NCBI GenBank assembly: GCA_022823725.1
Contig: JAJEHL010000044.1
Span: forward strand, 124,001-188,000
DNA: 64,000 nt
Reading direction: 5' to 3'
DNA from: Candidatus Latescibacterota bacterium
Lineage (GTDB): Bacteria; Latescibacterota; UBA2968
Below are positions 1 through 64,000 of this stretch, one piece after another. How positions within the stretch are numbered: the first letter of the stretch is position 1; each line of letters starts with the position of its first letter. A model generated the notes under the pieces. The model was not told the origin of the DNA. It did no database searches and was given only the letters and a program-made list of their open reading frames with translations. A program made the translations under genes and the position numbers.

Positions 1-790
1 TGTAAAGCATTCGACAATTTTGACCTATAAAGGGAATGATTTGGCGGTGGATTCCATTGACTGTTTAGTGGGGCGATTTCTGGAGAAAGGTCGCCTTCGG
101 CGCCGGAAGAAAGTAGCTATTATTGGGGCGGGCAATGTGGGGGCAAAGCTGGCTCTTAAATTGGTCGAGAGAAATATAGATGTCGTGATTACCAGGCGAA
201 ACCAAAAGAAACTGGAAGCCATTGTACAGGCACTGAACTTCATAAAAACTGAAGGAACGACGGGTGGAGTGAAAGGCATTCTGGATAACGAAGCCGCTGC
301 TTATCACGCCGATATTCTGATCGGCCTGACAAATGGCATACCTGTCATTGGAGAAACTATGATTACTAATCTCGCCGAAGGCGCATTAATCATTGATGGC
401 GGCAAGGGGTGTTTTTCTCCTGCGGCAATCTATAAGGCCAAAGAAATGGGTCTGAGGTTTTTTCGGGCAGATATTCGTCCAGGTTTTGAGGGATATATTT
501 CTACAATTTTAGAGACTGAACAGATTATAGAAAATACCGTCGGACGTTGTACTATAGATGATATAACAATTGTTTCAGGAGGGTTGTTTGCCTATGCGAA
601 TGAGATTGTGGTCGATAATATTTATGAACCTACAACAATATATGGTATAGCAGATGGTCAGGGGGATTTTGTGCGAACACTTTCTTCCATCCAAAAAGAG
701 ATGATTGACACAATTGAGAGATATATCAATGAATGTAGATTTAGAAAAGAATACGTACATTGTAATCTCTTAAGAAAGGTTGAAACCTGA
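1..790 (+). CDS. Rossmann-fold NAD(P)-binding oxidoreductase, 5' partial
   Basis: The frame is open to the left edge, so the true start is probably outside the window; a TTG at 20 is the first in-window start-like codon. A dinucleotide-binding motif, IIGAGNVGAK, follows a basic stretch and is succeeded by TRRNQKK, a typical NADP-type beta2 region. A second conserved block reads IIDGGKGCFSPAAI, with ADIRPGFEG shortly after. The fold is that of NAD(P)-dependent dehydrogenases (shikimate or methylene-pterin dehydrogenase-like). I cannot name the substrate. The stop codon abuts the ATG of the next glycosyltransferase, so the two are probably cotranscribed, and the setting suggests a step in making an activated sugar. 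Confidence 0.6.
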   Translation, partial: VKHSTILTYKGNDLAVDSIDCLVGRFLEKGRLRRRKKVAIIGAGNVGAKLALKLVERNIDVVITRRNQKKLEAIVQALNFIKTEGTTGGVKGILDNEAAAYHADILIGLTNGIPVIGETMITNLAEGALIIDGGKGCFSPAAIYKAKEMGLRFFRADIRPGFEGYISTILETEQIIENTVGRCTIDDITIVSGGLFAYANEIVVDNIYEPTTIYGIADGQGDFVRTLSSIQKEMIDTIERYINECRFRKEYVHCNLLRKVET

Positions 791-1798
791 ATGCCAAAAG
801 TAAGCGTGCTCATGCCTGTTTTTAATGGCAAGGACTTTATAGATGATGCGATTAAGAGTATTTTAGACCAAACTTATTCTGATTTAGAGCTTCTCATCAT
901 TGATGATGGTTCCACAGATGGTACTCTAAAACGCATTGAAGCATATAATGATAGTAGAATTAGATTAATATCTAATGGATCGAACATTGGTATAACAAAA
1001 ACTCTGAATAAAGGTTTAAACCTCATATCCAGTAAATATATTGCCCGCATGGATTGTGATGATATATCCTTACCCACTCGCATAGAAAAGCAAGTTTCTT
1101 TTATGGATCACAATCCTGGAGTAGGTGTTTGCGGAACCTGGATGAAGACTATGGGAAAGTTACGAACTCGTTATTGGAAACCCCCATCTGGATCAGATGC
1201 TATCCAGTGTTTTTTCCCCTTCAAAAATCCGCTCGTTCATCCATCAGTTATTCTCCGAAGAGAAATGTTATTGAAATATGATCTAATGTACAGCGAGGAA
1301 TTCCACCATGCAGAAGATCTGGAGCTTTGGTCCAGATGTGCCAGGTATTTTCTATTAAGTAATATCCAGGAAGTACTGGTTTATTATCGGATTCATAACC
1401 AGTCAGCAGGAAGATTAAATAGAAATGTCCAAAAAGATTCCTCAAATAGAGTCCATAAGCGAGAGTTGATAAGAAGTGGTTTGCTGCCAGTTGTAGATTG
1501 TCATGAAGTTCTAAATTGGATCAATAATCCTTGGCGTGAAGAAAAAAAAACAAATCGACTTAATATCATCGAATACTGGCTTCATAAACTACGAGATACA
1601 AATTCCAGGAAGCGAATATATCCGGAACGGGCCTTCTCGAGAGTATTAGGTTGGATATGGTACCGGGAATGTCTTGCCTGTCGAAGTTTAGGTATTTGGA
1701 CCTGGCGAAAATTCCAAAGATCCTCTCTAAATGACCTGATGTCCTGGGAATTCAAAAACCAGCTTGAGTTGAGTATTCGATGTCTAATTCGAAAATAA
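791..1798 (+). CDS. Family 2 glycosyltransferase
   Basis: A 335-residue GT-A glycosyltransferase. The N-terminus has the family signature VSVLMPVFNG, then LLIIDDGSTDGT (about residues 35-46) for nucleotide-sugar binding, a DxD-type metal site in RMDCDD (86-91), and the probable catalytic base region AEDLELW near residue 175. The region after residue 230 is basic and divergent, as is common in acceptor-binding tails. It should transfer a sugar from a nucleotide donor to a growing surface glycan on the cytoplasmic face. It begins directly after the stop of the upstream oxidoreductase and overlaps the possible long start of the KdsB-like gene, so this is an operon. Confidence 0.9.
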   Translation: MPKVSVLMPVFNGKDFIDDAIKSILDQTYSDLELLIIDDGSTDGTLKRIEAYNDSRIRLISNGSNIGITKTLNKGLNLISSKYIARMDCDDISLPTRIEKQVSFMDHNPGVGVCGTWMKTMGKLRTRYWKPPSGSDAIQCFFPFKNPLVHPSVILRREMLLKYDLMYSEEFHHAEDLELWSRCARYFLLSNIQEVLVYYRIHNQSAGRLNRNVQKDSSNRVHKRELIRSGLLPVVDCHEVLNWINNPWREEKKTNRLNIIEYWLHKLRDTNSRKRIYPERAFSRVLGWIWYRECLACRSLGIWTWRKFQRSSLNDLMSWEFKNQLELSIRCLIRK

Positions 1799-1845
1799 AG
1801 CGACGTTTTCTGTTCGACTTAGTCCAACTTTTTGGAGAAACTGTC

Positions 1846-2667
1846 ATGAAAAAAAAAGAAAATACTCCTGCGGTTGTCGTAGGCATTCCGGCACGCATGG
1901 GATCATCTCGATTTCCAGGTAAACCACTATGTGATATTTTGGGTATATCAATGATTGAACATGTATATAAGCGATGCAAACTTTCAGACAATGTAGATTT
2001 GGTTTTTGTTGCTGCCTGCGACCAGGAGGTTAGGGAGGAGGTAGAAGATTTTGGTGGAATGGTCGTAATGACGGATCCTGGCATCTCCAGGCCTGCTTTA
2101 CGGGTAGCCGAAGCCTGTAAAAAGATAAAAGGTCTAAAGGAGAATGATATTGTAGTGGTCGTTCAGGGAGACGAACCGATGGTTAGACCTGAGATGATTG
2201 ATCTTGCTATTGAACCTATTCTAAAGGACTCAAAAATTATGTGTGTCAACCTGGTATCAAGCCTCACTGATGATCAATGGCTTGATCCAAATGAAATTAA
2301 AGTGGTCACTGATTTGGAAATGAATGCGCTTTATATGTCCAGAAGCCCAATTCCTTCAAAAATACACAAAGAAAGTCTCAAGGCCAATCCTTTTGATCAA
2401 CCTGTTCAGTTTCGGCAAGTTTGTATCTTTCCTTTCTTTAAATCAAACTTATTGAACTTTGTCAAACTGCCACCGACACCTCTGGAACAAGCAGAGTCTA
2501 TAGAAATGTTGCGTGCAGTTGAACATGGACATCGAATTCGTATGGTGTACTCACCTTACGATACGAAATCGGTAGATACCGAATCAGACCGGATAGAAGT
2601 TGAGGGTCTGTTATCACGCGATCCTTTATGTCACGCGTATTTGACTGATCATTTAGTCCTGAGTTAG
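1846..2667 (+). CDS. kdsB: KdsB-like 3-deoxy-manno-octulosonate cytidylyltransferase
   Basis: CMP-Kdo synthetase family: activates Kdo or a related ulosonic acid with CTP. The N-terminal motif PARMGSSRFPGKPL (nucleotide-binding loop) and the block VVVQGDEPMVRPEMID are diagnostic. I prefer the ATG at 1846, which has GGAGA 7 bases upstream and gives 273 residues, close to the family's usual 245-260. An in-frame ATG at 1780 inside the preceding gene would add 22 residues before the family start. Specificity could be for another 2-keto-3-deoxy sugar, since the neighbours are surface-glycan genes rather than other kds genes. Confidence 0.82.
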   Translation: MKKKENTPAVVVGIPARMGSSRFPGKPLCDILGISMIEHVYKRCKLSDNVDLVFVAACDQEVREEVEDFGGMVVMTDPGISRPALRVAEACKKIKGLKENDIVVVVQGDEPMVRPEMIDLAIEPILKDSKIMCVNLVSSLTDDQWLDPNEIKVVTDLEMNALYMSRSPIPSKIHKESLKANPFDQPVQFRQVCIFPFFKSNLLNFVKLPPTPLEQAESIEMLRAVEHGHRIRMVYSPYDTKSVDTESDRIEVEGLLSRDPLCHAYLTDHLVLS

Positions 2668-2705
2668 AGTGATCTTCACAGAATCATACATAAATAGAGT
2701 CGCTA

Positions 2706-4373
2706 ATGCCAAATGTACTGTTTTTTTGTGGTGGTATAACACACCTTTATAATCAAGACATATTGAAGCAACTAATGCCAGATATTCGGTTTACAGTTTT
2801 GCTAAAAGATACTTGGGTTCGACGTATTCCCCCAAAAATACTTGGACGCTTAGATAGTGATCTCGTAATTCATGATGGTGCCCAATTGGAAGAAGAGATG
2901 TGGCTGAACCGTCCGGACTTAATTTTTTTTTCCACAGCTAATCCCGAAGTATTTCGATGTCGCCTATTTCGTAAGGCTCTTCAACTGAATATTCCAACTT
3001 TGGCAATTGAAGAAGTGAATCAATTGGCCAATAATGACGGCGTTATTAACCACTATTTTTTACCTGTAGATCGCCTGGGCGTGGCGTCGGAAGTCGAAGC
3101 CAGGCAGTTTCGTGCCCTGGGTTATTTACCCGACCAGATTGCTGTTACAGGATGGCCCTTTTATTCTGCCAACAAGGATCAAAAATTAGATCTTAAAATT
3201 GCTCTAACAAAGGATAATGTTGGACTCAAAGGAAGCAAGCGCATAGGTCTTTTGATCCTATCCTTTTCCAAAGAAAAGGGCTTGGAGAGCCTTGAAACGA
3301 TTCGCATACGCCGCCGCATGCTGGCGTTACTCCGGCAGGGCCTACCTCAGGATGTACAACTTCTTGTGAAACCTCATCCTGTGGACAAGCAACGTGATGT
3401 AAGAAAAATAGTAAAGTCAGAGATAGCAGAAGCGGTGGTGTTAGATGAGCAAGTACCCATAGAAGATGCTCTTGAAATTTGTGATTTCGTAATCAGTCGT
3501 GGTAATTCCCAAGTCATGTTTGAAGCAATGTTCAGAGGAATTCCCCTGGTCATCGTTCCTATGGATATCCGAACATTATTTGATTATGAGTTGCCTGAAT
3601 TGGTGGCAAATACACCTGACGCGCTGCGATACATTTGTCAACATGTCATAACACATCCGATTGATTATGGGCCTATTATCAACCTTCATGCGCCCTTTTT
3701 ACCAGAATCGTCTTTAGAAAAAGTGGCTGGCTTAGCAAGAGCAATGCTCGATGGCTCGATTCAAGTGCCCAGGTGGTCCAAAATGTTGGATCTGTGTCTC
3801 CAGATGAAATTTATTGGTATGGAAGAAGAGGCTCATGAAGATCTGAAACGCCTGGAATCTTTCGAAGATACGCCTGTTGAATATAGACAAACAATAAATG
3901 CAATCCATCATTTGTTTAGAAGAGAAGCGGATGTTGAAATTGTTTCGAATCTTTTGGAAAGTTTTCGTGGAAATTTAATTCGACAATGGCATGTTCAAGC
4001 GCTTTGGATACGCCAATTGTATCAAAGACGTCGAGATGTTAGTCTGGTAAGAGAGGGAATTCCCCTGACACGATCATTTACTGGTGCGGTGAATCCTCAT
4101 TATTTTATTCAGGAATTGTTAATGCGGATGGATTTAGAATTTATAGCTGGCGATCAAGAGGTAGCAGAGCAACTCAGGTCCTGGTTCCAGGAAGATTTCT
4201 ATTTTCTATGGGATTTTCAGAGGCGGGATATAAATCTGTCTCTCTGGCAAGATCACCGTATAAATTTACAGTCGCTGAAAATTTTTCTTTACACAGTATA
4301 TCGATCAGGACGAAAAAAAATAAGCCGCTTCTATCTGAATGGGCCCAACATAGTATCAAAAAAGAAACATTGA
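2706..4373 (+). CDS. Large GT-B-like surface glycan protein
   Basis: A 555-residue protein without a signal peptide. The middle contains VQLLVKPHPVDKQR followed by ISRGNSQVMFEAMFRGIPL (roughly residues 260-280), the arrangement seen in the C-terminal donor-binding lobe of GT-B enzymes such as CDP-glycerol/teichoic-acid type polymerases and capsule transferases. The N-terminal part begins LFFCGGITHLY, compatible with a first Rossmann lobe. The last 190 residues are helical and match nothing I know. It is probably a glycosyl- or polyol-phosphate transferase of the surrounding cluster. The exact reaction is unknown. Confidence 0.55.
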   Translation: MPNVLFFCGGITHLYNQDILKQLMPDIRFTVLLKDTWVRRIPPKILGRLDSDLVIHDGAQLEEEMWLNRPDLIFFSTANPEVFRCRLFRKALQLNIPTLAIEEVNQLANNDGVINHYFLPVDRLGVASEVEARQFRALGYLPDQIAVTGWPFYSANKDQKLDLKIALTKDNVGLKGSKRIGLLILSFSKEKGLESLETIRIRRRMLALLRQGLPQDVQLLVKPHPVDKQRDVRKIVKSEIAEAVVLDEQVPIEDALEICDFVISRGNSQVMFEAMFRGIPLVIVPMDIRTLFDYELPELVANTPDALRYICQHVITHPIDYGPIINLHAPFLPESSLEKVAGLARAMLDGSIQVPRWSKMLDLCLQMKFIGMEEEAHEDLKRLESFEDTPVEYRQTINAIHHLFRREADVEIVSNLLESFRGNLIRQWHVQALWIRQLYQRRRDVSLVREGIPLTRSFTGAVNPHYFIQELLMRMDLEFIAGDQEVAEQLRSWFQEDFYFLWDFQRRDINLSLWQDHRINLQSLKIFLYTVYRSGRKKISRFYLNGPNIVSKKKH

Positions 4374-4472
4374 ACTTGATTCGTTTTACGGCAAAATGTC
4401 GAGAAGTGGCGGATTGGAGTTTTCTTGCGTCAGTGGACAGTATAAAGCGACATAAGCGATGGAGAGGTAAGT

Positions 4473-5375
4473 ATGAAAGTTGTATTTCTCGGCGGCGGTC
4501 AATGGGGACTTTTTCCTTTAAAAATGCTTCTCCAAAAAGAGCAAGTTGCTGGCATTGTAGCGTCTGTTAAAGATCCTTTGATCGTCCGTGAAGGTCTGAA
4601 AAATCGGATTCCAATCTGTGAAATTGTCGATAAGCACGAGCAGCAGTTTGAAACTTTTCTGAGGGCCTGTGAGCCCGATCTCATTATTGTTGCCGGATTT
4701 CCTTTTATTCTTCCTCCAAAAATTCTCGATATTCCCTTTAGAGGAATCATCAATCTTCATGGCTCTTTGCTACCCGCCTACCGAGGTCCCCACCCGCTGG
4801 AATGGCAAATTATCAATGGCGAGAAAAACGCAGGGGTCACAATACATTTCATAGACGAAGATATCGATTCAGGGGATATTCTGATGCAAGCAGAAGTACC
4901 CATATTAGAAACCGATACACTTAAAACTATGGCATTGAAGTTGGGCCATAAGGGGTGGAGACTTCTCGAAGACATATTAGCGAGATTCAAAAAAGGGTCT
5001 GTTCAAGGTATCCCTCAGAAACACCATCTCTCATCTTATTATGGAAAAATAACGGAAGCAGACCGCAAGATTGATTGGACATCTGGTCGAATGGCTATAT
5101 TTAATCTTGTACGTGCGTTACCTCCATATGCACCGGCTTTTTCGGATTTGGAAAATGCCAGATGCCATATTTACCGTTTGTGCTCCGTGACAAGCAAACC
5201 TTCAGGAGTGCCCGGGCAAATTCTATGTCAACCGTCGGTTTCGCATCCTATGATCATCAGCACGTCGGATGGAGATGTCGCTGTATTTGAATATACTTTA
5301 TCGGGACGTAACGGTAGAAAAATTTCCCAAGAAGCGGCTAATGACATTCTAAACCCCGGAAGTCTTTTTTTTTAA
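4473..5375 (+). CDS. Methionyl-tRNA formyltransferase-like sugar formyltransferase
   Basis: A 300-residue protein of the 10-formyltetrahydrofolate-dependent formyltransferase fold. The catalytic Asn-His pair sits in NLHGSLLPAYRG (N94, H96) and the catalytic Asp in DEDIDSGDI (D132). SLLPAYRG is the family loop, and a C-terminal OB-like segment follows. The start has GGAGAGG 7 bases upstream. True Fmt is normally encoded next to def and rsmB; here the gene lies in a glycan cluster. It therefore more likely N-formylates an amino sugar, like FdtF, WlaRD or VioF. I see no aminotransferase in the window that would make the amino sugar. Confidence 0.8.
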   Translation: MKVVFLGGGQWGLFPLKMLLQKEQVAGIVASVKDPLIVREGLKNRIPICEIVDKHEQQFETFLRACEPDLIIVAGFPFILPPKILDIPFRGIINLHGSLLPAYRGPHPLEWQIINGEKNAGVTIHFIDEDIDSGDILMQAEVPILETDTLKTMALKLGHKGWRLLEDILARFKKGSVQGIPQKHHLSSYYGKITEADRKIDWTSGRMAIFNLVRALPPYAPAFSDLENARCHIYRLCSVTSKPSGVPGQILCQPSVSHPMIISTSDGDVAVFEYTLSGRNGRKISQEAANDILNPGSLFF

Positions 5376-5520
5376 GCCATCAAATCTCGTTTGTGAAGTT
5401 AAGTAGTCGGATCAAGTTGTGCCATATGGTCTTCCATATCCTGTCTTATTTGGTCATGAAACAAAAATTGGATTTGGTGTGCTGTCCTCAGGTATCCTCA
5501 ACAAAGCGTCACGATGTAGG

Positions 5521-5744
5521 GCGAATATCTGTGTCGTTGGCCTGGGCTACGTAGAGACTGTGAACTTTGCATATTCGGTTGAGCGTGGCCCACATCGTCA
5601 CCGGTAAGGATTAATCAACTACGCGCTGGTAAGCCTCTACCGGAACCTGATATGACTGACGCAATCCGTGCGGTGCTCAGAGATGGAAAACTTAAGCTAT
5701 CCACCGAGTATCGAACGGCCCTGCCGGCTAGTAGATTACTCTGA
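5521..5744 (+). pseudogene. Decayed N-terminus of a nucleotide-sugar dehydrogenase
   Basis: Two fragments in different frames together resemble the first 100 residues of UDP-glucose/UDP-ManNAc dehydrogenases. Fragment one (5521 to about 5590, frame of 5521) reads NICVVGLGYVETVNFAYSVE, matching the usual ICVIGLGYVGLPLA start with damage. Fragment two (5607-5744, frame of 5607) reads RINQLRAGKPLPEPD, then IRAVLRDGKLKLSTEY, matching the family's INxGxxPIxEPxLxEL and GxLxATTD segments. The dehydrogenase and UDP-binding domains are gone. The stop at 5742-5744 lies just before the ribosome binding site of the next gene. Confidence 0.65.
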
Positions 5745-5759
5745 ATTTAGGAGTTAAAT

Positions 5760-6752
5760 ATGCGAATTTTGATCGATTTGGTTCACCCTGCTGATGTAAA
5801 TTTCTATAAAGAAGCAATCTCAAACTTGAAAGAAGCGCACGACCTAATAGTTATTGTAAGAAAACGAGGAATTCTTGAAGATCTCGCTCGGGCTGAATTA
5901 GATGTGCCGATCAAGGTCGTTGGAAAACACTCCAAATCAAGGTTAGGAAAAGTGCTGGGCGGGATCTATAGAATACTTTATTTGATGATAGCGGGTCTGA
6001 GGGGATCATTTGATATTATGACGAGTTTTGGTGGGTTCTATGGGGCGGTCGCTGCAAAAGGCGTAGGAAAAAAGTCGATTATATTCTATGATGATCCCGA
6101 GTATCGGTTATGTTTTAAACTATGCAGAATATTTGCTACTCGTTTTGTTATACCTTCTATTCTTGGAGAAACTGGCAAAAACATAACAACTTTCAACGGC
6201 TATAAAGAATTGGCTTATCTCAAGAACTACAAGATTTCAAAGTGTTTAGTAACCAGGATGGAACTCAGCCCGAAAAATTATGTCTTCTTGAGAATTACTG
6301 CACCCATTAGTTTAAATTACTATTCTCTTAAGCAAAATGAAGTGTACAAATTAGTAATCAAATTTTTTATAAACAAAAATTTTGTTGTCCTTCTTTCCCA
6401 AGAGCAAGGAGCAAGCTTTACCCCACCTCCGTCCCCTTTGGTAAGGGAGGTCAAAGCACCTATCCACAACTTTTATTCTCTATTATACTATGCGCGTTGC
6501 GTCGTTTCATCCGGAGATACTGTCGCTCGTGAGGCAGCTTTATTAGGCGTTTGCTCTATATATCTTGGTAAGAGAAATTTAAAAATCCATAATGAATTAA
6601 TTGAACACGGCCTTCTGAAATGTCCATCAAAAGAGAATCTGTTTGACATCCTGGAAGCGAGTTTAAAATGCAAACCTTCAAGACCATGTTTTAATAATTG
6701 GGACGACACGACTGAAATTATTGTTCGCTACCTAGACAATAGTATTAACTGA
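5760..6752 (+). CDS. DUF354 family protein (GT-B-like)
   Basis: A 330-residue protein starting MRILIDLVHPADVNFYK, the typical beginning of DUF354 proteins, which have a GT-B-like two-lobe fold and occur in polysaccharide loci. Further family features are the middle segment SFGGFYGAVAAKGVGKKSI and, in the C-terminal lobe, YYARCVVSSGDTVAREAALLGV, equivalent to the UDP-GlcNAc 2-epimerase-like donor site. AGGAG lies 5 bases upstream of the ATG. It is the last gene of the glycan cluster and is followed by a strong hairpin. No enzymatic activity has been settled for the family as far as I know. Confidence 0.8.
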   Translation: MRILIDLVHPADVNFYKEAISNLKEAHDLIVIVRKRGILEDLARAELDVPIKVVGKHSKSRLGKVLGGIYRILYLMIAGLRGSFDIMTSFGGFYGAVAAKGVGKKSIIFYDDPEYRLCFKLCRIFATRFVIPSILGETGKNITTFNGYKELAYLKNYKISKCLVTRMELSPKNYVFLRITAPISLNYYSLKQNEVYKLVIKFFINKNFVVLLSQEQGASFTPPPSPLVREVKAPIHNFYSLLYYARCVVSSGDTVAREAALLGVCSIYLGKRNLKIHNELIEHGLLKCPSKENLFDILEASLKCKPSRPCFNNWDDTTEIIVRYLDNSIN

Positions 6753-6813
6753 TCTATAGGTAAAGTATGAATGCGTCGCTAAAGAAAAAGACCTGGAGAC
6801 AGAGGCTAACTAA

Positions 6814-6848
6814 CAAAAAAAGCCGACATTTGCGCGTCGGCTTTTTAT
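6814..6848. terminator. Bidirectional rho-independent terminator
   Basis: The stem AGCCGAC (6821-6827) / GTCGGCT (6836-6842) is flanked by A-runs on the left and T-runs on the right. It lies between the convergent DUF354 and relA/spoT-like genes and can serve both strands. Confidence 0.85.
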
Positions 6849-6849
6849 T

Positions 6850-8619
6850 TTATCCGCTCTCCGGCGGAGCTTCAAGGCGATAGGCCGAGGTAATATTGGG
6901 AACCTTACGGAGGTTTTGCAGAAGTTCTTCGAGATGGTCGGCATCTTTGATCTCCACCTGGAATTGGTTGTCGATTTCCTCGCGCCTGGTCTCGATACGC
7001 GCACCTGCAATGGGAACACCGAGATTGGACATAACCTGTGTCATATCGGACAACAAATTGGTGCGATCCTTGCCCGTGACCTGGATTGTAGCAGTAAAAG
7101 TCTCTGTCTGATCGCGATCCGCCATATCGCGCCCCAATCGAACGCTCTGATTAAAAGCCTCTTCGCGCAGAACCCGTCGAATACAACTTCGCGCCTTGGC
7201 ACTCTTGACAAAATCGAGCCAATCGCGGTGCGGACGCTGGTGCGGCGACGTGATAATCTCAACTGTCTGCCCTGTTTCAAGCGGCGTAGAAAGTGGCACC
7301 ATCTGGTCGTCAATGCGGGCACTCACGCAGCGATTTCCAATTTCGGTATGCACTGCAAAGGCAAAATCGACGGGTGTGGCATCATCGGGAAGCTGAATCA
7401 GATCGCCCTGGGGCGTAAAAACATAAATCTCATTTGAAAAAAGATCAACCTTGAGTTCCTCGATAATTTCTTGAGGCTCCGATGTCTCCCCCTGCCATTC
7501 GAGCATATTGCGAAGCCTATCTATTTGTTGATCGAGCTCCGACCTTTCTGGAGAACCCTCTTTGTAAAGCCAGTGTGCTGCAATACCCACTTCTGCTGTT
7601 TGGTGCATCTCGTGGGTGCGTATCTGCACCTCGATCATCAACCCGCGCGGGCCTATCACCGTCGTGTGCAAAGACTGATACATATTGCTCTTGGGCGTCG
7701 CAATAAAATCCTTAAAACGGGGCATAACCGGTGTATAGAGCGAGTGAATCATACCCAGAACGTGATAACACTCCTGGACCGTATCGACCAGTATGCGGAT
7801 AGCCAACAAATCGTAGATATCTTCAAAAGCTTTGCTCCGCGTCTGCATCTTGCGGTGAATGCTGAAGAAATTTTTGGGCCGTCCCGTGATCTCCCCTCGA
7901 ATATTTGCTTCCACGAGCATTTTTTGCAGTGGCACGCGCATCTCTTCAATATAGGCCTCGCGTTCTCGTCTCTTGAGGCGGATCTTTTTGCTAATCGCGC
8001 GATAGGCTTCCGGTTCGAGCCATTTGAGAGCCAGGTCTTCAAGCTCCCACCGAATGCGCGCAACCCCCAAACGGTGCGCCAAAGGCGCGTAAATATCGAG
8101 ACTCTCGCGCGCCATGCGCTCGCGCGTTTCGGGGGGCAGGGGATCCAGCGTGCGCATATTGTGCAGGCGTTCGCAAAACTTAATAAGAACAACGCGCAAG
8201 TCATTGATCAAAGACAGAAACATCTTGCGGAAATTCTCGGCTTGCTCGGCCTCTTGCGATTGGAAGGACAGATCTTTAATCCTGGTCACACCGTCAACCA
8301 GATCGGCAATATGAGCACCAAAATGACGCGCGATTTGTGCGTGGGTTGCTGTGCCGTGCGCTATGGTATCGTGCAAAATACCAGCCACCAGAGTTGCAGT
8401 ATCCTGCCTGAGATCTATCAGGATGCGCCCAACCTCAAGCGCGTGTACAATATACGGCTGGCCCGACTTGCGAAAATAATCCCGATGTGCCTTCCTCGCA
8501 AAATGAAAGGCACTGGTCAAGAGTTTTACATTGTAATCGGAACGGCTTTGAAGAGCATGTTGGAGAAATGCGTCAAAGATGGGATCATCTGCGAGGGATT
8601 TTTGGGGGAATTTGGTCAT
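6850..8619 (-). CDS. Shortened RelA/SpoT homologue
   Basis: (p)ppGpp synthetase/hydrolase family, 589 residues against about 700-780 for long RSH proteins. Order: HD domain (about 30-190), synthetase (about 240-360), TGS (about 390-455, from FSNEIYVFTPQGDLIQLP), a short helical stretch, then a C-terminal ACT domain (from TFTATIQVTGKDRTNLL). The Zn-finger/RRM part between TGS and ACT is missing. The synthetase looks intact: ITGRPKNFFSI, RFKD (the RXKD form of bifunctional enzymes), YQSLHTTV and EVQIRT. The HD site is altered: HDTIAHG replaces HDTVEDT, and CERLHNM replaces ADRLHNM. The start has GGAGG a few bases upstream. It probably makes the alarmone; hydrolysis is doubtful. Confidence 0.9.
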   Translation of the reverse strand: MTKFPQKSLADDPIFDAFLQHALQSRSDYNVKLLTSAFHFARKAHRDYFRKSGQPYIVHALEVGRILIDLRQDTATLVAGILHDTIAHGTATHAQIARHFGAHIADLVDGVTRIKDLSFQSQEAEQAENFRKMFLSLINDLRVVLIKFCERLHNMRTLDPLPPETRERMARESLDIYAPLAHRLGVARIRWELEDLALKWLEPEAYRAISKKIRLKRREREAYIEEMRVPLQKMLVEANIRGEITGRPKNFFSIHRKMQTRSKAFEDIYDLLAIRILVDTVQECYHVLGMIHSLYTPVMPRFKDFIATPKSNMYQSLHTTVIGPRGLMIEVQIRTHEMHQTAEVGIAAHWLYKEGSPERSELDQQIDRLRNMLEWQGETSEPQEIIEELKVDLFSNEIYVFTPQGDLIQLPDDATPVDFAFAVHTEIGNRCVSARIDDQMVPLSTPLETGQTVEIITSPHQRPHRDWLDFVKSAKARSCIRRVLREEAFNQSVRLGRDMADRDQTETFTATIQVTGKDRTNLLSDMTQVMSNLGVPIAGARIETRREEIDNQFQVEIKDADHLEELLQNLRKVPNITSAYRLEAPPESG

Positions 8620-8688
8620 AGCGACCTCCGCTGTGCGAATCAGCGAATCAGCGATAGCAGTTGGGGGAGGGCGGGGTTCGTCTATTCA

Positions 8689-11232
8689 TCACGCCCAGGT
8701 AATTAATCCAGTCTCACATATCGAATTGAGGTCCTGATGGTGCGGACGAATGCGAACTGTATAGCCCCATCGGCCGCTTTTTTGCAAAGGCAGGTACCCC
8801 ACAAAAGTATGGGGATCTTTGAGTATCATCTGCAGCGACTCACCCTGGACAATCTGCCCCTCTGCGCCGACCTGCCCGTGAAAAATTTCGACAGCCACAT
8901 CTTCTATGGTCAAGTCGCCCAACGCGACATCCGCGCGAATTTCGACCTTGTCGCCCACATGTGATGTTTGCGCCTGGCTCGACGTTACAGAACGGACCGC
9001 GACATCCTTCCACCCATGGCGAACTCTATCTTTCCATTCGGCCAGAGCACTGGCTCTCGCGCCATTGTTATCCGAAAGATCTCTCGATCGCGTATGCGCC
9101 TTCAAATAGAACCGCTCGGTATATTCCTGCACCATGCGGTGGGTATTGAACTTTGGACACAACACGCGCATAGCATGCTTCATGCGGGCGATCCATCCTC
9201 TGGGCAATCCATCCACACCGCGATTATAAAAAAGCGGCACTGCTTCTTTCTCGAGAATATTGTAAATCGCCCGCGCTTCAATCTGGTTTTGATACGCCGG
9301 ATCGTCATATTCTTTGCCGTGACCGATCTCCCAACCCAATTCCGGTTGATACGCTTCGGCCCACCAGCCATCGAGCACACTGAGATTTAACGCGCCATTG
9401 GCAACGGCTTTCATGCCACTGGTGCCGCTGGCTTCCTGCGGTCTCATCGGCGTATTCAGCCAGATATCGACCCCTTGCACGAGATAACGCGCCACACACA
9501 TATCGTAATTCTCGATAAAAACCAGACGCCGATGGAGATACTCGCGCTGCGTAAGACTGAAAATTTCCTGAATAAATTCTTTTCCCGCATGGTCTTGCGG
9601 ATGCGCCTTGCCCGCAAAAATAACCTGAACGGGACGTTCTTCATTGCACAAAATACGCGTGAGCCTTTCGAGATCGTGAAACAAGAGCGTTGCGCGTTTA
9701 TAAGTTGCAAAACGCCTGGCAAATCCAATCGTAAGCGCATCGGAAGTCAGAACCTCGTCGGCGCGTGCCATATCGATTGAAGACGCTATTTCTCGCTGCA
9801 ACTGTTTTCTAAGACGCTGCCGAGCAAATGCGACGAGGCGTTCTCTTCTGCGCTCGTGGACGCGCCAGAGTTCCTCGGGCGGAATGTGGTCTATCGTCTC
9901 CCACACACTCTGATCGTGTGGTTCCTCCAGGCGTCGAGGCCCCATGTAATTATCCTCAAGGGCGCGCATTTGTTGCGAGATATGGGAAGCGATATGAACG
10001 CCGTTGGTAATGGATTCGACGGGTATTTCATTTTTCGGCAGCCCGGGCCACAGCGACTGCCACATATTGCGCGAGACCTCGCCGTGAAGTTTGCTAACGC
10101 CATTGCGATAGGACGACAGCCTGAACGCGAGCACTGTCATATTAAAACCATCGCTGACATTATGGGGGTTCTCGCGCCCCAAAGCGAGGAATGCAGGCAT
10201 AGAAAGACCGAGGTCATGCGCGTAGGATCTGAAGTATTTTTCAATCAGAGAAACGGGAAAGACATCGTGCCCGGCCGGAACGGGGGTATGGGTCGTAAAA
10301 ACGTGACCTGCTGACGTGTACTCTGCCGCCTGATCAAATGTGGCACCATTGTTATGCATCGCCTGCAGTATGCGCTCCAGCCCCAGAAAAGCCGAGTGTC
10401 CTTCATTCATGTGGCATACGGTGGGCTGTATGCCCAATGCGTTGAGCGCGCGCACACCGCCAATACCCAGCAGAATTTCCTGCCGGATGCGCGTCTCACT
10501 ATCGCCACCGTAGAGCTGTGCTGTAATCTCGCGAATAGATGGCGGATTTTCCATCAAATTGGTATCGAGCAAGTACAGGGGAATGCGCCCAACCTGCACT
10601 TTCCATATCCGCACCCGCGCTTCTGCTTCGGGATATGAAAGCGTAATAGTGATATCCCGACCGCGCTCATCGCGGACGATCTGGACGGGCAGCGCGTAAT
10701 AGTCATTTTCGATATATTCTTCTTGTTGCCAACCGTCATTTGTGAGATACTGATTGAAATATCCGTGTTGATACAGCAGGCCCACGGCAGAAAATGGCAA
10801 CCCCAGAGTACTCGCAGATTTGAGATGATCCCCGGCCAACACCCCCAGACCACCTGAATAAATCGGCAGACTTTCGGTGAGACCAAACTCCGCAGAAAAA
10901 TAGGCGATTTGAATATCGGACGCTGTTTTGCCGTGGGCAGAGTGAAAATAGGTCTCGCCATCCATAAATGCGCGCAAAGACTCAGACACGCGCTTAAAAT
11001 GCGCCATGAATCCCGGATTTTCAGAAAGTTGATTCAGGCGTTCCTGGCTGATATCATTGAGCAGACGCACCGGATTGTGATAAACTGTTTCCCAGAGAAT
11101 GGGATCGATGCGTCGAAACAGATCCATCGTATCCGGATCCCACGCCCAGCGCAGATTATACGCCAGTGCTTCCAGGCCCTGAAGGGATTTGGGCAATGAG
11201 GGTTTGACGACAAATGTAGAAATTGGTTTCAC
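8689..11232 (-). CDS. glgP: Alpha-glucan phosphorylase
   Basis: 847 residues of the shorter bacterial/archaeal glycogen phosphorylase class, with a DUF3417-type N-terminus (EALAYNLRWAWDPDTMDLF). It releases glucose-1-phosphate from glycogen or maltodextrin in the cytoplasm. Family blocks: AYFSAEFGLTESLPIYSGGL, TTHTPVPAGHD, GFARRFATYKR, FAGKAHPQDHAGK, and the PLP site EASGTSGMKAVANGALN, whose Lys holds the cofactor. The start codon is GTG, supported by AGGAG about 10 bases upstream. It lies 20 bp from the Gfo/Idh/MocA gene on the same strand and is probably cotranscribed with it. Confidence 0.95.
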   Translation of the reverse strand: MKPISTFVVKPSLPKSLQGLEALAYNLRWAWDPDTMDLFRRIDPILWETVYHNPVRLLNDISQERLNQLSENPGFMAHFKRVSESLRAFMDGETYFHSAHGKTASDIQIAYFSAEFGLTESLPIYSGGLGVLAGDHLKSASTLGLPFSAVGLLYQHGYFNQYLTNDGWQQEEYIENDYYALPVQIVRDERGRDITITLSYPEAEARVRIWKVQVGRIPLYLLDTNLMENPPSIREITAQLYGGDSETRIRQEILLGIGGVRALNALGIQPTVCHMNEGHSAFLGLERILQAMHNNGATFDQAAEYTSAGHVFTTHTPVPAGHDVFPVSLIEKYFRSYAHDLGLSMPAFLALGRENPHNVSDGFNMTVLAFRLSSYRNGVSKLHGEVSRNMWQSLWPGLPKNEIPVESITNGVHIASHISQQMRALEDNYMGPRRLEEPHDQSVWETIDHIPPEELWRVHERRRERLVAFARQRLRKQLQREIASSIDMARADEVLTSDALTIGFARRFATYKRATLLFHDLERLTRILCNEERPVQVIFAGKAHPQDHAGKEFIQEIFSLTQREYLHRRLVFIENYDMCVARYLVQGVDIWLNTPMRPQEASGTSGMKAVANGALNLSVLDGWWAEAYQPELGWEIGHGKEYDDPAYQNQIEARAIYNILEKEAVPLFYNRGVDGLPRGWIARMKHAMRVLCPKFNTHRMVQEYTERFYLKAHTRSRDLSDNNGARASALAEWKDRVRHGWKDVAVRSVTSSQAQTSHVGDKVEIRADVALGDLTIEDVAVEIFHGQVGAEGQIVQGESLQMILKDPHTFVGYLPLQKSGRWGYTVRIRPHHQDLNSICETGLITWA

Positions 11233-11252
11233 AGAGTTTTATCTCCTGAATG

Positions 11253-12275
11253 TCACACATCTTCAACAGCGACGACCGAATCTGTTTCCCACGATTTTAT
11301 CGCAGCTTCAATAACCATCTGTGCTTTGAGTGCTTCTTCACCCGAACCTTCGATATCTTCGGGAGATGCGTCTTCGAGATTTTGCTCTATCCACCGCCCA
11401 ATGCGGCTTTGAAATGTTTCGTTGAACCCCATCATACCGCCGATGTAGTCATAGCGTTCGAGTTCCATTGAGCGGCGGGGGTGAAAATGCAGGCGTTCAC
11501 AGGCTTCTTCCAGCACAAAGCGAGCGTCTGATCCGGCAACTTCGAGACGTTCGAGACCATAAGACCCTCCCGGTCCCGTGGCATCGTAACTTCCGGTGAG
11601 ATTGCCCACCGTACCGTCTGCAAAGCGCATGTTGAGTTGCATATTTGACCAGCACACGCGGCGATTGCCATCTTTGTCCAGGCCGCGCTTAAAAAAGGCA
11701 CTCACCTTTTCAATATCGCCGCAAAAGTAGCGCATAACGTCAATAGAGTGCGGGTGCAGAGCGCGAATGTGGAACCACGGCGACGTTTCTCGGGGATTAT
11801 TGATCCACATAGTCATATTGACAATATTGATCTCGCCCAGCCTACCCTGATCAACCCATTCTTTGGCACGCGCAGCAGCAGGCGTAAAGCGGTGATTGAG
11901 GTCAATACCATAGCGCAGATTTTTATCTTTTGCCCTGGCAACCATCTCTTTTGCCTCGTCAATATTATTCGAAATCGGTTTTTCCCCGAGCACATGAACA
12001 CCCGCTTCGAGGAGTTCCATCGTAGGTTTATAGTGATCGCCACCATTTTCATGACCGGCAGTCGCGACACTTGCCACCGCGATATCCAGCCCAGCATTGA
12101 GCATATCCTGCACAGTGTAAAATGCGCTAACACCGTATTGCGACGCCGCAGCATCTGCGCGTTTTCGGTCTATATCACAAACCGCAACGAAATTACATTG
12201 GTTGTGACCGTTATAAATAGTGGCGTGTCGGTTGCCAATACCCCCCAAACCGACCACGGCGACATTTAATCCCAT
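11253..12275 (-). CDS. Gfo/Idh/MocA family oxidoreductase
   Basis: A 340-residue NAD(P)-dependent sugar or inositol dehydrogenase. The N-terminal Rossmann motif is VAVVGLGGIGNRH, the family signature is GEKPISNN (about residues 96-103), and a substrate-side His cluster is RALHPHSIDVMRYF. The acidic cytidine-side residue in VAVCDIDRKRAD favours NAD. A GGGAG ribosome binding site precedes the ATG. The substrate cannot be read from sequence; the neighbouring glucan phosphorylase and the general abundance of sugar genes point to carbohydrate oxidation. Confidence 0.88.
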   Translation of the reverse strand: MGLNVAVVGLGGIGNRHATIYNGHNQCNFVAVCDIDRKRADAAASQYGVSAFYTVQDMLNAGLDIAVASVATAGHENGGDHYKPTMELLEAGVHVLGEKPISNNIDEAKEMVARAKDKNLRYGIDLNHRFTPAAARAKEWVDQGRLGEINIVNMTMWINNPRETSPWFHIRALHPHSIDVMRYFCGDIEKVSAFFKRGLDKDGNRRVCWSNMQLNMRFADGTVGNLTGSYDATGPGGSYGLERLEVAGSDARFVLEEACERLHFHPRRSMELERYDYIGGMMGFNETFQSRIGRWIEQNLEDASPEDIEGSGEEALKAQMVIEAAIKSWETDSVVAVEDV

Positions 12276-12288
12276 TGAAAACTCCCTT

Positions 12289-12987
12289 CTACCAGTTGCT
12301 GAGTATCCGACCTACAAATGCCGGAACTTCGTCTGTTAAGAAATACATGGCGGCAAAGACCGCGAGGAGAATATAGATTCCGATCACGGTGAACATAATA
12401 ATCTTTTTGCGCTTGCTCATCCCGGTGCGCGGCTCAGATCTGAGATCGCGCGGTTGTTTGAGGAAGGGTTCTGATTCGTCCTCATCATCGGATGTAGATT
12501 CAGGAGTGGACGTTTCCGATGGTGCTTCTGCCTCTTCTCCTTCTTCAGTACTTTCCTCAGATACTTTTTGCCCGGTTTCCTCTGCGTCTGCTGGTGTATC
12601 CGCTTCTATATCTTTCTCTAATTCGGCTATGTCGAACACATGTTCTATTTTTTCGATGAGCGTTTTGTCTTCAAATGGCTTTTCAACAATACCGTAAACA
12701 CCCTGTTCCAGGAGCGCTTTGGCTTCTGCTTCCTCAACGGGAAACGATACCGCAATTACTGGCATTTCAAAGCCTTCTTCGCGAATAAATTCAATCAACA
12801 CATCGCCGTGAACAACCGGCATCTCGAGATTGAGCAACACCAGATCGGGTTGTCCGTGCGCGATCGCATCAACCGCTTCGACCCACGTTGTCGCGCTCTG
12901 TGCCTGATAATCATTGGATTCGAGAATCTTGACAATCCGTTCAACAGCGACGTCTTCACTGTCAATAGTCAGAATTTTTGTCATCAT
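12289..12987 (-). CDS. Membrane-anchored pseudo-receiver protein
   Basis: 232 residues: an N-terminal response-regulator receiver fold (about 1-122), a very acidic Ser/Glu/Asp linker (about 125-185), a basic stop-transfer KRKK and one C-terminal transmembrane helix (about 195-217). The position of the phospho-accepting Asp reads DLVLLNLEMP, so it is Asn (N53). The acidic pocket near residue 9 is IDSED rather than the usual DD pair. The Thr/Ser (AVSFP) and Lys (VEKPF) switch positions are kept. There are two adjacent ATGs; the second (12984) has better spacing from AGGGGG. No kinase gene is adjacent. It probably works by binding a partner rather than by normal phosphotransfer. Confidence 0.75.
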   Translation of the reverse strand: MMTKILTIDSEDVAVERIVKILESNDYQAQSATTWVEAVDAIAHGQPDLVLLNLEMPVVHGDVLIEFIREEGFEMPVIAVSFPVEEAEAKALLEQGVYGIVEKPFEDKTLIEKIEHVFDIAELEKDIEADTPADAEETGQKVSEESTEEGEEAEAPSETSTPESTSDDEDESEPFLKQPRDLRSEPRTGMSKRKKIIMFTVIGIYILLAVFAAMYFLTDEVPAFVGRILSNW

Positions 12988-12999
12988 GTCCCCCTGTGC

Positions 13000-13161
13000 G
13001 TAGTAGGGAAAATATTCGCAATTGGAAGTATAAAACGAATAAAGTCTAATGACAAGGATTTTCCCTTACTGCAATCACCCGGTGAGTTCTCTCTTGATGG
13101 GTGAACGTGTGTATAGTATATTGCAATACAAACAAATTAAAAATTAAAAATCGGGAGCTTT
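13000..13161. promoter_or_regulatory. Divergent promoter region
   Basis: An AT-rich gap between the divergently transcribed pseudo-receiver and uvrA. It should hold promoters for both, but I cannot place -35/-10 boxes with confidence and see no LexA-type palindrome. Confidence 0.35.
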
Positions 13162-16100
13162 ATGGAAACAAAAAGCATCGTCGTAAAAGGTGCGCGGGTA
13201 CACAACCTGCAAAATGTAGATCTGACGTTGCCCCGACACGCGCTAATATGTTTTACCGGCGTTTCCGGTTCGGGCAAGTCGTCAATGGCTTTTGACACCA
13301 TCTATGCCGAAGGTCAGCGGCGTTATGTAGAATCCCTATCGGCGTATGCGCGTCAATTTTTGGGACAAATGGAAAAACCCGAAGTCGATCAAATTACGGG
13401 ATTATCGCCAACGATTTCCATCGAACAAAAAACCGCAGGACGCAACCCCCGCTCAACCGTGGGCACAATAACCGAAATCTACGACTATTTGCGCGTGTTA
13501 TTTGCGCGAATTGGCACTCCCCATTGCGTACATGACGACACGCCAATTGGGGCGCAAACGCGCGACGGCATCGTAGATCAAATCATGGCACTGGGTGAGA
13601 ACACGCGCATTCACATCCTATCTTCTCTCGTACAGGGGCGAAAAGGGGAATATCACGACCTGTTTGAAAACTTGCAAAAAGAGGGCTATATCCGCGCGCG
13701 CGTGGATGGACAGATCGCAACGCTGACCCAGACCCCGAAATTGGAGCGCTACAAAAGACACGACATCGAAGTCGTAATTGATCGGGTTATCGCAAAAAAA
13801 ACAATGCGAGGACGCATAGGCGAAGCCGTCGATGCCGGTCTCATAATGGGCAAAGGGGCGATCATTGTCAGCGCAGAGGGCGAAGATGATCTTCTGCTGA
13901 GCACGCACTTTTCCTGTCCCACCTGCGGGCGCAGCGCGCAGGAACCTGTACCGCAATTATTCTCATTCAACAGCCCACAGGGCATGTGCTCCGGTTGCCG
14001 CGGTTTGGGCACGCGCTTTGCAATGGATCTGGCAAAAGCCATCCCCAATCCCGAATTATCTGTAATAGAAGGCGCCATTGCGCCACTGGGCGTACCCAAA
14101 AACCGATGGAAAGCTCACTATTACGCGGGCGTTTTAAAACGCCATGGCGCAGATTTGCAAACGCCATGGAAACGCATCTCACCAGCGGGCCAACAGGCAT
14201 TATTATACGGCATAGATGGCAAAATGACCTTTGAATGGCACCGCAGCAATGGCAGCATAAAACGCCATCGCGATGGATTTGAAGGCATCCTGCCACCGAT
14301 GGAGCGGCAATTTGCCGAGGGACGGAGCCAGATAGTACGCAAACGTCTGGCACCTTTCATGCGCGTGGGTATATGTCCCGTATGCGAAGGCACGCGCTTG
14401 AAACCCGAAGCCCTCTCCGTTAAAATCGAAGGACACACGCTCCCGGATGTCACGGCAATGACCGTCGATCGCGCGCACGCCTTTTTTGAGCACCTCAAAT
14501 TGACCGAGATCCAGGCGCGAATCGCCGAAGACGCCTTAAAAGAAATTCGCGGACGATTGAAATTTCTCCTCGATGTGGGTCTCGATTATCTCACACTCAA
14601 TCGCACGGCACCCACGCTGTCGGGCGGCGAGGCGCAACGCATTCGTCTCGCCAGCCAGATTGGATCCGGATTGGTCGGTGTTACTTATGTACTGGACGAA
14701 CCGTCAATAGGCCTGCACCACCGCGACAATCGGCGGTTGCTCGATGCCCTGTGCCGCCTGCGGGACGTGGGCAATACCGTAATCGTCGTCGAACACGACG
14801 AAGACACCATGCGCCGTGCGGATCGGGTAATAGACTTTGGACCCGGTCCCGGGCACCTCGGCGGTCGTATCGTCGCCGAAGGAACTTGGAAACAGGTCGC
14901 GAGAAGAACCCGCTCTGTAACGGGGGCTTATCTCTCGGGAAAAAAGAAAATCGCCGTACCCGAAAGGCGGTCTGCATCGCATCGCAACTTATGGATTCGG
15001 GGCGCATCTCAAAATAACCTCAAAAATATCGACGCAAAAATCCCCGTCGGCGTATTTACCTGCGTCACGGGCGTGTCCGGGTCGGGAAAATCATCACTAA
15101 TCGCCGACATCCTCTATCCCGCTCTCGCGCGAGAACTCAACCGCGCAGAAACGGAAACAGGCGCACACCGCTGCATCGAAGGCATAGACCTCCTGGACAA
15201 AGTCATCGAAATCAACCAGCAGCCCATCGGGCGCACACCGCGCAGCAATGCGGCGACATACACGGGTGTATTTGATCCCATTCGAAAATTATTTGCCGAA
15301 TTGCCCGAATCAAAAGTACGGGGATATAAACCCGGACGCTTCAGCTTTAACGTAAAGGGCGGGCGGTGCGAGGCGTGTAAGGGCAATGGCGCAAACCTCG
15401 TCGAAATGGATTTTCTCGCCGATGTGTGGGTAACATGTCCCGTGTGTGAAGGGCGGCGTTTTAATCGCGAAACCCTGGACGTGAAGTATAAGGACAAATC
15501 CATCGCCGATGTGCTGGAAATGGAAGTCGAAGAGGCGCATCTGTTTTTTCAGGCAATCCCCGGCATTCACCGCATACTCCAAACCCTGATCGATGTGGGA
15601 ATGGGCTACGTCAAATTGGGCCAGCCCGCGCCAACGCTCTCCGGCGGCGAAGCACAACGGGTCAAGCTATCAAAAGAACTGTGCCGCAGAAGCACGGGCA
15701 AAACCCTGTACATCCTGGACGAACCAACAACGGGCCTGCATTTTGCCGATATACAAAATCTCTTAAATGTATTGCATCGACTCGCGGACATGGGCAATAC
15801 AGTGGTCGTTATCGAACACAATCTGGACGTAATCAAAACCGCGGATTGGGTCATCGACCTGGGACCTGAAGGCGGCGAAGACGGGGGGCAAATTATAGCA
15901 GAAGGCCCCCCCGAACACCTGGCGCAATCTCCCAACTCTCACACGGGACGCGCGCTTGGCGAAGTGTTGTCGCGCACGCCGGTTATATCCGGGAAAAACG
16001 GTAAACGAATCGCCAATGGCCAGGTGCGGACCATTGACGTTGTGGGCGCGCGGGAGAACAATTTGCAAAATGTAGATGTATCCATTCCCCGCGAAAAAAT

Positions 16101-18813
16101 GACCGTGATCTCCGGCGTATCGGGTTCGGGAAAATCTTCCCTGGCACTCGACACGATTTACGCCGAAGGACAGCGGCGATATGTCGAATCCCTATCCGCT
16201 TATGCGCGGCAATTTCTGGGACAAATGCCAAAGCCAAAGGTCGATCGCGTGGTGGGCCTGTCGCCCGCGATTGCCATAGAGCAAAAACCCGCGAGCAAAA
16301 ACCCGCGCTCAACCGTAGGCACCGTAACAGAGGTCTATGATTACCTGCGGGCACTCTACGCATTATTGGGCGATACCTATTGTCCAGATTGCAATGTATT
16401 GGCGGGCGGCCAGTCCGTGCAAGAAATTGTAACGCGCGTACTGAAAATGAAACGACGGCTCTACCTTCTCGCACCCGTAGAACTCGGCAAAGGCGAAGAT
16501 TATACCAGCTTGATCAACCGCTTTCGCCGCGAAGGCTATTTGCGCGGCAGACTCAATGGCTCAGTTTTCAACCTCTCAAACCCACCCGAGATCGATTACA
16601 GACAAACCCACAGGCTCGAAATCCTGATAGATCGCGTAATCGCAGAAAAAAAGAACCGCAAACGCATCGCGGACTCCATCGAAATCGCGCTGGATATTTC
16701 AGGGGGCATTTTGATCGTCGCATCGCCCGATGACAGCGAAGAAACGCGATTCAGCCAGCATCTCTCGTGTCCATCCTGCGGGCGCAGTTTCGAGACAATA
16801 ACCCCTCAGCATCTCTCATTTAACAGCTCTGAAGGCTGGTGCTTATCGTGCGAAGGACTGGGAACGCAGCGCGGCATGGGCATCCACACACTCATCCCCG
16901 ATATACACAAATCACTGTCCGAAGGCGCAGTACTCGCCTGGGGAATGGTAGAATCGCACACACAAATAGGCGACATGCTATCCGCCGTCGGCAAAGCCGC
17001 GGGCTTTGATCTGCACACCCCTTTCGCGCAGATATCAGCAAAAGGACAACACGCAATTTTATACGGCCTGGGCACACAGTGGCTAAAAACCTCTAAACAT
17101 CTCTCATTCCAATTCAAGGGATTATTTCCCACAATCGAGGCCCTCGTGCGGCAAGCGCCGCGATTCCGTCGGTTAATGGGTGAATTCATCCAGGACGTGC
17201 CGTGTCCGTCCTGCAAGGGAACCCGCCTGAAGCCAGAAAGTACTGCCATCAAACTATTCGGCAAAACAATGCCCCAACTGGTAGCAATGCCCATCCGCGA
17301 AGTACGCGCCTATTTCGACACAATGGTATTGGAAGGACAGGCGCGCGAAGCCGCCGCAGAGGTATTGCACGAAATCCAGAGCCGCCTGCGATTCCTCGAC
17401 GAAGTGGGCCTGGGCTATTTGAACCTGGGACGGCGAGCACCCACGCTATCGGGCGGCGAGGCACAGCGCATCCGCCTGGCCAGCCAGATCGGATCCGGTC
17501 TCACCGGGGTCCTCTACGTACTCGACGAACCGACAATTGGCCTGCACCAGCGCGACAACCACCAGTTGTTGGCGGCACTGGCACAACTGCGCGACCTGGG
17601 CAACTCGCTCCTCATTGTCGAACACGACCGCGAGACCCTGAACCAGGCAGATCACATTCTGGACTTTGGACCCGGTGCAGGTGTTGAAGGTGGGCGCATC
17701 GTGGCCGATGGCAATCCGCGCAAATTGAAAACCGACAACGGCTCAATAACCGCGCATTATCTCGCGGGCGATCTGCAAATCGAGGTCCCCGATATGCGGC
17801 GAAACCCCGGACGGGGATCGCTCTCTGTGGTAGGCGCGCGGCATAACAATTTAAAAAATGTCGATGTCTCATTTCCGCTGGGCACCTTGACCTGTGTGAC
17901 CGGCGTATCGGGCTCGGGCAAAAGTTCGCTCGTCAACGACGTACTCTTCGGTGCGCTCGCCGCCCGCGTGAACCGCGCACAAAAAGCCTGGGGAGAGCAC
18001 GAAGATGTACTGGGATTGGAACTCATCGACAAAGTAATCAACATCGACCAGACGCCCATTGGCTATTCGCCGCGCAGCAATCCCGCGACCTATGTCAAAG
18101 TATTCGACAAAATACGCACCCTGTATGCCAGCTTGCCAGACGCCCAGGTGCGCGGATTTAAAACCGGGCATTTCAGCTTTAATCACAAGCGCGGGCGGTG
18201 CGATGCCTGTGCGGGTTTGGGCGCACGCCGTATTGAAATGCACTTCTTGCCCGATGTGTGGGTCACCTGTGAAACCTGTGACGGAAAGCGCTACAACCGC
18301 GACGTCATTGACATAACCTATAAGGGTGCATCAATTGCCGATGTCCTGAAAATGACAGTAGCCGAAGCCCTATCGCATTTTACCCATATACCCGGCATCC
18401 AGCGATCGCTCCAAACCCTTTTTGACGTGGGCCTGGGCTATATCAAAATGGGACAGGCATCGACCACGCTCTCCGGCGGCGAAGCCCAGCGCGTAAAATT
18501 GGCGCGTGAATTGGCGCGACCGAGCACCGGAAAGACCGTGTATATTCTCGACGAACCGACAACGGGACTGCACTTTGCCGACATCCAGAAACTCCTCGAC
18601 GTACTCAATCGGCTCGTCAACGCGGGCAATACCGCCATCGTAATCGAACACAACCTGGACGTAATCAAAACCGCCGACTGGGTCATCGACCTGGGACCAG
18701 AAGGCGGAGAAGACGGCGGCGATTTAATCGCTTGCGGAACGCCCGAAGATGTGGTATCTGTCACAGCCTCGCACACCGGGCGATTTTTGAAAGATGCGCT
18801 GGAGGTAAAATGA
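13162..18813 (+). CDS. uvrA: Double-length UvrA (tandem fusion)
   Basis: 1883 residues, two complete UvrA proteins in one chain. UvrA is the ATP-driven damage-recognition subunit of nucleotide excision repair and normally dimerises at about 940 residues. There are four ABC ATPase halves: Walker A GVSGSGKSS near residues 33, 636, 985 and 1581, and TLSGGEAQR signatures near 485, 825, 1428 and 1770. Each copy keeps its zinc modules: CPTCGR...CSGC and CEAC...CPVC in copy 1, CPSCGR...CLSC and CDAC...CETC in copy 2. Copy 2 begins at about residue 955 after a short linker. The stop overlaps the next gene by 4 bp. The frame is unbroken and every ATPase motif is intact, so both halves are probably functional. 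Confidence 0.95.
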   Translation: METKSIVVKGARVHNLQNVDLTLPRHALICFTGVSGSGKSSMAFDTIYAEGQRRYVESLSAYARQFLGQMEKPEVDQITGLSPTISIEQKTAGRNPRSTVGTITEIYDYLRVLFARIGTPHCVHDDTPIGAQTRDGIVDQIMALGENTRIHILSSLVQGRKGEYHDLFENLQKEGYIRARVDGQIATLTQTPKLERYKRHDIEVVIDRVIAKKTMRGRIGEAVDAGLIMGKGAIIVSAEGEDDLLLSTHFSCPTCGRSAQEPVPQLFSFNSPQGMCSGCRGLGTRFAMDLAKAIPNPELSVIEGAIAPLGVPKNRWKAHYYAGVLKRHGADLQTPWKRISPAGQQALLYGIDGKMTFEWHRSNGSIKRHRDGFEGILPPMERQFAEGRSQIVRKRLAPFMRVGICPVCEGTRLKPEALSVKIEGHTLPDVTAMTVDRAHAFFEHLKLTEIQARIAEDALKEIRGRLKFLLDVGLDYLTLNRTAPTLSGGEAQRIRLASQIGSGLVGVTYVLDEPSIGLHHRDNRRLLDALCRLRDVGNTVIVVEHDEDTMRRADRVIDFGPGPGHLGGRIVAEGTWKQVARRTRSVTGAYLSGKKKIAVPERRSASHRNLWIRGASQNNLKNIDAKIPVGVFTCVTGVSGSGKSSLIADILYPALARELNRAETETGAHRCIEGIDLLDKVIEINQQPIGRTPRSNAATYTGVFDPIRKLFAELPESKVRGYKPGRFSFNVKGGRCEACKGNGANLVEMDFLADVWVTCPVCEGRRFNRETLDVKYKDKSIADVLEMEVEEAHLFFQAIPGIHRILQTLIDVGMGYVKLGQPAPTLSGGEAQRVKLSKELCRRSTGKTLYILDEPTTGLHFADIQNLLNVLHRLADMGNTVVVIEHNLDVIKTADWVIDLGPEGGEDGGQIIAEGPPEHLAQSPNSHTGRALGEVLSRTPVISGKNGKRIANGQVRTIDVVGARENNLQNVDVSIPREKMTVISGVSGSGKSSLALDTIYAEGQRRYVESLSAYARQFLGQMPKPKVDRVVGLSPAIAIEQKPASKNPRSTVGTVTEVYDYLRALYALLGDTYCPDCNVLAGGQSVQEIVTRVLKMKRRLYLLAPVELGKGEDYTSLINRFRREGYLRGRLNGSVFNLSNPPEIDYRQTHRLEILIDRVIAEKKNRKRIADSIEIALDISGGILIVASPDDSEETRFSQHLSCPSCGRSFETITPQHLSFNSSEGWCLSCEGLGTQRGMGIHTLIPDIHKSLSEGAVLAWGMVESHTQIGDMLSAVGKAAGFDLHTPFAQISAKGQHAILYGLGTQWLKTSKHLSFQFKGLFPTIEALVRQAPRFRRLMGEFIQDVPCPSCKGTRLKPESTAIKLFGKTMPQLVAMPIREVRAYFDTMVLEGQAREAAAEVLHEIQSRLRFLDEVGLGYLNLGRRAPTLSGGEAQRIRLASQIGSGLTGVLYVLDEPTIGLHQRDNHQLLAALAQLRDLGNSLLIVEHDRETLNQADHILDFGPGAGVEGGRIVADGNPRKLKTDNGSITAHYLAGDLQIEVPDMRRNPGRGSLSVVGARHNNLKNVDVSFPLGTLTCVTGVSGSGKSSLVNDVLFGALAARVNRAQKAWGEHEDVLGLELIDKVINIDQTPIGYSPRSNPATYVKVFDKIRTLYASLPDAQVRGFKTGHFSFNHKRGRCDACAGLGARRIEMHFLPDVWVTCETCDGKRYNRDVIDITYKGASIADVLKMTVAEALSHFTHIPGIQRSLQTLFDVGLGYIKMGQASTTLSGGEAQRVKLARELARPSTGKTVYILDEPTTGLHFADIQKLLDVLNRLVNAGNTAIVIEHNLDVIKTADWVIDLGPEGGEDGGDLIACGTPEDVVSVTASHTGRFLKDALEVK

Positions 18814-19997
18814 TTCTTCGCCTATTGATATGCACAATCGCATTACTCTCTGCGAGCAATGCCATGGCCGACCCTTCCAAAATCGCCTTCTGGGACACAC
18901 AACGCAAAGGCGCCAATCAACAAAATGCACAACACAGTCCCGAATGGTACGTTGCAGCAGGAGAATTGGGATTGGATTATGTGCGCCTCTTACCCGATGC
19001 ATGGCCCGCCGAAGGCAGGGACTTCCTGATTGGCAATGCGGACAGCTTCAAAACAATCAACAAAACCGATCTATCCCTATTGATCAAAGCACTCGACGAA
19101 GCCGAACGCAACGGCATCAAAGTCGTACTCACAATGCTCAGCTTACCCGGCGCGCGCTGGAAACAACTGAACAATGACAAGGACGATGCGCGACTCTGGA
19201 AAGACAAAAAATATCATCTCCAGGCCTTTGAGTTCTGGCGTCAACTCGCCGCACGCCTGAAAACACACCCCGCCATCGTAGCCTACAATCCCCTCAACGA
19301 ACCACACCCGGATAGGGCATTCGGCTTTGATGCGCCGGACGAAAACTTCGCCCAGTGGTTCAAGCGCATCCAGAACACGCCAGCCGACCTCAACCAATTC
19401 AACCGGGAAATGGTCAAAGCAATCCGCTCCGTCGATAAGGACACCCCCATCATCCTCGACGGCTGGTTCTATGCATCTCCCAAGGCATTCGATTATAATC
19501 GCCCCGTTGACGATGACAAGGTCTTATACGCCTTCCACAACCCCGGTCCCTGGCAAATGGTAACCTATCGCGTCAATCAGGGCAGATACGCCTATCCAGA
19601 TCGCGTGCCCAAATCGTGGAACGGACCAACGGAATCCTGGACCATTGATCGCCTTGCACGGGAAATGCAGGCGGTACAAAAATTTTCCGAACGATACGAT
19701 ATACCACCACACCGAATCATCGCTTCAGAATTCTGGTACGACCGTCGCCTCAAAGGCGCGGCAGCATATCTGGCCGACCTCATCGAAATCTATAACCAGC
19801 GCGACTGGCACTGGGCTTTTTATGCCTTTCGCGGCAGCGGCACATGGACCGGACTCGATTATGAAATCGCGCCAGGACAAAAAATGGGTTGGCGTTACTG
19901 GCAGGCCATCGAACAGGGCAAAGATCCCGAATCTCTCAAACCGAGAGGACCAAACCCATTGTGGGAAATACTGCAGCGGCAGTTTGAAAAAAATTGA
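18810..19997 (+). CDS. Secreted GH5-like cellulase-family glycoside hydrolase
   Basis: 395 residues, starting at the ATG that overlaps the uvrA stop (ATGA), with GGAGG 4 bases upstream. A signal peptide runs to about residue 20 (LLICTIALLSASNAMA). The body is a TIM barrel of the cellulase GH5 clan: acid/base Glu in YNPLNEPH and nucleophile Glu in RIIASEFW, with ILDGWFY and YAFHNPGPW between them. It should hydrolyse a beta-glycan in the periplasm or outside the cell; the substrate is unknown. A sorting tail and carbohydrate-binding module are absent. Confidence 0.85.
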   Translation: MILRLLICTIALLSASNAMADPSKIAFWDTQRKGANQQNAQHSPEWYVAAGELGLDYVRLLPDAWPAEGRDFLIGNADSFKTINKTDLSLLIKALDEAERNGIKVVLTMLSLPGARWKQLNNDKDDARLWKDKKYHLQAFEFWRQLAARLKTHPAIVAYNPLNEPHPDRAFGFDAPDENFAQWFKRIQNTPADLNQFNREMVKAIRSVDKDTPIILDGWFYASPKAFDYNRPVDDDKVLYAFHNPGPWQMVTYRVNQGRYAYPDRVPKSWNGPTESWTIDRLAREMQAVQKFSERYDIPPHRIIASEFWYDRRLKGAAAYLADLIEIYNQRDWHWAFYAFRGSGTWTGLDYEIAPGQKMGWRYWQAIEQGKDPESLKPRGPNPLWEILQRQFEKN

Positions 19998-20064
19998 AAA
20001 AGAATTAAATTGGTAGAAGTACTACGTAACATCAGTTTTTAATTAACATTCTCAGGAGGATTTA

Positions 20065-20844
20065 ATGTCATTGTTTTCACTCGAAGGTCGCATCGCCATA
20101 GTCACTGGAGCGGGGCGTGGTATTGGACGCGGCATTGCAGAAGGCTTGGCTGCCCAAGGCGCGAAAATCGTATGTGCTGCGCGCACGCGGTCTCAATTAG
20201 ACGAAGTCGTAGCGGCAATTCGGGATGCGGGGGGCGACGCGCTCGCTTATGAAATGGACATGAAAGACCTGGACTCCGTGCGCGGTGGCGTCGATACAGC
20301 CCTTGAAGCGTATGGACAAATCGATATCCTCGTCAACAACGCGGGAATGAACATACGCGAGCCATTTGAAGACGTAACAGAAGAACACTACGACGAAATC
20401 ATGGCCGTCAACTTGAAGGGCCTCTACTTCTTAACACAGACCGCAGTCAAACACATGATCTCGCGCAAACAGGGCAAAATCATCCACATCGGCTCATTGA
20501 CAACGGACTGGTCCTTGTCGCAAATCTCGGTCTATACCGCCACCAAAGGCGCCGTTGGACAACTCGCCAAAGCTCAGGCATTAGAACTGGGCAAGCACAA
20601 CATCCAGGTCAACACAATCTGCCCGGGCTTTGTGGTCACGCCATTGACCGAACGGCTCTGGGAAAATGATACAATGCGCGAATGGGGCGAATCCCGTCTG
20701 CCCATAAAGCGATTGGCAACACCCGAAGACCTCGTCGGCACAGCCGTATTCCTCGCCGCGCCCGCATCGGATTACGTCACCGGACAATCCATTTACGTAG
20801 ATGGTGGCTTCATGGCTGGCGAAGCCTGGCCCTTGCCGGAGTAA
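20065..20844 (+). CDS. Short-chain dehydrogenase/reductase
   Basis: 259-residue classical SDR. Cofactor motif TGAGRGIG (14-21), structural NNAG (91-94), catalytic Ser144 and YTATK (Tyr157, Lys161). It ends with the usual FMAGEAW-type C-terminus after [19 protein letters not shown] precedes the ATG. It resembles gluconate 5-dehydrogenase and similar sugar-acid SDRs. It is followed 10 bp later by the aldose epimerase, so a sugar-oxidising role is likely. Confidence 0.92.
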   Translation: MSLFSLEGRIAIVTGAGRGIGRGIAEGLAAQGAKIVCAARTRSQLDEVVAAIRDAGGDALAYEMDMKDLDSVRGGVDTALEAYGQIDILVNNAGMNIREPFEDVTEEHYDEIMAVNLKGLYFLTQTAVKHMISRKQGKIIHIGSLTTDWSLSQISVYTATKGAVGQLAKAQALELGKHNIQVNTICPGFVVTPLTERLWENDTMREWGESRLPIKRLATPEDLVGTAVFLAAPASDYVTGQSIYVDGGFMAGEAWPLPE

Positions 20845-20854
20845 GGGGAAAACA

Positions 20855-21850
20855 ATGGCACAATATAGCGTACAACAAGAAGACTTTCATGGACACGCGC
20901 GCTACGTATTGCGCGATCTCGAATCCAATCGTGAAGCCAGTATTTTGCCCTCGGTGGGCAACAATTGCATCTCCTACAAAATCCCAAAAGATGACGGACT
21001 ATTGGAACTGCTCTATCCCCCACCTGACCCCGACACCTTGAAAGGCCGCGCAAGTGGATACGGCATCCCCATACTATACCCCTGGCCCAACCGCATAGAC
21101 AGCGGCAAATTTGCGTTTGACGGCGTGGAATACCAGCTCGAAACCCCTGCCCCGGGCGAACACGCCTCTCACGGCTACGTCCACGAACGCCCCTGGCGCG
21201 TAGTCGAATCCGGCACCTCAGAAGGCGCGTGGGTAACCAGCATTTTCACATCAACGGACTTCCCGGAAATCGGCGCACACTTTCCCTTTCCCTTTGAAGC
21301 GCGGGTAACATATCGGCTAAAGGACGGCGTACTATCCCTCGAATTTGAAGGCACCAACATGGGCGACAGCGACATGCCCGTCGGCCTGGGCATCCACCCG
21401 TATTTCCCCCTGCCGTTCACCGAAAATGGCAACCGGGATATATGCACCGTACGCATGCCCGCATCGACGTACTGGCCCCTGCGCGACGACCCGATACCCA
21501 CAGGAGAAATACTACCCGTTGAAAACACAATATTTGACGTGCGCGAAAACACCCTTTTAAAAGACCGGTATTACGACAACGTATGGTCCGGCGTATCTCT
21601 AACTGAAGGATGGAGCAGATGCGAGTACACCGACCCAACCGAAGGCGTCACCATCGCAATAGAAGCCAATGACGCATTCCGCGAACTCGTACTCTACGCC
21701 CCCGACACCCGCCCCATCGTATGCTTTGAACCCTACACCTGCGTCACCAACGCCTTCAATCTGCAAAATCAGGGCATCGACGCGGGCTTGATACGCCTTC
21801 AACCCGGCGAAAAGCTAACCGGAATAATGAAAATTATTGGTGAAGCATGA
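20855..21850 (+). CDS. Aldose 1-epimerase family protein
   Basis: 331 residues of the galactose-mutarotase beta-sandwich family, which interconverts anomers of free sugars. Blocks include PILYPWPNRID, HASHGYVHERPW (substrate and catalytic His region), GIHPYFPLPF and, near the end, FEPYTCVTNAF with the conserved catalytic-side Glu. I take the ATG at 20855 with GGGGA upstream; the longer in-frame start lies inside the SDR gene. It overlaps the HD gene by ATGA. It probably acts in the cytoplasm, as it has no signal peptide. Confidence 0.85.
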   Translation: MAQYSVQQEDFHGHARYVLRDLESNREASILPSVGNNCISYKIPKDDGLLELLYPPPDPDTLKGRASGYGIPILYPWPNRIDSGKFAFDGVEYQLETPAPGEHASHGYVHERPWRVVESGTSEGAWVTSIFTSTDFPEIGAHFPFPFEARVTYRLKDGVLSLEFEGTNMGDSDMPVGLGIHPYFPLPFTENGNRDICTVRMPASTYWPLRDDPIPTGEILPVENTIFDVRENTLLKDRYYDNVWSGVSLTEGWSRCEYTDPTEGVTIAIEANDAFRELVLYAPDTRPIVCFEPYTCVTNAFNLQNQGIDAGLIRLQPGEKLTGIMKIIGEA

Positions 21851-22440
21851 CCGACCGATTACAACAACAAATCGCATTTCTCCTCGAAATCGATAAACTC
21901 AAGCAAATTTTTCGACAAACCTATTTGCTCGACGAAACCCGCAAAGAAAACGACGCCGAACACTCGTGGCATTTTGCGATGTTCGCACTCATCCTCGCGG
22001 AATACGCACCCGAACCAGTGGATATCCTGAAAGTCATCAAAATGGCACTGGTACACGACCTCGTGGAAATCGACGCGGGCGACACCTTTCTCTACGACGA
22101 ATCGGGCAATGCCGACAAAGCCGAGCGCGAAGCAAAAGCCGCCGACCGCATCTTTGCGCTCTTGCCCCAAGAACAGGGCGCAGAAATGCGCGCATTGTGG
22201 GAAGAATTTGAAGCAAAAAAAACGCCCGAGGCAAAATTCGCGGGCGCGCTGGACCGCTTCCAGCCCTTTTTGCACAATTGCAATACTCAGGGACGCGCCT
22301 GGAAAGAGCACGGAATCACCGCCGACCGCGTCTTGCAAAGCAACAGCCACATCTCAATCGGCGCGCCAGTTCTATGGAAGCGCGTACAAGAATTGGTTGA
22401 TGAGATGGTTGCTAAGGGATATATTGAGCCTGAAAAATAG
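21847..22440 (+). CDS. HD-domain phosphohydrolase (YfbR/HDDC2-like)
   Basis: 197 residues. The metal ligands are visible as AEHSWHFA (about 38-45), HDLVEIDAGD (about 77-86) and a later Asp in ALDRFQPF. The HD...E...GD layout is that of 5'-deoxynucleotidases such as YfbR and human HDDC2. It starts within the stop of the epimerase gene (ATGA), so it is translationally coupled. The substrate is probably a nucleoside monophosphate, by family only. Confidence 0.85.
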   Translation: MTDRLQQQIAFLLEIDKLKQIFRQTYLLDETRKENDAEHSWHFAMFALILAEYAPEPVDILKVIKMALVHDLVEIDAGDTFLYDESGNADKAEREAKAADRIFALLPQEQGAEMRALWEEFEAKKTPEAKFAGALDRFQPFLHNCNTQGRAWKEHGITADRVLQSNSHISIGAPVLWKRVQELVDEMVAKGYIEPEK

Positions 22441-22472
22441 AGGACAAATGCCTGGGGGTAAGTACAAGTTAC

Positions 22473-22766
22473 GTGAGAATCATCAGTAAAAAAGCTCTGA
22501 TAGAATACTGGACCCGCGTCCCTGCGGCCAAATCAGAACTCGAAGCCTGGCATACAGAGGCGAAAGCGGCTGATTGGGCCTCACCCGTTGATGTCAAAGC
22601 CAAATACGGAAATGCCAGTATTCTAAAGGGAAGTAGGGTCGTGTTCAATATATGCGGCAACAGGTATCGTTTGGTGGTAAGGATTAATTACACATATCGA
22701 ACGATCTACATTCGTTTTTTGGGAACACATCGAGAATACGACAAGATCAATGCGGAGACAGTATGA
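22473..22766 (+). CDS. higB: HigB-type toxin
   Basis: 97-residue HigB-family mRNA interferase. Family blocks are ISKKALIEYWTRVP, DVKAKYGNASILKG, VVFNICGNRYRLVVRI and YIRFLGTHREYDKI. The start is GTG. Its last codons overlap the ATG of higA. HigB toxins cut mRNA at the ribosome and are held in check by HigA, which also represses the operon. Confidence 0.9.
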   Translation: MRIISKKALIEYWTRVPAAKSELEAWHTEAKAADWASPVDVKAKYGNASILKGSRVVFNICGNRYRLVVRINYTYRTIYIRFLGTHREYDKINAETV

Positions 22767-23164
22767 TGAACAAGCCAATAAAAACAGAAGCAGATTACAA
22801 AGCTGCTCTCGTGCGTGCAGACGAGATTTTTGATGCAAAACCGGGAACATCAGAAGGTGACGAGTTGGAATTACTCATTACTTTGATCGAGCATTACGAA
22901 GATATAGCCTTCCCAATTGACCTGCCCGATCCGGTTACAGCCATCAAGTTTCGCATGGCGCAACAGGGACTAAAGGAAAAAGACCTCGTCCCCTACATTG
23001 GAAATGAGAGCAAGGTCTCTGACGTACTATCGGGCAAGTGTCCTTTGAGTATGGATATGATCCAAAAACTCGTCAATGGTCTTGGCATTCCCCCTGAAGT
23101 GCTCTTGCAACAACCAAAAGCAAATGCATCTCGCAAGCCATCAGAGAAAATTTACCAAAAATGA
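22763..23164 (+). CDS. higA: HigA-type antitoxin
   Basis: 133 residues: an N-terminal acidic HigA region (GDELELLITLIEHYED, FPIDLPDPVTAIKFRM) and a C-terminal XRE-type helix-turn-helix (DLVPYIGNESKVSDVLSGK). It overlaps higB at its start and the DUF433 gene at its end, both by ATGA. As in other HigBA pairs it should neutralise HigB by binding and repress the promoter. Confidence 0.9.
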   Translation: MMNKPIKTEADYKAALVRADEIFDAKPGTSEGDELELLITLIEHYEDIAFPIDLPDPVTAIKFRMAQQGLKEKDLVPYIGNESKVSDVLSGKCPLSMDMIQKLVNGLGIPPEVLLQQPKANASRKPSEKIYQK

Positions 23165-23394
23165 ACTGGGATAAATGCACAGCTATCGAACGACATCCGG
23201 CTAAAATGAGCGGAGCCTGGGTATTTCGTGGAACGCGAGTCCCCGTATATGCCCTGTTCGAAAATCTTCGAGAGGGTGCTTCTGTCGAACAGTTTCTCGA
23301 TTGGTTCCACGGCGTCGAAGAATGGCAGGTGAAAGCTGTTCTGGACCACGAAGCAAAGGCCCTGAAGGCTCTCTATTTGACAACACCAATTTGA
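23161..23394 (+). CDS. DUF433 antitoxin-like protein
   Basis: 77-residue DUF433 protein: GAWVFRGTRVPVYALFENL, then a small helical region EGASVEQFLDWF. DUF433 proteins are usually antitoxins paired with a DUF5615 PIN-like toxin. No DUF5615 gene follows; the next gene is an acyl-CoA synthetase. It begins in the higA stop codon (ATGA), so it has become the third gene of the HigBA operon. Confidence 0.85.
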   Translation: MNWDKCTAIERHPAKMSGAWVFRGTRVPVYALFENLREGASVEQFLDWFHGVEEWQVKAVLDHEAKALKALYLTTPI

Positions 23395-23434
23395 TTATCG
23401 GGCTAAAAATTTTTGTCCAACGGGAGGACCGAAC

Positions 23435-25291
23435 ATGAGTCAGACACTCAAGGACCTATTGAATGACAGTTTTGAACGGCATGCGGATCGCACGGCGGTT
23501 CGCGTATTGCGTCAGCCAGAGGAACCCGGCGAAAGAAGATTGCAATATGTGCCATTGACATATCAGCAATTAAAGGCACAGCGAGACCGATTGGCATCGG
23601 GCCTGGCGCAACTGGGATTGGAAAAGGGACAGCGCATCGGGCTATTGACCGATGGCGGTCTGGAATCTGTCCTGGTCTTTCTATCCTGCGATATGCTCGG
23701 ATTATCGGCAGTGCCCATCTGCAACAAATTGCCCGATGATCTACTCGTACACAGCATCAACCATTCGGGCAGTGCCTATTTGTTCACAGATGAAAGAAGT
23801 TTGGAACAGGTCGAACGCGTACGCGAGCAACTGAACAACCCTCCCCAGATCGTCCTGACAGAAGGGCAGGGCGATAACGCACGCTCATTCTTTGAATTAA
23901 CCCAAAAAGGCGCAGAATCACCACCGCCAGACATAGCAATAGAACCCGATGACGAATCGAAAATCGTGTACACATCGGGATCATCCGGCTTGCCCAAAGG
24001 CGTGGTACAAACCCATCGCAATCTCGTCGGCAACATCCTGTCCGTATGGGATACAATCAGCAACCGCGACCCCCTCATCTTATTCAAATCCGCGCCCGAC
24101 TATCACACCATGGGCATATTGAACATTTATTACCCCCTATCAAAAGGCTGGACATTAGACCTTGCGCGGTCGCCGGATCGCGTACTCGTAGATATTCGAT
24201 ATTCCGAACCCCACGGCTTTTTAACTGTCCCCCTGATCTTAGACAAAGTATTTGGCAACGTGCGAAAAGAAATTGATGCCGGTGGTGCAAAAGGCGCATT
24301 GGTCGCCCGATCCGTACGCGCCAAACAGCGCGTCGCACGCGGTGAAGCATCGATCATTGACCGCCTCGTCAATGCCACACTGGGCAAAAAAGTCGTCGGA
24401 CAAATCAAAGAAAAACTCTCGCAGCGCGTGGGCACCCGCCTCGAATTGTTAATCGTCGGCTCCGCAAAAGCCGACCCCGAAGCCCTCGACTTTTTCCAGG
24501 ACGTACTGGACATCGTCTCCTTCGAAGGCTATGGCGTCACCGAATGCAGCCCCCTGATTGCGGCAAATGTGATGACCGGACAAAAAACAGGCACCGTCGG
24601 ACAACCACTACAAGAAGTAAAAATCATCGCCGAAACAGGCGAAGAAATCGCCCACGGCGATCCAAAAACAAAAACCTATAGCGGCAGTGGCGATGGCATT
24701 GGCGAATTGTGGGTACACGGCGACCACGTCATGACGGGATATCTCAACGACCCCGAACGCACCGCCGAAATACTCGTAACCGATGAAGCGGGCAAAGTGT
24801 GGTATCGCACAGGTGATTTATTCAGCATGGACGACGAGGGATTCTTGACCTTCCAGGGGCGCCTCGGACGACAATTTAAATTGAGCAACGGCGAATTTGT
24901 CAACCCCGAACGTCTCGAACGCATATTCGCACGCGCTTCGCTCATCGAACACGTCTTAATCTGCGGCGATCAAACCCGCACATTTCCCCTACCCGTTGTC
25001 ACCGTAAATGTAGAAGAAGCGCAATTACAAACAGATATACCCGATCTACCCACAGACGACGAAACCGCTCTGTGTAGCCATCCCGCAATAGCCGAGCGCA
25101 TCCGAGAACAATTGTTAAAAGAAGCCACGGCATCTGGCCTTCCCGCGCACGAGCGCCCGCAAAAAGTACTGATCTTGCCGGACCAGTTGAGCGAAGAAAC
25201 GGGAACCCTCACGCGGGGATTGAAAAAGGTCGTACCCGGAAAAATAGAAGAAATTTACGAAAAAGAAATCGCCACCGCTTATGATGGATAA
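23435..25291 (+). CDS. AMP-forming long-chain acyl-CoA synthetase-like enzyme
   Basis: 618 residues of the adenylate-forming superfamily. It activates a carboxylic acid with ATP and then forms a thioester. Motifs: P-loop VYTSGSSGLPKGVVQTHRN, adenine-binding YGVTECSPL, WYRTGDL and the hinge region GRLGRQFKLSNGEFVNPERLE with the usual Lys. The long insertion and overall length fit FadD15/FAA-type fatty acyl-CoA synthetases. GGGAGG precedes the ATG. It is 5 bp from the next dehydrogenase. Confidence 0.88.
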   Translation: MSQTLKDLLNDSFERHADRTAVRVLRQPEEPGERRLQYVPLTYQQLKAQRDRLASGLAQLGLEKGQRIGLLTDGGLESVLVFLSCDMLGLSAVPICNKLPDDLLVHSINHSGSAYLFTDERSLEQVERVREQLNNPPQIVLTEGQGDNARSFFELTQKGAESPPPDIAIEPDDESKIVYTSGSSGLPKGVVQTHRNLVGNILSVWDTISNRDPLILFKSAPDYHTMGILNIYYPLSKGWTLDLARSPDRVLVDIRYSEPHGFLTVPLILDKVFGNVRKEIDAGGAKGALVARSVRAKQRVARGEASIIDRLVNATLGKKVVGQIKEKLSQRVGTRLELLIVGSAKADPEALDFFQDVLDIVSFEGYGVTECSPLIAANVMTGQKTGTVGQPLQEVKIIAETGEEIAHGDPKTKTYSGSGDGIGELWVHGDHVMTGYLNDPERTAEILVTDEAGKVWYRTGDLFSMDDEGFLTFQGRLGRQFKLSNGEFVNPERLERIFARASLIEHVLICGDQTRTFPLPVVTVNVEEAQLQTDIPDLPTDDETALCSHPAIAERIREQLLKEATASGLPAHERPQKVLILPDQLSEETGTLTRGLKKVVPGKIEEIYEKEIATAYDG

Positions 25292-25296
25292 TTCCC

Positions 25297-26328
25297 ATGC
25301 CAATTTTCAACCCCGATAAACTGCGGCGCATTGGCCGCGAAGTCTTCGAACGCATAGGCGCAACGCCCGAAGAAGCCCAAATTGTGGCCGACCTGCTCGT
25401 ATCGTCCAATCTCGCAGGACACGACTCTCACGGCGTCGTCCGCATTCCGCAATACGTATCCGGCGTTCAGAGCGGCCAAATACAACTCGGAACAACCGTG
25501 GAAATCGAGCGAGAAACCGATGCGACAGCCGTCGTAAACGGACACTGGGGATTTGGGCATGTAACCGCAACAGAAGCCATGCACATCGCCATCCAAAAAG
25601 CCCGAAAAAGTGCTGTCGGCATCGTAACAGTACACCAGTGCAACCACATCGGACGATTGGGTGGTTATCCCGCACTCGCCGCGGCTGAAAACATGGCCGG
25701 ACTGATGAGCAACAACGGCCACGGCGCCGACCTCTCGATGGCACCGTGGGGAGGACTGGGACGCATCTTGCCCGCGAATTGCCTCGCCGTTGCATTCCCT
25801 TCGGACCGCGACTTTCCCATTGCACTGGACCTGACCGCCGCGACTGCGGCAGGTGGCAAAATGCGGGTCGCTCTGGCGCGAGGCGAGCGCGTACCCAAAA
25901 ATTGGCTCATCGACGCCGAAGGCAACCCCACGACAGATCCCGCCGACTACGTACATGGCAACGCCGCGCTAACGCCCTTTGGCGACCACAAAGGATATGG
26001 TCTATCATTCATCTTCGACATCTTATCCGGCGCCCTATCGCCCGCTGGCTGCACCCGCAAAAACTCACCTGTAACGGGCAATGCCCTATTCGTGCAGGCC
26101 ATCCGCATCGATGCCTTCCAGCCCATCTCCGATTTTAAAGCAGAAATCGGACAATTCATCGACTACGTAAAATCGGCAAAAACCGCACCGGGATTTGACG
26201 AAATACTCGTACCCGGCGAACGCTCCCATCGCACGGGTTGTGAACGCGAAGCATACGGGGTCCCCATAGAAGACACAACCTGGAAACAGATCTGCGAAAC
26301 CGCAAAAAAATTTGATGTGGAAGTTTAG
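25297..26328 (+). CDS. Ldh2-type malate/L-lactate/ureidoglycolate dehydrogenase
   Basis: 343 residues of the MDH/LDH2 oxidoreductase family, which has its own non-Rossmann NAD(P)-binding fold. Family blocks are GHDSHGVVRIPQYV, HQCNHIGRLGGYP (catalytic His), SNNGHGADLSMAPWGG and PFGDHKGYGLSF. It reduces or oxidises a 2-keto/2-hydroxy acid in the cytoplasm. The substrate cannot be chosen among malate, lactate, ureidoglycolate or a sugar acid. It is cotranscribed with the acyl-CoA synthetase. Confidence 0.9.
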   Translation: MPIFNPDKLRRIGREVFERIGATPEEAQIVADLLVSSNLAGHDSHGVVRIPQYVSGVQSGQIQLGTTVEIERETDATAVVNGHWGFGHVTATEAMHIAIQKARKSAVGIVTVHQCNHIGRLGGYPALAAAENMAGLMSNNGHGADLSMAPWGGLGRILPANCLAVAFPSDRDFPIALDLTAATAAGGKMRVALARGERVPKNWLIDAEGNPTTDPADYVHGNAALTPFGDHKGYGLSFIFDILSGALSPAGCTRKNSPVTGNALFVQAIRIDAFQPISDFKAEIGQFIDYVKSAKTAPGFDEILVPGERSHRTGCEREAYGVPIEDTTWKQICETAKKFDVEV

Positions 26329-26351
26329 CTATCAGCAATCAGCGGTCAGCT
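26328..26351. repeat. Short dispersed repeat with alternating GCTGA/TCAGC
   Basis: An imperfect repeat of ATCAGC units right after the dehydrogenase stop. Its reverse complement matches 16 of 18 bases at 29356-29373 and resembles 8634-8660. Such low-complexity intergenic repeats are common in large genomes. Confidence 0.5.
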
Positions 26352-26414
26352 CTGTTCAAATCTTCGATAACATAGTGTGACCGGATATAGATTAAGGGAA
26401 AGGACATTTGGCCT

Positions 26415-26888
26415 GTGGCTCAAACGGTTTATCTTGAAACATCTATTTTTAGCTTCTATTTCGAGAGACGCACGAGTCCCGCAGCAGTTGCGATGCAGGG
26501 TTGGACACGCCAATGGTGGAACAACCATCGGCACCGTTATCTGATAGCAACCAGTACGGCTGTTTTGGCTGAATTGGATACTGGAAATCTACCACATCGA
26601 AAGGAAGCTCTCAATTTGGCGATGACTTTGCCAGCCGTCGCGCCTGAAGATGAAATTGGTAAAATTGTAGATGTATATATTGAACATCATGTAATGCCTC
26701 GTGATCCGCTTGGAGATGCATTGCATTTGGCTTTGGCATCATTTCATAAATTTGATTATCTTTTGACCTGGAATTGTGAACACCTTGCCAATGCCAATAA
26801 GGCGGGACATATTCGCCGGATCAATACTCTGTTAGGGCTTTATGTGCCAATGTTAATAACCCCTCTGGAACTCATGGGAGATGAATAG
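26415..26888 (+). CDS. PIN-domain protein, VapC-like
   Basis: 157 residues with a PIN nuclease layout. First acidic position in VYLETSIFSFY (E8, as in the subfamily that uses Glu here), then a Glu in VLAELDTG, DPLGDALHLALAS (third acid), and LLTWNCEHLANA with the usual Asn. The start is GTG. It is followed 2 bp later by a 63-residue gene on the same strand, the order typical of toxin and antitoxin in this PIN subfamily. It is probably an RNase toxin. Confidence 0.78.
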   Translation: MAQTVYLETSIFSFYFERRTSPAAVAMQGWTRQWWNNHRHRYLIATSTAVLAELDTGNLPHRKEALNLAMTLPAVAPEDEIGKIVDVYIEHHVMPRDPLGDALHLALASFHKFDYLLTWNCEHLANANKAGHIRRINTLLGLYVPMLITPLELMGDE

Positions 26889-26890
26889 TC

Positions 26891-27082
26891 ATGGATACAT
26901 ATCACGAATTGATTGAAAGCATCCGAGAAAGCCGGAAGCTTATGTCCAAAGTGTGTGATCATAATTCGGATAAATACATCGCCTATTTAAAATCGTTCAA
27001 TACGAAGTATTCAGATCAAGTGCAATTATTCCAGGAATTGCAAGGCTCTAAGTTCGCAGGGCAGACAGCGTCCCTAAAGTAA
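26891..27082 (+). CDS. Small protein paired with the PIN gene (possible antitoxin)
   Basis: 63 residues, charged and helical, with no domain I can name. It begins ELIESIRESRKLMSK, like the helical N-terminus of many small antitoxins next to PIN genes. Position and size are the main evidence. The DNA beyond the stop (to 27198) stays open in another frame with protein-like content, so the 3' end may have been frameshifted. Confidence 0.45.
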   Translation: MDTYHELIESIRESRKLMSKVCDHNSDKYIAYLKSFNTKYSDQVQLFQELQGSKFAGQTASLK

Positions 27083-27268
27083 ACGATCTGGAGTTACCCC
27101 GCTTTGACTGCATAGAATTCGGCAACAGCATCCAAAACGGGTCAAGTCCAGAGGAATTGAATGATGAAGTGCTGACGCACTTGTACACCGCTCCATAAAT
27201 GCTTAAGCCCTTCGCCATGCGACCCATCGCTAACGCTGATGGGTTTTACGAGCTGCCTGATAATACAC
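27083..27268. other. Intergenic stretch with a possible frameshifted gene tail
   Basis: No convincing gene. One frame (27061-27198) reads VPKVNDLELPRFDCIEF and continues to a stop; it could be the displaced end of the preceding small gene or of a lost gene. Confidence 0.3.
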
Positions 27269-27313
27269 AAAACCCGCCCCCTATTTACGTCGTCAGGGAG
27301 CGGGTTTTTTTGT
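27269..27313. terminator. Bidirectional rho-independent terminator
   Basis: An AACCCGC-rich left arm (from 27271) pairs with GCGGGTT (27300-27306), followed by a T-run on the plus strand and an A/T flank on the minus. It lies between convergent genes. Confidence 0.8.
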
Positions 27314-27322
27314 TAAACCGCG

Positions 27323-28666
27323 TTATTTTTCAGGCGGATCAGGCGGATCAGGCGGATCGGGCGACGTAGGCGTTTCAGGCGCATCTATCTCTTCACCTGA
27401 AGACAAGCTCAGACTGCCCCGACCGAGTTCAATCGCAACCTTAGCACCCCCACCATTGAGCTGACCCGTCACGACCTGTGAAGTACGCGATACGCCGGTA
27501 ATAGACAGAGGCAGGTCGGTCTGGATATTTCCGCGCCCGACATAACCGTGTACATCGACTGCCGAACCATCGGGAATAGTGATATCAACTGCGCCATCTT
27601 TATTTTGAATCGCATAATCATCACCAATGGGTTTGTGTGGGCGCACCGCAATATTGGCGCCGCGACTTTGTACAATGACGCCCGCTTCGGGATTTTCAAT
27701 TTCGACAGCACCCCGGTTAGTATGGACAGTAGTCACACCGACAATATTTTCAAGACGCGTTGTACCGCGGTTATTTTTTACAACCGCATTTCTATCAACC
27801 CGACCAACTTTAATAGAACCGCGGTTGTTGTTTGCAGTAAAATCACCCCCAACATGTTGCACCGCGATATCGCCGCGGTTCTGTTTAATGCTTATATTGC
27901 CCGACGCACCTTCCAAAATCGTTTTGCCGCGGTTATTTTTGAGATTTGCTGCGCCATCAATTTTGGGAAGCGTGATATTGCCGCGATTAGCTCGCACATT
28001 GAGATCGACTTTTTCGGGATGATACAACTCAAAATCGATCCGCACAGACCGAATGGGATCGCCTTTTTCGCGTTTGGGCACATTGGGTCGTACTTTCACA
28101 ACGCCGGACGCCCGCCGTATTTGAACATCAATTTGTTCGGCATAAGCGTTCACCGCTTCTTCATCAGTTCCCCAAACCGAGACCGTCGCGTCGATCTGAA
28201 CCTCATCGCGATCCCAAATTTTTGAGGTAATATGGCCTTCTGGCGTCTGCACAGATAGACGATCAGATACCTGGATCGGTGTCGTTTCAACAAATTGTCG
28301 TACCGCTTTTTCAGGATACTTTCTATCCCCATCTTCCGTCCATTGTGAAAAGGCTTCAGATGCCGTTTGCATCGCATCCTGAACGATCTTACCCACATCG
28401 GGAATTGAGCGCGTGGCTTCGCGCACCGCGCGTCTGGCTTTCGGCATGGCTTCGCGGATGCGTTTTTGTACTTCAACCTGAATATCCGCACCGCCGCGCC
28501 GGCGTCTGCGCTGGCGCTGACGACTTCCATTGCGTCTGCGTTGGCGATCTTCACCTCGCGGTTCTTCTGTGGTATCCCCGAGTGCTTCGAGCAATTTCAT
28601 GGCATCTTCTGCCGTTATCTTTCCATCCTGAATCATCTCCAGAACTTTCATGCGTTCTTCTTTCAC
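27323..28666 (-). CDS. DUF4097/YvlB-like protein with NRG repeat beta-solenoid
   Basis: 447 residues, no signal peptide. The N-terminus is a short helical hairpin, VLEMIQDGKITAEDAMKLLE, found at the start of YvlB/LiaX-type proteins. Next comes an Arg-rich segment (about 40-60) and a helical region. From about residue 215 a beta-solenoid repeat of about 20 residues carries NRG at the same point in each turn: NRGNI, NRGKT, NRGDI, NRGSI, NRGTT, NRGAV. The last residues are a Pro-Asp repeat. DUF4097 proteins are linked to envelope stress in Firmicutes. It is transcribed with the DUF2089 gene 15 bp upstream. Confidence 0.8.
   Translation of the reverse strand: MKEERMKVLEMIQDGKITAEDAMKLLEALGDTTEEPRGEDRQRRRNGSRQRQRRRRRGGADIQVEVQKRIREAMPKARRAVREATRSIPDVGKIVQDAMQTASEAFSQWTEDGDRKYPEKAVRQFVETTPIQVSDRLSVQTPEGHITSKIWDRDEVQIDATVSVWGTDEEAVNAYAEQIDVQIRRASGVVKVRPNVPKREKGDPIRSVRIDFELYHPEKVDLNVRANRGNITLPKIDGAANLKNNRGKTILEGASGNISIKQNRGDIAVQHVGGDFTANNNRGSIKVGRVDRNAVVKNNRGTTRLENIVGVTTVHTNRGAVEIENPEAGVIVQSRGANIAVRPHKPIGDDYAIQNKDGAVDITIPDGSAVDVHGYVGRGNIQTDLPLSITGVSRTSQVVTGQLNGGGAKVAIELGRGSLSLSSGEEIDAPETPTSPDPPDPPDPPEK
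27331..27357 (-). repeat. 9-bp tandem repeat coding for Pro-Asp-Pro
   Basis: Three exact copies of CAGGCGGAT and a fourth degenerate copy lie inside the 3' end of the DUF4097 gene. They encode the PDP-rich tail and can vary in number by slippage. Confidence 0.85.
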
Positions 28667-28681
28667 GATATACTCCTTTCT

Positions 28682-29071
28682 TTATTTTTTATTCATTCTT
28701 CCGAGTTCTTCCGCTGCATCCTCCACTGAAATCTCACCGGATTCGAGACGGTTGAGAACTTCTTGTTGAGACGCAGCGGACAAATCTTCCACCTCGGGAT
28801 GTGTTCCCGTTGCAAAACCGAGTTCTGCAATCACACCGTCGAGATGGTTGCGAATCGTGCTATAGGGCACGCGGAGTTCGCGCGCCACCTCTCTGACATT
28901 GCCGCGCAATCGGACAAATGTCTCGACAAAAGTCAGGTTTTCGGGTGACAGCCGGTTAAAAATTGTCGGCTGAAATTCTCCAATCACCTCACATTCACAT
29001 TGCGTACAGCGAATGCGGGTGACAATCACGTCATTCTGGCAGGCAGGGCATTTCTCAATAATTTTACGCAT
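28682..29071 (-). CDS. DUF2089 zinc-ribbon/HTH regulator
   Basis: 129 residues: a zinc ribbon CPAC...CTQC (about 8-29), then LSPENLTFVETFVRLRGNVREVARELRVPYSTIRNHLD, a helix-turn-helix of the DUF2089 family (split here only for description). The C-terminal segment VLNRLESGEISVEDAAEEL repeats the helical hairpin found at the N-terminus of the following DUF4097 protein. It is probably the transcription factor of this two-gene operon and may sense through that shared module. Confidence 0.85.
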   Translation of the reverse strand: MRKIIEKCPACQNDVIVTRIRCTQCECEVIGEFQPTIFNRLSPENLTFVETFVRLRGNVREVARELRVPYSTIRNHLDGVIAELGFATGTHPEVEDLSAASQQEVLNRLESGEISVEDAAEELGRMNKK

Positions 29072-29472
29072 AATGTTCCTTTTTTCATTTTAGACGCCAT
29101 TTTATATAAAAAGTTTCACATAAAACATAAAATATTTCACAATAAATGCAAATTATTTTTTCTGACAATTTATCTATTTTTACAACAATTCTTCTCATTT
29201 GACTTTTTATAGTTATATTTATGCTAATTAAGAATTACGTGATGTGTGACTTCAAAGTCGCCACAGAGTAATACCGATAAACAGATATAAGAAAGTCAAA
29301 ACCACTGGATTGCGGCTTACACCCTGCCGCAATGACGGCTCTAAAACCCTTGTTTAGCTGACTGCTGATCGCTTGTTTGGCTGAATATCATAATAAAGTC
29401 ACACATGACGTTAAGAATTGAATTGTATCTACTTCCAATTTTTAATTTTTAATTCATCACACGAGGCACCCA
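29072..29472. other. AT-rich intergenic region with two short repeats
   Basis: No gene is seen. The left 150 bases are very AT-rich and likely carry the promoter of the DUF2089 operon. The palindromic element at 29310-29332 and the short repeat at 29356-29373 lie within. The right end leads into the M14 peptidase start; promoter boxes are not clear. Confidence 0.5.
29310..29332. repeat. Palindromic intergenic element
   Basis: TTGCGGC (29310-29316) and GCCGCAA (29326-29332) form a 7-bp stem, flanked by ACTGGA and TGACGG. This is the layout of the CTGGATT...AATGACG elements widely scattered in bacterial genomes. Confidence 0.5.
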
Positions 29473-32064
29473 ATGACACGCCTATTAATCGTCCTCATCG
29501 CATTGATCGGCCTGAATACACCGGCTCATGCTCGCGTTGACCTCAGCTATTACCTGCCCGAGGCTACGACCTACGACCCCGACATCCCCACACCCGAAGC
29601 CTTTTTCGGATTTCAGATTGGCGACTGGCACCTGCGGCACGACCTCATCGTGAACTACATGCACACATTGGCCGAACGCTCCGACCGCATAGTCCTCACG
29701 CAATATGCCCAAACACACCAGCAACGCCCCCTATTGTTGCTTACCATCACATCCCCGCAAAACCACCAGAATCTCGAAGCCATCCAGACACAACACCGGC
29801 AACTCGCAAACCCGGACCAGTCGCCCGCACTCGACATCAACACAATGCCCGTGGTCGTGTACATGGGATATAGCATCCACGGCAATGAACCCAGCGGCGG
29901 CAATGCTGCGCCATTAATTGCATATCACCTATCAGCGGCGCAAGGTCCCGCCATAAACAACCTCCTCGCCAACGCCATCATCTTGCTCGATCCCGTATCC
30001 AATCCCGACGGCTTCAGTCGCTTTGCACACTGGGCAAACATGTACCGCAGCAAACAACTCGTTGCCGACCCCGAACACCGGGAACATCGAGAAATCTGGC
30101 CGAACGGACGCACCAACCACTACTGGTTTGACCTCAACCGCGACTGGGTATTTATCCAGCATCCCGAAAGCCGGGGGCGGATTGAGACATTCCACGCCTG
30201 GAAGCCCAACATGCTCACCGACCACCATGAAATGGGCACCAATTCCACTTACTTCTTTCAACCGGGCATACCCTCGCGCAACAATCCCCTCACCCCGGCA
30301 CGCACCTATGAACTCACCGCTGCAATCGCCGAACGCCACGTCAGCGCGCTCGATAAAATCGGCACACTCTATTACACGCGGGAGTCATTCGACGACTTTT
30401 ACATCGGCAAAGGATCGACCTATCCCGACCTCAACGGCGGCGTGGGCCTTCTCTTTGAACAAGCCAGCGCACGCGGACTTATGCAAGAAAGCATTCACGG
30501 ACCGATCTCCTTTCCCTTTGCCATACGCAATCAGGTGCGAACTGCCCTATCAGCACTCCAGGCAGCCCGTGAACTGCGCACCGAACTGCTATCGCATCAA
30601 CGCGATTTTTATACCTCCGCAATCCGAGAAGCCGGGGCTGCCGCCATCAAAGCCTATGTTTTTGGCGACCCGGATGACCCTGCGCGCACCCATCATTTTA
30701 TCGACATACTCCAGCAGCACCACATACAAATTTACGACCTCGCGCGTCCCCTGCGCGTCGGTGGTCAGACCTTCCAGCCCGGCTCGGCCTATATCATTCC
30801 CACCGCGCAACCGCAATACCGCCTGCTCACCGGCCTGTTTGAGCGCCGCACCACCTTTCGCGACAGCTTATTTTACGATGTCTCAGCCTGGACATTACCC
30901 CTATCTTTTAACATGCCCCTAATCGAAATCAAATCGTCATCTCAGGAATTTATCGGCGACCTCTTGCCACCGTCTAAATTTCCTCGTGGCCGTCTGTCTG
31001 TTTCCAACCCGGAGATCAATACTTATGCGTACCTTTTTGAATGGAACGGACATTATGCACCTCGCGCACTCTACCGCCTGCAAAAAGCCGGTGTAAAAGC
31101 CAAAGTAGCCTCGCGACAGTTTAGCATGCGTATTTCCCCAGACTCGGAGAATGAGCACTTATTTGACTACGGCACCATACTCATCCCCATGGGCATACAA
31201 AAAAATGATCCGCAGACGATTCGAAACGTCATGCAAACAATCGCACGCGAAGATGCTCTTGAAGTATTTGCTGTCTCCACCGGACAGACCGACAGCGGTA
31301 TTGACCTGGGCAGCCCGGGGTTTGTCCCCCTCGAAACACCTCAAATAGCCCTTTTAATTGGCAAAGGCGCCAATGTCTATAACGCCGGTGAAGTGTGGCA
31401 CCTGTTAGACCAGCGCTATAATATGGGCATCAGCCTCATAGACGCCAGCCATGTGCGCGATATAGACCTCAATCGCTATAATACAGTAATCGCAGCAGGC
31501 GGGTCGTATGGCGACCTCGACTCCACAGGTGTCAATATCTTAAAACAGTGGCTGCGCCAGGGCAATACACTCATAGCACTCAACAGTGCAGTTCGCTGGG
31601 CCATCAATTCCAAACTCGCCAGTGCCCAATTCGTCGAGCGACATCGAGAAAATTACAGTGACCGCAAAGCTTATATCGACGCATCCAGCGATCGGGGAGC
31701 ACAAATTATTGGCGGTGCTATCTTTCGGGTTCACCTGGATCGCACCCATCCCCTCGCCTATGGGTATCGCGGTGACAGCCTGCCAGTCTTTCGGCGCGGC
31801 ACACTCTTTATCAAACCTGCAAACCCTTATGCCACCCCTTTGCAATACGCCAAACAGCCCTTGCTCGCAGGTTATATCTCTGAACAGAACCACAATTACA
31901 TCGCCGAAACCGCATCCACTCTCGTCGCCAAACAGGGAAATGGCCGCGTCATACTCATGCTCGACAACCCCACCTTCCGCGCCTATTGGTACGGCACCCA
32001 AAAACTCTTTGCCAACGCCCTCTTCTTTGGTCCCACCATCAGTCTGAGCACATTGGACGAATAA
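29473..32064 (+). CDS. Secreted M14 zinc carboxypeptidase-like protein
   Basis: 863 residues. A signal peptide ends near residue 20 (IALIGLNTPAHA). The M14 domain (about 40-370) has the zinc ligands in IHGNEPSGG (His and Glu) and DHHEMGTN (His), with PVSNPDGFSRF and WFDLNRDW between. The C-terminal half (about 400-863) is a large accessory region, including FAVSTGQTDSG and TVIAAGGSYGDL, that resembles class I glutamine amidotransferase-like folds in other long M14 proteins. It is probably periplasmic or exported and releases residues from peptides. A hairpin terminator follows. Confidence 0.85.
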   Translation: MTRLLIVLIALIGLNTPAHARVDLSYYLPEATTYDPDIPTPEAFFGFQIGDWHLRHDLIVNYMHTLAERSDRIVLTQYAQTHQQRPLLLLTITSPQNHQNLEAIQTQHRQLANPDQSPALDINTMPVVVYMGYSIHGNEPSGGNAAPLIAYHLSAAQGPAINNLLANAIILLDPVSNPDGFSRFAHWANMYRSKQLVADPEHREHREIWPNGRTNHYWFDLNRDWVFIQHPESRGRIETFHAWKPNMLTDHHEMGTNSTYFFQPGIPSRNNPLTPARTYELTAAIAERHVSALDKIGTLYYTRESFDDFYIGKGSTYPDLNGGVGLLFEQASARGLMQESIHGPISFPFAIRNQVRTALSALQAARELRTELLSHQRDFYTSAIREAGAAAIKAYVFGDPDDPARTHHFIDILQQHHIQIYDLARPLRVGGQTFQPGSAYIIPTAQPQYRLLTGLFERRTTFRDSLFYDVSAWTLPLSFNMPLIEIKSSSQEFIGDLLPPSKFPRGRLSVSNPEINTYAYLFEWNGHYAPRALYRLQKAGVKAKVASRQFSMRISPDSENEHLFDYGTILIPMGIQKNDPQTIRNVMQTIAREDALEVFAVSTGQTDSGIDLGSPGFVPLETPQIALLIGKGANVYNAGEVWHLLDQRYNMGISLIDASHVRDIDLNRYNTVIAAGGSYGDLDSTGVNILKQWLRQGNTLIALNSAVRWAINSKLASAQFVERHRENYSDRKAYIDASSDRGAQIIGGAIFRVHLDRTHPLAYGYRGDSLPVFRRGTLFIKPANPYATPLQYAKQPLLAGYISEQNHNYIAETASTLVAKQGNGRVILMLDNPTFRAYWYGTQKLFANALFFGPTISLSTLDE

Positions 32065-32090
32065 TCGGCGCATACCACCTTGCCCATAAT

Positions 32091-32128
32091 AAAAGAGCAC
32101 TGATTCTAAGAACCAGTGCTCTTTTGTT
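32091..32128. terminator. Bidirectional rho-independent terminator
   Basis: AAAAGAGCACTG (32091-32102) pairs with CAGTGCTCTTTT (32114-32125), followed by T-rich sequence. It separates the convergent M14 and DUF4292-like genes. Confidence 0.9.
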
Positions 32129-32152
32129 TTATCCACATCAGGGCTTTTATTT

Positions 32153-32923
32153 TCACCGTTGAATATCGTGCCGCGTGGCATCTTTGGGCACGGGCAAAAC
32201 AAAATCTTCGTCGGACAGGCCTGTATTAATGGCACGCGATTTGACCTGGATGAGCATAACATCCTCACCTTGCTGAATCTCGATACGCCGGGGTAAAACA
32301 AAACCGTCATCCATGCGATAATCAGACATAATGCGCGCCGATACGAGTTGCCCATCGGCATTATAAACTCTTTCTTCGCGCAAAAAACCCGTACGCGTTT
32401 CAATCCAGAGACGGCGCAAATAGAGGTCGTGTTGCAATTCGAGAAAAATATGTTCTTCTCCGGATTCAAAACGCACCACGCGAGAGGCATCTATGGGGGA
32501 GAGATTGGGCAAGCCGAGAATAGCGCGGTGATATGCATAATAGGACAAATCGACGCCCGTGAGCACGTAAAGCACATCTTCGGGAGGACCCACGAGATAG
32601 CGATTCTCACGGGGCAGGTGAACGTGTAGCGTATCGTTTTGGGCACGCGCGGCCATGACCACAGTGCCGAAACCGCCAACGACGAGTTTGAGATCCGAAG
32701 GAAACCGGTGGCGCACAAGCGCAGAAGCCCTGCGCTCGCGCACCCCATCAATCGTGAGGTCAACGCTGGCGCGAACCTCCTGATTGTGCAAACTGTCGTA
32801 GCGGGTAGCGATGAGATGAAAAAATTCGGTTGAAGAAGTAACAGGCGGCAAAAGAACGGGACGGTTGGCGACGCAGCCAGCGATGAAAAAGAAAAAAATA
32901 AATAGGATTCTATAATTGCGCAT
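32153..32923 (-). CDS. DUF4292/LolB-like outer-membrane lipoprotein
   Basis: 256 residues from the ATG at 32923, which places a lipoprotein signal (FIFFFFIAGC) at the start; a longer in-frame start lies inside the upstream gene. The body is mostly beta strands, with SALVRHRFPSDLKLVVGGFG and RYLVGPPEDVLYVLTGVD. These match the DUF4292 type, which has a LolA/LolB-like half barrel. It likely binds lipid or a lipoprotein in the envelope. It is the last gene of a three-gene run with a TPR lipoprotein and an exported protein. Confidence 0.72.
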   Translation of the reverse strand: MRNYRILFIFFFFIAGCVANRPVLLPPVTSSTEFFHLIATRYDSLHNQEVRASVDLTIDGVRERRASALVRHRFPSDLKLVVGGFGTVVMAARAQNDTLHVHLPRENRYLVGPPEDVLYVLTGVDLSYYAYHRAILGLPNLSPIDASRVVRFESGEEHIFLELQHDLYLRRLWIETRTGFLREERVYNADGQLVSARIMSDYRMDDGFVLPRRIEIQQGEDVMLIQVKSRAINTGLSDEDFVLPVPKDATRHDIQR

Positions 32924-32954
32924 TTGGCATTTGGGGTAGCAGGGCGGGGTGCGT

Positions 32955-34856
32955 CTATTCGGAATAACTGGCGTCTTTGGAAAGATTTTTGAATTTTTCC
33001 CGCAGAGTCTGGTTATCGGGATCAAATTCTATAGCGCGTTCATAATGATGGCTTGCGCGGGAGAAATCGCCCATTTTGTGCGCTGTGTCTCCCGCGTGCT
33101 CGTGGATGACCGCGAGATTTTCGCGCAGACCATCTACGATCGGGGAATTGGGATTGGTTTGGCGAAGGGTTTCTTCCTCTACGGTGAGTGCGCGGTCCAG
33201 CCAGCGCGCGGCATTTTCATATTGTTTGAGCTGATAATAGACCCAGCCGAGGCTATCGAGATAAGCACCATTCTCAGGGTCATTTTTCAGGGCGCGTTCA
33301 ATTAACTTCTTCGCTTCAGTGAGGCGTTCACCGCGCTCGGCGAGCATATACCCCAAATAATTGCTGGCCTCTGCGTGATCCTGGTCCAGTGCCAAAAGAC
33401 GTTGAAATATGGCGACAGCGCGATCGAACTGTCCCGCCCGCTCAAGACTGCGCCCCAGATCAAAGAGCACATGCTCGAGAAATTCGGGATTGTCTTCCGT
33501 ATCTGCGATAAGTGGCTCCAGCAGGGGAATGGCTTTTTCCCAGTTGCGATCAAAAAGATATGTACGCGCCAGTTCGTAGCGAAAACCCGTGTGCTCTGGC
33601 CTCGCGTCAACAGCCTGTTGATAGATATTGCGCGCACTGGCAATTTCGTCCTGCCGCAGATAAACGCGGGCGAGGTCAAACGCGATTTGATCGTAATACT
33701 CGCTTTCAGAGCGCGTGTCTCGATGGAGTTTCTCCAAAATCTGTTGCGCGCTTGCCCAGTTTTCTTCAACTCTGTAAGAACGGGCTATACCGAGATGATA
33801 TTCGGTCTTTTCACCCTGCAAGTTGGCGTGGCGATAAGTTTTGCGCGCATCTGCCGTACGATTGACATCGAGCAACAGACGGGCTTTTGTGCCCAGCAGG
33901 GTCTGATTTTCGGGATCGGTTTGCAACTGGTGATTGAGAACGCGTTCGGCCATATTGGCAAATAGCATTCGCTCATCGTGGTCGTGACGGCCCCTCACCA
34001 TCCTGAGAAGCACATTGCCCAACTGATTGACCAGACGGATATCTGGTTCTTCAAAGAGATGATTGAGACGGGATTCGTGGCTATAAATATGTACTAATTG
34101 AACCCAGACTGGAACAGTCTGCTTGGTGACGTTATAATCTCGCCGCGCGATTATCCGCCGAAAATTTTGTTCGGCAGATAGTGTATCGCCTCGAGAGAAC
34201 TGCGTTATGCCCAGTTGAAAAAGGAGATCGTCGTTATTGGGATCATCTTCGAGGATATCGCGATAAATTTGCGCTGCTTTGTCAAACGCGCGCAGCCGGT
34301 GGTAGTTCTCAGCGGCAAAGAGCTTTTCCTGCGCGCCCTGTCCTGGAATAGCAACAATGCTGTCGAGCACCGTTATGACTTTACTGCGCTGCCCTCGGGC
34401 ATTGTAAATTTGGAGAAGTTGATTATAAGCACTCAGGTCTCGCGGCGCGAGTCGCACAATAGTATTTAACTGGTCAATAGCTGTGGTCGTATCGCGCAAG
34501 CCCCGGCTGAGAGCGTGATAATAGAGCCAGCGGGTCTGCACATTTTTGGGATCAATTTGAATGGCTCGCCGCGCGGGTTCGACCGCATCTTGAAACCGTC
34601 GGACAGCATTGAGATTGCGAGCCAATGCGCTGTAAAGCGTCGCAGAAGTCGAATCGTACTTCACAGCAGCTCGCAGTTCGGAAATAGCCTGATCGCGTTG
34701 GCCTGCGGCTTCTGCAAATCGCGCCCGCAAAAAGTGTGTAACAGCCTGGGGATGCGGAGGTATTTTCTTTGGTACAGACAGCAAGCTAATTTGCGGTTGC
34801 TGCGCTGTTGCACAGCCGATGAGCAATGTAAGCAAACATAAGAATGTGTAACGCAT
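32955..34856 (-). CDS. TPR-repeat lipoprotein
   Basis: 633 residues from the ATG at 34856, which gives a lipobox (LTLLIGCAT). Tetratricopeptide repeats cover almost the whole chain: WLYYHALSRGLRDTT, LGYMLAERGERLTEAKKLIE and LDSLGWVYYQLKQYENAARW are clear examples; at least 12 helical pairs can be seen. It should be a periplasm-facing scaffold. Its start is 5 bp from the stop of the upstream exported protein, so the two are coupled. Confidence 0.85.
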   Translation of the reverse strand: MRYTFLCLLTLLIGCATAQQPQISLLSVPKKIPPHPQAVTHFLRARFAEAAGQRDQAISELRAAVKYDSTSATLYSALARNLNAVRRFQDAVEPARRAIQIDPKNVQTRWLYYHALSRGLRDTTTAIDQLNTIVRLAPRDLSAYNQLLQIYNARGQRSKVITVLDSIVAIPGQGAQEKLFAAENYHRLRAFDKAAQIYRDILEDDPNNDDLLFQLGITQFSRGDTLSAEQNFRRIIARRDYNVTKQTVPVWVQLVHIYSHESRLNHLFEEPDIRLVNQLGNVLLRMVRGRHDHDERMLFANMAERVLNHQLQTDPENQTLLGTKARLLLDVNRTADARKTYRHANLQGEKTEYHLGIARSYRVEENWASAQQILEKLHRDTRSESEYYDQIAFDLARVYLRQDEIASARNIYQQAVDARPEHTGFRYELARTYLFDRNWEKAIPLLEPLIADTEDNPEFLEHVLFDLGRSLERAGQFDRAVAIFQRLLALDQDHAEASNYLGYMLAERGERLTEAKKLIERALKNDPENGAYLDSLGWVYYQLKQYENAARWLDRALTVEEETLRQTNPNSPIVDGLRENLAVIHEHAGDTAHKMGDFSRASHHYERAIEFDPDNQTLREKFKNLSKDASYSE

Positions 34857-34861
34857 AATCT

Positions 34862-36109
34862 TTAATCCCTGGGTGGGCGAATTTTTGATTTGGGTTTTTT
34901 GAACTCCCACATCAGTTCGCTGCGGCCAAAATCGGTTTCGTGAGACTGTACGATGAGTTTGATGTACTTTGTCTGATCTGAAACAACCGGTGTTTTCATA
35001 ACCGTGTGCGCAGAAAAATAAAGTATAAGCAATTTTTCATTGCCCACATAAGTAATATTCATGGGCGGTTCTGCAAAATAGCGCACTTTTTCACCGGGCG
35101 TATAAGTGGGAGAAATATATGTACCAAATACATCCGTAACTTCCATTTCTCTGCCCGGTACAGAAACTTTGAGTGCTTCGAGCGGATAAAATGCCCGTTC
35201 TTCAATTTTGTCGGGTTCATACCCGATCTCTTCGCTGTCTTCGAGGTAAATTGTCCAGCGACTCAGATCGAGATACGCCTTGTCGTAAATGGTATTGAAT
35301 TTTAAGCGAATTTGAATATCGTCATCGAGTCGGTTTTGGCTGGCATAGTCCTCCCAGGTGTGGGCAGAAATGCTATCTGGACCGTAGTGGGTTTGCAACA
35401 TGTCAAATTCTGAATGTACGAGATCGGGGACGTAAAGCGTAGCTGAGATGAGCAGTGGGGAACGCACGACGCGATTGCGTTCCGAAACATTCAACTCCCG
35501 GAATTGCAAATCGGGGTGCGCGGCAATACTCGGCGCCTGTGACAAATTGTCTATAGGACGCACCGAGGGAACAAAGCTACGCACAGTCCATATCTTGAGC
35601 AATTGCGGATATGTCCAGGTGTTATCCGGATCGGGTTCTGAAGGCAGGGTGAGTTTATAGACCTCTTTTTTTCCCGAAAATTTGGGAAAAAGCGGGGAGT
35701 TTTGAACGTGATAATAGGGATATTGTGCGATGGGAATGGCAAAAACATCGCCTTTGCCAATGAGTTTATCCAGGCGTTCAATTTGCTTGCTATCGAGCGC
35801 TGTTTTGAGCGCATCAAACACGGCACTCGCACTGTCATTAGCACTCTGGCGAAGATTTCTCAGATCTTTGAGTTTGGGAACATAGCCCTGCCACAAAAGG
35901 GCTTCATTGGTACGGCGAGCGCGTTCGGTTTGATATTCAATCACGATATCGCGAAGGGCGGAAACGCGATTGGCAATATGTTCTTTTTGATCGCCCCTCG
36001 CCTTGAGGTGTTTGCTCAAGCGATCTGCTTCGAGGAGATCCTTCGTATTGGCACCCCAGGCGGTTTGGAGTGCAAAAAGTAAAACCGCGACACTAGCTCG
36101 GAAAAACAT
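34862..36109 (-). CDS. Exported protein of unknown function
   Basis: 415 residues from the ATG at 36109 with a signal peptide (SVAVLLFALQTAWGA). I recognise no domain. The first 130 residues after the signal are helical and charged; the rest is mostly beta, with YLEDSEEIGYEPDKI and VFGTYISPTYTPGEKVRYF. It is the first gene of the exported-protein/TPR/DUF4292 set, so a role in outer-membrane assembly or transport is possible, but this is inference from position alone. Confidence 0.6.
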   Translation of the reverse strand: MFFRASVAVLLFALQTAWGANTKDLLEADRLSKHLKARGDQKEHIANRVSALRDIVIEYQTERARRTNEALLWQGYVPKLKDLRNLRQSANDSASAVFDALKTALDSKQIERLDKLIGKGDVFAIPIAQYPYYHVQNSPLFPKFSGKKEVYKLTLPSEPDPDNTWTYPQLLKIWTVRSFVPSVRPIDNLSQAPSIAAHPDLQFRELNVSERNRVVRSPLLISATLYVPDLVHSEFDMLQTHYGPDSISAHTWEDYASQNRLDDDIQIRLKFNTIYDKAYLDLSRWTIYLEDSEEIGYEPDKIEERAFYPLEALKVSVPGREMEVTDVFGTYISPTYTPGEKVRYFAEPPMNITYVGNEKLLILYFSAHTVMKTPVVSDQTKYIKLIVQSHETDFGRSELMWEFKKPKSKIRPPRD

Positions 36110-36189
36110 GATATATGCCCGTGTATATTTTATGTCTAAAGCCAATCCCTATTTTAATGTTTGAACGCCCAAAAGGTTCAAAATTGCGT

Positions 36190-38319
36190 TTATCTTCGCC
36201 CGCGCCTTTTGGGGCGAACATTTTGCGCATGTGACAAAAGGTGAAAGTCTATCCGCAGGCGTTGCTGGTCGAGTTGGGCGAGTTGTACTTGAACCGAATC
36301 GCCAAGTCGGAAAATCGTTCCCGTGGATTCACCGACGAGAGCACCTTGCAACTCGTGGTAAATATAATAATCATCGTAGAGATATTTTACATGAACCAGA
36401 CCCTCGATGAGCACATCATTGAGTTGGACAAAAAACCCGATAGAACGCACATCGACAATAACGGCATCGAAACACTCGCCCATCTTATCTTTCAAATAGA
36501 GAATTTGCATAAGCCGAATAGCATCCCACTCGGCTTGTTGTGCAGCGATCTCGCGTTGCGTCGCCAGATCGCCAATATCGGGCAAGAGGCGTGCCCGACG
36601 CGCCATCTGCTCGGGCGTGATCGCATCGTTAATCGCATCGCGCAAAGTGCGGTGAAGAATCAGATCGGGGTAGCGTCGAATGGGCGATGTGAAATGCGTA
36701 TAAGCATCGCAAGCCAACCCAAAATGACCGACATTGTCGGGCGTGTACACGGCCTTCTTCATTGAACGCAACAGGCGTTGGCTCAAAATATGACCTATAG
36801 GCTCATCCTTAAAATTGGCGAGAAACGCCTGGATGCTATCTATCCGCGAAGGATTGGAAAGACGATAACCCAGTGTTTTTGCCAGATCGCAAAATGCGGC
36901 GAGTTTTTCACCGTCGGGCGGTTCGTGGACGCGATAGAGAATCGGGACGCCGCTATCGGCCATGCGCTGCGCGACAATCTCATTGGCCAGAAGCATAAAT
37001 TCTTCAATGAGACGGTGGCTATTCAAACGGGGGCGGGGACGAATGTGAATGGGATAGCCCTGATCGTCGAGAATAATACGGGGTTCGGGAATCTCAAAAT
37101 CGATCGTACCCCTCGCCATTCGCTTTCCCGTCAGACATCTTCTCAGAGCCTCCATCTGCATGAGAATATCGGCATACGGTTCGGCGGGATTGCCCGTGTA
37201 TCTATCGCGGTCGAGCACTTGCTGAACCTCTTCATAAGACAGGCTCGCTCGGCTGCGTATAACCGTCTCTGCAATTTGTGCGTCGATCAGTTCGCCTTCG
37301 GGGGTAATCCGCGCCAGAATACTCAGCGTTAGACGGTCTTCGCAGGGTTGCAAAGAACAGATATTTGCCGAAAGTTTTTCCGGCAACATGGGAATAACGC
37401 GATCGGGCAAATACACGCTACAGCCGCGCGCGAGGGCTTCGTGGTCGAGAGACGAGCCTTCGGGAACATAGTAACTGACATCGGCTATGTGAATGCCCAG
37501 ACAATAGGTCTGATCATCGAGAACCTGAAGCGACACGGCATCGTCGTGATCGCGCGCATCGGCTGGATCAATCGTAAAACAGACCAAATCGCGCAAATCG
37601 AGGCGACGGTCAATCTCCTCTGTGGGAATACCTTCTGGAATCGCTTCTGTAGCATCGAGAACATGGGGGGGAAATTCGAGTGGAAGACCGAGTTTTTTGA
37701 TCAGAATAAGGGTCTCAATACCCGCATCGTCCGCATTGCCCAGAACTTCGACAATCCGCCCAACGGGATGGGCATTGGGTGAGGAATATGTGAGACGCAC
37801 AACCACCTTTTGCCCCGCCTGAGCGGCAGGGTCATCGGGGATATGAATGCGCGCGCGGATACGCGGATCGTCGGAGACCACAAGAGAAACGCCGTCATAC
37901 GTACCCACCATTGTTTGCTCGGCGCGTTCCACAATGCGAATCAACTCGCCCTCTGCGCGATCGCTGCCCTGTGCCTTGCGCGTGAGGCGCGCCACAACGC
38001 GGTCGCCGTGTCGCGCACGCCTCATGTATCTCGCACCGATAAAAATATCTGCGCCGCCATCTTCGGGCGCAAGCAGACCATATCCACTGGCCTGGACACT
38101 GATGCGACCGACGACGAGATTGTGTTCAGACGGAATTCCATAACGGCTGCGGCGCAATTTTACGAGGTCACCATCGCGCACCAGGCGGCGAATCAGGCGG
38201 CGAAAATCTGAATAAGCCCGATCAGAAACGCGAAGAGCGCGAGCAAGTTCCCTGATCTTGAGCGGACGCCTGTGTTGTTGGCGCACAAAATTCAGTACCT
38301 GATCGCGAGAGACAGACAT
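36190..38319 (-). CDS. rnr: Ribonuclease R
   Basis: 709 residues from the ATG at 38319; a longer frame upstream does not look like the family. It is a 3'-5' exoribonuclease of the RNase II/R group. Order: N-terminal winged-helix (SRDQVLNFVRQQHRRPLKIREL), cold-shock-like domains, the RNB catalytic core with FTIDPADARDHDDAVS (catalytic Asp cluster), PYRVHEPP-like and AYTHFTSPIRRYPDL blocks, and a C-terminal S1 domain followed by a basic tail. It degrades structured RNA in the cytoplasm. Confidence 0.95.
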   Translation of the reverse strand: MSVSRDQVLNFVRQQHRRPLKIRELARALRVSDRAYSDFRRLIRRLVRDGDLVKLRRSRYGIPSEHNLVVGRISVQASGYGLLAPEDGGADIFIGARYMRRARHGDRVVARLTRKAQGSDRAEGELIRIVERAEQTMVGTYDGVSLVVSDDPRIRARIHIPDDPAAQAGQKVVVRLTYSSPNAHPVGRIVEVLGNADDAGIETLILIKKLGLPLEFPPHVLDATEAIPEGIPTEEIDRRLDLRDLVCFTIDPADARDHDDAVSLQVLDDQTYCLGIHIADVSYYVPEGSSLDHEALARGCSVYLPDRVIPMLPEKLSANICSLQPCEDRLTLSILARITPEGELIDAQIAETVIRSRASLSYEEVQQVLDRDRYTGNPAEPYADILMQMEALRRCLTGKRMARGTIDFEIPEPRIILDDQGYPIHIRPRPRLNSHRLIEEFMLLANEIVAQRMADSGVPILYRVHEPPDGEKLAAFCDLAKTLGYRLSNPSRIDSIQAFLANFKDEPIGHILSQRLLRSMKKAVYTPDNVGHFGLACDAYTHFTSPIRRYPDLILHRTLRDAINDAITPEQMARRARLLPDIGDLATQREIAAQQAEWDAIRLMQILYLKDKMGECFDAVIVDVRSIGFFVQLNDVLIEGLVHVKYLYDDYYIYHELQGALVGESTGTIFRLGDSVQVQLAQLDQQRLRIDFHLLSHAQNVRPKRRGRR

Positions 38320-38440
38320 ATTTTTTATAGGAACCAATAGCAGACAAACAGGCGGGAGATATGGTGGCGATGTGTGAGCGAAATCATTATACTGCTGAGG
38401 ATAACTCAAGGCAAATATACGGAAAGGGTGCGAAAAAGCA

Positions 38441-39526
38441 ATGCAAAACCTCTACCGGCTAATCGCAATAGCTCTCCTGTGCTCTGGGGGATGCGCCGCG
38501 CAATATGTTCTGGCACCCGACGGGGAATACGATTATCGCGTACCCGTTGGGCGAGGTGATGCCAGGGCCGGATTTGAAACCCTATTTGCTTCCACCGTAA
38601 AAGTCGTGTGGACACCCCAATACACCAACATATTTTACACACATGATATGAGAAACGACAGAGGCTTATTGCTCCATTTGCCTTTAAGAGATGAAAACAG
38701 CCCAACTGGCTATCGGCTATTGCGAAATGGCATCCGCGAAACCGTCGATTCTTATTCCAAAGTGGGCACCGCACTCGTGATTTCGCGACAATCCACGGCC
38801 AATCAATACAATGTGGCAGTTGCACTGACAAATGCACATCTGGTAACAGCACCGGATACCATTCGGTATTTCATGCGGGACGCCCGGGGCATGGAAACAA
38901 CAGTACTCGAACGGATCTCCATTAAAATCAGCACCTCATTGCACGTGGTCAATCGCGATGGCGAAAGCATCTCTGCGAAAATCGTGCGCCTCGATCCCGA
39001 AGCAGACCTATCTTTGCTCAAACTCAACATTCCCCATTTGATGAAAAAACCATGGCCTTTTTTGCTGCGACTGGGCAAAACATCAGATCTGCAATGGGGC
39101 AATTTTGTCTATATCGCAGGTCATCCAAAAAATAAAATGCATCTCACTGCGGGCACCGTGAGTTTAGACGAAGACGACGATCGGTTTTTTGTCGATGCGC
39201 CCATCCGTGCGGGCTACAGTGGCGGGCCTGTGGTCGCCGTGCGAGATGGCTTGCCCAATTTTGAACTCGTGGGCCTTTGTCGGGGAGCGACAACAGAAAC
39301 ATTCCGCTTGTTGGTGCCTCACCAGAGATTGAATGAAGGTGCGACATTATCGCCCGACTTGCTCGATCACATATCGGTTGAAGAACGCGAGATGGTGGAA
39401 CCCGGTTTGGGTATTATCGTCAGCATTGAGGCTGTCAAACGGTTTTTATTGGACAGTAGCGAACAGCTTCGAGAGAACGGTGTAGATATCAAAACCGATG
39501 CGGCATTGCGAATGTGGGGGTTTTGA
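38441..39526 (+). CDS. Trypsin-like serine protease lipoprotein
   Basis: 361 residues with a lipobox (LLCSGGC) at the start. A chymotrypsin-fold triad can be placed: His133 in ALTNAHLV, Asp189 in PEADLSLLKL and Ser260 in RAGYSGGPVV. No PDZ domain is seen, unlike in DegP. It likely acts in the periplasm or at the cell surface. It lies 68 bp upstream of the NiSOD gene in the same direction and could share its transcript. Confidence 0.82.
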   Translation: MQNLYRLIAIALLCSGGCAAQYVLAPDGEYDYRVPVGRGDARAGFETLFASTVKVVWTPQYTNIFYTHDMRNDRGLLLHLPLRDENSPTGYRLLRNGIRETVDSYSKVGTALVISRQSTANQYNVAVALTNAHLVTAPDTIRYFMRDARGMETTVLERISIKISTSLHVVNRDGESISAKIVRLDPEADLSLLKLNIPHLMKKPWPFLLRLGKTSDLQWGNFVYIAGHPKNKMHLTAGTVSLDEDDDRFFVDAPIRAGYSGGPVVAVRDGLPNFELVGLCRGATTETFRLLVPHQRLNEGATLSPDLLDHISVEEREMVEPGLGIIVSIEAVKRFLLDSSEQLRENGVDIKTDAALRMWGF

Positions 39527-39594
39527 ATCTGCAAGGATATGTATTATATTGTCGGGCACACAAAGAGTAAAACATTTTTCACAAGGAGACCAAT

Positions 39595-40047
39595 ATGAAA
39601 CATTTTGCCATTTCTTTACTGAGCGTATTCCTTCTTCCCGTTCTCGTCGGAGCGCACTGCGAGATACCGTGTGGGATCTATGGCGATGAGGGTCGGTTTG
39701 TACTGCTATTGGAAAACGCGACCACCATTGAAAAATCGATGAATGAAATCAACAAATTGTCGGGAGAAAGCGAAAAAAACAACAACCAGATCGTGCGGTG
39801 GGTCGTCAACAAAGAGCACCATGCCGATCAGATTCGCGATATCGCCGCACAATACTTCCTGGCGCAACGGATCACAGAACCTGCTGAAGGGGATACCGCC
39901 GCGGCAAAAGCCTATACTGAAAAACTAATAGCCCTGCACAAAATCATCCGCACGGCAATGAAGTGCAAACAAACCACAGACCCAAAAAACGCGCAGACCC
40001 TGCGCGATCACATAAACGCTTTTCAGGCGCTCTACAACGCGAAATAG
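39595..40047 (+). CDS. sodN: Nickel superoxide dismutase with Sec signal peptide
   Basis: 150 residues. The nickel hook HCEIPCGIY lies at residues 21-29, exactly after a cleavable signal peptide (SLLSVFLLPVLVGA). Removal of the leader would leave His at position 1, as the enzyme needs for nickel binding with Cys2 and Cys6. The remaining helices, EHHADQIRDIAAQYFL and YTEKLIALHKIIRTAMKCK, fit the four-helix bundle. AAGGAG precedes the ATG. It converts superoxide to peroxide and oxygen, here probably in the periplasm. It is followed by a strong terminator. Confidence 0.93.
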   Translation: MKHFAISLLSVFLLPVLVGAHCEIPCGIYGDEGRFVLLLENATTIEKSMNEINKLSGESEKNNNQIVRWVVNKEHHADQIRDIAAQYFLAQRITEPAEGDTAAAKAYTEKLIALHKIIRTAMKCKQTTDPKNAQTLRDHINAFQALYNAK

Positions 40048-40069
40048 TTAATCTACATCACTGCTTTTT

Positions 40070-40105
40070 ATAGGACATTCTCGTTGGAGAATGTCCTATT
40101 TTTTT
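40070..40105 (+). terminator. Rho-independent terminator after sodN
   Basis: A perfect 13-bp stem, ATAGGACATTCTC (40070-40082) and its complement (40087-40099), has a 4-base loop and a T-run. Confidence 0.95.
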
Positions 40106-40152
40106 GTTTTTTCTTGCGCTACTGAAAGGTCTTTGATATATTCTCCGCCCCA

Positions 40153-40179
40153 TTAGCACTCGACAGGTGAGAGTGCTAA
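40153..40179. promoter_or_regulatory. CIRCE operator
   Basis: TTAGCACTC (40153-40161), 9-base spacer, GAGTGCTAA (40171-40179): a perfect match to the CIRCE consensus bound by the HrcA repressor. It sits 50 bp upstream of groES, so groES-groEL should be HrcA-controlled. hrcA itself is not in the window. Confidence 0.97.
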
Positions 40180-40229
40180 AAATATCATCCGTTCATTTTC
40201 ACTCCACCTCGCATAAGGAGGCTATAACA

Positions 40230-40520
40230 ATGGCGAAGGTGAAACCTCTCGGGGATCGCGTGCTGGTTAAACCTGTTGAAGAAGACGAACAGGTCAAGGG
40301 TGGCATCATCATTCCCGATACGGCCAAAGAAAAACCCCAGCGGGGCGAAATCGTGGCCGTTGGCGATGGCAAGCTCGACGACTCGGGCAACCGGATCCCG
40401 TTGTCGGTTGCATCTGGCGACACAGTACTTTACGGCAAGTATTCAGGCACAGAAGTCCGTCTGGACGACGAAGACTATCTGATCATGCCCGAAGGCGATA
40501 TTTTGGCGATCATTGACTAA
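40230..40520 (+). CDS. groES: Co-chaperonin GroES
   Basis: 96 residues, the usual length. Motifs: [12 protein letters not shown], then the mobile loop [17 protein letters not shown] and YGKYSGTEV, ending in [10 protein letters not shown] take the ATG at 40230, with AAGGAGG about 9 bases upstream; a longer start is not family-like. It caps GroEL and is regulated by the CIRCE element. Confidence 0.97.
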
Positions 40521-42215
<1,695 letters not shown>

Positions 42216-42235
42216 GCGGTCAGTCTTTCAGAAAC

Positions 42236-42268
42236 AAAAAGGGGATACTTTATTGGTATCCCCTTTTT
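42236..42268 (+). terminator. Rho-independent terminator after groEL
   Basis: AAAAA GGGGATAC (42236-42248) pairs with GTATCCCC (42256-42263), followed by TTTTT. Confidence 0.92.
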
Positions 42269-42340
42269 CGGTTATATGAGCTGTGCGCGATGGTTTTAGC
42301 TAATCAATTACATCCATAATTGGGAATTGGAGACACATAA

Positions 42341-42694
42341 ATGCAGTACAAAGAACGCTGGGAGGAAATTGAAGAGATTGGTGTAGGTGGGCAGGGCAAG
42401 GTCATCCGCGTTTTTGACATGCAAAAGGTCCAATTGGACCTTTCTATTCTCACTGAGGCTATCGCTGATATTAGAGGGAACAGACGAAGCGAAGAATTAA
42501 AGGAGAAGATACGAAAAGGCATTGCCAAAATTGCGCGTGCTGAAAACTCTATGAACCACGGCGCGCTCAAAATTCTTCACTCGCCGAATAAAGCTCGGAA
42601 CTTCGCGGATGCAGAGGAGCGGCTAAAACGCGAGTTGAACGCTATGCAGGGTTTGCGGTTTCGGGAAGTATCAACTCGTTGTGAACAAGGATAG
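42341..42694 (+). pseudogene. Protein kinase N-lobe fragment
   Basis: 117 residues. The Gly-rich loop EIGVGGQGKVIRVFD and the ATP-anchoring Lys in GALKIL, followed by ERLKRELNAMQ, look like the first half of a Ser/Thr kinase N-lobe, with an inserted helical piece between them. The catalytic loop (HRD) and DFG are absent, and the chain ends a few residues after the C-helix. It is therefore a truncated kinase gene. The surroundings are AT-rich. Confidence 0.6.
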
Positions 42695-42851
42695 AACTAA
42701 AGCTCTGAACTTCGGATTGGATATACCAGGCATTCCTACACCTACCTCACCTGCTTTCAAGATATTCGTCTGTAATAACTGTAAGAACATCCAAACCTTC
42801 TACTGTCAAGAGGGGGATGACCCTCCAGGATGGACAGGGAGTACCAATTAG
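42681..42851 (+). CDS. Small Cys-containing protein (possible zinc ribbon)
   Basis: A 56-residue frame from GTG at 42681, overlapping the kinase fragment end by 14 bp. It contains FKIFVCNNCKNIQTFYC, a CxxC with a third Cys, and ends DDPPGWTGSTN. Single zinc-ribbon knuckles of this kind are common in small accessory proteins. Coding status is uncertain. Confidence 0.4.
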   Translation: MNKDRTKALNFGLDIPGIPTPTSPAFKIFVCNNCKNIQTFYCQEGDDPPGWTGSTN

Positions 42852-42932
42852 TGTCTCGTTCTACCGGTAAGTCATTTCATGACTGCGGAATTTAATCGGA
42901 ATGGCATATGGGTGACATAAAGAGAAGAGAAG

Positions 42933-43736
42933 ATGGCAGATAATATGACTATTGTGATTGATAAGAGTTTTCTACGAGGGACTCAAAGTGACAAAATTCA
43001 GAATCTTTGCCGTGAACATAGTGTTCTCATGATCTCAACTCTATTTGAGGAACTCATGCTGGCTGATAAAAAAGACAGAACAATATGCTTTCAAAAATTT
43101 CCTCAAATGGTCAACCCGGTCATTCCTATTGAAAACGTAGGTGGTCTTATGCGATATGAAGTTGAGCACCGAACATCTTGTCAGCCGGTTTTTGAGCGTC
43201 GCGTTTTTGAGCAATTTCAATTTCATCCTAAACTAGCAGAGGGTAATTTCTCTTTCGACTCTATCCAAAGAAAGTCTATTGAGGAACGTAAAAAACAATT
43301 AAAAAATGAAAGCGTTGAAGATCATAAAGAAGCATCGGCATTGGTAATCGGATGGTTTCCCGAACTGGCTGATTATTCTCCTGGACAAGATGAGAAAATT
43401 AAAGAATTGATGAAAAAAGTGAGTGAAGATGATGATTTAATACGATATCGTTACAATCAGATTAAACCTCCAGAAGCACCAGAAGGGGAAATACTCTCCA
43501 GGGACTGGGCACTCTTTCGGCGGACACAGGCACATTTACTATATGCGCTTGAATATATTCGTAAATATGGTCCAGACCCAGACCCTAACGTGAATTCAGA
43601 AAAACTTGAGAATGAAATTTTAGATATTGACTATTGTATCACTGGTTCTTTGGCGGGATGTCTGGCAAGCAAAGATAAGAAGATACGAGAGATCTTTCGA
43701 ATAATGTGTCCGGATGGTCGTTTATTGCCAGATTAA
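42933..43736 (+). CDS. PIN-like domain protein of unknown function
   Basis: 267 residues. The N-terminus TIVIDKSFLRGTQSDKI followed by ISTLFEELMLAD has the acidic spacing of PIN nucleases (D10, E40-41). The C-terminus NEILDIDYCITGSLAG, then SKDKKIREIF, would supply the third and fourth acidic positions. The long middle (about 70-200) is charged and helical and looks like an insertion. No signal peptide is seen. It is probably a nuclease in an accessory/defence setting, by fold only. Confidence 0.5.
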   Translation: MADNMTIVIDKSFLRGTQSDKIQNLCREHSVLMISTLFEELMLADKKDRTICFQKFPQMVNPVIPIENVGGLMRYEVEHRTSCQPVFERRVFEQFQFHPKLAEGNFSFDSIQRKSIEERKKQLKNESVEDHKEASALVIGWFPELADYSPGQDEKIKELMKKVSEDDDLIRYRYNQIKPPEAPEGEILSRDWALFRRTQAHLLYALEYIRKYGPDPDPNVNSEKLENEILDIDYCITGSLAGCLASKDKKIREIFRIMCPDGRLLPD

Positions 43737-44243
43737 TTATCGTGCGACAAGAATAAAAAATTTAAAGTCATGTAGCAATGACCAGTTGTACACCCACCAC
43801 TGCGTATAGGTTACGCCTGTGTGTGAGAGGGTCAGAATTAGTTTTAAGACAGCTTCTTAAGATCTGATTTACGCAGGGCTTCAAACGCACTCTCACAAAA
43901 CGCCATCAATCAAATCCATTATGCACAGTGCGCTATTCCGCATCAATGGATTCTTGCAGCTTTCTCCCTGAACCGAGGGACGATTCTTTCACCATCCCAC
44001 TCATCTATTGATCAAAATATACACTAACGCCTGCCTCCTCCCTCCCCGCTCCAACAAGTAATCCTGAAATTCAAGTTGTGAACAAGAGCGCAATACAGCA
44101 TATTAAAGGCATGATGAGATGCCTGAGTTTCTGCCGACCCTCCTTTTATCGCTCAATTTTGTGATAATTGGCCTGATATTTGCTTGAGTTCTGATTGTTG
44201 CATTTGTCCAAAATACGACCAACCCTCAGAACAGGCATCTCAC
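43737..44243. other. Intergenic region without recognised gene
   Basis: About 500 bases with many stops in all frames. I see no tRNA, repeat or terminator that I can defend. It may hold remnants of mobile DNA, as it lies between two accessory genes. Confidence 0.4.
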
Positions 44244-45128
44244 ATGGCCGAATTTGATGCAATATCCAAACACCTCATTCAAACTTATCCCGACGACTTT
44301 GCCAGCTTCACCCTCGGACGCGAGGACGTTGAAGTTCTTACAGTCATTGACACAGAGCAATACACTGTTGAAGCACACCAGACCGATAGCCTGATTCGCG
44401 TGCGTATTGATGACGAGGAGGTATTGGTCCACAACGAGTTTCAAACCACCGACAGCACCAATCCGCCCATGCCGCGCCGCATGGCAGGCTATATTGGACA
44501 TGCTATTCGGCAATACGGCCTGCCGATTTATTCCAACGTGATCTACCTGCGCCCCGATGCTGGGCGGCGCGATCCCGGGTACTATGTCCAGGAGCGTTCC
44601 GGCTACCCAATAGCGATTCATTACAGGGTGATCAGGCTGATTGAGATAGAAGGCCAGCACGTCCTCGAATCGGGGCAATCGGGTCTGATTCCTTTCACGC
44701 CGTTGATGAAGCCACCAGAAAGGATGGCCTCGGATGCGTGGTTGCAACAGTGTATTCACACGGCTCGGACGCGCCGCATTGCTCGGACATATAGGGCGGA
44801 TTATCTGGCTGGCATGGTGGCATTGAGCGAGTTGGTATATGAGTCTGAAACGATTTCTGGTATTATTTTTAAGGAGGGCATCATGGATCTGATCCGCGAA
44901 TCATCCCTTTTTCAATCCCTTACCCAACAAGGCATTGAGCAAGGAGTTAAAGAACGCGCTATTGAATATATCCTCGACGTGTTGGAAATTCGATTTAATC
45001 TACACGAAGCAGACCCCCTATCTGCTCGCATTGCCGCCATTGAAGATTTGCAACGCCTGAAGCAGTTGCACCGTGCGGCGGTCCAGGTACCCAGTCTGGA
45101 GGCATTTCGGAATCTGTTAGATGAGTAA
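44244..45128 (+). CDS. Rpn/PD-(D/E)XK nuclease family (transposase-like) protein
   Basis: 294 residues from the ATG at 44244; an upstream TTG would add 20 unlikely residues. RVRIDDEEVLVHNEFQT is the (D/E)x(K/Q) active-site strand of the Rpn/DUF4351 group, followed by RRMAGYIGHAIRQYGLPIYSNVIYL. The C-terminus, QQGIEQGVKERAIEYILDVLE, is the usual Rpn-type tail. Such proteins promote RecA-independent recombination and are often scattered in multi-copy families. Confidence 0.78.
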   Translation: MAEFDAISKHLIQTYPDDFASFTLGREDVEVLTVIDTEQYTVEAHQTDSLIRVRIDDEEVLVHNEFQTTDSTNPPMPRRMAGYIGHAIRQYGLPIYSNVIYLRPDAGRRDPGYYVQERSGYPIAIHYRVIRLIEIEGQHVLESGQSGLIPFTPLMKPPERMASDAWLQQCIHTARTRRIARTYRADYLAGMVALSELVYESETISGIIFKEGIMDLIRESSLFQSLTQQGIEQGVKERAIEYILDVLEIRFNLHEADPLSARIAAIEDLQRLKQLHRAAVQVPSLEAFRNLLDE

Positions 45129-45152
45129 TGCGATTTTCAAAAAGGGCGCGAG

Positions 45153-45485
45153 ATGAGTACCGAACAGGTACCAGAACAAGTGACAGATCACGAATTGCTA
45201 AAGAAAGAGAAAAAAATGGATCAAAATGAACGAGGAACGATAAAGGATATTGTCAAAGTGATCTATCACTCCAAGGGAGACTGGCGCACGCCGGGGGGCA
45301 TTGCAAGAGATCTCAAAATATCTCCTGAAACGGTCATCCAAATCGTCAAAAGCCATCCCGAATTTTTTATTTTAGCGAGCGACGAACGGGCGAAATTTGT
45401 TATCCGTTTCGGTGGTCTCGATGCCGTGTCACTCACTAATAGTGCGCGAGACTTATATCTTCAAGAGCTAACGCTGAGTGCATAG
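45153..45485 (+). CDS. Small winged-helix-like protein
   Basis: 110 residues with a charged N-terminus, then DIVKVIYHSKGDWRTPGGIARDLKI and SPETVIQIVKSHPEFF, an arrangement of three helices and a wing seen in small DNA-binding regulators. It follows the Rpn-like gene by 24 bp. The target is unknown. Confidence 0.6.
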   Translation: MSTEQVPEQVTDHELLKKEKKMDQNERGTIKDIVKVIYHSKGDWRTPGGIARDLKISPETVIQIVKSHPEFFILASDERAKFVIRFGGLDAVSLTNSARDLYLQELTLSA

Positions 45486-45516
45486 ATCACGACACATCTC
45501 ATCCTATCTTCAATCT

Positions 45517-46782
45517 TTAAGGACTAAAAAACACCCGATTATTGATCACCTCGCCTGCTTCTTTATCCGGATAACGCGATTCCCCATCAAAAAAAACAAA
45601 AGGTGGGAATTGCCCTGCGGGAATGGTATTGGCGCCAGTAGGCCGTTCCAGGTTCGCCTCATTAAAAACCGTATCCTGCGGCAAAGCGAGTTGCGATTTC
45701 CAATCCCCATCCTGCAAAGTCAACCACACCAGACGCTTATCCTCTGTCTCCCAATTTAATCCACGCGTGGGTTTGCCATCATTCCAGCCCCTCCCAAGCG
45801 GCTGAAACTCCAGCAAAGCATAAAGCGTGCCCGCTTCATCCACACTAAACGCCCCTCGACACCCCGTCGGACGGTGATCTGGAAAACCCGCATCAATGGA
45901 CTCTCGCTGCCACACACCCTGTGCATCAAGCCGGGCATATACAATCTCGCCCGGCTCATCCAGATGCGAAACATAGAGAATATGCGGACCCTCAGAAGAA
46001 ACCACAATACACCCCTGTGAGAGCACCTCGGGACGGGGCATAGGTTCGTGCCGCTCATCCTCCTCAGAACGAACGAGAATATCGAGCTGTTCGGGTCGCG
46101 CTGGCAACTCGACACGCGTACCATCGGCCCTCTCCCACGTCTCTCCACCATCTCGACTACACATATAACACACAGCCTGATGTAGCCCGCGCAGATCGCG
46201 GATGCCTATACCCTCGTAAAAATCCACCACAAGATGAATAACGCCATCAGCACCAATAGCCATACCCGTTTGAAACGCACCATAACCCGTATAATCCTCA
46301 CGGCGTTTAATCAACTTCCCGCGTTCTCGCCAGGCTTCACCCTTATCTTTTGAATAAAAATCCACACCATCCCAGCGATTGGATGAACGCACCGTTAAAA
46401 AAAGCGCATCGTCCAAACCGCACACAACAACCGGATAGGTCCCCGACCCAGCCGGCTCACCCTCCGTCCACTCACTCGCATCATTTGGACGAACCGACCG
46501 CCGATACGTCACTGGCGAATTGTGACCACTCATAACAGCCTGCAAATAGCCCTCGTGATCAACCGTTATAATCGGACGCGCGTGATTATCGCGCCCCTGA
46601 TTAAGCGTAAACGGTCCCAAACATTCGCCAGTATCGCGATCAAAAGTACAAACCCTGTTGAAATAGCCCTCGCCTGTCACATCCTGCCAGACCACATGCG
46701 TTCTACCCTCGTGCGTAACAACCTTATTTCCCGCGCCAGAAGTTGCGCGTTCACTGCCAATTTGAGAGATTAATCTGGGCAT
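45517..46782 (-). CDS. BNR-repeat (BNR_4-like) protein
   Basis: 421 residues without a signal peptide. A beta-propeller: Asp-box-like turns YSKDKGEAWRE and SRDGGETWERA, plus NHARPIITVDHEGYLQAVM and the segment GTYPVVVCGLDDALFLTVRS. It resembles BNR_4 domain proteins that bind or cleave carbohydrates (polysaccharide lyases and sialidase-like enzymes). GGGAG precedes the ATG. It lies 21 bp downstream of the sialidase on the same strand, so they form an operon. Confidence 0.75.
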   Translation of the reverse strand: MPRLISQIGSERATSGAGNKVVTHEGRTHVVWQDVTGEGYFNRVCTFDRDTGECLGPFTLNQGRDNHARPIITVDHEGYLQAVMSGHNSPVTYRRSVRPNDASEWTEGEPAGSGTYPVVVCGLDDALFLTVRSSNRWDGVDFYSKDKGEAWRERGKLIKRREDYTGYGAFQTGMAIGADGVIHLVVDFYEGIGIRDLRGLHQAVCYMCSRDGGETWERADGTRVELPARPEQLDILVRSEEDERHEPMPRPEVLSQGCIVVSSEGPHILYVSHLDEPGEIVYARLDAQGVWQRESIDAGFPDHRPTGCRGAFSVDEAGTLYALLEFQPLGRGWNDGKPTRGLNWETEDKRLVWLTLQDGDWKSQLALPQDTVFNEANLERPTGANTIPAGQFPPFVFFDGESRYPDKEAGEVINNRVFFSP

Positions 46783-46803
46783 ATCGAACTCCCTTTAATG
46801 GGA

Positions 46804-47829
46804 TCATATACTAAACCGCTCAAAAATTAGATACTGATATGAATGTTCCTCTCCCGCCTCATACAAACACCCAACATCTCCATCGGGTAGCAGAGTTAGA
46901 CAGGAATACGCTGCCGGCCCCTCGTGCAACAGCTTTTCGCGGACCCACGTCTGCCCGCCATCCTCGCTCAAACGCACAGTCATATTCACGCGCTCGCCTC
47001 GTCCCTTACCCGGATAAAACCGCTCTCCAGCTTCGGGACTTTCTACCGGCGTGGGCGACACGGGATTTGAAAAAAGCAGTCGGTCACCTTCGCCTATCAA
47101 ACTCGCCTGACATTTCGGACACGGCAAATTCGCATCGTGTACAACCTCTGACCAACTGTGTCCACCATCCCCACTCACCGAAATCCCCCGCACCCCCTCA
47201 CTATACGTCTGCATCCGAATATTCATCTTCAACGACCCATCTGATAATTCCACAACCTGACATTCATTCGCACCCGGCGTAATCAACGCACTCAACTGCC
47301 ACGTTGCCCCGTGGTCATCGCTATAAATCGCATGTGAACCATTGCCATAAGCCTCATCCTTCCGATGATCGCACGGAATCACCAGCCGTCCCCTGTGCTC
47401 CCCCCGCTGCAATTGAATACCAACCCCCGGACCCGTCGCATACCAGCCCCATGCGGGCATCTTTACATCCGCAGTAATCTCCTTCGGATCTGCCCACGTC
47501 TCCCCATCATCTGCACTATGCGTAATAAACACATCGTCATTCTCCCGACAAAACGGCAACCAGATCACACCCGTATCACCATCCACCACAGGACAAGGAT
47601 TGCCAATCGTCACCTCTCCAGGCTCCCCGTAAATCAACACCTGTTCTGACCACGTCTCCCCACCGTCCTCCGACCGTTTCACCAGCAAATCGAGATCTCC
47701 GTGATCCCCGCGCCCCGTGCGCCGCCCCTCGCAAAACGCCAGCAAAGTCCCCGCCTGTGTCACCAGCAACGCGGGAATGCGATACGTGTGATACCCATCT
47801 TCTCCACTAATAAATACATGTGTTTTCAT
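46804..47829 (-). CDS. Sialidase-like exo-glycosidase (GH33-type)
   Basis: 341 residues from ATG 47829, which has GGGAG 8 bases upstream. The RIP motif YHTYRIPALL (Arg of the triad) is at the start, followed by GRRTGRGDHGDLDLL with a catalytic Asp. Five Asp-boxes are present: SEDGGETW, SADDGETW, SDDHGATW, SGDGGHSW and SEDGGQTW. The C-terminal AAYSCLTLLPDGDVGCLYE holds the Tyr/Glu pair. No signal peptide is seen, so it would act on imported sialosides or related sugars in the cytoplasm. Confidence 0.88.
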   Translation of the reverse strand: MKTHVFISGEDGYHTYRIPALLVTQAGTLLAFCEGRRTGRGDHGDLDLLVKRSEDGGETWSEQVLIYGEPGEVTIGNPCPVVDGDTGVIWLPFCRENDDVFITHSADDGETWADPKEITADVKMPAWGWYATGPGVGIQLQRGEHRGRLVIPCDHRKDEAYGNGSHAIYSDDHGATWQLSALITPGANECQVVELSDGSLKMNIRMQTYSEGVRGISVSGDGGHSWSEVVHDANLPCPKCQASLIGEGDRLLFSNPVSPTPVESPEAGERFYPGKGRGERVNMTVRLSEDGGQTWVREKLLHEGPAAYSCLTLLPDGDVGCLYEAGEEHSYQYLIFERFSI

Positions 47830-47843
47830 TTTTTCTCCCTTGT

Positions 47844-48719
47844 TTATGTCCTCTCCAAAGGAACCAGACGCAGTGCATTCTCGCAATAAATCTTCTCCCT
47901 GACATCCCGCGGCAAATCCAGCCCCTCTATATGCACCTGCAACGCATTCCCTGGAGCATCGCGCCCAAACAGCAAACGATCCTGATATGTAATCAAAAAA
48001 TCCCGCCCCTCATCCGCCATCCGCTGCAACGCATTCAAACCAGACCCCGCCGACAAATCCGCCCACAGATTCGCATATTGTGCAAACAAATCGAACAAAC
48101 GACCACCCGGCACAATCTCACCCGAAGGATATGTCTCTGGATCCGTCGCCTCATCTCCACTCACATGCCGCCAGAAACCCGGCGCATGGCCGACAAATAT
48201 CGTATCCGGACACGCCTGCAACGCCTGCTCCAACGCGCCAATCTCCCCGCCATACCAGTGCTCCTGATACACCCCATTCAAAAACGGCGTATCAATATGC
48301 AAAACCACGGGCGCGCCCAACTCACCCGCCTTGCGAAACAACAGAATCGCACGGGGATCATTCAACAACATCCGATAGCTCCACTCCCCACACACCCGAA
48401 CGCCGTGTGAATAATACGCCGCCTCAAAAAGCCCTGCCGCATCGCCCTCTGACGGACAGGGACAATATCCCGCAACAAAACGATCCGGATATTTCTCACA
48501 TGCGCGCGAAAGATCATTCAACGTCGTCCCCGCATGCGTGCCATCGGGCCGAGCATTCACGGGATTAAACACGCGATGGCTGCTCGCCACATGCTCACCC
48601 GGCGGCAAATACCACGTAAGCAACCACGCCACATCATAACCGAACTGATCCATCTCATTCAGCACGCCCTCGGCATTTAGCCCGTGATAATAAATGTGAT
48701 TGTGCGCGTCAATAATCAT
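47844..48719 (-). CDS. Amidohydrolase-2 family metal-dependent hydrolase
   Basis: 291 residues, TIM-barrel metallohydrolase. MIIDAHNHIY is the HxH strand; further ligands are VVLHID (His), FVGHAPG (His) and LLFGRDAP (Asp). YCENALRL is the C-terminal signature. The substrate may be a lactone, uronate or aromatic acid. It is the first gene of the amidohydrolase-sialidase-BNR operon (14 bp to sialidase). No clear ribosome binding site is seen. Confidence 0.82.
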   Translation of the reverse strand: MIIDAHNHIYYHGLNAEGVLNEMDQFGYDVAWLLTWYLPPGEHVASSHRVFNPVNARPDGTHAGTTLNDLSRACEKYPDRFVAGYCPCPSEGDAAGLFEAAYYSHGVRVCGEWSYRMLLNDPRAILLFRKAGELGAPVVLHIDTPFLNGVYQEHWYGGEIGALEQALQACPDTIFVGHAPGFWRHVSGDEATDPETYPSGEIVPGGRLFDLFAQYANLWADLSAGSGLNALQRMADEGRDFLITYQDRLLFGRDAPGNALQVHIEGLDLPRDVREKIYCENALRLVPLERT

Positions 48720-48825
48720 TGTACAACCCCCCAGCTTTTGCGATTTTTTCTTGACGAAGTTACAATAAAAAAATAGTATATAGAGTTTGCGACCACACCG
48801 CGAAAGGAATACGCTGCTCCATCAA

Positions 48826-49764
48826 ATGTCCAACTCTCAATTAGATCTCTCGACAAAAATCGCCAAAAGGCTCACGCTCAAAAACCCCGTCATCATGGCA
48901 TCGGGCACTTTTGGACACGGTGCCGAATATGCGTCGCTCTTTGACCTGAGCAAAATCGGTGGCATCGTCACAAAAACCATCACCTATCACCCCCGGGCGG
49001 GCAACCCACCGCCGCGCACAGCCGAAACACCATCCGGCATGCTCAACGCCATTGGCCTGACCAACCCGGGCATCGACGCATTCATCGCCGAAAAAGTCCC
49101 CCCCCTTGCCGAACTCAACACGGGACGCATCGTCAGCATAGCGGGAACATCGGACCGGGAATTTGCCGACATGGCCGCCCGGTTCAACGACCTTGACGGC
49201 ATAGACGCACTCGAACTCAACATCTCATCGCCCAACATGAAAGACGGTGGCATGCTCTTTGGCTGTTCCGAGCGCGCCGCCCACAACGTAACCCGAGCCG
49301 TCAAAGCCGTATCGCGATTACCCATCATCGTCAAACTCACCCCAAACGTAACCGACATAGCCGCCATAGCCAGCGCAGTCGAAGAAGGCGGCGCGGACGG
49401 CATCGCCCTCATCAACACCCTGCTGGGCATGGCAATAGACATAGACACGCGCCGCCCCATCCTGGGAAACATCACAGGCGGTTTATCTGGACCCGCGATC
49501 AAACCCGTCGCCCTCGCCCTCCTCTGGAAAGTCGTCGAACGGGTCTCTGTCCCGGTCATCGGCATGGGCGGCATAGCCACAGCGCGCGACGCCATTGAAT
49601 TTCTCATCATTGGCGCATCCGCCATACAGGTCGGAACCACGACCTTTGTTCGCCCGCTTGCAGCCCTGGAGATACTCGATGGCATTGCAGACTATTGCAA
49701 AGCACACAAAATCGACCGCATATCCGACCTTGTGGGCAGCATGCAACCACCTGCGGCGCATTAA
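48826..49764 (+). CDS. pyrD: Dihydroorotate dehydrogenase, class 1B-like
   Basis: 312 residues from the ATG at 48826. It oxidises dihydroorotate to orotate in pyrimidine synthesis, using FMN. Landmarks: NPVIMASGTFGHG, TPSGMLNAIGLTNPGID, LPIIVKLTPNVTD, ALINTLLGMAIDI and IGMGGIATARDAIEF. The segment that carries the catalytic Cys in class 1 enzymes reads LNISSPNMKDGG, with Ser, as in class 2. No pyrK electron-transfer subunit is adjacent. The start is uncertain: AAAGGA is rather far upstream. It overlaps the RlpA-like gene. Confidence 0.92.
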   Translation: MSNSQLDLSTKIAKRLTLKNPVIMASGTFGHGAEYASLFDLSKIGGIVTKTITYHPRAGNPPPRTAETPSGMLNAIGLTNPGIDAFIAEKVPPLAELNTGRIVSIAGTSDREFADMAARFNDLDGIDALELNISSPNMKDGGMLFGCSERAAHNVTRAVKAVSRLPIIVKLTPNVTDIAAIASAVEEGGADGIALINTLLGMAIDIDTRRPILGNITGGLSGPAIKPVALALLWKVVERVSVPVIGMGGIATARDAIEFLIIGASAIQVGTTTFVRPLAALEILDGIADYCKAHKIDRISDLVGSMQPPAAH

Positions 49765-50143
49765 AATTTCCCACTTACTCTGCATCCTCCTCTGCGCCTC
49801 TATCATGGGATGTGCCTCGCATCCCCGCTACCACACCAGACCCCCATACATATTCTACCAAAGTGGCTATGCGTCCTACTACGCCCACAAATTTCACGGA
49901 CGGCCAACAGCCAGTGGCGAAATCTACGACATGAACGGCCTATCTGCCGCACACCGCGAACTGCCCCTCGGCACAATAATTCGCGTCACGCACCTGAAAA
50001 ATGGCAAATCCATTATTATTCCAGTGAACGACCGCGGGCCTTTTATCGAAGGACGCATCCTCGACCTCTCCCTCGGCGCAGCCAAAAAGCTACACATGGT
50101 CAATGAAGGCGTTGCCAGAGTCAAAATCGAAATTGTCAAATAG
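49730..50143 (+). CDS. RlpA-like septal ring lipoprotein
   Basis: A double-psi beta-barrel protein of the RlpA family: SGYASYYAHKFHGRPTASGE, LPLGTIIRVTHLKNGKS, and NDRGPFIEGRILDLSLGAA. A lipobox, ASIMGC, precedes it, so it is an outer-membrane lipoprotein. The start is unclear; a TTG at 49730 is the best candidate and overlaps pyrD by 35 bp. RlpA proteins act on naked glycan strands during division or spore-like processes. Confidence 0.82.
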   Translation: MWAACNHLRRIKISHLLCILLCASIMGCASHPRYHTRPPYIFYQSGYASYYAHKFHGRPTASGEIYDMNGLSAAHRELPLGTIIRVTHLKNGKSIIIPVNDRGPFIEGRILDLSLGAAKKLHMVNEGVARVKIEIVK

Positions 50144-50149
50144 GATAAT

Positions 50150-50476
50150 ATGATGAAATGGCAAGAATGGCAAACCGCAGCAGACGATGAAACTCTGTGG
50201 ATAGATAATAAAGAAAAAGGGCTACTCAAAGCCGAATATCTGACCGCTTACATCTTGCGCCTCTGGTTTGAAGAAGACCTCAATGTTTCCATTTATGATC
50301 TGGATTTTTATCCCCTCTTGGTTGAAGAAAATCCAGGAGGCGTTTTTGAGTTGCTACGCAATAAAGAGCGATTTCATCGGGTGATTGGCGACTATGCCTT
50401 GATTTGGCCCAATCCCGAAACAGGTGAATATGACGAACAAGCCATTGATCTTGCTCCCGAATGTGTGCGTTTTTAA
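50150..50476 (+). CDS. DUF2442-like protein
   Basis: 108 residues. AYILRLWFEEDLNVSIYDL, then GGVFELLRNKERFHRV and DLAPECV follow the DUF2442 pattern of a small beta-rich protein that often neighbours toxin-antitoxin genes. The start is 6 bp after the RlpA-like stop. Function is not known. Confidence 0.6.
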   Translation: MMKWQEWQTAADDETLWIDNKEKGLLKAEYLTAYILRLWFEEDLNVSIYDLDFYPLLVEENPGGVFELLRNKERFHRVIGDYALIWPNPETGEYDEQAIDLAPECVRF

Positions 50477-50498
50477 AGAATCCCCCTCTTACCACAAA

Positions 50499-50530
50499 AG
50501 CACCCACGCATACTGAGTGAGTGCTTTATT
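50499..50530. terminator. Probable terminator between convergent genes
   Basis: AAAGCAC near 50499 and GTGCTTT near 50520 form a short stem with a 16-base loop, followed by T-rich sequence. Confidence 0.55.
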
Positions 50531-50532
50531 TT

Positions 50533-50793
50533 TTAGCGCTGATATACATCGCGCCGATGAGCGATACGGTGGATAATAACGCGCTGATTCGTATCGTCAA
50601 TTTCATAAAGAATGCGATAGTCTCCCACGCGAATACGCCACGAATTTTGGCGACCAACCAGTTTTTCCACGCCTGAAGGACGTGGCTCTGCTTCCAGTTG
50701 GAGAAGATGTCGGTTAATGCGTTGACGAATATGGCCCTGCAACCGACGACGTTCTCGTTCTGCCGCTGAACGCATATGAACAGCGTAAGCCAT
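50533..50793 (-). CDS. RelE/ParE-family toxin
   Basis: 86 residues: AAERERRRLQGHIRQRI, then GVEKLVGRQNSWRIRVGDYR and ILYEID...RIAHRRDVY. This is the standard RelE/ParE fold and length. It is 2 bp after the antitoxin gene on the minus strand. As RelE it would cut mRNA at the ribosome; ParE-type action on gyrase cannot be excluded. Confidence 0.9.
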   Translation of the reverse strand: MAYAVHMRSAAERERRRLQGHIRQRINRHLLQLEAEPRPSGVEKLVGRQNSWRIRVGDYRILYEIDDTNQRVIIHRIAHRRDVYQR

Positions 50794-50795
50794 TG

Positions 50796-51050
50796 CTAAG
50801 ATACGTCTCCGGTTTCACGGAGCAAATCGCGCAAAGGCCGCGTTTCGCTATTCTCCTCATTCGCTTCATCCATTAACATGGTGTCAACAGCATCCTGCAA
50901 GTGCAAAGGAAGCGTCTCCCAATCTGTTTCCCGAGCCACTTTTTGAAGCAACGTCTTGAAATCGTCATATCCAAGAATCACCTCAATGACCTCGCCCGAA
51001 TCATCATAGACCCATTTTGGAGAACGAGATTTTTCGAGAATGCGTGTCAT
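50796..51050 (-). CDS. Antitoxin of the RelE pair
   Basis: 84 residues, acidic and partly helical: WVYDDSGEVIEVILGYDDF, then LPLHLQDAVDTMLMDE. Its place immediately upstream of the RelE gene and its size make it the cognate antitoxin (Phd/RelB-like, uncertain). It should also autoregulate the promoter. Confidence 0.75.
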   Translation of the reverse strand: MTRILEKSRSPKWVYDDSGEVIEVILGYDDFKTLLQKVARETDWETLPLHLQDAVDTMLMDEANEENSETRPLRDLLRETGDVS

Positions 51051-51223
51051 ATTACCCTCAATCTGTTGTATGGACCTGATTTTTCCTCTCGCTTATCTTC
51101 ACAGGCTCCAGCATCTCACATCAATAATAGTCCGGATTAAATCTGAAAATAAGTTGTATTTTTATTGATGTCAATGCAGGACAGCAGGGTTAAATGTATG
51201 ATTTAAGCAGGGGCCGCGATGAC

Positions 51224-51243
51224 GGGCGAGGCATGCCTCGCCC
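51224..51243. repeat. Perfect 20-bp GC-rich palindrome
   Basis: GGGCGAGGCATGCCTCGCCC, flanked by GAC and CTACA, lies just past the hemY stop. Elements of this shape are dispersed intergenic palindromes in many genomes. It could double as a transcription stop. Confidence 0.75.
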
Positions 51244-51253
51244 CTACAGTTGT

Positions 51254-52633
51254 TCACACTTCCCCAAAAATCCTATCCACCGTATCCACCGCCTGCACAA
51301 TACAATCGGGAATCGCCGACCCGCGATACGCACTCCCCGTCAAAAACAACCCCCCTACCTGCGCGGCGAGACGCGCCATTTCAGCCACGCGCTCCAGATG
51401 CCCCAAATCGAACTGAGGGCGTCCTCGTCTCCAGCGAAAAATGCGCGCAAATAGCGGATCAGCCGTCAACCCCATCAACGCTTCCAACTCCTCGCGCGAC
51501 AGTGCAACCAGCGCCTCATCATCCAGACCCACCAGATCTTCCTGCCCTGCTCCCCCCACAAATGTACGCACCAGAACACCATCGTCCGGCGCGCGAAAAT
51601 TCAGCTTTGTCGAAACCCAGGTACACGCCGTAATCCGCCGCCCCTCGTGTTTCGGCGACAAAAAACCAAACCCCTCAAAATCGTGTTGACCCTCAACATC
51701 TCTCTTCCGATATGCCAGAGAAACCGTCGCCGTTGAAACATAGCGAATATCGCGCAACAAAAGACTCAAATCCGACGCAAAATCCGCCACCAGATCAGCG
51801 GACACATAAGCCGGCGTCGCCATCACCACAGCATCTGTCTCAATCACCTCCTCACCAGCGACCACCTCAAATCCACCATCCACCTTTCGCACATCCCCAA
51901 CAGCAACACCCCGGCGCAAATCCCCATCCAAACGCGCGACCAGAGTATCGACCAACTCACCCAACCCGCCAATTGGCGTCTGAAACATCGCAGTCCCCGT
52001 AGAAGCGCGCGTCTTCCTCATCGCCCGCACGCCCTTAATCAAACTCCCATAGCGCTGCTCCATCGCCACATACATCGGAAATGCACATTGCATACTCAAA
52101 CGCTCTGCATCTGCGCTGTGGATACCCGCCAGCATCGCCCCGCCAATATTCACAGCCTCTTTGCCCAACCGCCGCCGAATAAAACTCGCCAGACTCTCAT
52201 CGCCCTCATCTCTCCGCCGCGGCACAAACACCTCCAGCCCCATCCTCACCTTTCCGCAAAACGAAAACAGAGGCGAAGTCACAAGGGGCCAGAATCTCGC
52301 AGGCACCAGAGAAAAATCCTCTGGAAAAGCCACCAATTCCCCACCCCGCACCAGAAATGTCCGCTGCCGATCATTATTCGTCGAAATCAGCCGATCCGCC
52401 AACCCCAGATCCTTACACAACTGAATACCCGCGGGCTTTTGCGTCAGCAACAAATCCGGACCGCCCTCAATCAAAAAACCATCCACCGACTCCGTCGCAA
52501 TCATCCCGCCCCATCGGTCACTGCGCTCCAGCAAAGCATACTGGACATCCCGACCCAGTTCTCTCGCTCTTTTTTCCAAATAAAAAGCGGTCGCAAGACC
52601 CGCTATGCCACCGCCAATAATAGTTATATGCAT
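51254..52633 (-). CDS. hemY: Protoporphyrinogen/coproporphyrinogen III oxidase
   Basis: 459 residues from ATG 52633. FAD-binding motif TIIGGGIAGLATAFYLE at the start, then DRWGGMIATESVDGFLIE and GPDLLLTQKP, the layout of HemY-type oxidases. The C-terminus has GLFLTGSAYRGSAIPDCI. It oxidises the porphyrinogen with oxygen, near the end of heme synthesis. It is downstream of hemH with a 14-bp gap, the same hemE-hemH-hemY order as in Bacillus. Whether the route is by protoporphyrin or coproporphyrin cannot be told here. Confidence 0.92.
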   Translation of the reverse strand: MHITIIGGGIAGLATAFYLEKRARELGRDVQYALLERSDRWGGMIATESVDGFLIEGGPDLLLTQKPAGIQLCKDLGLADRLISTNNDRQRTFLVRGGELVAFPEDFSLVPARFWPLVTSPLFSFCGKVRMGLEVFVPRRRDEGDESLASFIRRRLGKEAVNIGGAMLAGIHSADAERLSMQCAFPMYVAMEQRYGSLIKGVRAMRKTRASTGTAMFQTPIGGLGELVDTLVARLDGDLRRGVAVGDVRKVDGGFEVVAGEEVIETDAVVMATPAYVSADLVADFASDLSLLLRDIRYVSTATVSLAYRKRDVEGQHDFEGFGFLSPKHEGRRITACTWVSTKLNFRAPDDGVLVRTFVGGAGQEDLVGLDDEALVALSREELEALMGLTADPLFARIFRWRRGRPQFDLGHLERVAEMARLAAQVGGLFLTGSAYRGSAIPDCIVQAVDTVDRIFGEV

Positions 52634-52647
52634 ATCGCTATCACCCC

Positions 52648-53580
52648 TCAAATCACCTCTTCCACCGCATCGGCAACGGCCTCAATAAATACGGGATCGC
52701 TATTCATCATCTCTGTGCGCTCCAGGCGAATCCCGCATTGTCGTGCAATCTCCTGACAACCGATATCAATATCGTAAAGCACCTCAACGTGATCGCACAC
52801 AAAACCAATAGGCGAGACCAGAACATCGCGGTAATTGCCAGAAGATAGAGCGGGAATCACATCTTCAATCTGCGGACCCAACCAGGGCTCGCCCGTATGT
52901 GCGGCACTCTGATATGAAAACATCCAATCTACCGGACCCAATTGATCGACAATCGCCTGCGCATTGCGCTTTAATTCATCGTCATAGGGATCGCCCATCT
53001 TCAACAACCGGGCTGGCAAACTATGCGCCGAAAAAACCACCTTTGCCTTCTGCCTCGCATCCTCCGGAAACCTCTCCAACCCCGCCCGTACCCTTGCCAC
53101 CTGCGCCTCAATCAACCGGGGCTGATCGCACCACGAATTGACATAGGCAAAATCAATCTCACTCCCCACCTCTTTTTGCGCATCCTCCACCTTCTGTTGA
53201 TAAAGGCCAATACTCATCCGAGAATAATGCGGCGCCATCACAATACCCACAGCCTTCTCAACGCCATCCTCCTGCATCTTCGCCACCGCCTCCGAAATCC
53301 GCGGTTTCCAATGACGCATCCCCGTATATGTCTTCACATTCCGTCCGCGCTTCTTCAACACCGCCTCAACACATCCAGCCTGCTCAAACGTGCGATCATT
53401 CAGCGGCGATCTGCCACCAATCTGCGCGTAGCGACTGCGAAACTCCGCCACAAATTCTGGCGACATCGGCCTCCCACCCCGAATATCGCTCAAATAAGCC
53501 GCCATATCATCCAGCGAATCGGGGCTGCCATAAGCCATCAAAAGCACGCCTATTGTCTTTTCATCGCGCCGTATATTCAT
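52648..53580 (-). CDS. hemH: Ferrochelatase
   Basis: 310 residues from ATG 53580; a longer start would lie deep inside hemE. It inserts iron into the porphyrin. Family blocks: VLLMAYGSPDSLDDM, a catalytic His in MAPHYSR, VVFSAHSLPAR and PIGFVCDHVEVLYDID with the conserved Glu. It overlaps the 3' end of hemE by 20 bp. It may act on coproporphyrin if the coproporphyrin route is used. Confidence 0.95.
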   Translation of the reverse strand: MNIRRDEKTIGVLLMAYGSPDSLDDMAAYLSDIRGGRPMSPEFVAEFRSRYAQIGGRSPLNDRTFEQAGCVEAVLKKRGRNVKTYTGMRHWKPRISEAVAKMQEDGVEKAVGIVMAPHYSRMSIGLYQQKVEDAQKEVGSEIDFAYVNSWCDQPRLIEAQVARVRAGLERFPEDARQKAKVVFSAHSLPARLLKMGDPYDDELKRNAQAIVDQLGPVDWMFSYQSAAHTGEPWLGPQIEDVIPALSSGNYRDVLVSPIGFVCDHVEVLYDIDIGCQEIARQCGIRLERTEMMNSDPVFIEAVADAVEEVI

Positions 53581-54604
53581 GCACAAAATCAACCAATCTC
53601 CGCACATTCTCCACAGGTGTGCGCTGTAAAATCCCATGCCCCAGATTAAAAATATGCCCCGGCTTTCCCCTAACCGAATCCAATATCCGCCTCGTCTGCC
53701 GCTCTATCTCCTCAAAAGGCGCGAACAACACCACGGGATCCAAATTGCCCTGCACACCCACATCATCGCCCAAACGACGCCACGCCACATCTATATCAAT
53801 GCGCCAATCAACGCCAATAACATCGCCCCCCGCCTCTTTCAACAACTCGAGAATACCCGCCGTACCCGTACCAAAGTGAATAAGCGGCACATCCACCTCT
53901 CCCTTCGCAATCGCAATCGCCTTTTGCGAATGCGGCAACACGTACTCGCGATAATCTGCCGGACTCAACGCACCGACCCAGCTATCAAACACCTGCAACA
54001 CCCTCGCACCCGCCCGGGCCTGAGCGATGAGACAATCGCCAATCGCCGTCGCCATCATATCCATCAAACGATGCCACTGCGCTGGCTCGCCGTACATCAA
54101 CCCCTTGGCAATCTCGTAATTGCGCGACGAACCGCCCTCCACCGCATAACAAACCAGTGTAAAGGGCGCACCTGCAAAACCGATCAACGGAACGCGACCA
54201 TTGAGTTCTGCCACCGTCATCCGAATGGCATCACCCGCATAAGGCATCGCCTCTTCGGCGGGTCTCACGGTCAACGCATCGATATCTGCCACCGTGCGAA
54301 TCGGATTGTGAATAACCGGCCCCTCGCCCTTTACATAGTCCAGATCCAAACCCATCGCTTCCAGAATCGGCAGCAAATCCTGAAAAATAATCGCAGCATC
54401 CACAGGATATGCATTCACGGGCTGCATCGTAATCGCCGTAGAGATCTCGGGCGTCTTCACCATATCGAGAAAATTATAGCGATCGCGATACGTCCAGTAC
54501 TCCTTCATATACCGCCCGGCCTGACGCATAAACCAGACAGGCGTCGCATCCACACACTCGCGGCGACACGCCTTTAAAAAACGACCTGAACCATCACTCA
54601 TCAT
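53561..54604 (-). CDS. hemE: Uroporphyrinogen decarboxylase
   Basis: 347 residues. VWFMRQAGRYMKEYW is the substrate-binding Arg loop; FQDLLPILEAMGLDLDY and IGFAGAPFTLVCYAVEGG are family blocks, and HIFNLGHGILQRTPVENV ends the protein. It converts uroporphyrinogen to coproporphyrinogen. Its start overlaps the preceding small Cys gene by 11 bp and its end overlaps hemH. Confidence 0.97.
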   Translation of the reverse strand: MMSDGSGRFLKACRRECVDATPVWFMRQAGRYMKEYWTYRDRYNFLDMVKTPEISTAITMQPVNAYPVDAAIIFQDLLPILEAMGLDLDYVKGEGPVIHNPIRTVADIDALTVRPAEEAMPYAGDAIRMTVAELNGRVPLIGFAGAPFTLVCYAVEGGSSRNYEIAKGLMYGEPAQWHRLMDMMATAIGDCLIAQARAGARVLQVFDSWVGALSPADYREYVLPHSQKAIAIAKGEVDVPLIHFGTGTAGILELLKEAGGDVIGVDWRIDIDVAWRRLGDDVGVQGNLDPVVLFAPFEEIERQTRRILDSVRGKPGHIFNLGHGILQRTPVENVRRLVDFVHEYTAR

Positions 54605-54842
54605 CCATTCCCTCCAGCACCCGCATCAAATCCTCCAGCGACACGATCTCCTCCTCAGATTTGGCAAGAGCTTGTGGCGCGGCATCTTCCCCAGAAGTCC
54701 CAAACACAAACCATTCAAACTCGCGCAAAAACTTCAGACAATGCCACTGGCCCGTGCGCGCGTAATCTTCGCTACATAACTCTCGTGGAATCGGGCATCC
54801 GTCGTACAGCCCTCGGGGGCAGGGTCGGCGTTTTTTGCCCAT
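54594..54842 (-). CDS. Small Cys-rich protein between glnA and hemE
   Basis: 82 residues. The N-terminal half has four Cys at 8, 16, 23 and 35 (RRPCPRGLYDGCPIPRELC, then GQWHCLKFLREF); the C-terminus is acidic and helical. I do not recognise a family. It begins 10 bp after glnA and ends inside the hemE start, so it is translated with both. A metal-binding or regulatory role is plausible from the Cys pattern only. Confidence 0.65.
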   Translation of the reverse strand: MGKKRRPCPRGLYDGCPIPRELCSEDYARTGQWHCLKFLREFEWFVFGTSGEDAAPQALAKSEEEIVSLEDLMRVLEGMDDE

Positions 54843-54852
54843 CTTTAGTCCC

Positions 54853-56187
54853 TCACAAAATCTTGAGATGTTGATCCAGTTCGTAACCCGTCACCTGCGC
54901 CCTGTAATTGGCCCATTCGATCTTCTTATTCGCAATAAACTTCTCAAAAATATGGTCGCCCAGGGCATTGCGAAGCAAATCGCTGCTCTCAGCCAGATCA
55001 ATAGCCTGTGACAGATCCAGAGGCAGGGTCTTAATACCCGCGCGCTCCCGTTCGGCACTCGACATCTCAGCCACATTCTTTTCCATAGGCGGCGGCACCT
55101 CATAGCGTTTTTCAATACCCTCTAATCCCGCAGATAGCATAATCGCAAATGCCAGATAGGGATTACAGGCTGGATCGGGCGACCGGTATTCAATGCGCGT
55201 CGTACTCTCCTTATCCAGAGAATAGGCTGGCACGCGCACCAGATCCGATCGGTTGACCACCGACCACGTCGTGTACAAAGGCGCCTCGTAACCCGGCACC
55301 AATCGCTTATACGAATTGACCCACTGATTGGTCACCAGCGTAATCTCACACGCATGTTTGAGCAAGCCCGCGATAAAATACCGCGCCGTAGCCGACAGAT
55401 GGTATTCATCTTCAGCGTCGTAAAACGCATTATCCTCTCCCTTAAACAGCGACATATTCGTATGCATACCATTGCCATTGACACCAAAAAGAGGCTTGGG
55501 CATAAACGTCGCCCAAACGCCGTGCTTCACGGCAATCTCTTTCACCACCAAACGGTAAGTCATCGCATTATCCGCCATCGTCAGCGCATCGGTATAAAGC
55601 AAATCGATCTCGTGTTGGCTGGGCGCGTCTTCGTGATGGCTGGACGCCACCTCAATCCCCATCTTCTCCAGCGTCAACACCGTATCCCGGCGCAAATCAC
55701 TCGCCACATCCAGAGACGTCTGATCAAAATACCCCCCCTCATCCAAACCCACGAGAGGAACCTCGGGTTTCTCAAAATAGAAAAACTCCATCTCTGGACT
55801 GACGTAAAACGCAAAACCCATATCGCCTGCGCGTCTCAAATTCTTTTTCATCACCCAGCGCGGGTCTCCCTGATAGGGGTTCCCCCCCGGCTGGAGAATA
55901 TCGCAAAACATACGCGCAACCGTACCGCCTTCTTGCGGGCGAAAAGGCAGCACCTGAAACGTATTGGGATCGGGCATAGCGATCATATCGCTCTCGTCAG
56001 TGCGCGCAAAGCCCTCTACGGACGACCCATCAAAACCGATCCCCTCGGTCAAAGCGCCATCGAGTTGCTCAACGGGAATTGCGACACTCTTCAGAAATCC
56101 CAAAATATCCGTAAACCAGAGCCTGATAAATTTGACCCCGTGTTCTGACGCGGCATTCCGCACGTATTCGCGGCTTCCATCATTCAT
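54853..56187 (-). CDS. glnA: Glutamine synthetase type I
   Basis: 444 residues from ATG 56187. It makes glutamine from glutamate, ammonia and ATP. Blocks: GIGFDGSSVEGF, SPEMEFFYFEKP, NGNGMHTNMSLFKG, KRLVPGYEAP, and RIEYRSPDPACNPYLAFA. The adenylylation-type NLYDLP insert is absent, which fits the GSI-alpha type that is controlled by feedback rather than by adenylylation. Its promoter region faces the leader of the Cache array. It is the first gene of a glnA-heme run. Confidence 0.95.
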   Translation of the reverse strand: MNDGSREYVRNAASEHGVKFIRLWFTDILGFLKSVAIPVEQLDGALTEGIGFDGSSVEGFARTDESDMIAMPDPNTFQVLPFRPQEGGTVARMFCDILQPGGNPYQGDPRWVMKKNLRRAGDMGFAFYVSPEMEFFYFEKPEVPLVGLDEGGYFDQTSLDVASDLRRDTVLTLEKMGIEVASSHHEDAPSQHEIDLLYTDALTMADNAMTYRLVVKEIAVKHGVWATFMPKPLFGVNGNGMHTNMSLFKGEDNAFYDAEDEYHLSATARYFIAGLLKHACEITLVTNQWVNSYKRLVPGYEAPLYTTWSVVNRSDLVRVPAYSLDKESTTRIEYRSPDPACNPYLAFAIMLSAGLEGIEKRYEVPPPMEKNVAEMSSAERERAGIKTLPLDLSQAIDLAESSDLLRNALGDHIFEKFIANKKIEWANYRAQVTGYELDQHLKIL

Positions 56188-56296
56188 AGTTCTGACCCAT
56201 ATTTTACTGTGAAACAGCACCGAAATAATAGCCAAAACTTACGCTTATTATATTTCCAGCAGGTTTCATAAGTGTTTCACCAATATTAAAAGCAAT

Positions 56297-56359
56297 GGGA
56301 TTTATGCATAGAAAATTTATTTGCTTATCAGGGTATTTTTTTTTATTCTGTCTGCGCTT
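56297..56359 (+). promoter_or_regulatory. Shared leader element, copy 1
   Basis: GGGATTTATGCATAGAAAAT then TTATTTGCTTATCAGGG recurs upstream of all three Cache-T9SS genes (also at 58371 and 60950). This copy is 105 bp from the start codon, further than the others, and lacks the CACCCATTCCTTAA box. It contains a short frame beginning MHRKFICL. Confidence 0.6.
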
Positions 56360-56463
56360 CGGTTACAAACGTTTTTTATTGCTCCAGAGTTTTAAAAAAC
56401 AGTTTCTCAGAAAGAGGACAACCAGCTATAGAGTTTATGTTTTCGAGAAGGAGAACCTTCGTA

Positions 56464-58248
56464 ATGAAAACTCGAACATTACCCACATACATGATTCCTG
56501 TTGTCGGACTGCTCGTGCTGGCAGGCGTCTTTTCTAATGCGCCTCCGCCCCTGGCACAAACGCAGGAAGATTGTCCACTCCCTGCTGGCGTGACGCCTCC
56601 TCCGGACCCGCGTGTGACGGCGCAACAGGTGGAAAACGGCAGTGCCAGCCTGATGGACTTCACGCTGGCCGTGAAAGAACTAAATCTGGAGATTGGCCAA
56701 TCAGAAACGAGCGTGGAGAAGGTATTGTACCTTGGATGTCTCGTCAGGCAAGAGGGGGGACCTTACCGTTCCGGTTCCACCTACCTCGTGCAACTGACAC
56801 CCGACGGCAGGGTATTCGTTCACGCAAAGGACATGGCATTGTCGGGCAGGCTACTCAACCCCTTGATTTATGGCGCGATCCTTCAAGCATCGGGAATCAA
56901 CCCAGCCGACCTGACCGATCCTGCGACGGCCCTGGCCGCCTTCGCTGCTGCCGCAGCCGGGAATGGCGGCGCGTTCAACATCCCCAATATCCCGGGTGCC
57001 TCCGGCTATGCCACCATATATATATCGGCCAATTTCGGGCTCCCGATCATAATGCTCGCCGGATTCGATCTCAATGAAACTCACGTGGTCGAAGAAGAGA
57101 TCGATTACGGCGACCCGACCATTACTGCCGTGGAAGTGGTAGATCGAGAAACCTTAAAGGCCTTCGTCACGCAAGCGGGAGATTTCATTCTCGCACACCA
57201 GAAGAGCGGCGATATAGCCGCTTCCTCGAAAGTCAGGATCGCCTTGCGGGATGAGAACGGGCCGTGGAGACACGGTTCCGTGTACCTCTATGTCCTGGAT
57301 CTCACCAGCAACATAGTCCTGTTCCACGGTGCGTTTCCGAACAGATTCGAGCTGCGACCTCTCGTAGGTATTGCCCGAGACGGCGTTACCGGAGAACTCA
57401 TACTGCCGCAGGTCCTCGAAGCAGCAAAGAGTAGTCCGGAAGGCGGCTTCGTGGAGTATTTCTACGACGATCCCACCGATGACACCGACAGCGCGGATAT
57501 TCCCAAGGTAGGCTACGCACGCGAGTACACCGGTGAAGTCAGTGCAGGTGGACGCGTTATCCCAATCAACTTCATCGTCGGATCGGGTTTTTATGGGCGC
57601 GCACCCGACGTTGTCCCGGACGGTCCCCTTACACAAGTGGAAGCCACGGTTATGGGCGACGCCGTCGAAGGATTGACCGTCGCGTTTGCTCGATCCATCG
57701 CCGGCCAACAGCCCGACTACGCCTATAGCGCTATCACCGATGCCAATGGCTATTTGTCCCTCACCATCTCCAACCCAGATGGCGTGAGTGGGTACTATAC
57801 AGCCCGCGCCAGCAACGTCGATGGCGAAGTCGTCGGCCAGTGGCACAGCATTCCCCTCAATCACAATCAACGCCAGGTCCTGGAACTGACCCTCGGCGGC
57901 GGTATGAAGATCGTACGCGTCGAACCACTCGCCGCAGCCAAGCCAGTGCTCGCAGCCGAGACAGTGCCGGAAATTAGTGGTCTGGCACCCAACTTCCCCA
58001 ATCCGTTCAACAGTGCCACCCTGATAACCTACCACCTGTCCAATCCCGGTCCGGTGCAGTTGGTGATCTACAATGTGCTGGGTCAGCCTGTACGCACGTT
58101 GGTGAATGAATCCCAGGCCGCTGGCACCTACCAGATACGGTGGGATGTCCTCGACCAGCGAGGCGTCTCGCTATCGACTGGGACCTATATTGCACGCCTG
58201 AGCTATCCCGGTGGGGTGCAGACGCAACAACTGCTCTACCTTAAGTAG
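56464..58248 (+). CDS. Secreted double-Cache, T9SS-sorted protein (paralogue 1)
   Basis: 594 residues from the ATG at 56464, with AAGGAG upstream. Order: signal peptide (IPVVGLLVLAGVFSNA, to about 31); Cache-like module 1 (about 52-205: SGSTYLVQLTPDGRVFVHAK ... LAGFDLNETH); Cache-like module 2 (about 225-380: PWRHGSVYLYVLDLTSNIV, PEGGFVEYFYDDPTDD, FIVGSGFYGRAP, as in sCache_2); an Ig/carboxypeptidase-regulatory-like module (about 385-478); type IX sorting tail (505-594: LAPNFPNPFNSATLITYHL ... GTYIARLSYPGG). No transmembrane helix or signalling domain follows. It is predicted to bind a small ligand outside the outer membrane. The last third is almost identical to the other paralogues. Confidence 0.8.
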   Translation: MKTRTLPTYMIPVVGLLVLAGVFSNAPPPLAQTQEDCPLPAGVTPPPDPRVTAQQVENGSASLMDFTLAVKELNLEIGQSETSVEKVLYLGCLVRQEGGPYRSGSTYLVQLTPDGRVFVHAKDMALSGRLLNPLIYGAILQASGINPADLTDPATALAAFAAAAAGNGGAFNIPNIPGASGYATIYISANFGLPIIMLAGFDLNETHVVEEEIDYGDPTITAVEVVDRETLKAFVTQAGDFILAHQKSGDIAASSKVRIALRDENGPWRHGSVYLYVLDLTSNIVLFHGAFPNRFELRPLVGIARDGVTGELILPQVLEAAKSSPEGGFVEYFYDDPTDDTDSADIPKVGYAREYTGEVSAGGRVIPINFIVGSGFYGRAPDVVPDGPLTQVEATVMGDAVEGLTVAFARSIAGQQPDYAYSAITDANGYLSLTISNPDGVSGYYTARASNVDGEVVGQWHSIPLNHNQRQVLELTLGGGMKIVRVEPLAAAKPVLAAETVPEISGLAPNFPNPFNSATLITYHLSNPGPVQLVIYNVLGQPVRTLVNESQAAGTYQIRWDVLDQRGVSLSTGTYIARLSYPGGVQTQQLLYLK

Positions 58249-58265
58249 CGCCGAACGCACAAAGC

Positions 58266-58302
58266 AAAAGGCCCCTGAAAATAAATTCAGGGGCCTTTTT
58301 TC
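58266..58302 (+). terminator. Rho-independent terminator after Cache paralogue 1
   Basis: AAAAGGCCCCTGAA pairs with TTCAGGGGCCTTTTTT around a short loop. The same stem type follows the two other paralogues. Confidence 0.92.
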
Positions 58303-58303
58303 G

Positions 58304-58362
58304 TACGCCTCGTCTTTTAACCCACCCTACTGAACCCGCATCCATGTATCAACCCAGGCCCC
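58304..58362 (-). pseudogene. Leftover 3' end of a second copy of the minus-strand lipoprotein gene
   Basis: TACGCCTCGTCTTTT and CCTACTGAACCCGC followed by CCATGTATCAACCCA match, almost base for base, the sequence at 60329-60384 that encodes the C-terminus (VDTWARVQ and stop) of the lipoprotein gene there. Here the rest of the gene is missing and the leader of paralogue 2 follows directly. Confidence 0.75.
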
Positions 58363-58370
58363 TTATAAAT

Positions 58371-58470
58371 GGAATTTATGCTTAGAAAATTGATTTGCTT
58401 ACCAGGATATTTTTTATTATTCTCTTTGCGCTTATTCCTTATCACCCATTCCTTAAGGGAGGACCATCCT
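58371..58470 (+). promoter_or_regulatory. Shared leader element, copy 2
   Basis: Same leader as at 56297 (GGAATTTATGCTTAGAAAAT, then TTGCTTACCAGGATATT), followed by CACCCATTCCTTAAGGGAGG, which includes the ribosome binding site of paralogue 2 and is also present in copy 3. Confidence 0.7.
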
Positions 58471-58471
58471 G

Positions 58472-60277
58472 ATGAAAGCTCGAACATTACTCACGATTCC
58501 CATTGCCGGACTGCTCGTACTGACCGGCGTCTTTTTTAATGCGCATCCCGTCCTGGCAGATTGTCAACTCCCGCCCGGCGTGTCGCCTCCTGCGGCCCCG
58601 GCTGTGACGGCACAACAGGTGGAAGACGGCAGCGCCAGCCTGATGGACTTCTCACTGGGCGTGAGAGATCAATTCAGCCGGAGAGCATCGACGCCAGACC
58701 AATTGTTCTACTTCGGATGTCTTATCAGGGAAGATGGGAGCCATTGGCATTCCGGTTCCACCTTCCTTGTGATACTGACGCCCGACAGCAGGGTGCTCAT
58801 TCACACAAAAGATATGGCATTGTCCGGCAGACTGCTCAATCCCGTGATTTATGGCGCGATCCTTTCTGCGCTGGGAGTACCCACAACCGTTCTGGCCGAC
58901 CTGGCTTCTCCCGATCCTGCTGTCGCCGCCCAGGCTTCCGCAGCCGTCTTTAACACATTGATGCAAGAACCTGATGCCGCATTCGATGCGACCAACCCTA
59001 TTCCGGGTCTAAGTCCGGGGATACCGGGTGCCTCCGGCTATGTCACCGTATATTCCTCGGCCAATTTAGGACCGATCATGCTGCTTGCCGGATTCGATCT
59101 CAATGAAACTCACGTGGTTGAAGAAGACCTCGATTACGGCGACCCAATCATTACCGCCAGAGATGTGGTAGATCGAGAAACCCTGAAGACCTTCGTCACG
59201 CAAGCGGGGGAGTGGTTTATCGAAATCCAGAAGACCGGCGATTTAACCGCTATCTCGAAAGCCAAAATCGCCTTGCGAGATCCGAACGGACCCTGGAGGC
59301 ATGGTAACGTGTACATCTATATCATAGATCTCATCAGCAACCTCACCCGGGTTCACGGAGGATTTCCGAACAAATTTGAGCTTCGACCTCCGGGCATTAC
59401 CCGAGACGCCATTACTGGGGAACTCGTTTGGGATCTGCTCCTCGCCGCGGCGACCAGTAGCCCGGAAGGCGGCTTTTGGGAATACCACTTCGACGATCCC
59501 AATGACGACACCGACAGCGCCGACATCCCCAAGTTGGGCTACTCACGCGAGTTCAAAGGTTCAATCCAGACAGCCGACGGAAAAGTCGTCCCACTCAACA
59601 TCATCGCCGGATCGGGCTTCTATGGGCGCGCACCCGTTGTTGTCCCGGACGGTCCCTTTACACAAGTGGAAGCCACGGTTATGGGCGACGCTGTCGAGGG
59701 ATTGACCGTCGCGTTTGCGCGATCCATCGCAGGCCAGCCAGCCGACTACGCCTATAATGCCATCACCGATGCCAATGGCTCTTTGTCCCTCACCATCTCC
59801 AACGCAGATGGCGTGAATGGCTACTATACAGCCCGCGCCAGCAACGCCAGTGGCGAAATCGTCGGCCAGTGGCACTCCATTCCCCTCAATCACAATCAAC
59901 GCCAGGTATTAGAACTCACCCTCGGCGGCGAGATGAAGGTCGTACGCGTCGGACCACTCGCCGCAGCCAAGCCAGTACTCGCAGCCGAGACAGTACCGGA
60001 AGTTAGCGGGCTGGCACCCAACTTTCCCAACCCATTCAACAGCGCCACCCTGATTACCTACCACCTGTCCAATCCCGGTCCGGTGCAGTTGGTAATCTAC
60101 AATGTGCTGGGGCAGCCGGTACGCACGCTGGTGGATAAGTCCCAGGCCGCAGGCTCTTACCAGATACGGTGGGATGTCCTCGACCAGCGGGGCGTCTCGC
60201 TATCGACGGGGACCTATATCGCACGCCTGAGCTATCCCGGCGGGGTGCAGACGCAACGCCTGCTCTACCTCAAGTAG
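58472..60277 (+). CDS. Secreted double-Cache, T9SS-sorted protein (paralogue 2)
   Basis: 601 residues; GGGAGG is 9 bases upstream of the ATG. Same plan as paralogue 1: signal peptide (IAGLLVLTGVFFNAHPVLA), Cache-like module 1 (HSGSTFLVILTPDSRVLIHT ... LLAGFDLNETHVV), module 2 (PWRHGNVYIYIIDLISNLT, FDDPNDDTDSADIPK, IAGSGFYGRAP), Ig-like module and the same type IX tail. The first 380 residues differ clearly from paralogue 1, while the last 210 are nearly the same. Substrate or ligand specificity has probably diverged in the Cache modules. Confidence 0.8.
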   Translation: MKARTLLTIPIAGLLVLTGVFFNAHPVLADCQLPPGVSPPAAPAVTAQQVEDGSASLMDFSLGVRDQFSRRASTPDQLFYFGCLIREDGSHWHSGSTFLVILTPDSRVLIHTKDMALSGRLLNPVIYGAILSALGVPTTVLADLASPDPAVAAQASAAVFNTLMQEPDAAFDATNPIPGLSPGIPGASGYVTVYSSANLGPIMLLAGFDLNETHVVEEDLDYGDPIITARDVVDRETLKTFVTQAGEWFIEIQKTGDLTAISKAKIALRDPNGPWRHGNVYIYIIDLISNLTRVHGGFPNKFELRPPGITRDAITGELVWDLLLAAATSSPEGGFWEYHFDDPNDDTDSADIPKLGYSREFKGSIQTADGKVVPLNIIAGSGFYGRAPVVVPDGPFTQVEATVMGDAVEGLTVAFARSIAGQPADYAYNAITDANGSLSLTISNADGVNGYYTARASNASGEIVGQWHSIPLNHNQRQVLELTLGGEMKVVRVGPLAAAKPVLAAETVPEVSGLAPNFPNPFNSATLITYHLSNPGPVQLVIYNVLGQPVRTLVDKSQAAGSYQIRWDVLDQRGVSLSTGTYIARLSYPGGVQTQRLLYLK

Positions 60278-60289
60278 TGCTGAGCTAAG

Positions 60290-60327
60290 AAAAATGCCCC
60301 TGAAAATTAATTCAGGGGCATTTTTTT
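60290..60327 (+). terminator. Rho-independent terminator after Cache paralogue 2
   Basis: AAAAATGCCCCTGAA pairs with TTCAGGGGCATTTTTTT. It also faces the end of the convergent lipoprotein gene. Confidence 0.92.
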
Positions 60328-60353
60328 ATACGCCTCGTCTTTTTTACAACACC

Positions 60354-60860
60354 CTACTGAACCCGCGCCCATGTATCAACCCATACCCCCTCATAAGATG
60401 CCGTCATTGTATTGCCTTCAAAAACCCATTGCTGCTCATCGTGTGCAATCTCAATTTTATCCCCCTCAACCGTAATTTTGCCCTTCACGCTCTTGGCCTT
60501 GGGATAAATCGACATCGGTGCTTCGGCAGAAGAGCGATATCCCTGGCGAACCAGCACATGCCTGGCTCGCGTAATCGCCGATGTAGAAATTTCATACGTA
60601 CTGCCAGCATAATTAAATCGCCGGGGCGTACCGTCTTTTAAGTCTTCGAGAAGACTGAGCGTAACATGTGCTTTGCGAGAACTGATTGGCACCCAAAAAA
60701 GCGACCCTTTTATATGCGGGCCACGCAACACAGTCCCATCTTGCAATTGGCGGGTTTGCAAGACCCAGGTACCTGAAAGTTGCGTTTGCATATCTGACAG
60801 ACGATCACTACAACCCTGCAGCGCGAACGCGGAAAGAAGACATATCATCAGGCGTTTCAT
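60354..60860 (-). CDS. Lipocalin-like lipoprotein
   Basis: 168 residues from ATG 60860 with a lipobox (FALQGC). The chain is beta-rich: QLSGTWVLQTRQL at the start, then SVKGKITVEGDKIEIAH and QQWVFEGNTMTASYEGVWV, the pattern of small lipocalin-like or DUF-type lipoproteins. It lies between Cache paralogues 2 and 3 on the opposite strand. A copy of its 3' end downstream of paralogue 1 shows it was part of the duplicated unit. Confidence 0.65.
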   Translation of the reverse strand: MKRLMICLLSAFALQGCSDRLSDMQTQLSGTWVLQTRQLQDGTVLRGPHIKGSLFWVPISSRKAHVTLSLLEDLKDGTPRRFNYAGSTYEISTSAITRARHVLVRQGYRSSAEAPMSIYPKAKSVKGKITVEGDKIEIAHDEQQWVFEGNTMTASYEGVWVDTWARVQ

Positions 60861-60949
60861 CTCAATCTCCCTAGAAATTATTATCCGAAAAATGAACAAC
60901 TACAGTATATTTTTCGATTTGCGCGCTGTCAAGACAAAAAAAGCAATTT

Positions 60950-61051
60950 GGATCTATGCATAAAAAATTTATTTGCTTACCAGAGCATCTTCATATTATT
61001 ATTTTTACGCATATTCCTTCACCACCCATTCCTTAAAGGGAGGACCATCGC
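60950..61051 (+). promoter_or_regulatory. Shared leader element, copy 3
   Basis: GGATCTATGCATAAAAAATT, then ATTTGCTTACCAGAGC, followed by CACCCATTCCTTAAAGGGAG, as in copy 2. The spacing to the ATG of paralogue 3 is the same as in copy 2. Confidence 0.7.
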
Positions 61052-61052
61052 G

Positions 61053-62885
61053 ATGAAAACTCGAACATTACCCACATACATGATTCCTGTTGTCGGACTG
61101 CTCGTGCTGGCTGGCGTCTTTTCCAATGCGCCGCCCGCCCTGGCAGATTGTCCACTCCCGCCCGGCGTGACGCCTCCTGCGGATCCGAGTGTGACGGCGC
61201 AACAGGTGGAAGACGGCAACGCGACCCTGAGGGACTTCGCGCTGGCCGTGAGAGAGCGGTCCAGAGAATACGCCCAGGGGGCCGCGACCGCGGAACAAGC
61301 GGTATATATCGGATGCATCATAAGGCAGGACGATGGGATTTGGCATTCCGGTTCCACGTACATCGTGAGCCTGACTCCCGACGGCAGAGTGTACGTTCAC
61401 GCGAAGGACATGTCGTTAGCGGGGAGGCTGCTCAACCCTGTGATTTATGGCGCGATCCTTTTTGCGTTGGGCGTATCTCCAACCGATCTGGCCAATCTGG
61501 CATCTCCCGATCCTGCTATTGCCGCCCAGGCTTTCGGCGCGGTCATGGGCACATTGTCGCAAGAACCGGACGGCGCATTCGACGCGACCACCCCCATTCC
61601 AGGACTGTCGCCAGGCATACCAGGTGCTTCGGGCCATGCCGCCATCTATGTCGAGCCCAATTTAGGGGGTGCTCCGATTGTGATGCTCATGGGATTCGAT
61701 CTCAATGAATCTCACCTGGTTCCCATTAGCGATGAAGCCATCGATTACGGCGATCCGGCCATTACCGCCAGGGACGTGGTGAACCGGGAAACCTTGAAGG
61801 CCTTCGTTACCCAAGCGGGAAATTACTTTCTTGACCTCATGAGTTCCGGCGATTTAGCCGCACTGGCGAAAGCCAGGATCGCCTTGCGGGATCCGAACGG
61901 ACCCTGGAGACACGGTTCCGTGTACCTCTACGTCCTGGATATTGTCAGCAACGTCATCATTTTTCACGCAGCCTTCCCGGACAAATACGAGTATCGGCCT
62001 CTGATACCGACCGTCCTTGACGCTGTGACCGGAGAGTTCATTCTGCCTCAAGTCATCGAAGCGGCGAAGAGTAGCCCGGAAGGCGGCTTCGTGGAGTATT
62101 ACTTCGACGATCCCACCGACGACACCGACAGGGCCGATATCCCCAAGGTGGGATACGCACGCGAGTTCGCCGCTGAAATCCGGAGGGCAGACGGAAGCAC
62201 CGTCCCGGCTGACTTCATCGTTGGATCGGGCTTCTATGGGCGCGCACCCGACGTTGTCCCGGACGGTCCCCTTACACAAGTGGAAGCCACAGTCCTGGGC
62301 GACGCCGTCGAAGGATTGACCGTCGAATTTGCTCGATCCATCGCCGGCCAGCCAGCCGACTACGCCTATAATGCCATCACCGATGCCAATGGCTCTTTGT
62401 CCCTCACCATCTCCAACGCAGATGGTGTCAGTGGTTACTACACATCTCGCGCCAGCAACGCCGATGGCGAAATCGTCGGCCAGTGGCACTCCATTCCCCT
62501 CAATCACAATCAACGCCAGGTATTAGAACTGACGCTCGGCGGCGATATGAAGATCGTACGCGTCGGACCACTGACCGCATCCAAGCCAGTACTCGCAGCC
62601 GAGACAGAGGTCAGCGGTCTGGCGCCCAACTTTCCCAACCCGTTCAACAGCGCCACCCTGATTACCTACCACCTGTCCAATCCCGGTCCGGTGCAGTTGG
62701 TGATCTACAATGTGCTGGGGCAGCCGGTACGCACGCTGGTGGATAAGTCCCAGGCCGCAGGCTCTTACCAGATACGGTGGGATGTCCTCGACCAGCGGGG
62801 CGTCTCGCTATCGACGGGGATCTATATCGCACGCCTGAGCTATCCCGGTGGGGTGCAAACGCAACGCCTGCTCTACCTCAAGTAG
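61053..62885 (+). CDS. Secreted double-Cache, T9SS-sorted protein (paralogue 3)
   Basis: 610 residues from the ATG at 61053 with GGGAGG upstream. Signal peptide nearly identical to paralogue 1 (TYMIPVVGLLVLAGVFSNAP). Cache-like module 1 (HSGSTYIVSLTPDGRVYVHA ... MLMGFDLNESHLV), module 2 (PWRHGSVYLYVLDIVSNVI, FDDPTDDTDRADIPK, IVGSGFYGRAP), Ig-like module, type IX tail as in the others. The tail is 2 residues shorter before the sorting domain (TEVSGLAPNFPNP). It is the last array member before the sigma-factor gene. Confidence 0.8.
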   Translation: MKTRTLPTYMIPVVGLLVLAGVFSNAPPALADCPLPPGVTPPADPSVTAQQVEDGNATLRDFALAVRERSREYAQGAATAEQAVYIGCIIRQDDGIWHSGSTYIVSLTPDGRVYVHAKDMSLAGRLLNPVIYGAILFALGVSPTDLANLASPDPAIAAQAFGAVMGTLSQEPDGAFDATTPIPGLSPGIPGASGHAAIYVEPNLGGAPIVMLMGFDLNESHLVPISDEAIDYGDPAITARDVVNRETLKAFVTQAGNYFLDLMSSGDLAALAKARIALRDPNGPWRHGSVYLYVLDIVSNVIIFHAAFPDKYEYRPLIPTVLDAVTGEFILPQVIEAAKSSPEGGFVEYYFDDPTDDTDRADIPKVGYAREFAAEIRRADGSTVPADFIVGSGFYGRAPDVVPDGPLTQVEATVLGDAVEGLTVEFARSIAGQPADYAYNAITDANGSLSLTISNADGVSGYYTSRASNADGEIVGQWHSIPLNHNQRQVLELTLGGDMKIVRVGPLTASKPVLAAETEVSGLAPNFPNPFNSATLITYHLSNPGPVQLVIYNVLGQPVRTLVDKSQAAGSYQIRWDVLDQRGVSLSTGIYIARLSYPGGVQTQRLLYLK

Positions 62886-62906
62886 TGCCGATTTCTCATA
62901 ACAGAG

Positions 62907-62935
62907 AAAGGCCCCTGAAAACAGGGGCCTTTTTT
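62907..62935. terminator. Rho-independent terminator after Cache paralogue 3
   Basis: AAAGGCCCCTG pairs with CAGGGGCCTTTTTT around a very short loop. It lies between convergent genes. Confidence 0.9.
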
Positions 62936-62962
62936 AATGCATTTAAGTCTTTCTCACCGAAT

Positions 62963-63814
62963 TTAAGTCACTTCCAGCAGTGGCTCAAGCCGCGAGCGAC
63001 GACGCGGATGGCGCAATCTGCGAAGTGCTTTCTCCTTAATTTGCCGAACGCGCTCTCGGGTCAAATTGAACCGAACGCCGATCTCTTCAAGCGTAAGCGG
63101 CTCTTCACCACCCAGACCAAAATACAGGCGCAAAACCTCGGTCTCGCGGTCGTCCAGAGATGTGAGCACATCTTTTACCTGTTCGCGCACCGAATCTTCT
63201 ACAACTTCCTCATCGGGTGCCTTTTGCGTCTTGTCCGGCAACACATGCAGCAAACTGTGGTCATCCTCCTCGCGGAAAGACGCATCCAGAGACCAGACAT
63301 CGCGCGCGCGCATCAACGTATCCTGAACCATCTCCACTGACACGCCGAGTTCTTTGGCCACAGTTTCGGGTTCGGGTTCGGTCTCACTCGACTGCCTCAG
63401 TTCGCGCGACACCTTTGAAATATTGTGCAACAAATCAATGCGGTTAATAGGCAATCGCACAACCCGCGAATCCTGTGCCAAACTCTGGTGAATTGCCTGA
63501 CGGATCCACCAGACAGCATAGGAAATAAACTTAAAGCCCCGCGTGCCATCAAAGCGCTCGGCAGCCGTCATCAGGCCCATATTGCCCGCGCTGATCAAAT
63601 CGGCCAGAGGCACCCCGTGATTTTGATATTCGCGCGCCACACTCACCACAAAACGGAGATTGGCGGAAACCAGTTTATCTCTGGATCTCTGGCAACCTTT
63701 ATGAATCTTTTTTGCCAGTTCAATCTCTTCCGCACTCGAAAGGGGTTCAGACGTGGCAATGTCTCGCAGATACAAATCCAGAGACTCACTATCTTGAATC
63801 ATAATTCCAGGCAA
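62963..63814 (-). CDS. rpoD: RNA polymerase primary-type sigma-70 factor
   Basis: 283 residues, the short primary sigma type of Bacteroidetes and Chlorobi, without the long region 1.1. Region 1.2 SLDLYLRDIATSEPLS, region 2 LVSANLRFVVSVAREYQN and GFKFISYAVWWIRQAIHQ, region 3 around SVEMVQDTLMRARDV, and region 4 TLEEIGVRFNLTRERVRQIK. The TTG at 63814 is the likely start because AGGAGG lies 6 bases upstream; the ATG at 63802 is 18 bases from it. It directs promoter recognition, probably of housekeeping genes. Another sigma of group 2 remains possible. Confidence 0.88.
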   Translation of the reverse strand: MPGIMIQDSESLDLYLRDIATSEPLSSAEEIELAKKIHKGCQRSRDKLVSANLRFVVSVAREYQNHGVPLADLISAGNMGLMTAAERFDGTRGFKFISYAVWWIRQAIHQSLAQDSRVVRLPINRIDLLHNISKVSRELRQSSETEPEPETVAKELGVSVEMVQDTLMRARDVWSLDASFREEDDHSLLHVLPDKTQKAPDEEVVEDSVREQVKDVLTSLDDRETEVLRLYFGLGGEEPLTLEEIGVRFNLTRERVRQIKEKALRRLRHPRRRSRLEPLLEVT

Positions 63815-63855
63815 GGGGAACCTCCTGTAAAAGGATGGGGAGCTAATATATTATG

Positions 63856-64000
63856 CTATAAAACAGAATAGGGAGCCGGCACCTCGCGCATTTGCGCGAG
63901 GTGTTCCGTCATAAATTGATACATACTCATCGATGTGTCGCAGGCCATCAAACCCGCTCGCACATCTGAATTTTTAAACAACAGTGCCAAATTGCTCAAA
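63856..64000 (-). CDS. 3' end of an unidentified gene
   Basis: A minus-strand frame enters from the right edge and stops at 63856. It reads ...FKNSDVRAGLMACDTSMSMY...REVPAPYSVL, 47 residues seen. I cannot identify it. It runs in the direction of the sigma gene 41 bp beyond and may be cotranscribed with it. Confidence 0.5.
   Translation of the reverse strand, partial: LSNLALLFKNSDVRAGLMACDTSMSMYQFMTEHLAQMREVPAPYSVL
63880..63903. repeat. 11-bp perfect inverted repeat
   Basis: CACCTCGCGCA and its reverse complement with 2 bases between, inside the 3' end of the partial gene. No T-run follows on either strand, so it is not a standard terminator. Confidence 0.7.

Follow-up and report, generated by a model that had tools for sequence, protein, structure and literature searches.

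Three predicted exported double-Cache proteins of a Latescibacterota bacterium belong to a family found across bacterial phyla, mostly in probable sponge associates

Cache domains are familiar mainly as the sensory part of membrane-bound receptors. A 64,000-nucleotide stretch of a Candidatus Latescibacterota genome (contig JAJEHL010000044.1; the window in what follows) carries three neighbouring genes whose products combine Cache-like modules with a tail of the type IX secretion system (T9SS), which raises the question of what such a fold would be doing outside the cell. The initial annotation described three consecutive genes, each coding for a signal peptide followed by a pair of Cache-like modules, an Ig-like module and, at the end, a sorting tail. 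The three open reading frames and their module order were confirmed, but the genes are neighbouring rather than strictly consecutive, since an opposite-strand ORF that is outside the Cache array splits genes 2 and 3. Gene 3 starts at 61053 and not at the upstream TTG of a 645-aa ORF. The features of the locus are as follows.

56301..56331, + strand: conserved upstream element of gene 1, TTTATGCATAGAAAATTTATTTGCTTAYCAG
56464..58248, + strand: gene 1, 594 aa; signal peptide, two Cache-like modules, Ig-like module, T9SS type A sorting tail
58375..58405, + strand: conserved upstream element of gene 2, by motif match
58472..60277, + strand: gene 2, 601 aa; architecture as gene 1, Cache by homology
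60354..60899, - strand: ORF between genes 2 and 3; small probable lipoprotein, MKRLMICLLSAFALQGC..., by eye
60953..60983, + strand: conserved upstream element of gene 3, by motif match
61053..62885, + strand: gene 3, 610 aa; architecture as gene 1
61146..61763, + strand: gene 3, Cache module 1 (hhalign to module 2, conservation, AlphaFold2 model)
61764..62258, + strand: gene 3, Cache module 2 (dCache_2 PF08269 over cut-off, AlphaFold2 model)
62259..62567, + strand: gene 3, Ig-like module ('FARSIAGQ'; Big_1/BIg21 below cut-off)
62568..62882, + strand: gene 3, linker and T9SS type A sorting domain (TIGR04183, FlgD_ig)

The Cache-like blocks had been recognized from the sequence, and for gene 3 profile searches agree with them. 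The isolated Cache region of gene 3 scores 28.2 bits against dCache_2 (PF08269; cut-off 26.5) and the full-length protein 26.2, while gene 1 reaches 15.1 bits and gene 2 gives no match; these two, with weak Pfam scores of their own, are assigned to Cache putatively, through the 66% (gene 1) and 65% (gene 2) identity of their Cache regions to that of gene 3. Among the homologous regions, 49 of 64 match dCache_2 at E<=0.001, and multi-copy homologues reach 62 and 80 bits. Modules 1 and 2 are homologous to each other (hhalign profile-profile probability 96%, E 4e-9; reversed control 0.1%), and AlphaFold2 predicts for the two-module region (pLDDT 89.9; full-length gene 3 model, 80) a helix and five strands in each module; structure prediction had been proposed as a check on the Cache-like fold. 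Searching the PDB by sequence gave no match. The search by fold gave weak matches of PAS/Cache-like type, the best with an E of 5e-3; among its hits were H. pylori TlpA and V. cholerae LuxQ, at E > 0.001 and a TM of about 0.2.

The known dCache_2 family is stated to have originated by tandem duplication of an sCache_2-like unit (PMC4822843), and the window proteins resemble dCache_2/sCache_2 (PF08269, PF17200) both in module 2, which in gene 3 passes the dCache_2 cut-off, and in their predicted helix and five-strand modules. They differ in module 1, which has a helical insertion and a conserved cysteine pair (in gene 3, Cys33 and Cys88) that hardly varies between phyla. Module 2 of gene 3 carries the motif RDPNGPWRHG...FH.AFP...PKVGYAR, and conservation is highest in the Cache core (RDPNGPWRHG, FH, PKVGYAR). 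In published family counts signalling receptors dominate, namely kinases, chemoreceptors and cyclases (PMC4822843), whereas the window proteins lack an output part and are predicted to be exported. Membership of the Cache family suggests that the pair binds a ligand.

Several lines of evidence point to export. A Sec-type signal peptide is visible by eye in genes 1-3, with cleavage in gene 3 between MKTRTLPTYMIPVVGLLVLAGVFSNAPPALA and D. The sorting domain TIGR04183 is well over its cut-off of 23 bits in genes 1, 2 and 3 (39.6, 41.8 and 44.8 bits, respectively), and FlgD_ig is also over cut-off in the sorting tails (33.1 bits in gene 1); the Pfam Por_Secre_tail model, at 21-22 bits, stays under its cut-off of 27. 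Foldseek matches of the full gene 3 model include PorU and FlgD. The genome encodes SprA (about 634 bits; cut-off 200) and PorV-family proteins over cut-off in 14 places, so that T9SS genes are present as the earlier proposal required, together with a PorU-like protein below the PorU cut-off. Pfam and NCBIfam scans found no transmembrane or signalling part in genes 1-3, as had been claimed, and the Pfam scan found no autotransporter beta-domain (PF03797) in them. The window proteins resemble T9SS type A cargo in having a signal peptide and a C-terminal sorting domain in a genome with SprA and PorV-family proteins. An exported or surface-displayed Cache module is well supported by these signals and by homologues with autotransporter or apparent lipoprotein tails, and it is likely that the proteins are secreted. 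Known T9SS cargos are mostly enzymes and adhesins, and no report of a Cache cargo of T9SS was found in the literature searched.

The initial annotation, sound as to the exported or surface form, missed the sharing of the module across phyla. A genome scan with two exact peptide motifs, of which the best 80 matches were taken and which remoter non-sponge members could therefore escape, placed the Cache module, at up to 78% identity, in at least 79 loci, whose MAG titles name at least eight phyla. 'Gemmatimonadota' titles were distrusted, as several such genomes group in the phylum of the window and one, RHO1_bin_28, in its order. The tail follows the titled host group: members from Latescibacterota have a T9SS tail, those from Proteobacteria, Nitrospirota and Cyanobacteria an autotransporter barrel and those from Chloroflexota what appears to be a lipid anchor, with other ends elsewhere. 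Of the 29 complete homologues tested, 27 have the C-terminal PF03797 beta-domain (E<=0.001), and some homologues repeat up to three double-Cache units.

The habitat was looked up for 23 loci and was a sponge in all 23 (by ties to papers and, for one, by species name). Among the other loci, 31 bear abbreviations fitting the sponges of PMC8163846, six follow the naming style of an Ircinia set and 19 are without such a tie; titles and naming indicate that these remaining loci are probably mostly from sponges too. The module would be shared mostly or wholly among sponge-associated genomes, and the bacterium of the window is itself a probable sponge associate.

Several features of the family speak for horizontal transfer. 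The Cache tree ignores tail type, monophyly of the T9SS members being rejected with a p-AU of 2.8e-8, and it also rejects monophyly of the window copies with their orthologues (p-AU 4e-4). Occurrence is patchy, with the centre genome counted in each case: 1 of 386 genomes in Cyanobacteria, 2 of 296 in Nitrospirota, 2 of 301 in Chloroflexota and 4 of 385 in the class of G065. The autotransporter part of the Nitrospirales member is 71-73% identical to gamma, delta or Binatia homologues, against 44-49% for PolA; PolA itself reaches 59-60% between Nitrospirales and two alphaproteobacterial genomes. The window's glutamine synthetase gene was dropped as a vertical yardstick in favour of PolA, because same-order genomes share only 37-44% identity in it. 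No relatives were found in viral contigs, phages or plasmids, and thus no transfer vehicle. Cross-phylum relatives with swapped export tails suggest a shared, horizontally traded tool for life in sponges.

Within the window genome another process is apparent. Between the window copies, dS is 0.16-0.28 in the Ig/tail part versus 0.50-0.68 in the Cache part; genes 2 and 3, in one genome, differ by 0.53 in Cache and 0.16 in Ig/tail, and the relation is reversed between gene 2 and its same-genus orthologue (0.06 in Cache, 0.27 in Ig/tail). This recombination signal is one of gene conversion, which homogenises the Ig/tail part inside the genome, and the Cache regions of the window copies sit in different cross-phylum clades. 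The Ig-like module, which matches Big_1/BIg21 only below cut-off, is common in its gene 3 form to ligand-binding lipoproteins of the same genome: lipoprotein-like proteins there fuse it to Peripla_BP_6 solute-binding domains, to a weak SBP_bac_3 match and to a single Cache.

We therefore favour, with a probability of roughly 60%, the explanation that these are exported receptor-like proteins of a modular family horizontally shared among sponge bacteria, which would bind small metabolites. The Sec signal peptide followed by type IX secretion would bring a tandem pair of sCache_2-type modules to the cell surface or beyond it, and different lineages would mount the same binding part on T9SS, an autotransporter barrel or a lipid anchor. 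In tandem arrays the Cache part would stay diverse while the Ig/tail is homogenised, so that an array may combine a uniform stalk with several different binding parts. The likeliest job would be extracellular binding of small metabolites derived from the host or the community, for capture, buffering or recognition; both this ligand class and a benefit in the sponge are proposed by us from the above.

A distinctly less probable explanation is that the Cache pair, instead of binding a small ligand, is a sticky fold by which the symbiont adheres to sponge cells, to matrix or to other bacteria. Such an adhesin would fit with the several routes of surface display, as would the multivalency suggested by up to three double-Cache units per protein; moreover, tandem arrays pair a variable binding part with a constant stalk, as variable adhesin families do. 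However, the Cache core is the best-conserved part, as expected of a retained binding or folding core, and several Ig-module relatives in the same genome bear classical small-ligand binding domains. Those fusions (Peripla_BP_6, the weak SBP_bac_3 match, the single Cache) could instead favour nutrient capture, in which the protein would hand a metabolite to an outer-membrane transporter in the manner of a surface glycan-binding protein, but among the ORFs inspected by eye no transporter gene directly adjoins the array, and we consider this role rather improbable.

Two further explanations appear very unlikely, and to a similar degree. The cross-phylum pattern could reflect mis-binned contigs of sponge metagenomes or plain vertical inheritance, as members are nearly all MAGs and GenBank titles conflict in places with phylum grouping ('Gemmatimonadota' RHO1_bin_28). 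Nevertheless, the tail varies with the titled host, occurrence is very patchy, and members are found in single-contig chromosomes titled Latescibacteria and Nitrospirales, in the latter between polA and argB/hslU, and on a cyanobacterial contig beside nusG, rplK, rplA and hisA (neighbours of the last two identified by eye). Alternatively, the protein might work in the periplasm together with a separate membrane receptor, its FlgD_ig-like tail being no export signal, for which the FlgD_ig and Por_Secre_tail scores could be cited; against this, TIGR04183 is clearly over cut-off, SprA and PorV-family proteins are encoded in the genome, and homologues carry outer-membrane autotransporter domains.

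Returning to the metabolite-binding explanation, we tentatively suggest, at somewhat less than even odds, a 'public' receptor of the sponge niche: an extracellular small-molecule cassette circulating between phyla, fitted in each to type IX, type V or lipid-anchor display and arranged in arrays with a constant stalk and a traded or diversified binding part, giving a surface repertoire tuned to sponge metabolites. Related observations exist. Sponge Thaumarchaeota are enriched in Cache domains with a proposed part in host recognition (PMC7848895); those are archaeal, whereas the 79 listed loci include no archaeal member. Sponge-enriched genes are laterally transferred between microbial taxa (PMC8163846), and the present family is alike in its probable sponge enrichment and its sharing between taxa, although Cache is absent from the main text of that paper. 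As in type Va autotransporters (PF03797; PMC9289746), the homologues, unlike the window genes, have the beta-domain downstream of the passenger; Cache is unmentioned in that review, and a Cache passenger on an autotransporter appears to be undescribed. If the explanation is correct, a cross-phylum secreted or surface Cache family would count as a candidate symbiosis factor whose biochemical activity can be tested, and its ligand, once found, would tell what it is that sponge symbionts of widely differing ancestry bind in common. It would also offer natural examples of the same passenger being exported by type IX secretion in some hosts and by type V in others, and of concerted evolution that keeps a stalk uniform while the binding part varies.

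Regarding the genomic setting, the array is flanked by glutamine synthetase-like and sigma factor-like genes (ORFs by eye), and a fourth, frameshifted copy lies elsewhere in the genome. GC content is 57-59% in the three genes against a window mean of 51%, which is a weak indicator. Terminator-like inverted repeats with T runs were seen by eye 3' of genes 1 and 2 and are unlisted in the + strand scan, so that separate transcription of the genes is suggestive only. The conserved upstream element has three matches in the window (<=3 mismatches; chance expectation 0), one on the 5' side of each gene; same-genus loci carry it as well, and it is possibly a promoter or leader.

Across its homologues, the double-Cache passenger encoded in the window is constant, and the C-terminal tail attached to it is variable. 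Three of its genes lie in one array:

56464-58248, + strand, gene 1, 594 residues
58472-60277, + strand, gene 2, 601 residues
60354-60899, - strand, small probable lipoprotein gene inside the array, between genes 2 and 3
61053-62885, + strand, gene 3, 610 residues

The initial annotation had described a tandem array of three consecutive genes; all three are present, but the opposite-strand gene interrupts the series. Each protein opens with a signal peptide of Sec type, judged by eye, and ends in ~80 residues that score as a T9SS type A sorting domain (TIGR04183; 39.6, 41.8 and 44.8 bits for genes 1, 2 and 3; cut-off 23) and also match the related fold FlgD_ig. Between Cache modules and tail sits an Ig-like module with weak likeness to Big_1/BIg21. 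The proposed lack of a transmembrane or signalling part agrees with the family scans, which predicted no transmembrane or output domain. A 31-base element recurs ~70-130 bases upstream of each gene (three matches, none expected), and this suggests that the three genes share a common control. A fourth family copy in the genome (L020:5216-7212) has a frameshift near residue 80, and is either a pseudogene or an assembly error.

The Cache assignment, made at first from recognizable sequence blocks, is sound, though uneven across the genes. The isolated region of gene 3 exceeds the dCache_2 cut-off (28.2 against 26.5 bits; 26.2 for the full protein), gene 1 reaches 15.1 bits and gene 2 has no dCache_2 match in the profile search. 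The identity is settled by the homologues, since dCache_2 matches 49 of 64 homologous regions, with multi-copy proteins scoring 62 and 80 bits. The two modules are homologous to each other (hhalign 96%, E 4e-9; reversed control 0.1%), which fits the published derivation of dCache_2 from a duplicated sCache_2 (PMC4822843). AlphaFold2 gave a confident model of the two-module region (pLDDT 89.9, pTM 0.87), with one long helix and five strands per module, for which Foldseek returned only weak PAS/Cache-like matches.

At least 79 distinct loci encode the same double-Cache region; they come from the best 80 matches retained when 84,980 species genomes were scanned with two exact peptide motifs. Their titled taxa are Latescibacterota, Gemmatimonadota, Alpha-, Gamma- and Deltaproteobacteria, Acidobacteriota, Binatota, Nitrospirota, Chloroflexota, Cyanobacteria and Aminicenantes. 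These titles are inexact, since several "Gemmatimonadota" genomes fall in the window's own phylum in the genome database grouping; still, at least eight titled phyla are involved. Under even sampling the family occurs in 1/386 Cyanobacteria, 2/296 Nitrospirota, 2/301 Chloroflexota and 4/385 genomes of the class of G065, one of the comparison genomes, each count including the group's centre genome. Identity of the window's copies to homologues without a T9SS tail reaches 78%; against the examples compared from Proteobacteria, Acidobacteriota, Nitrospirota, Chloroflexota, Binatia and Cyanobacteria, it is 47-74%. Typed by motif, the 77 tree rows comprise 41 autotransporter-type tails, 12 T9SS, seven with further Cache repeats, five with a Binatia-type end, six with two Acidobacteriota-type ends, two Chloroflexota lipoprotein-like and four short or unknown; of 29 complete proteins scanned with Pfam, 27 had their autotransporter domain confirmed. 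One polypeptide (L068:5884-11256) carries three successive double-Cache units and then an autotransporter barrel. Other genomes of the window's phylum hold arrays of two to four copies. Two loci of this phylum, L158 and L160, contain arrays encoding short Cache-like proteins whose last residues read SWGQLKSxF; about position 3860 of L160 a double-Cache protein closes in a similar way, and this ending may be another C-terminal signal.

On the Cache tree, T9SS and autotransporter rows interleave. Monophyly of the T9SS rows was rejected (p-AU 2.8e-8), as was a single clade of the window's copies and their orthologues (p-AU 4e-4), both tests having been set after the tree was seen, so that these p-values err a little on the generous side. 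Gene 3 clusters with an autotransporter protein from a different genome, and gene 1 with short-tailed and autotransporter proteins. A Nitrospirales chromosome and its gamma, delta or Binatia homologues share 71-73% identity in linker and barrel and 59-64% in Cache, with PolA of the same pairs at 44-49% (partial-length alignment in two of three cases). Mis-binning does not explain this cross-phylum pattern, since the Nitrospirales gene is flanked by polA and argB/hslU on a chromosome assembled as one contig, and a cyanobacterial gene adjoins nusG, rplK, rplA and hisA (neighbours named by eye). The phage, plasmid and viral records searched contained no family member. Within the genome, dS between copies is 0.50-0.68 for Cache and 0.16-0.28 for Ig plus tail (Fisher p 1e-3 to 6e-8); between gene 2 and its same-genus orthologue the pattern is reversed (0.06 and 0.27; p 4e-7). 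Thus, either tails were homogenised between neighbours while Cache was kept, or Cache parts were exchanged on resident tails.

All 23 loci with habitat checked, out of 79, come from sponges: 19 "jk18x" bins from an Ircinia study (PMC9531527), three loci from an Aplysina aerophoba study (PMC5649159) and one by its species name, Candidatus Synechococcus spongiarum. A further 31 carry name abbreviations (RHO, COS, IRC, APA, CO) that would fit sponge species listed in PMC8163846, and six "p16x" bins share the naming style of jk18. The remaining 19 loci (14 SB06xx, two Plut, one rhlh7 and a pair of OX638 chromosomes) may also come from sponges. None of the 79 loci was shown to be non-sponge, and exclusivity cannot be proven by a scan restricted to exact motifs and best matches.

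Sec export followed by type IX secretion would place the two Cache modules outside the cell in this organism. An objection from missing T9SS genes fails, since the genome contains SprA (about 634 bits), 14 PorV-family places above cut-off and a PorU-like protein scoring under its cut-off. By family precedent, the ligand may be a small metabolite such as an amino compound, an organic acid or a molecule resembling urea. Having no output domain, the array proteins cannot signal by the usual route; the most economical role would be to capture, buffer or recognise metabolites from the sponge or the community, with adhesion as the main rival. The parts are already known; their combination and cross-phylum sharing are without report in the literature searched. 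The general idea has precedent in the reported Cache enrichment of sponge Thaumarchaeota (PMC7848895) and the reported lateral transfer of sponge-enriched genes (PMC8163846).

The Ig-like module also occurs in proteins of the same genome with lipoprotein-like starts, adjoining Peripla_BP_6, sCache_2 and other ligand-binding domains; thus, this genome builds several extracytoplasmic binders on it. Five loci (L021, L023, L024, L025 and L026) encode such proteins, in which the shared "RSIAGQ" Ig-like module in most cases precedes a solute-binding or single-Cache domain. Another lipoprotein-like protein (L022:3083-5005) joins the module to Peripla_BP_6 (173 bits) and Cu/Zn superoxide dismutase (132 bits), an unusual fusion.
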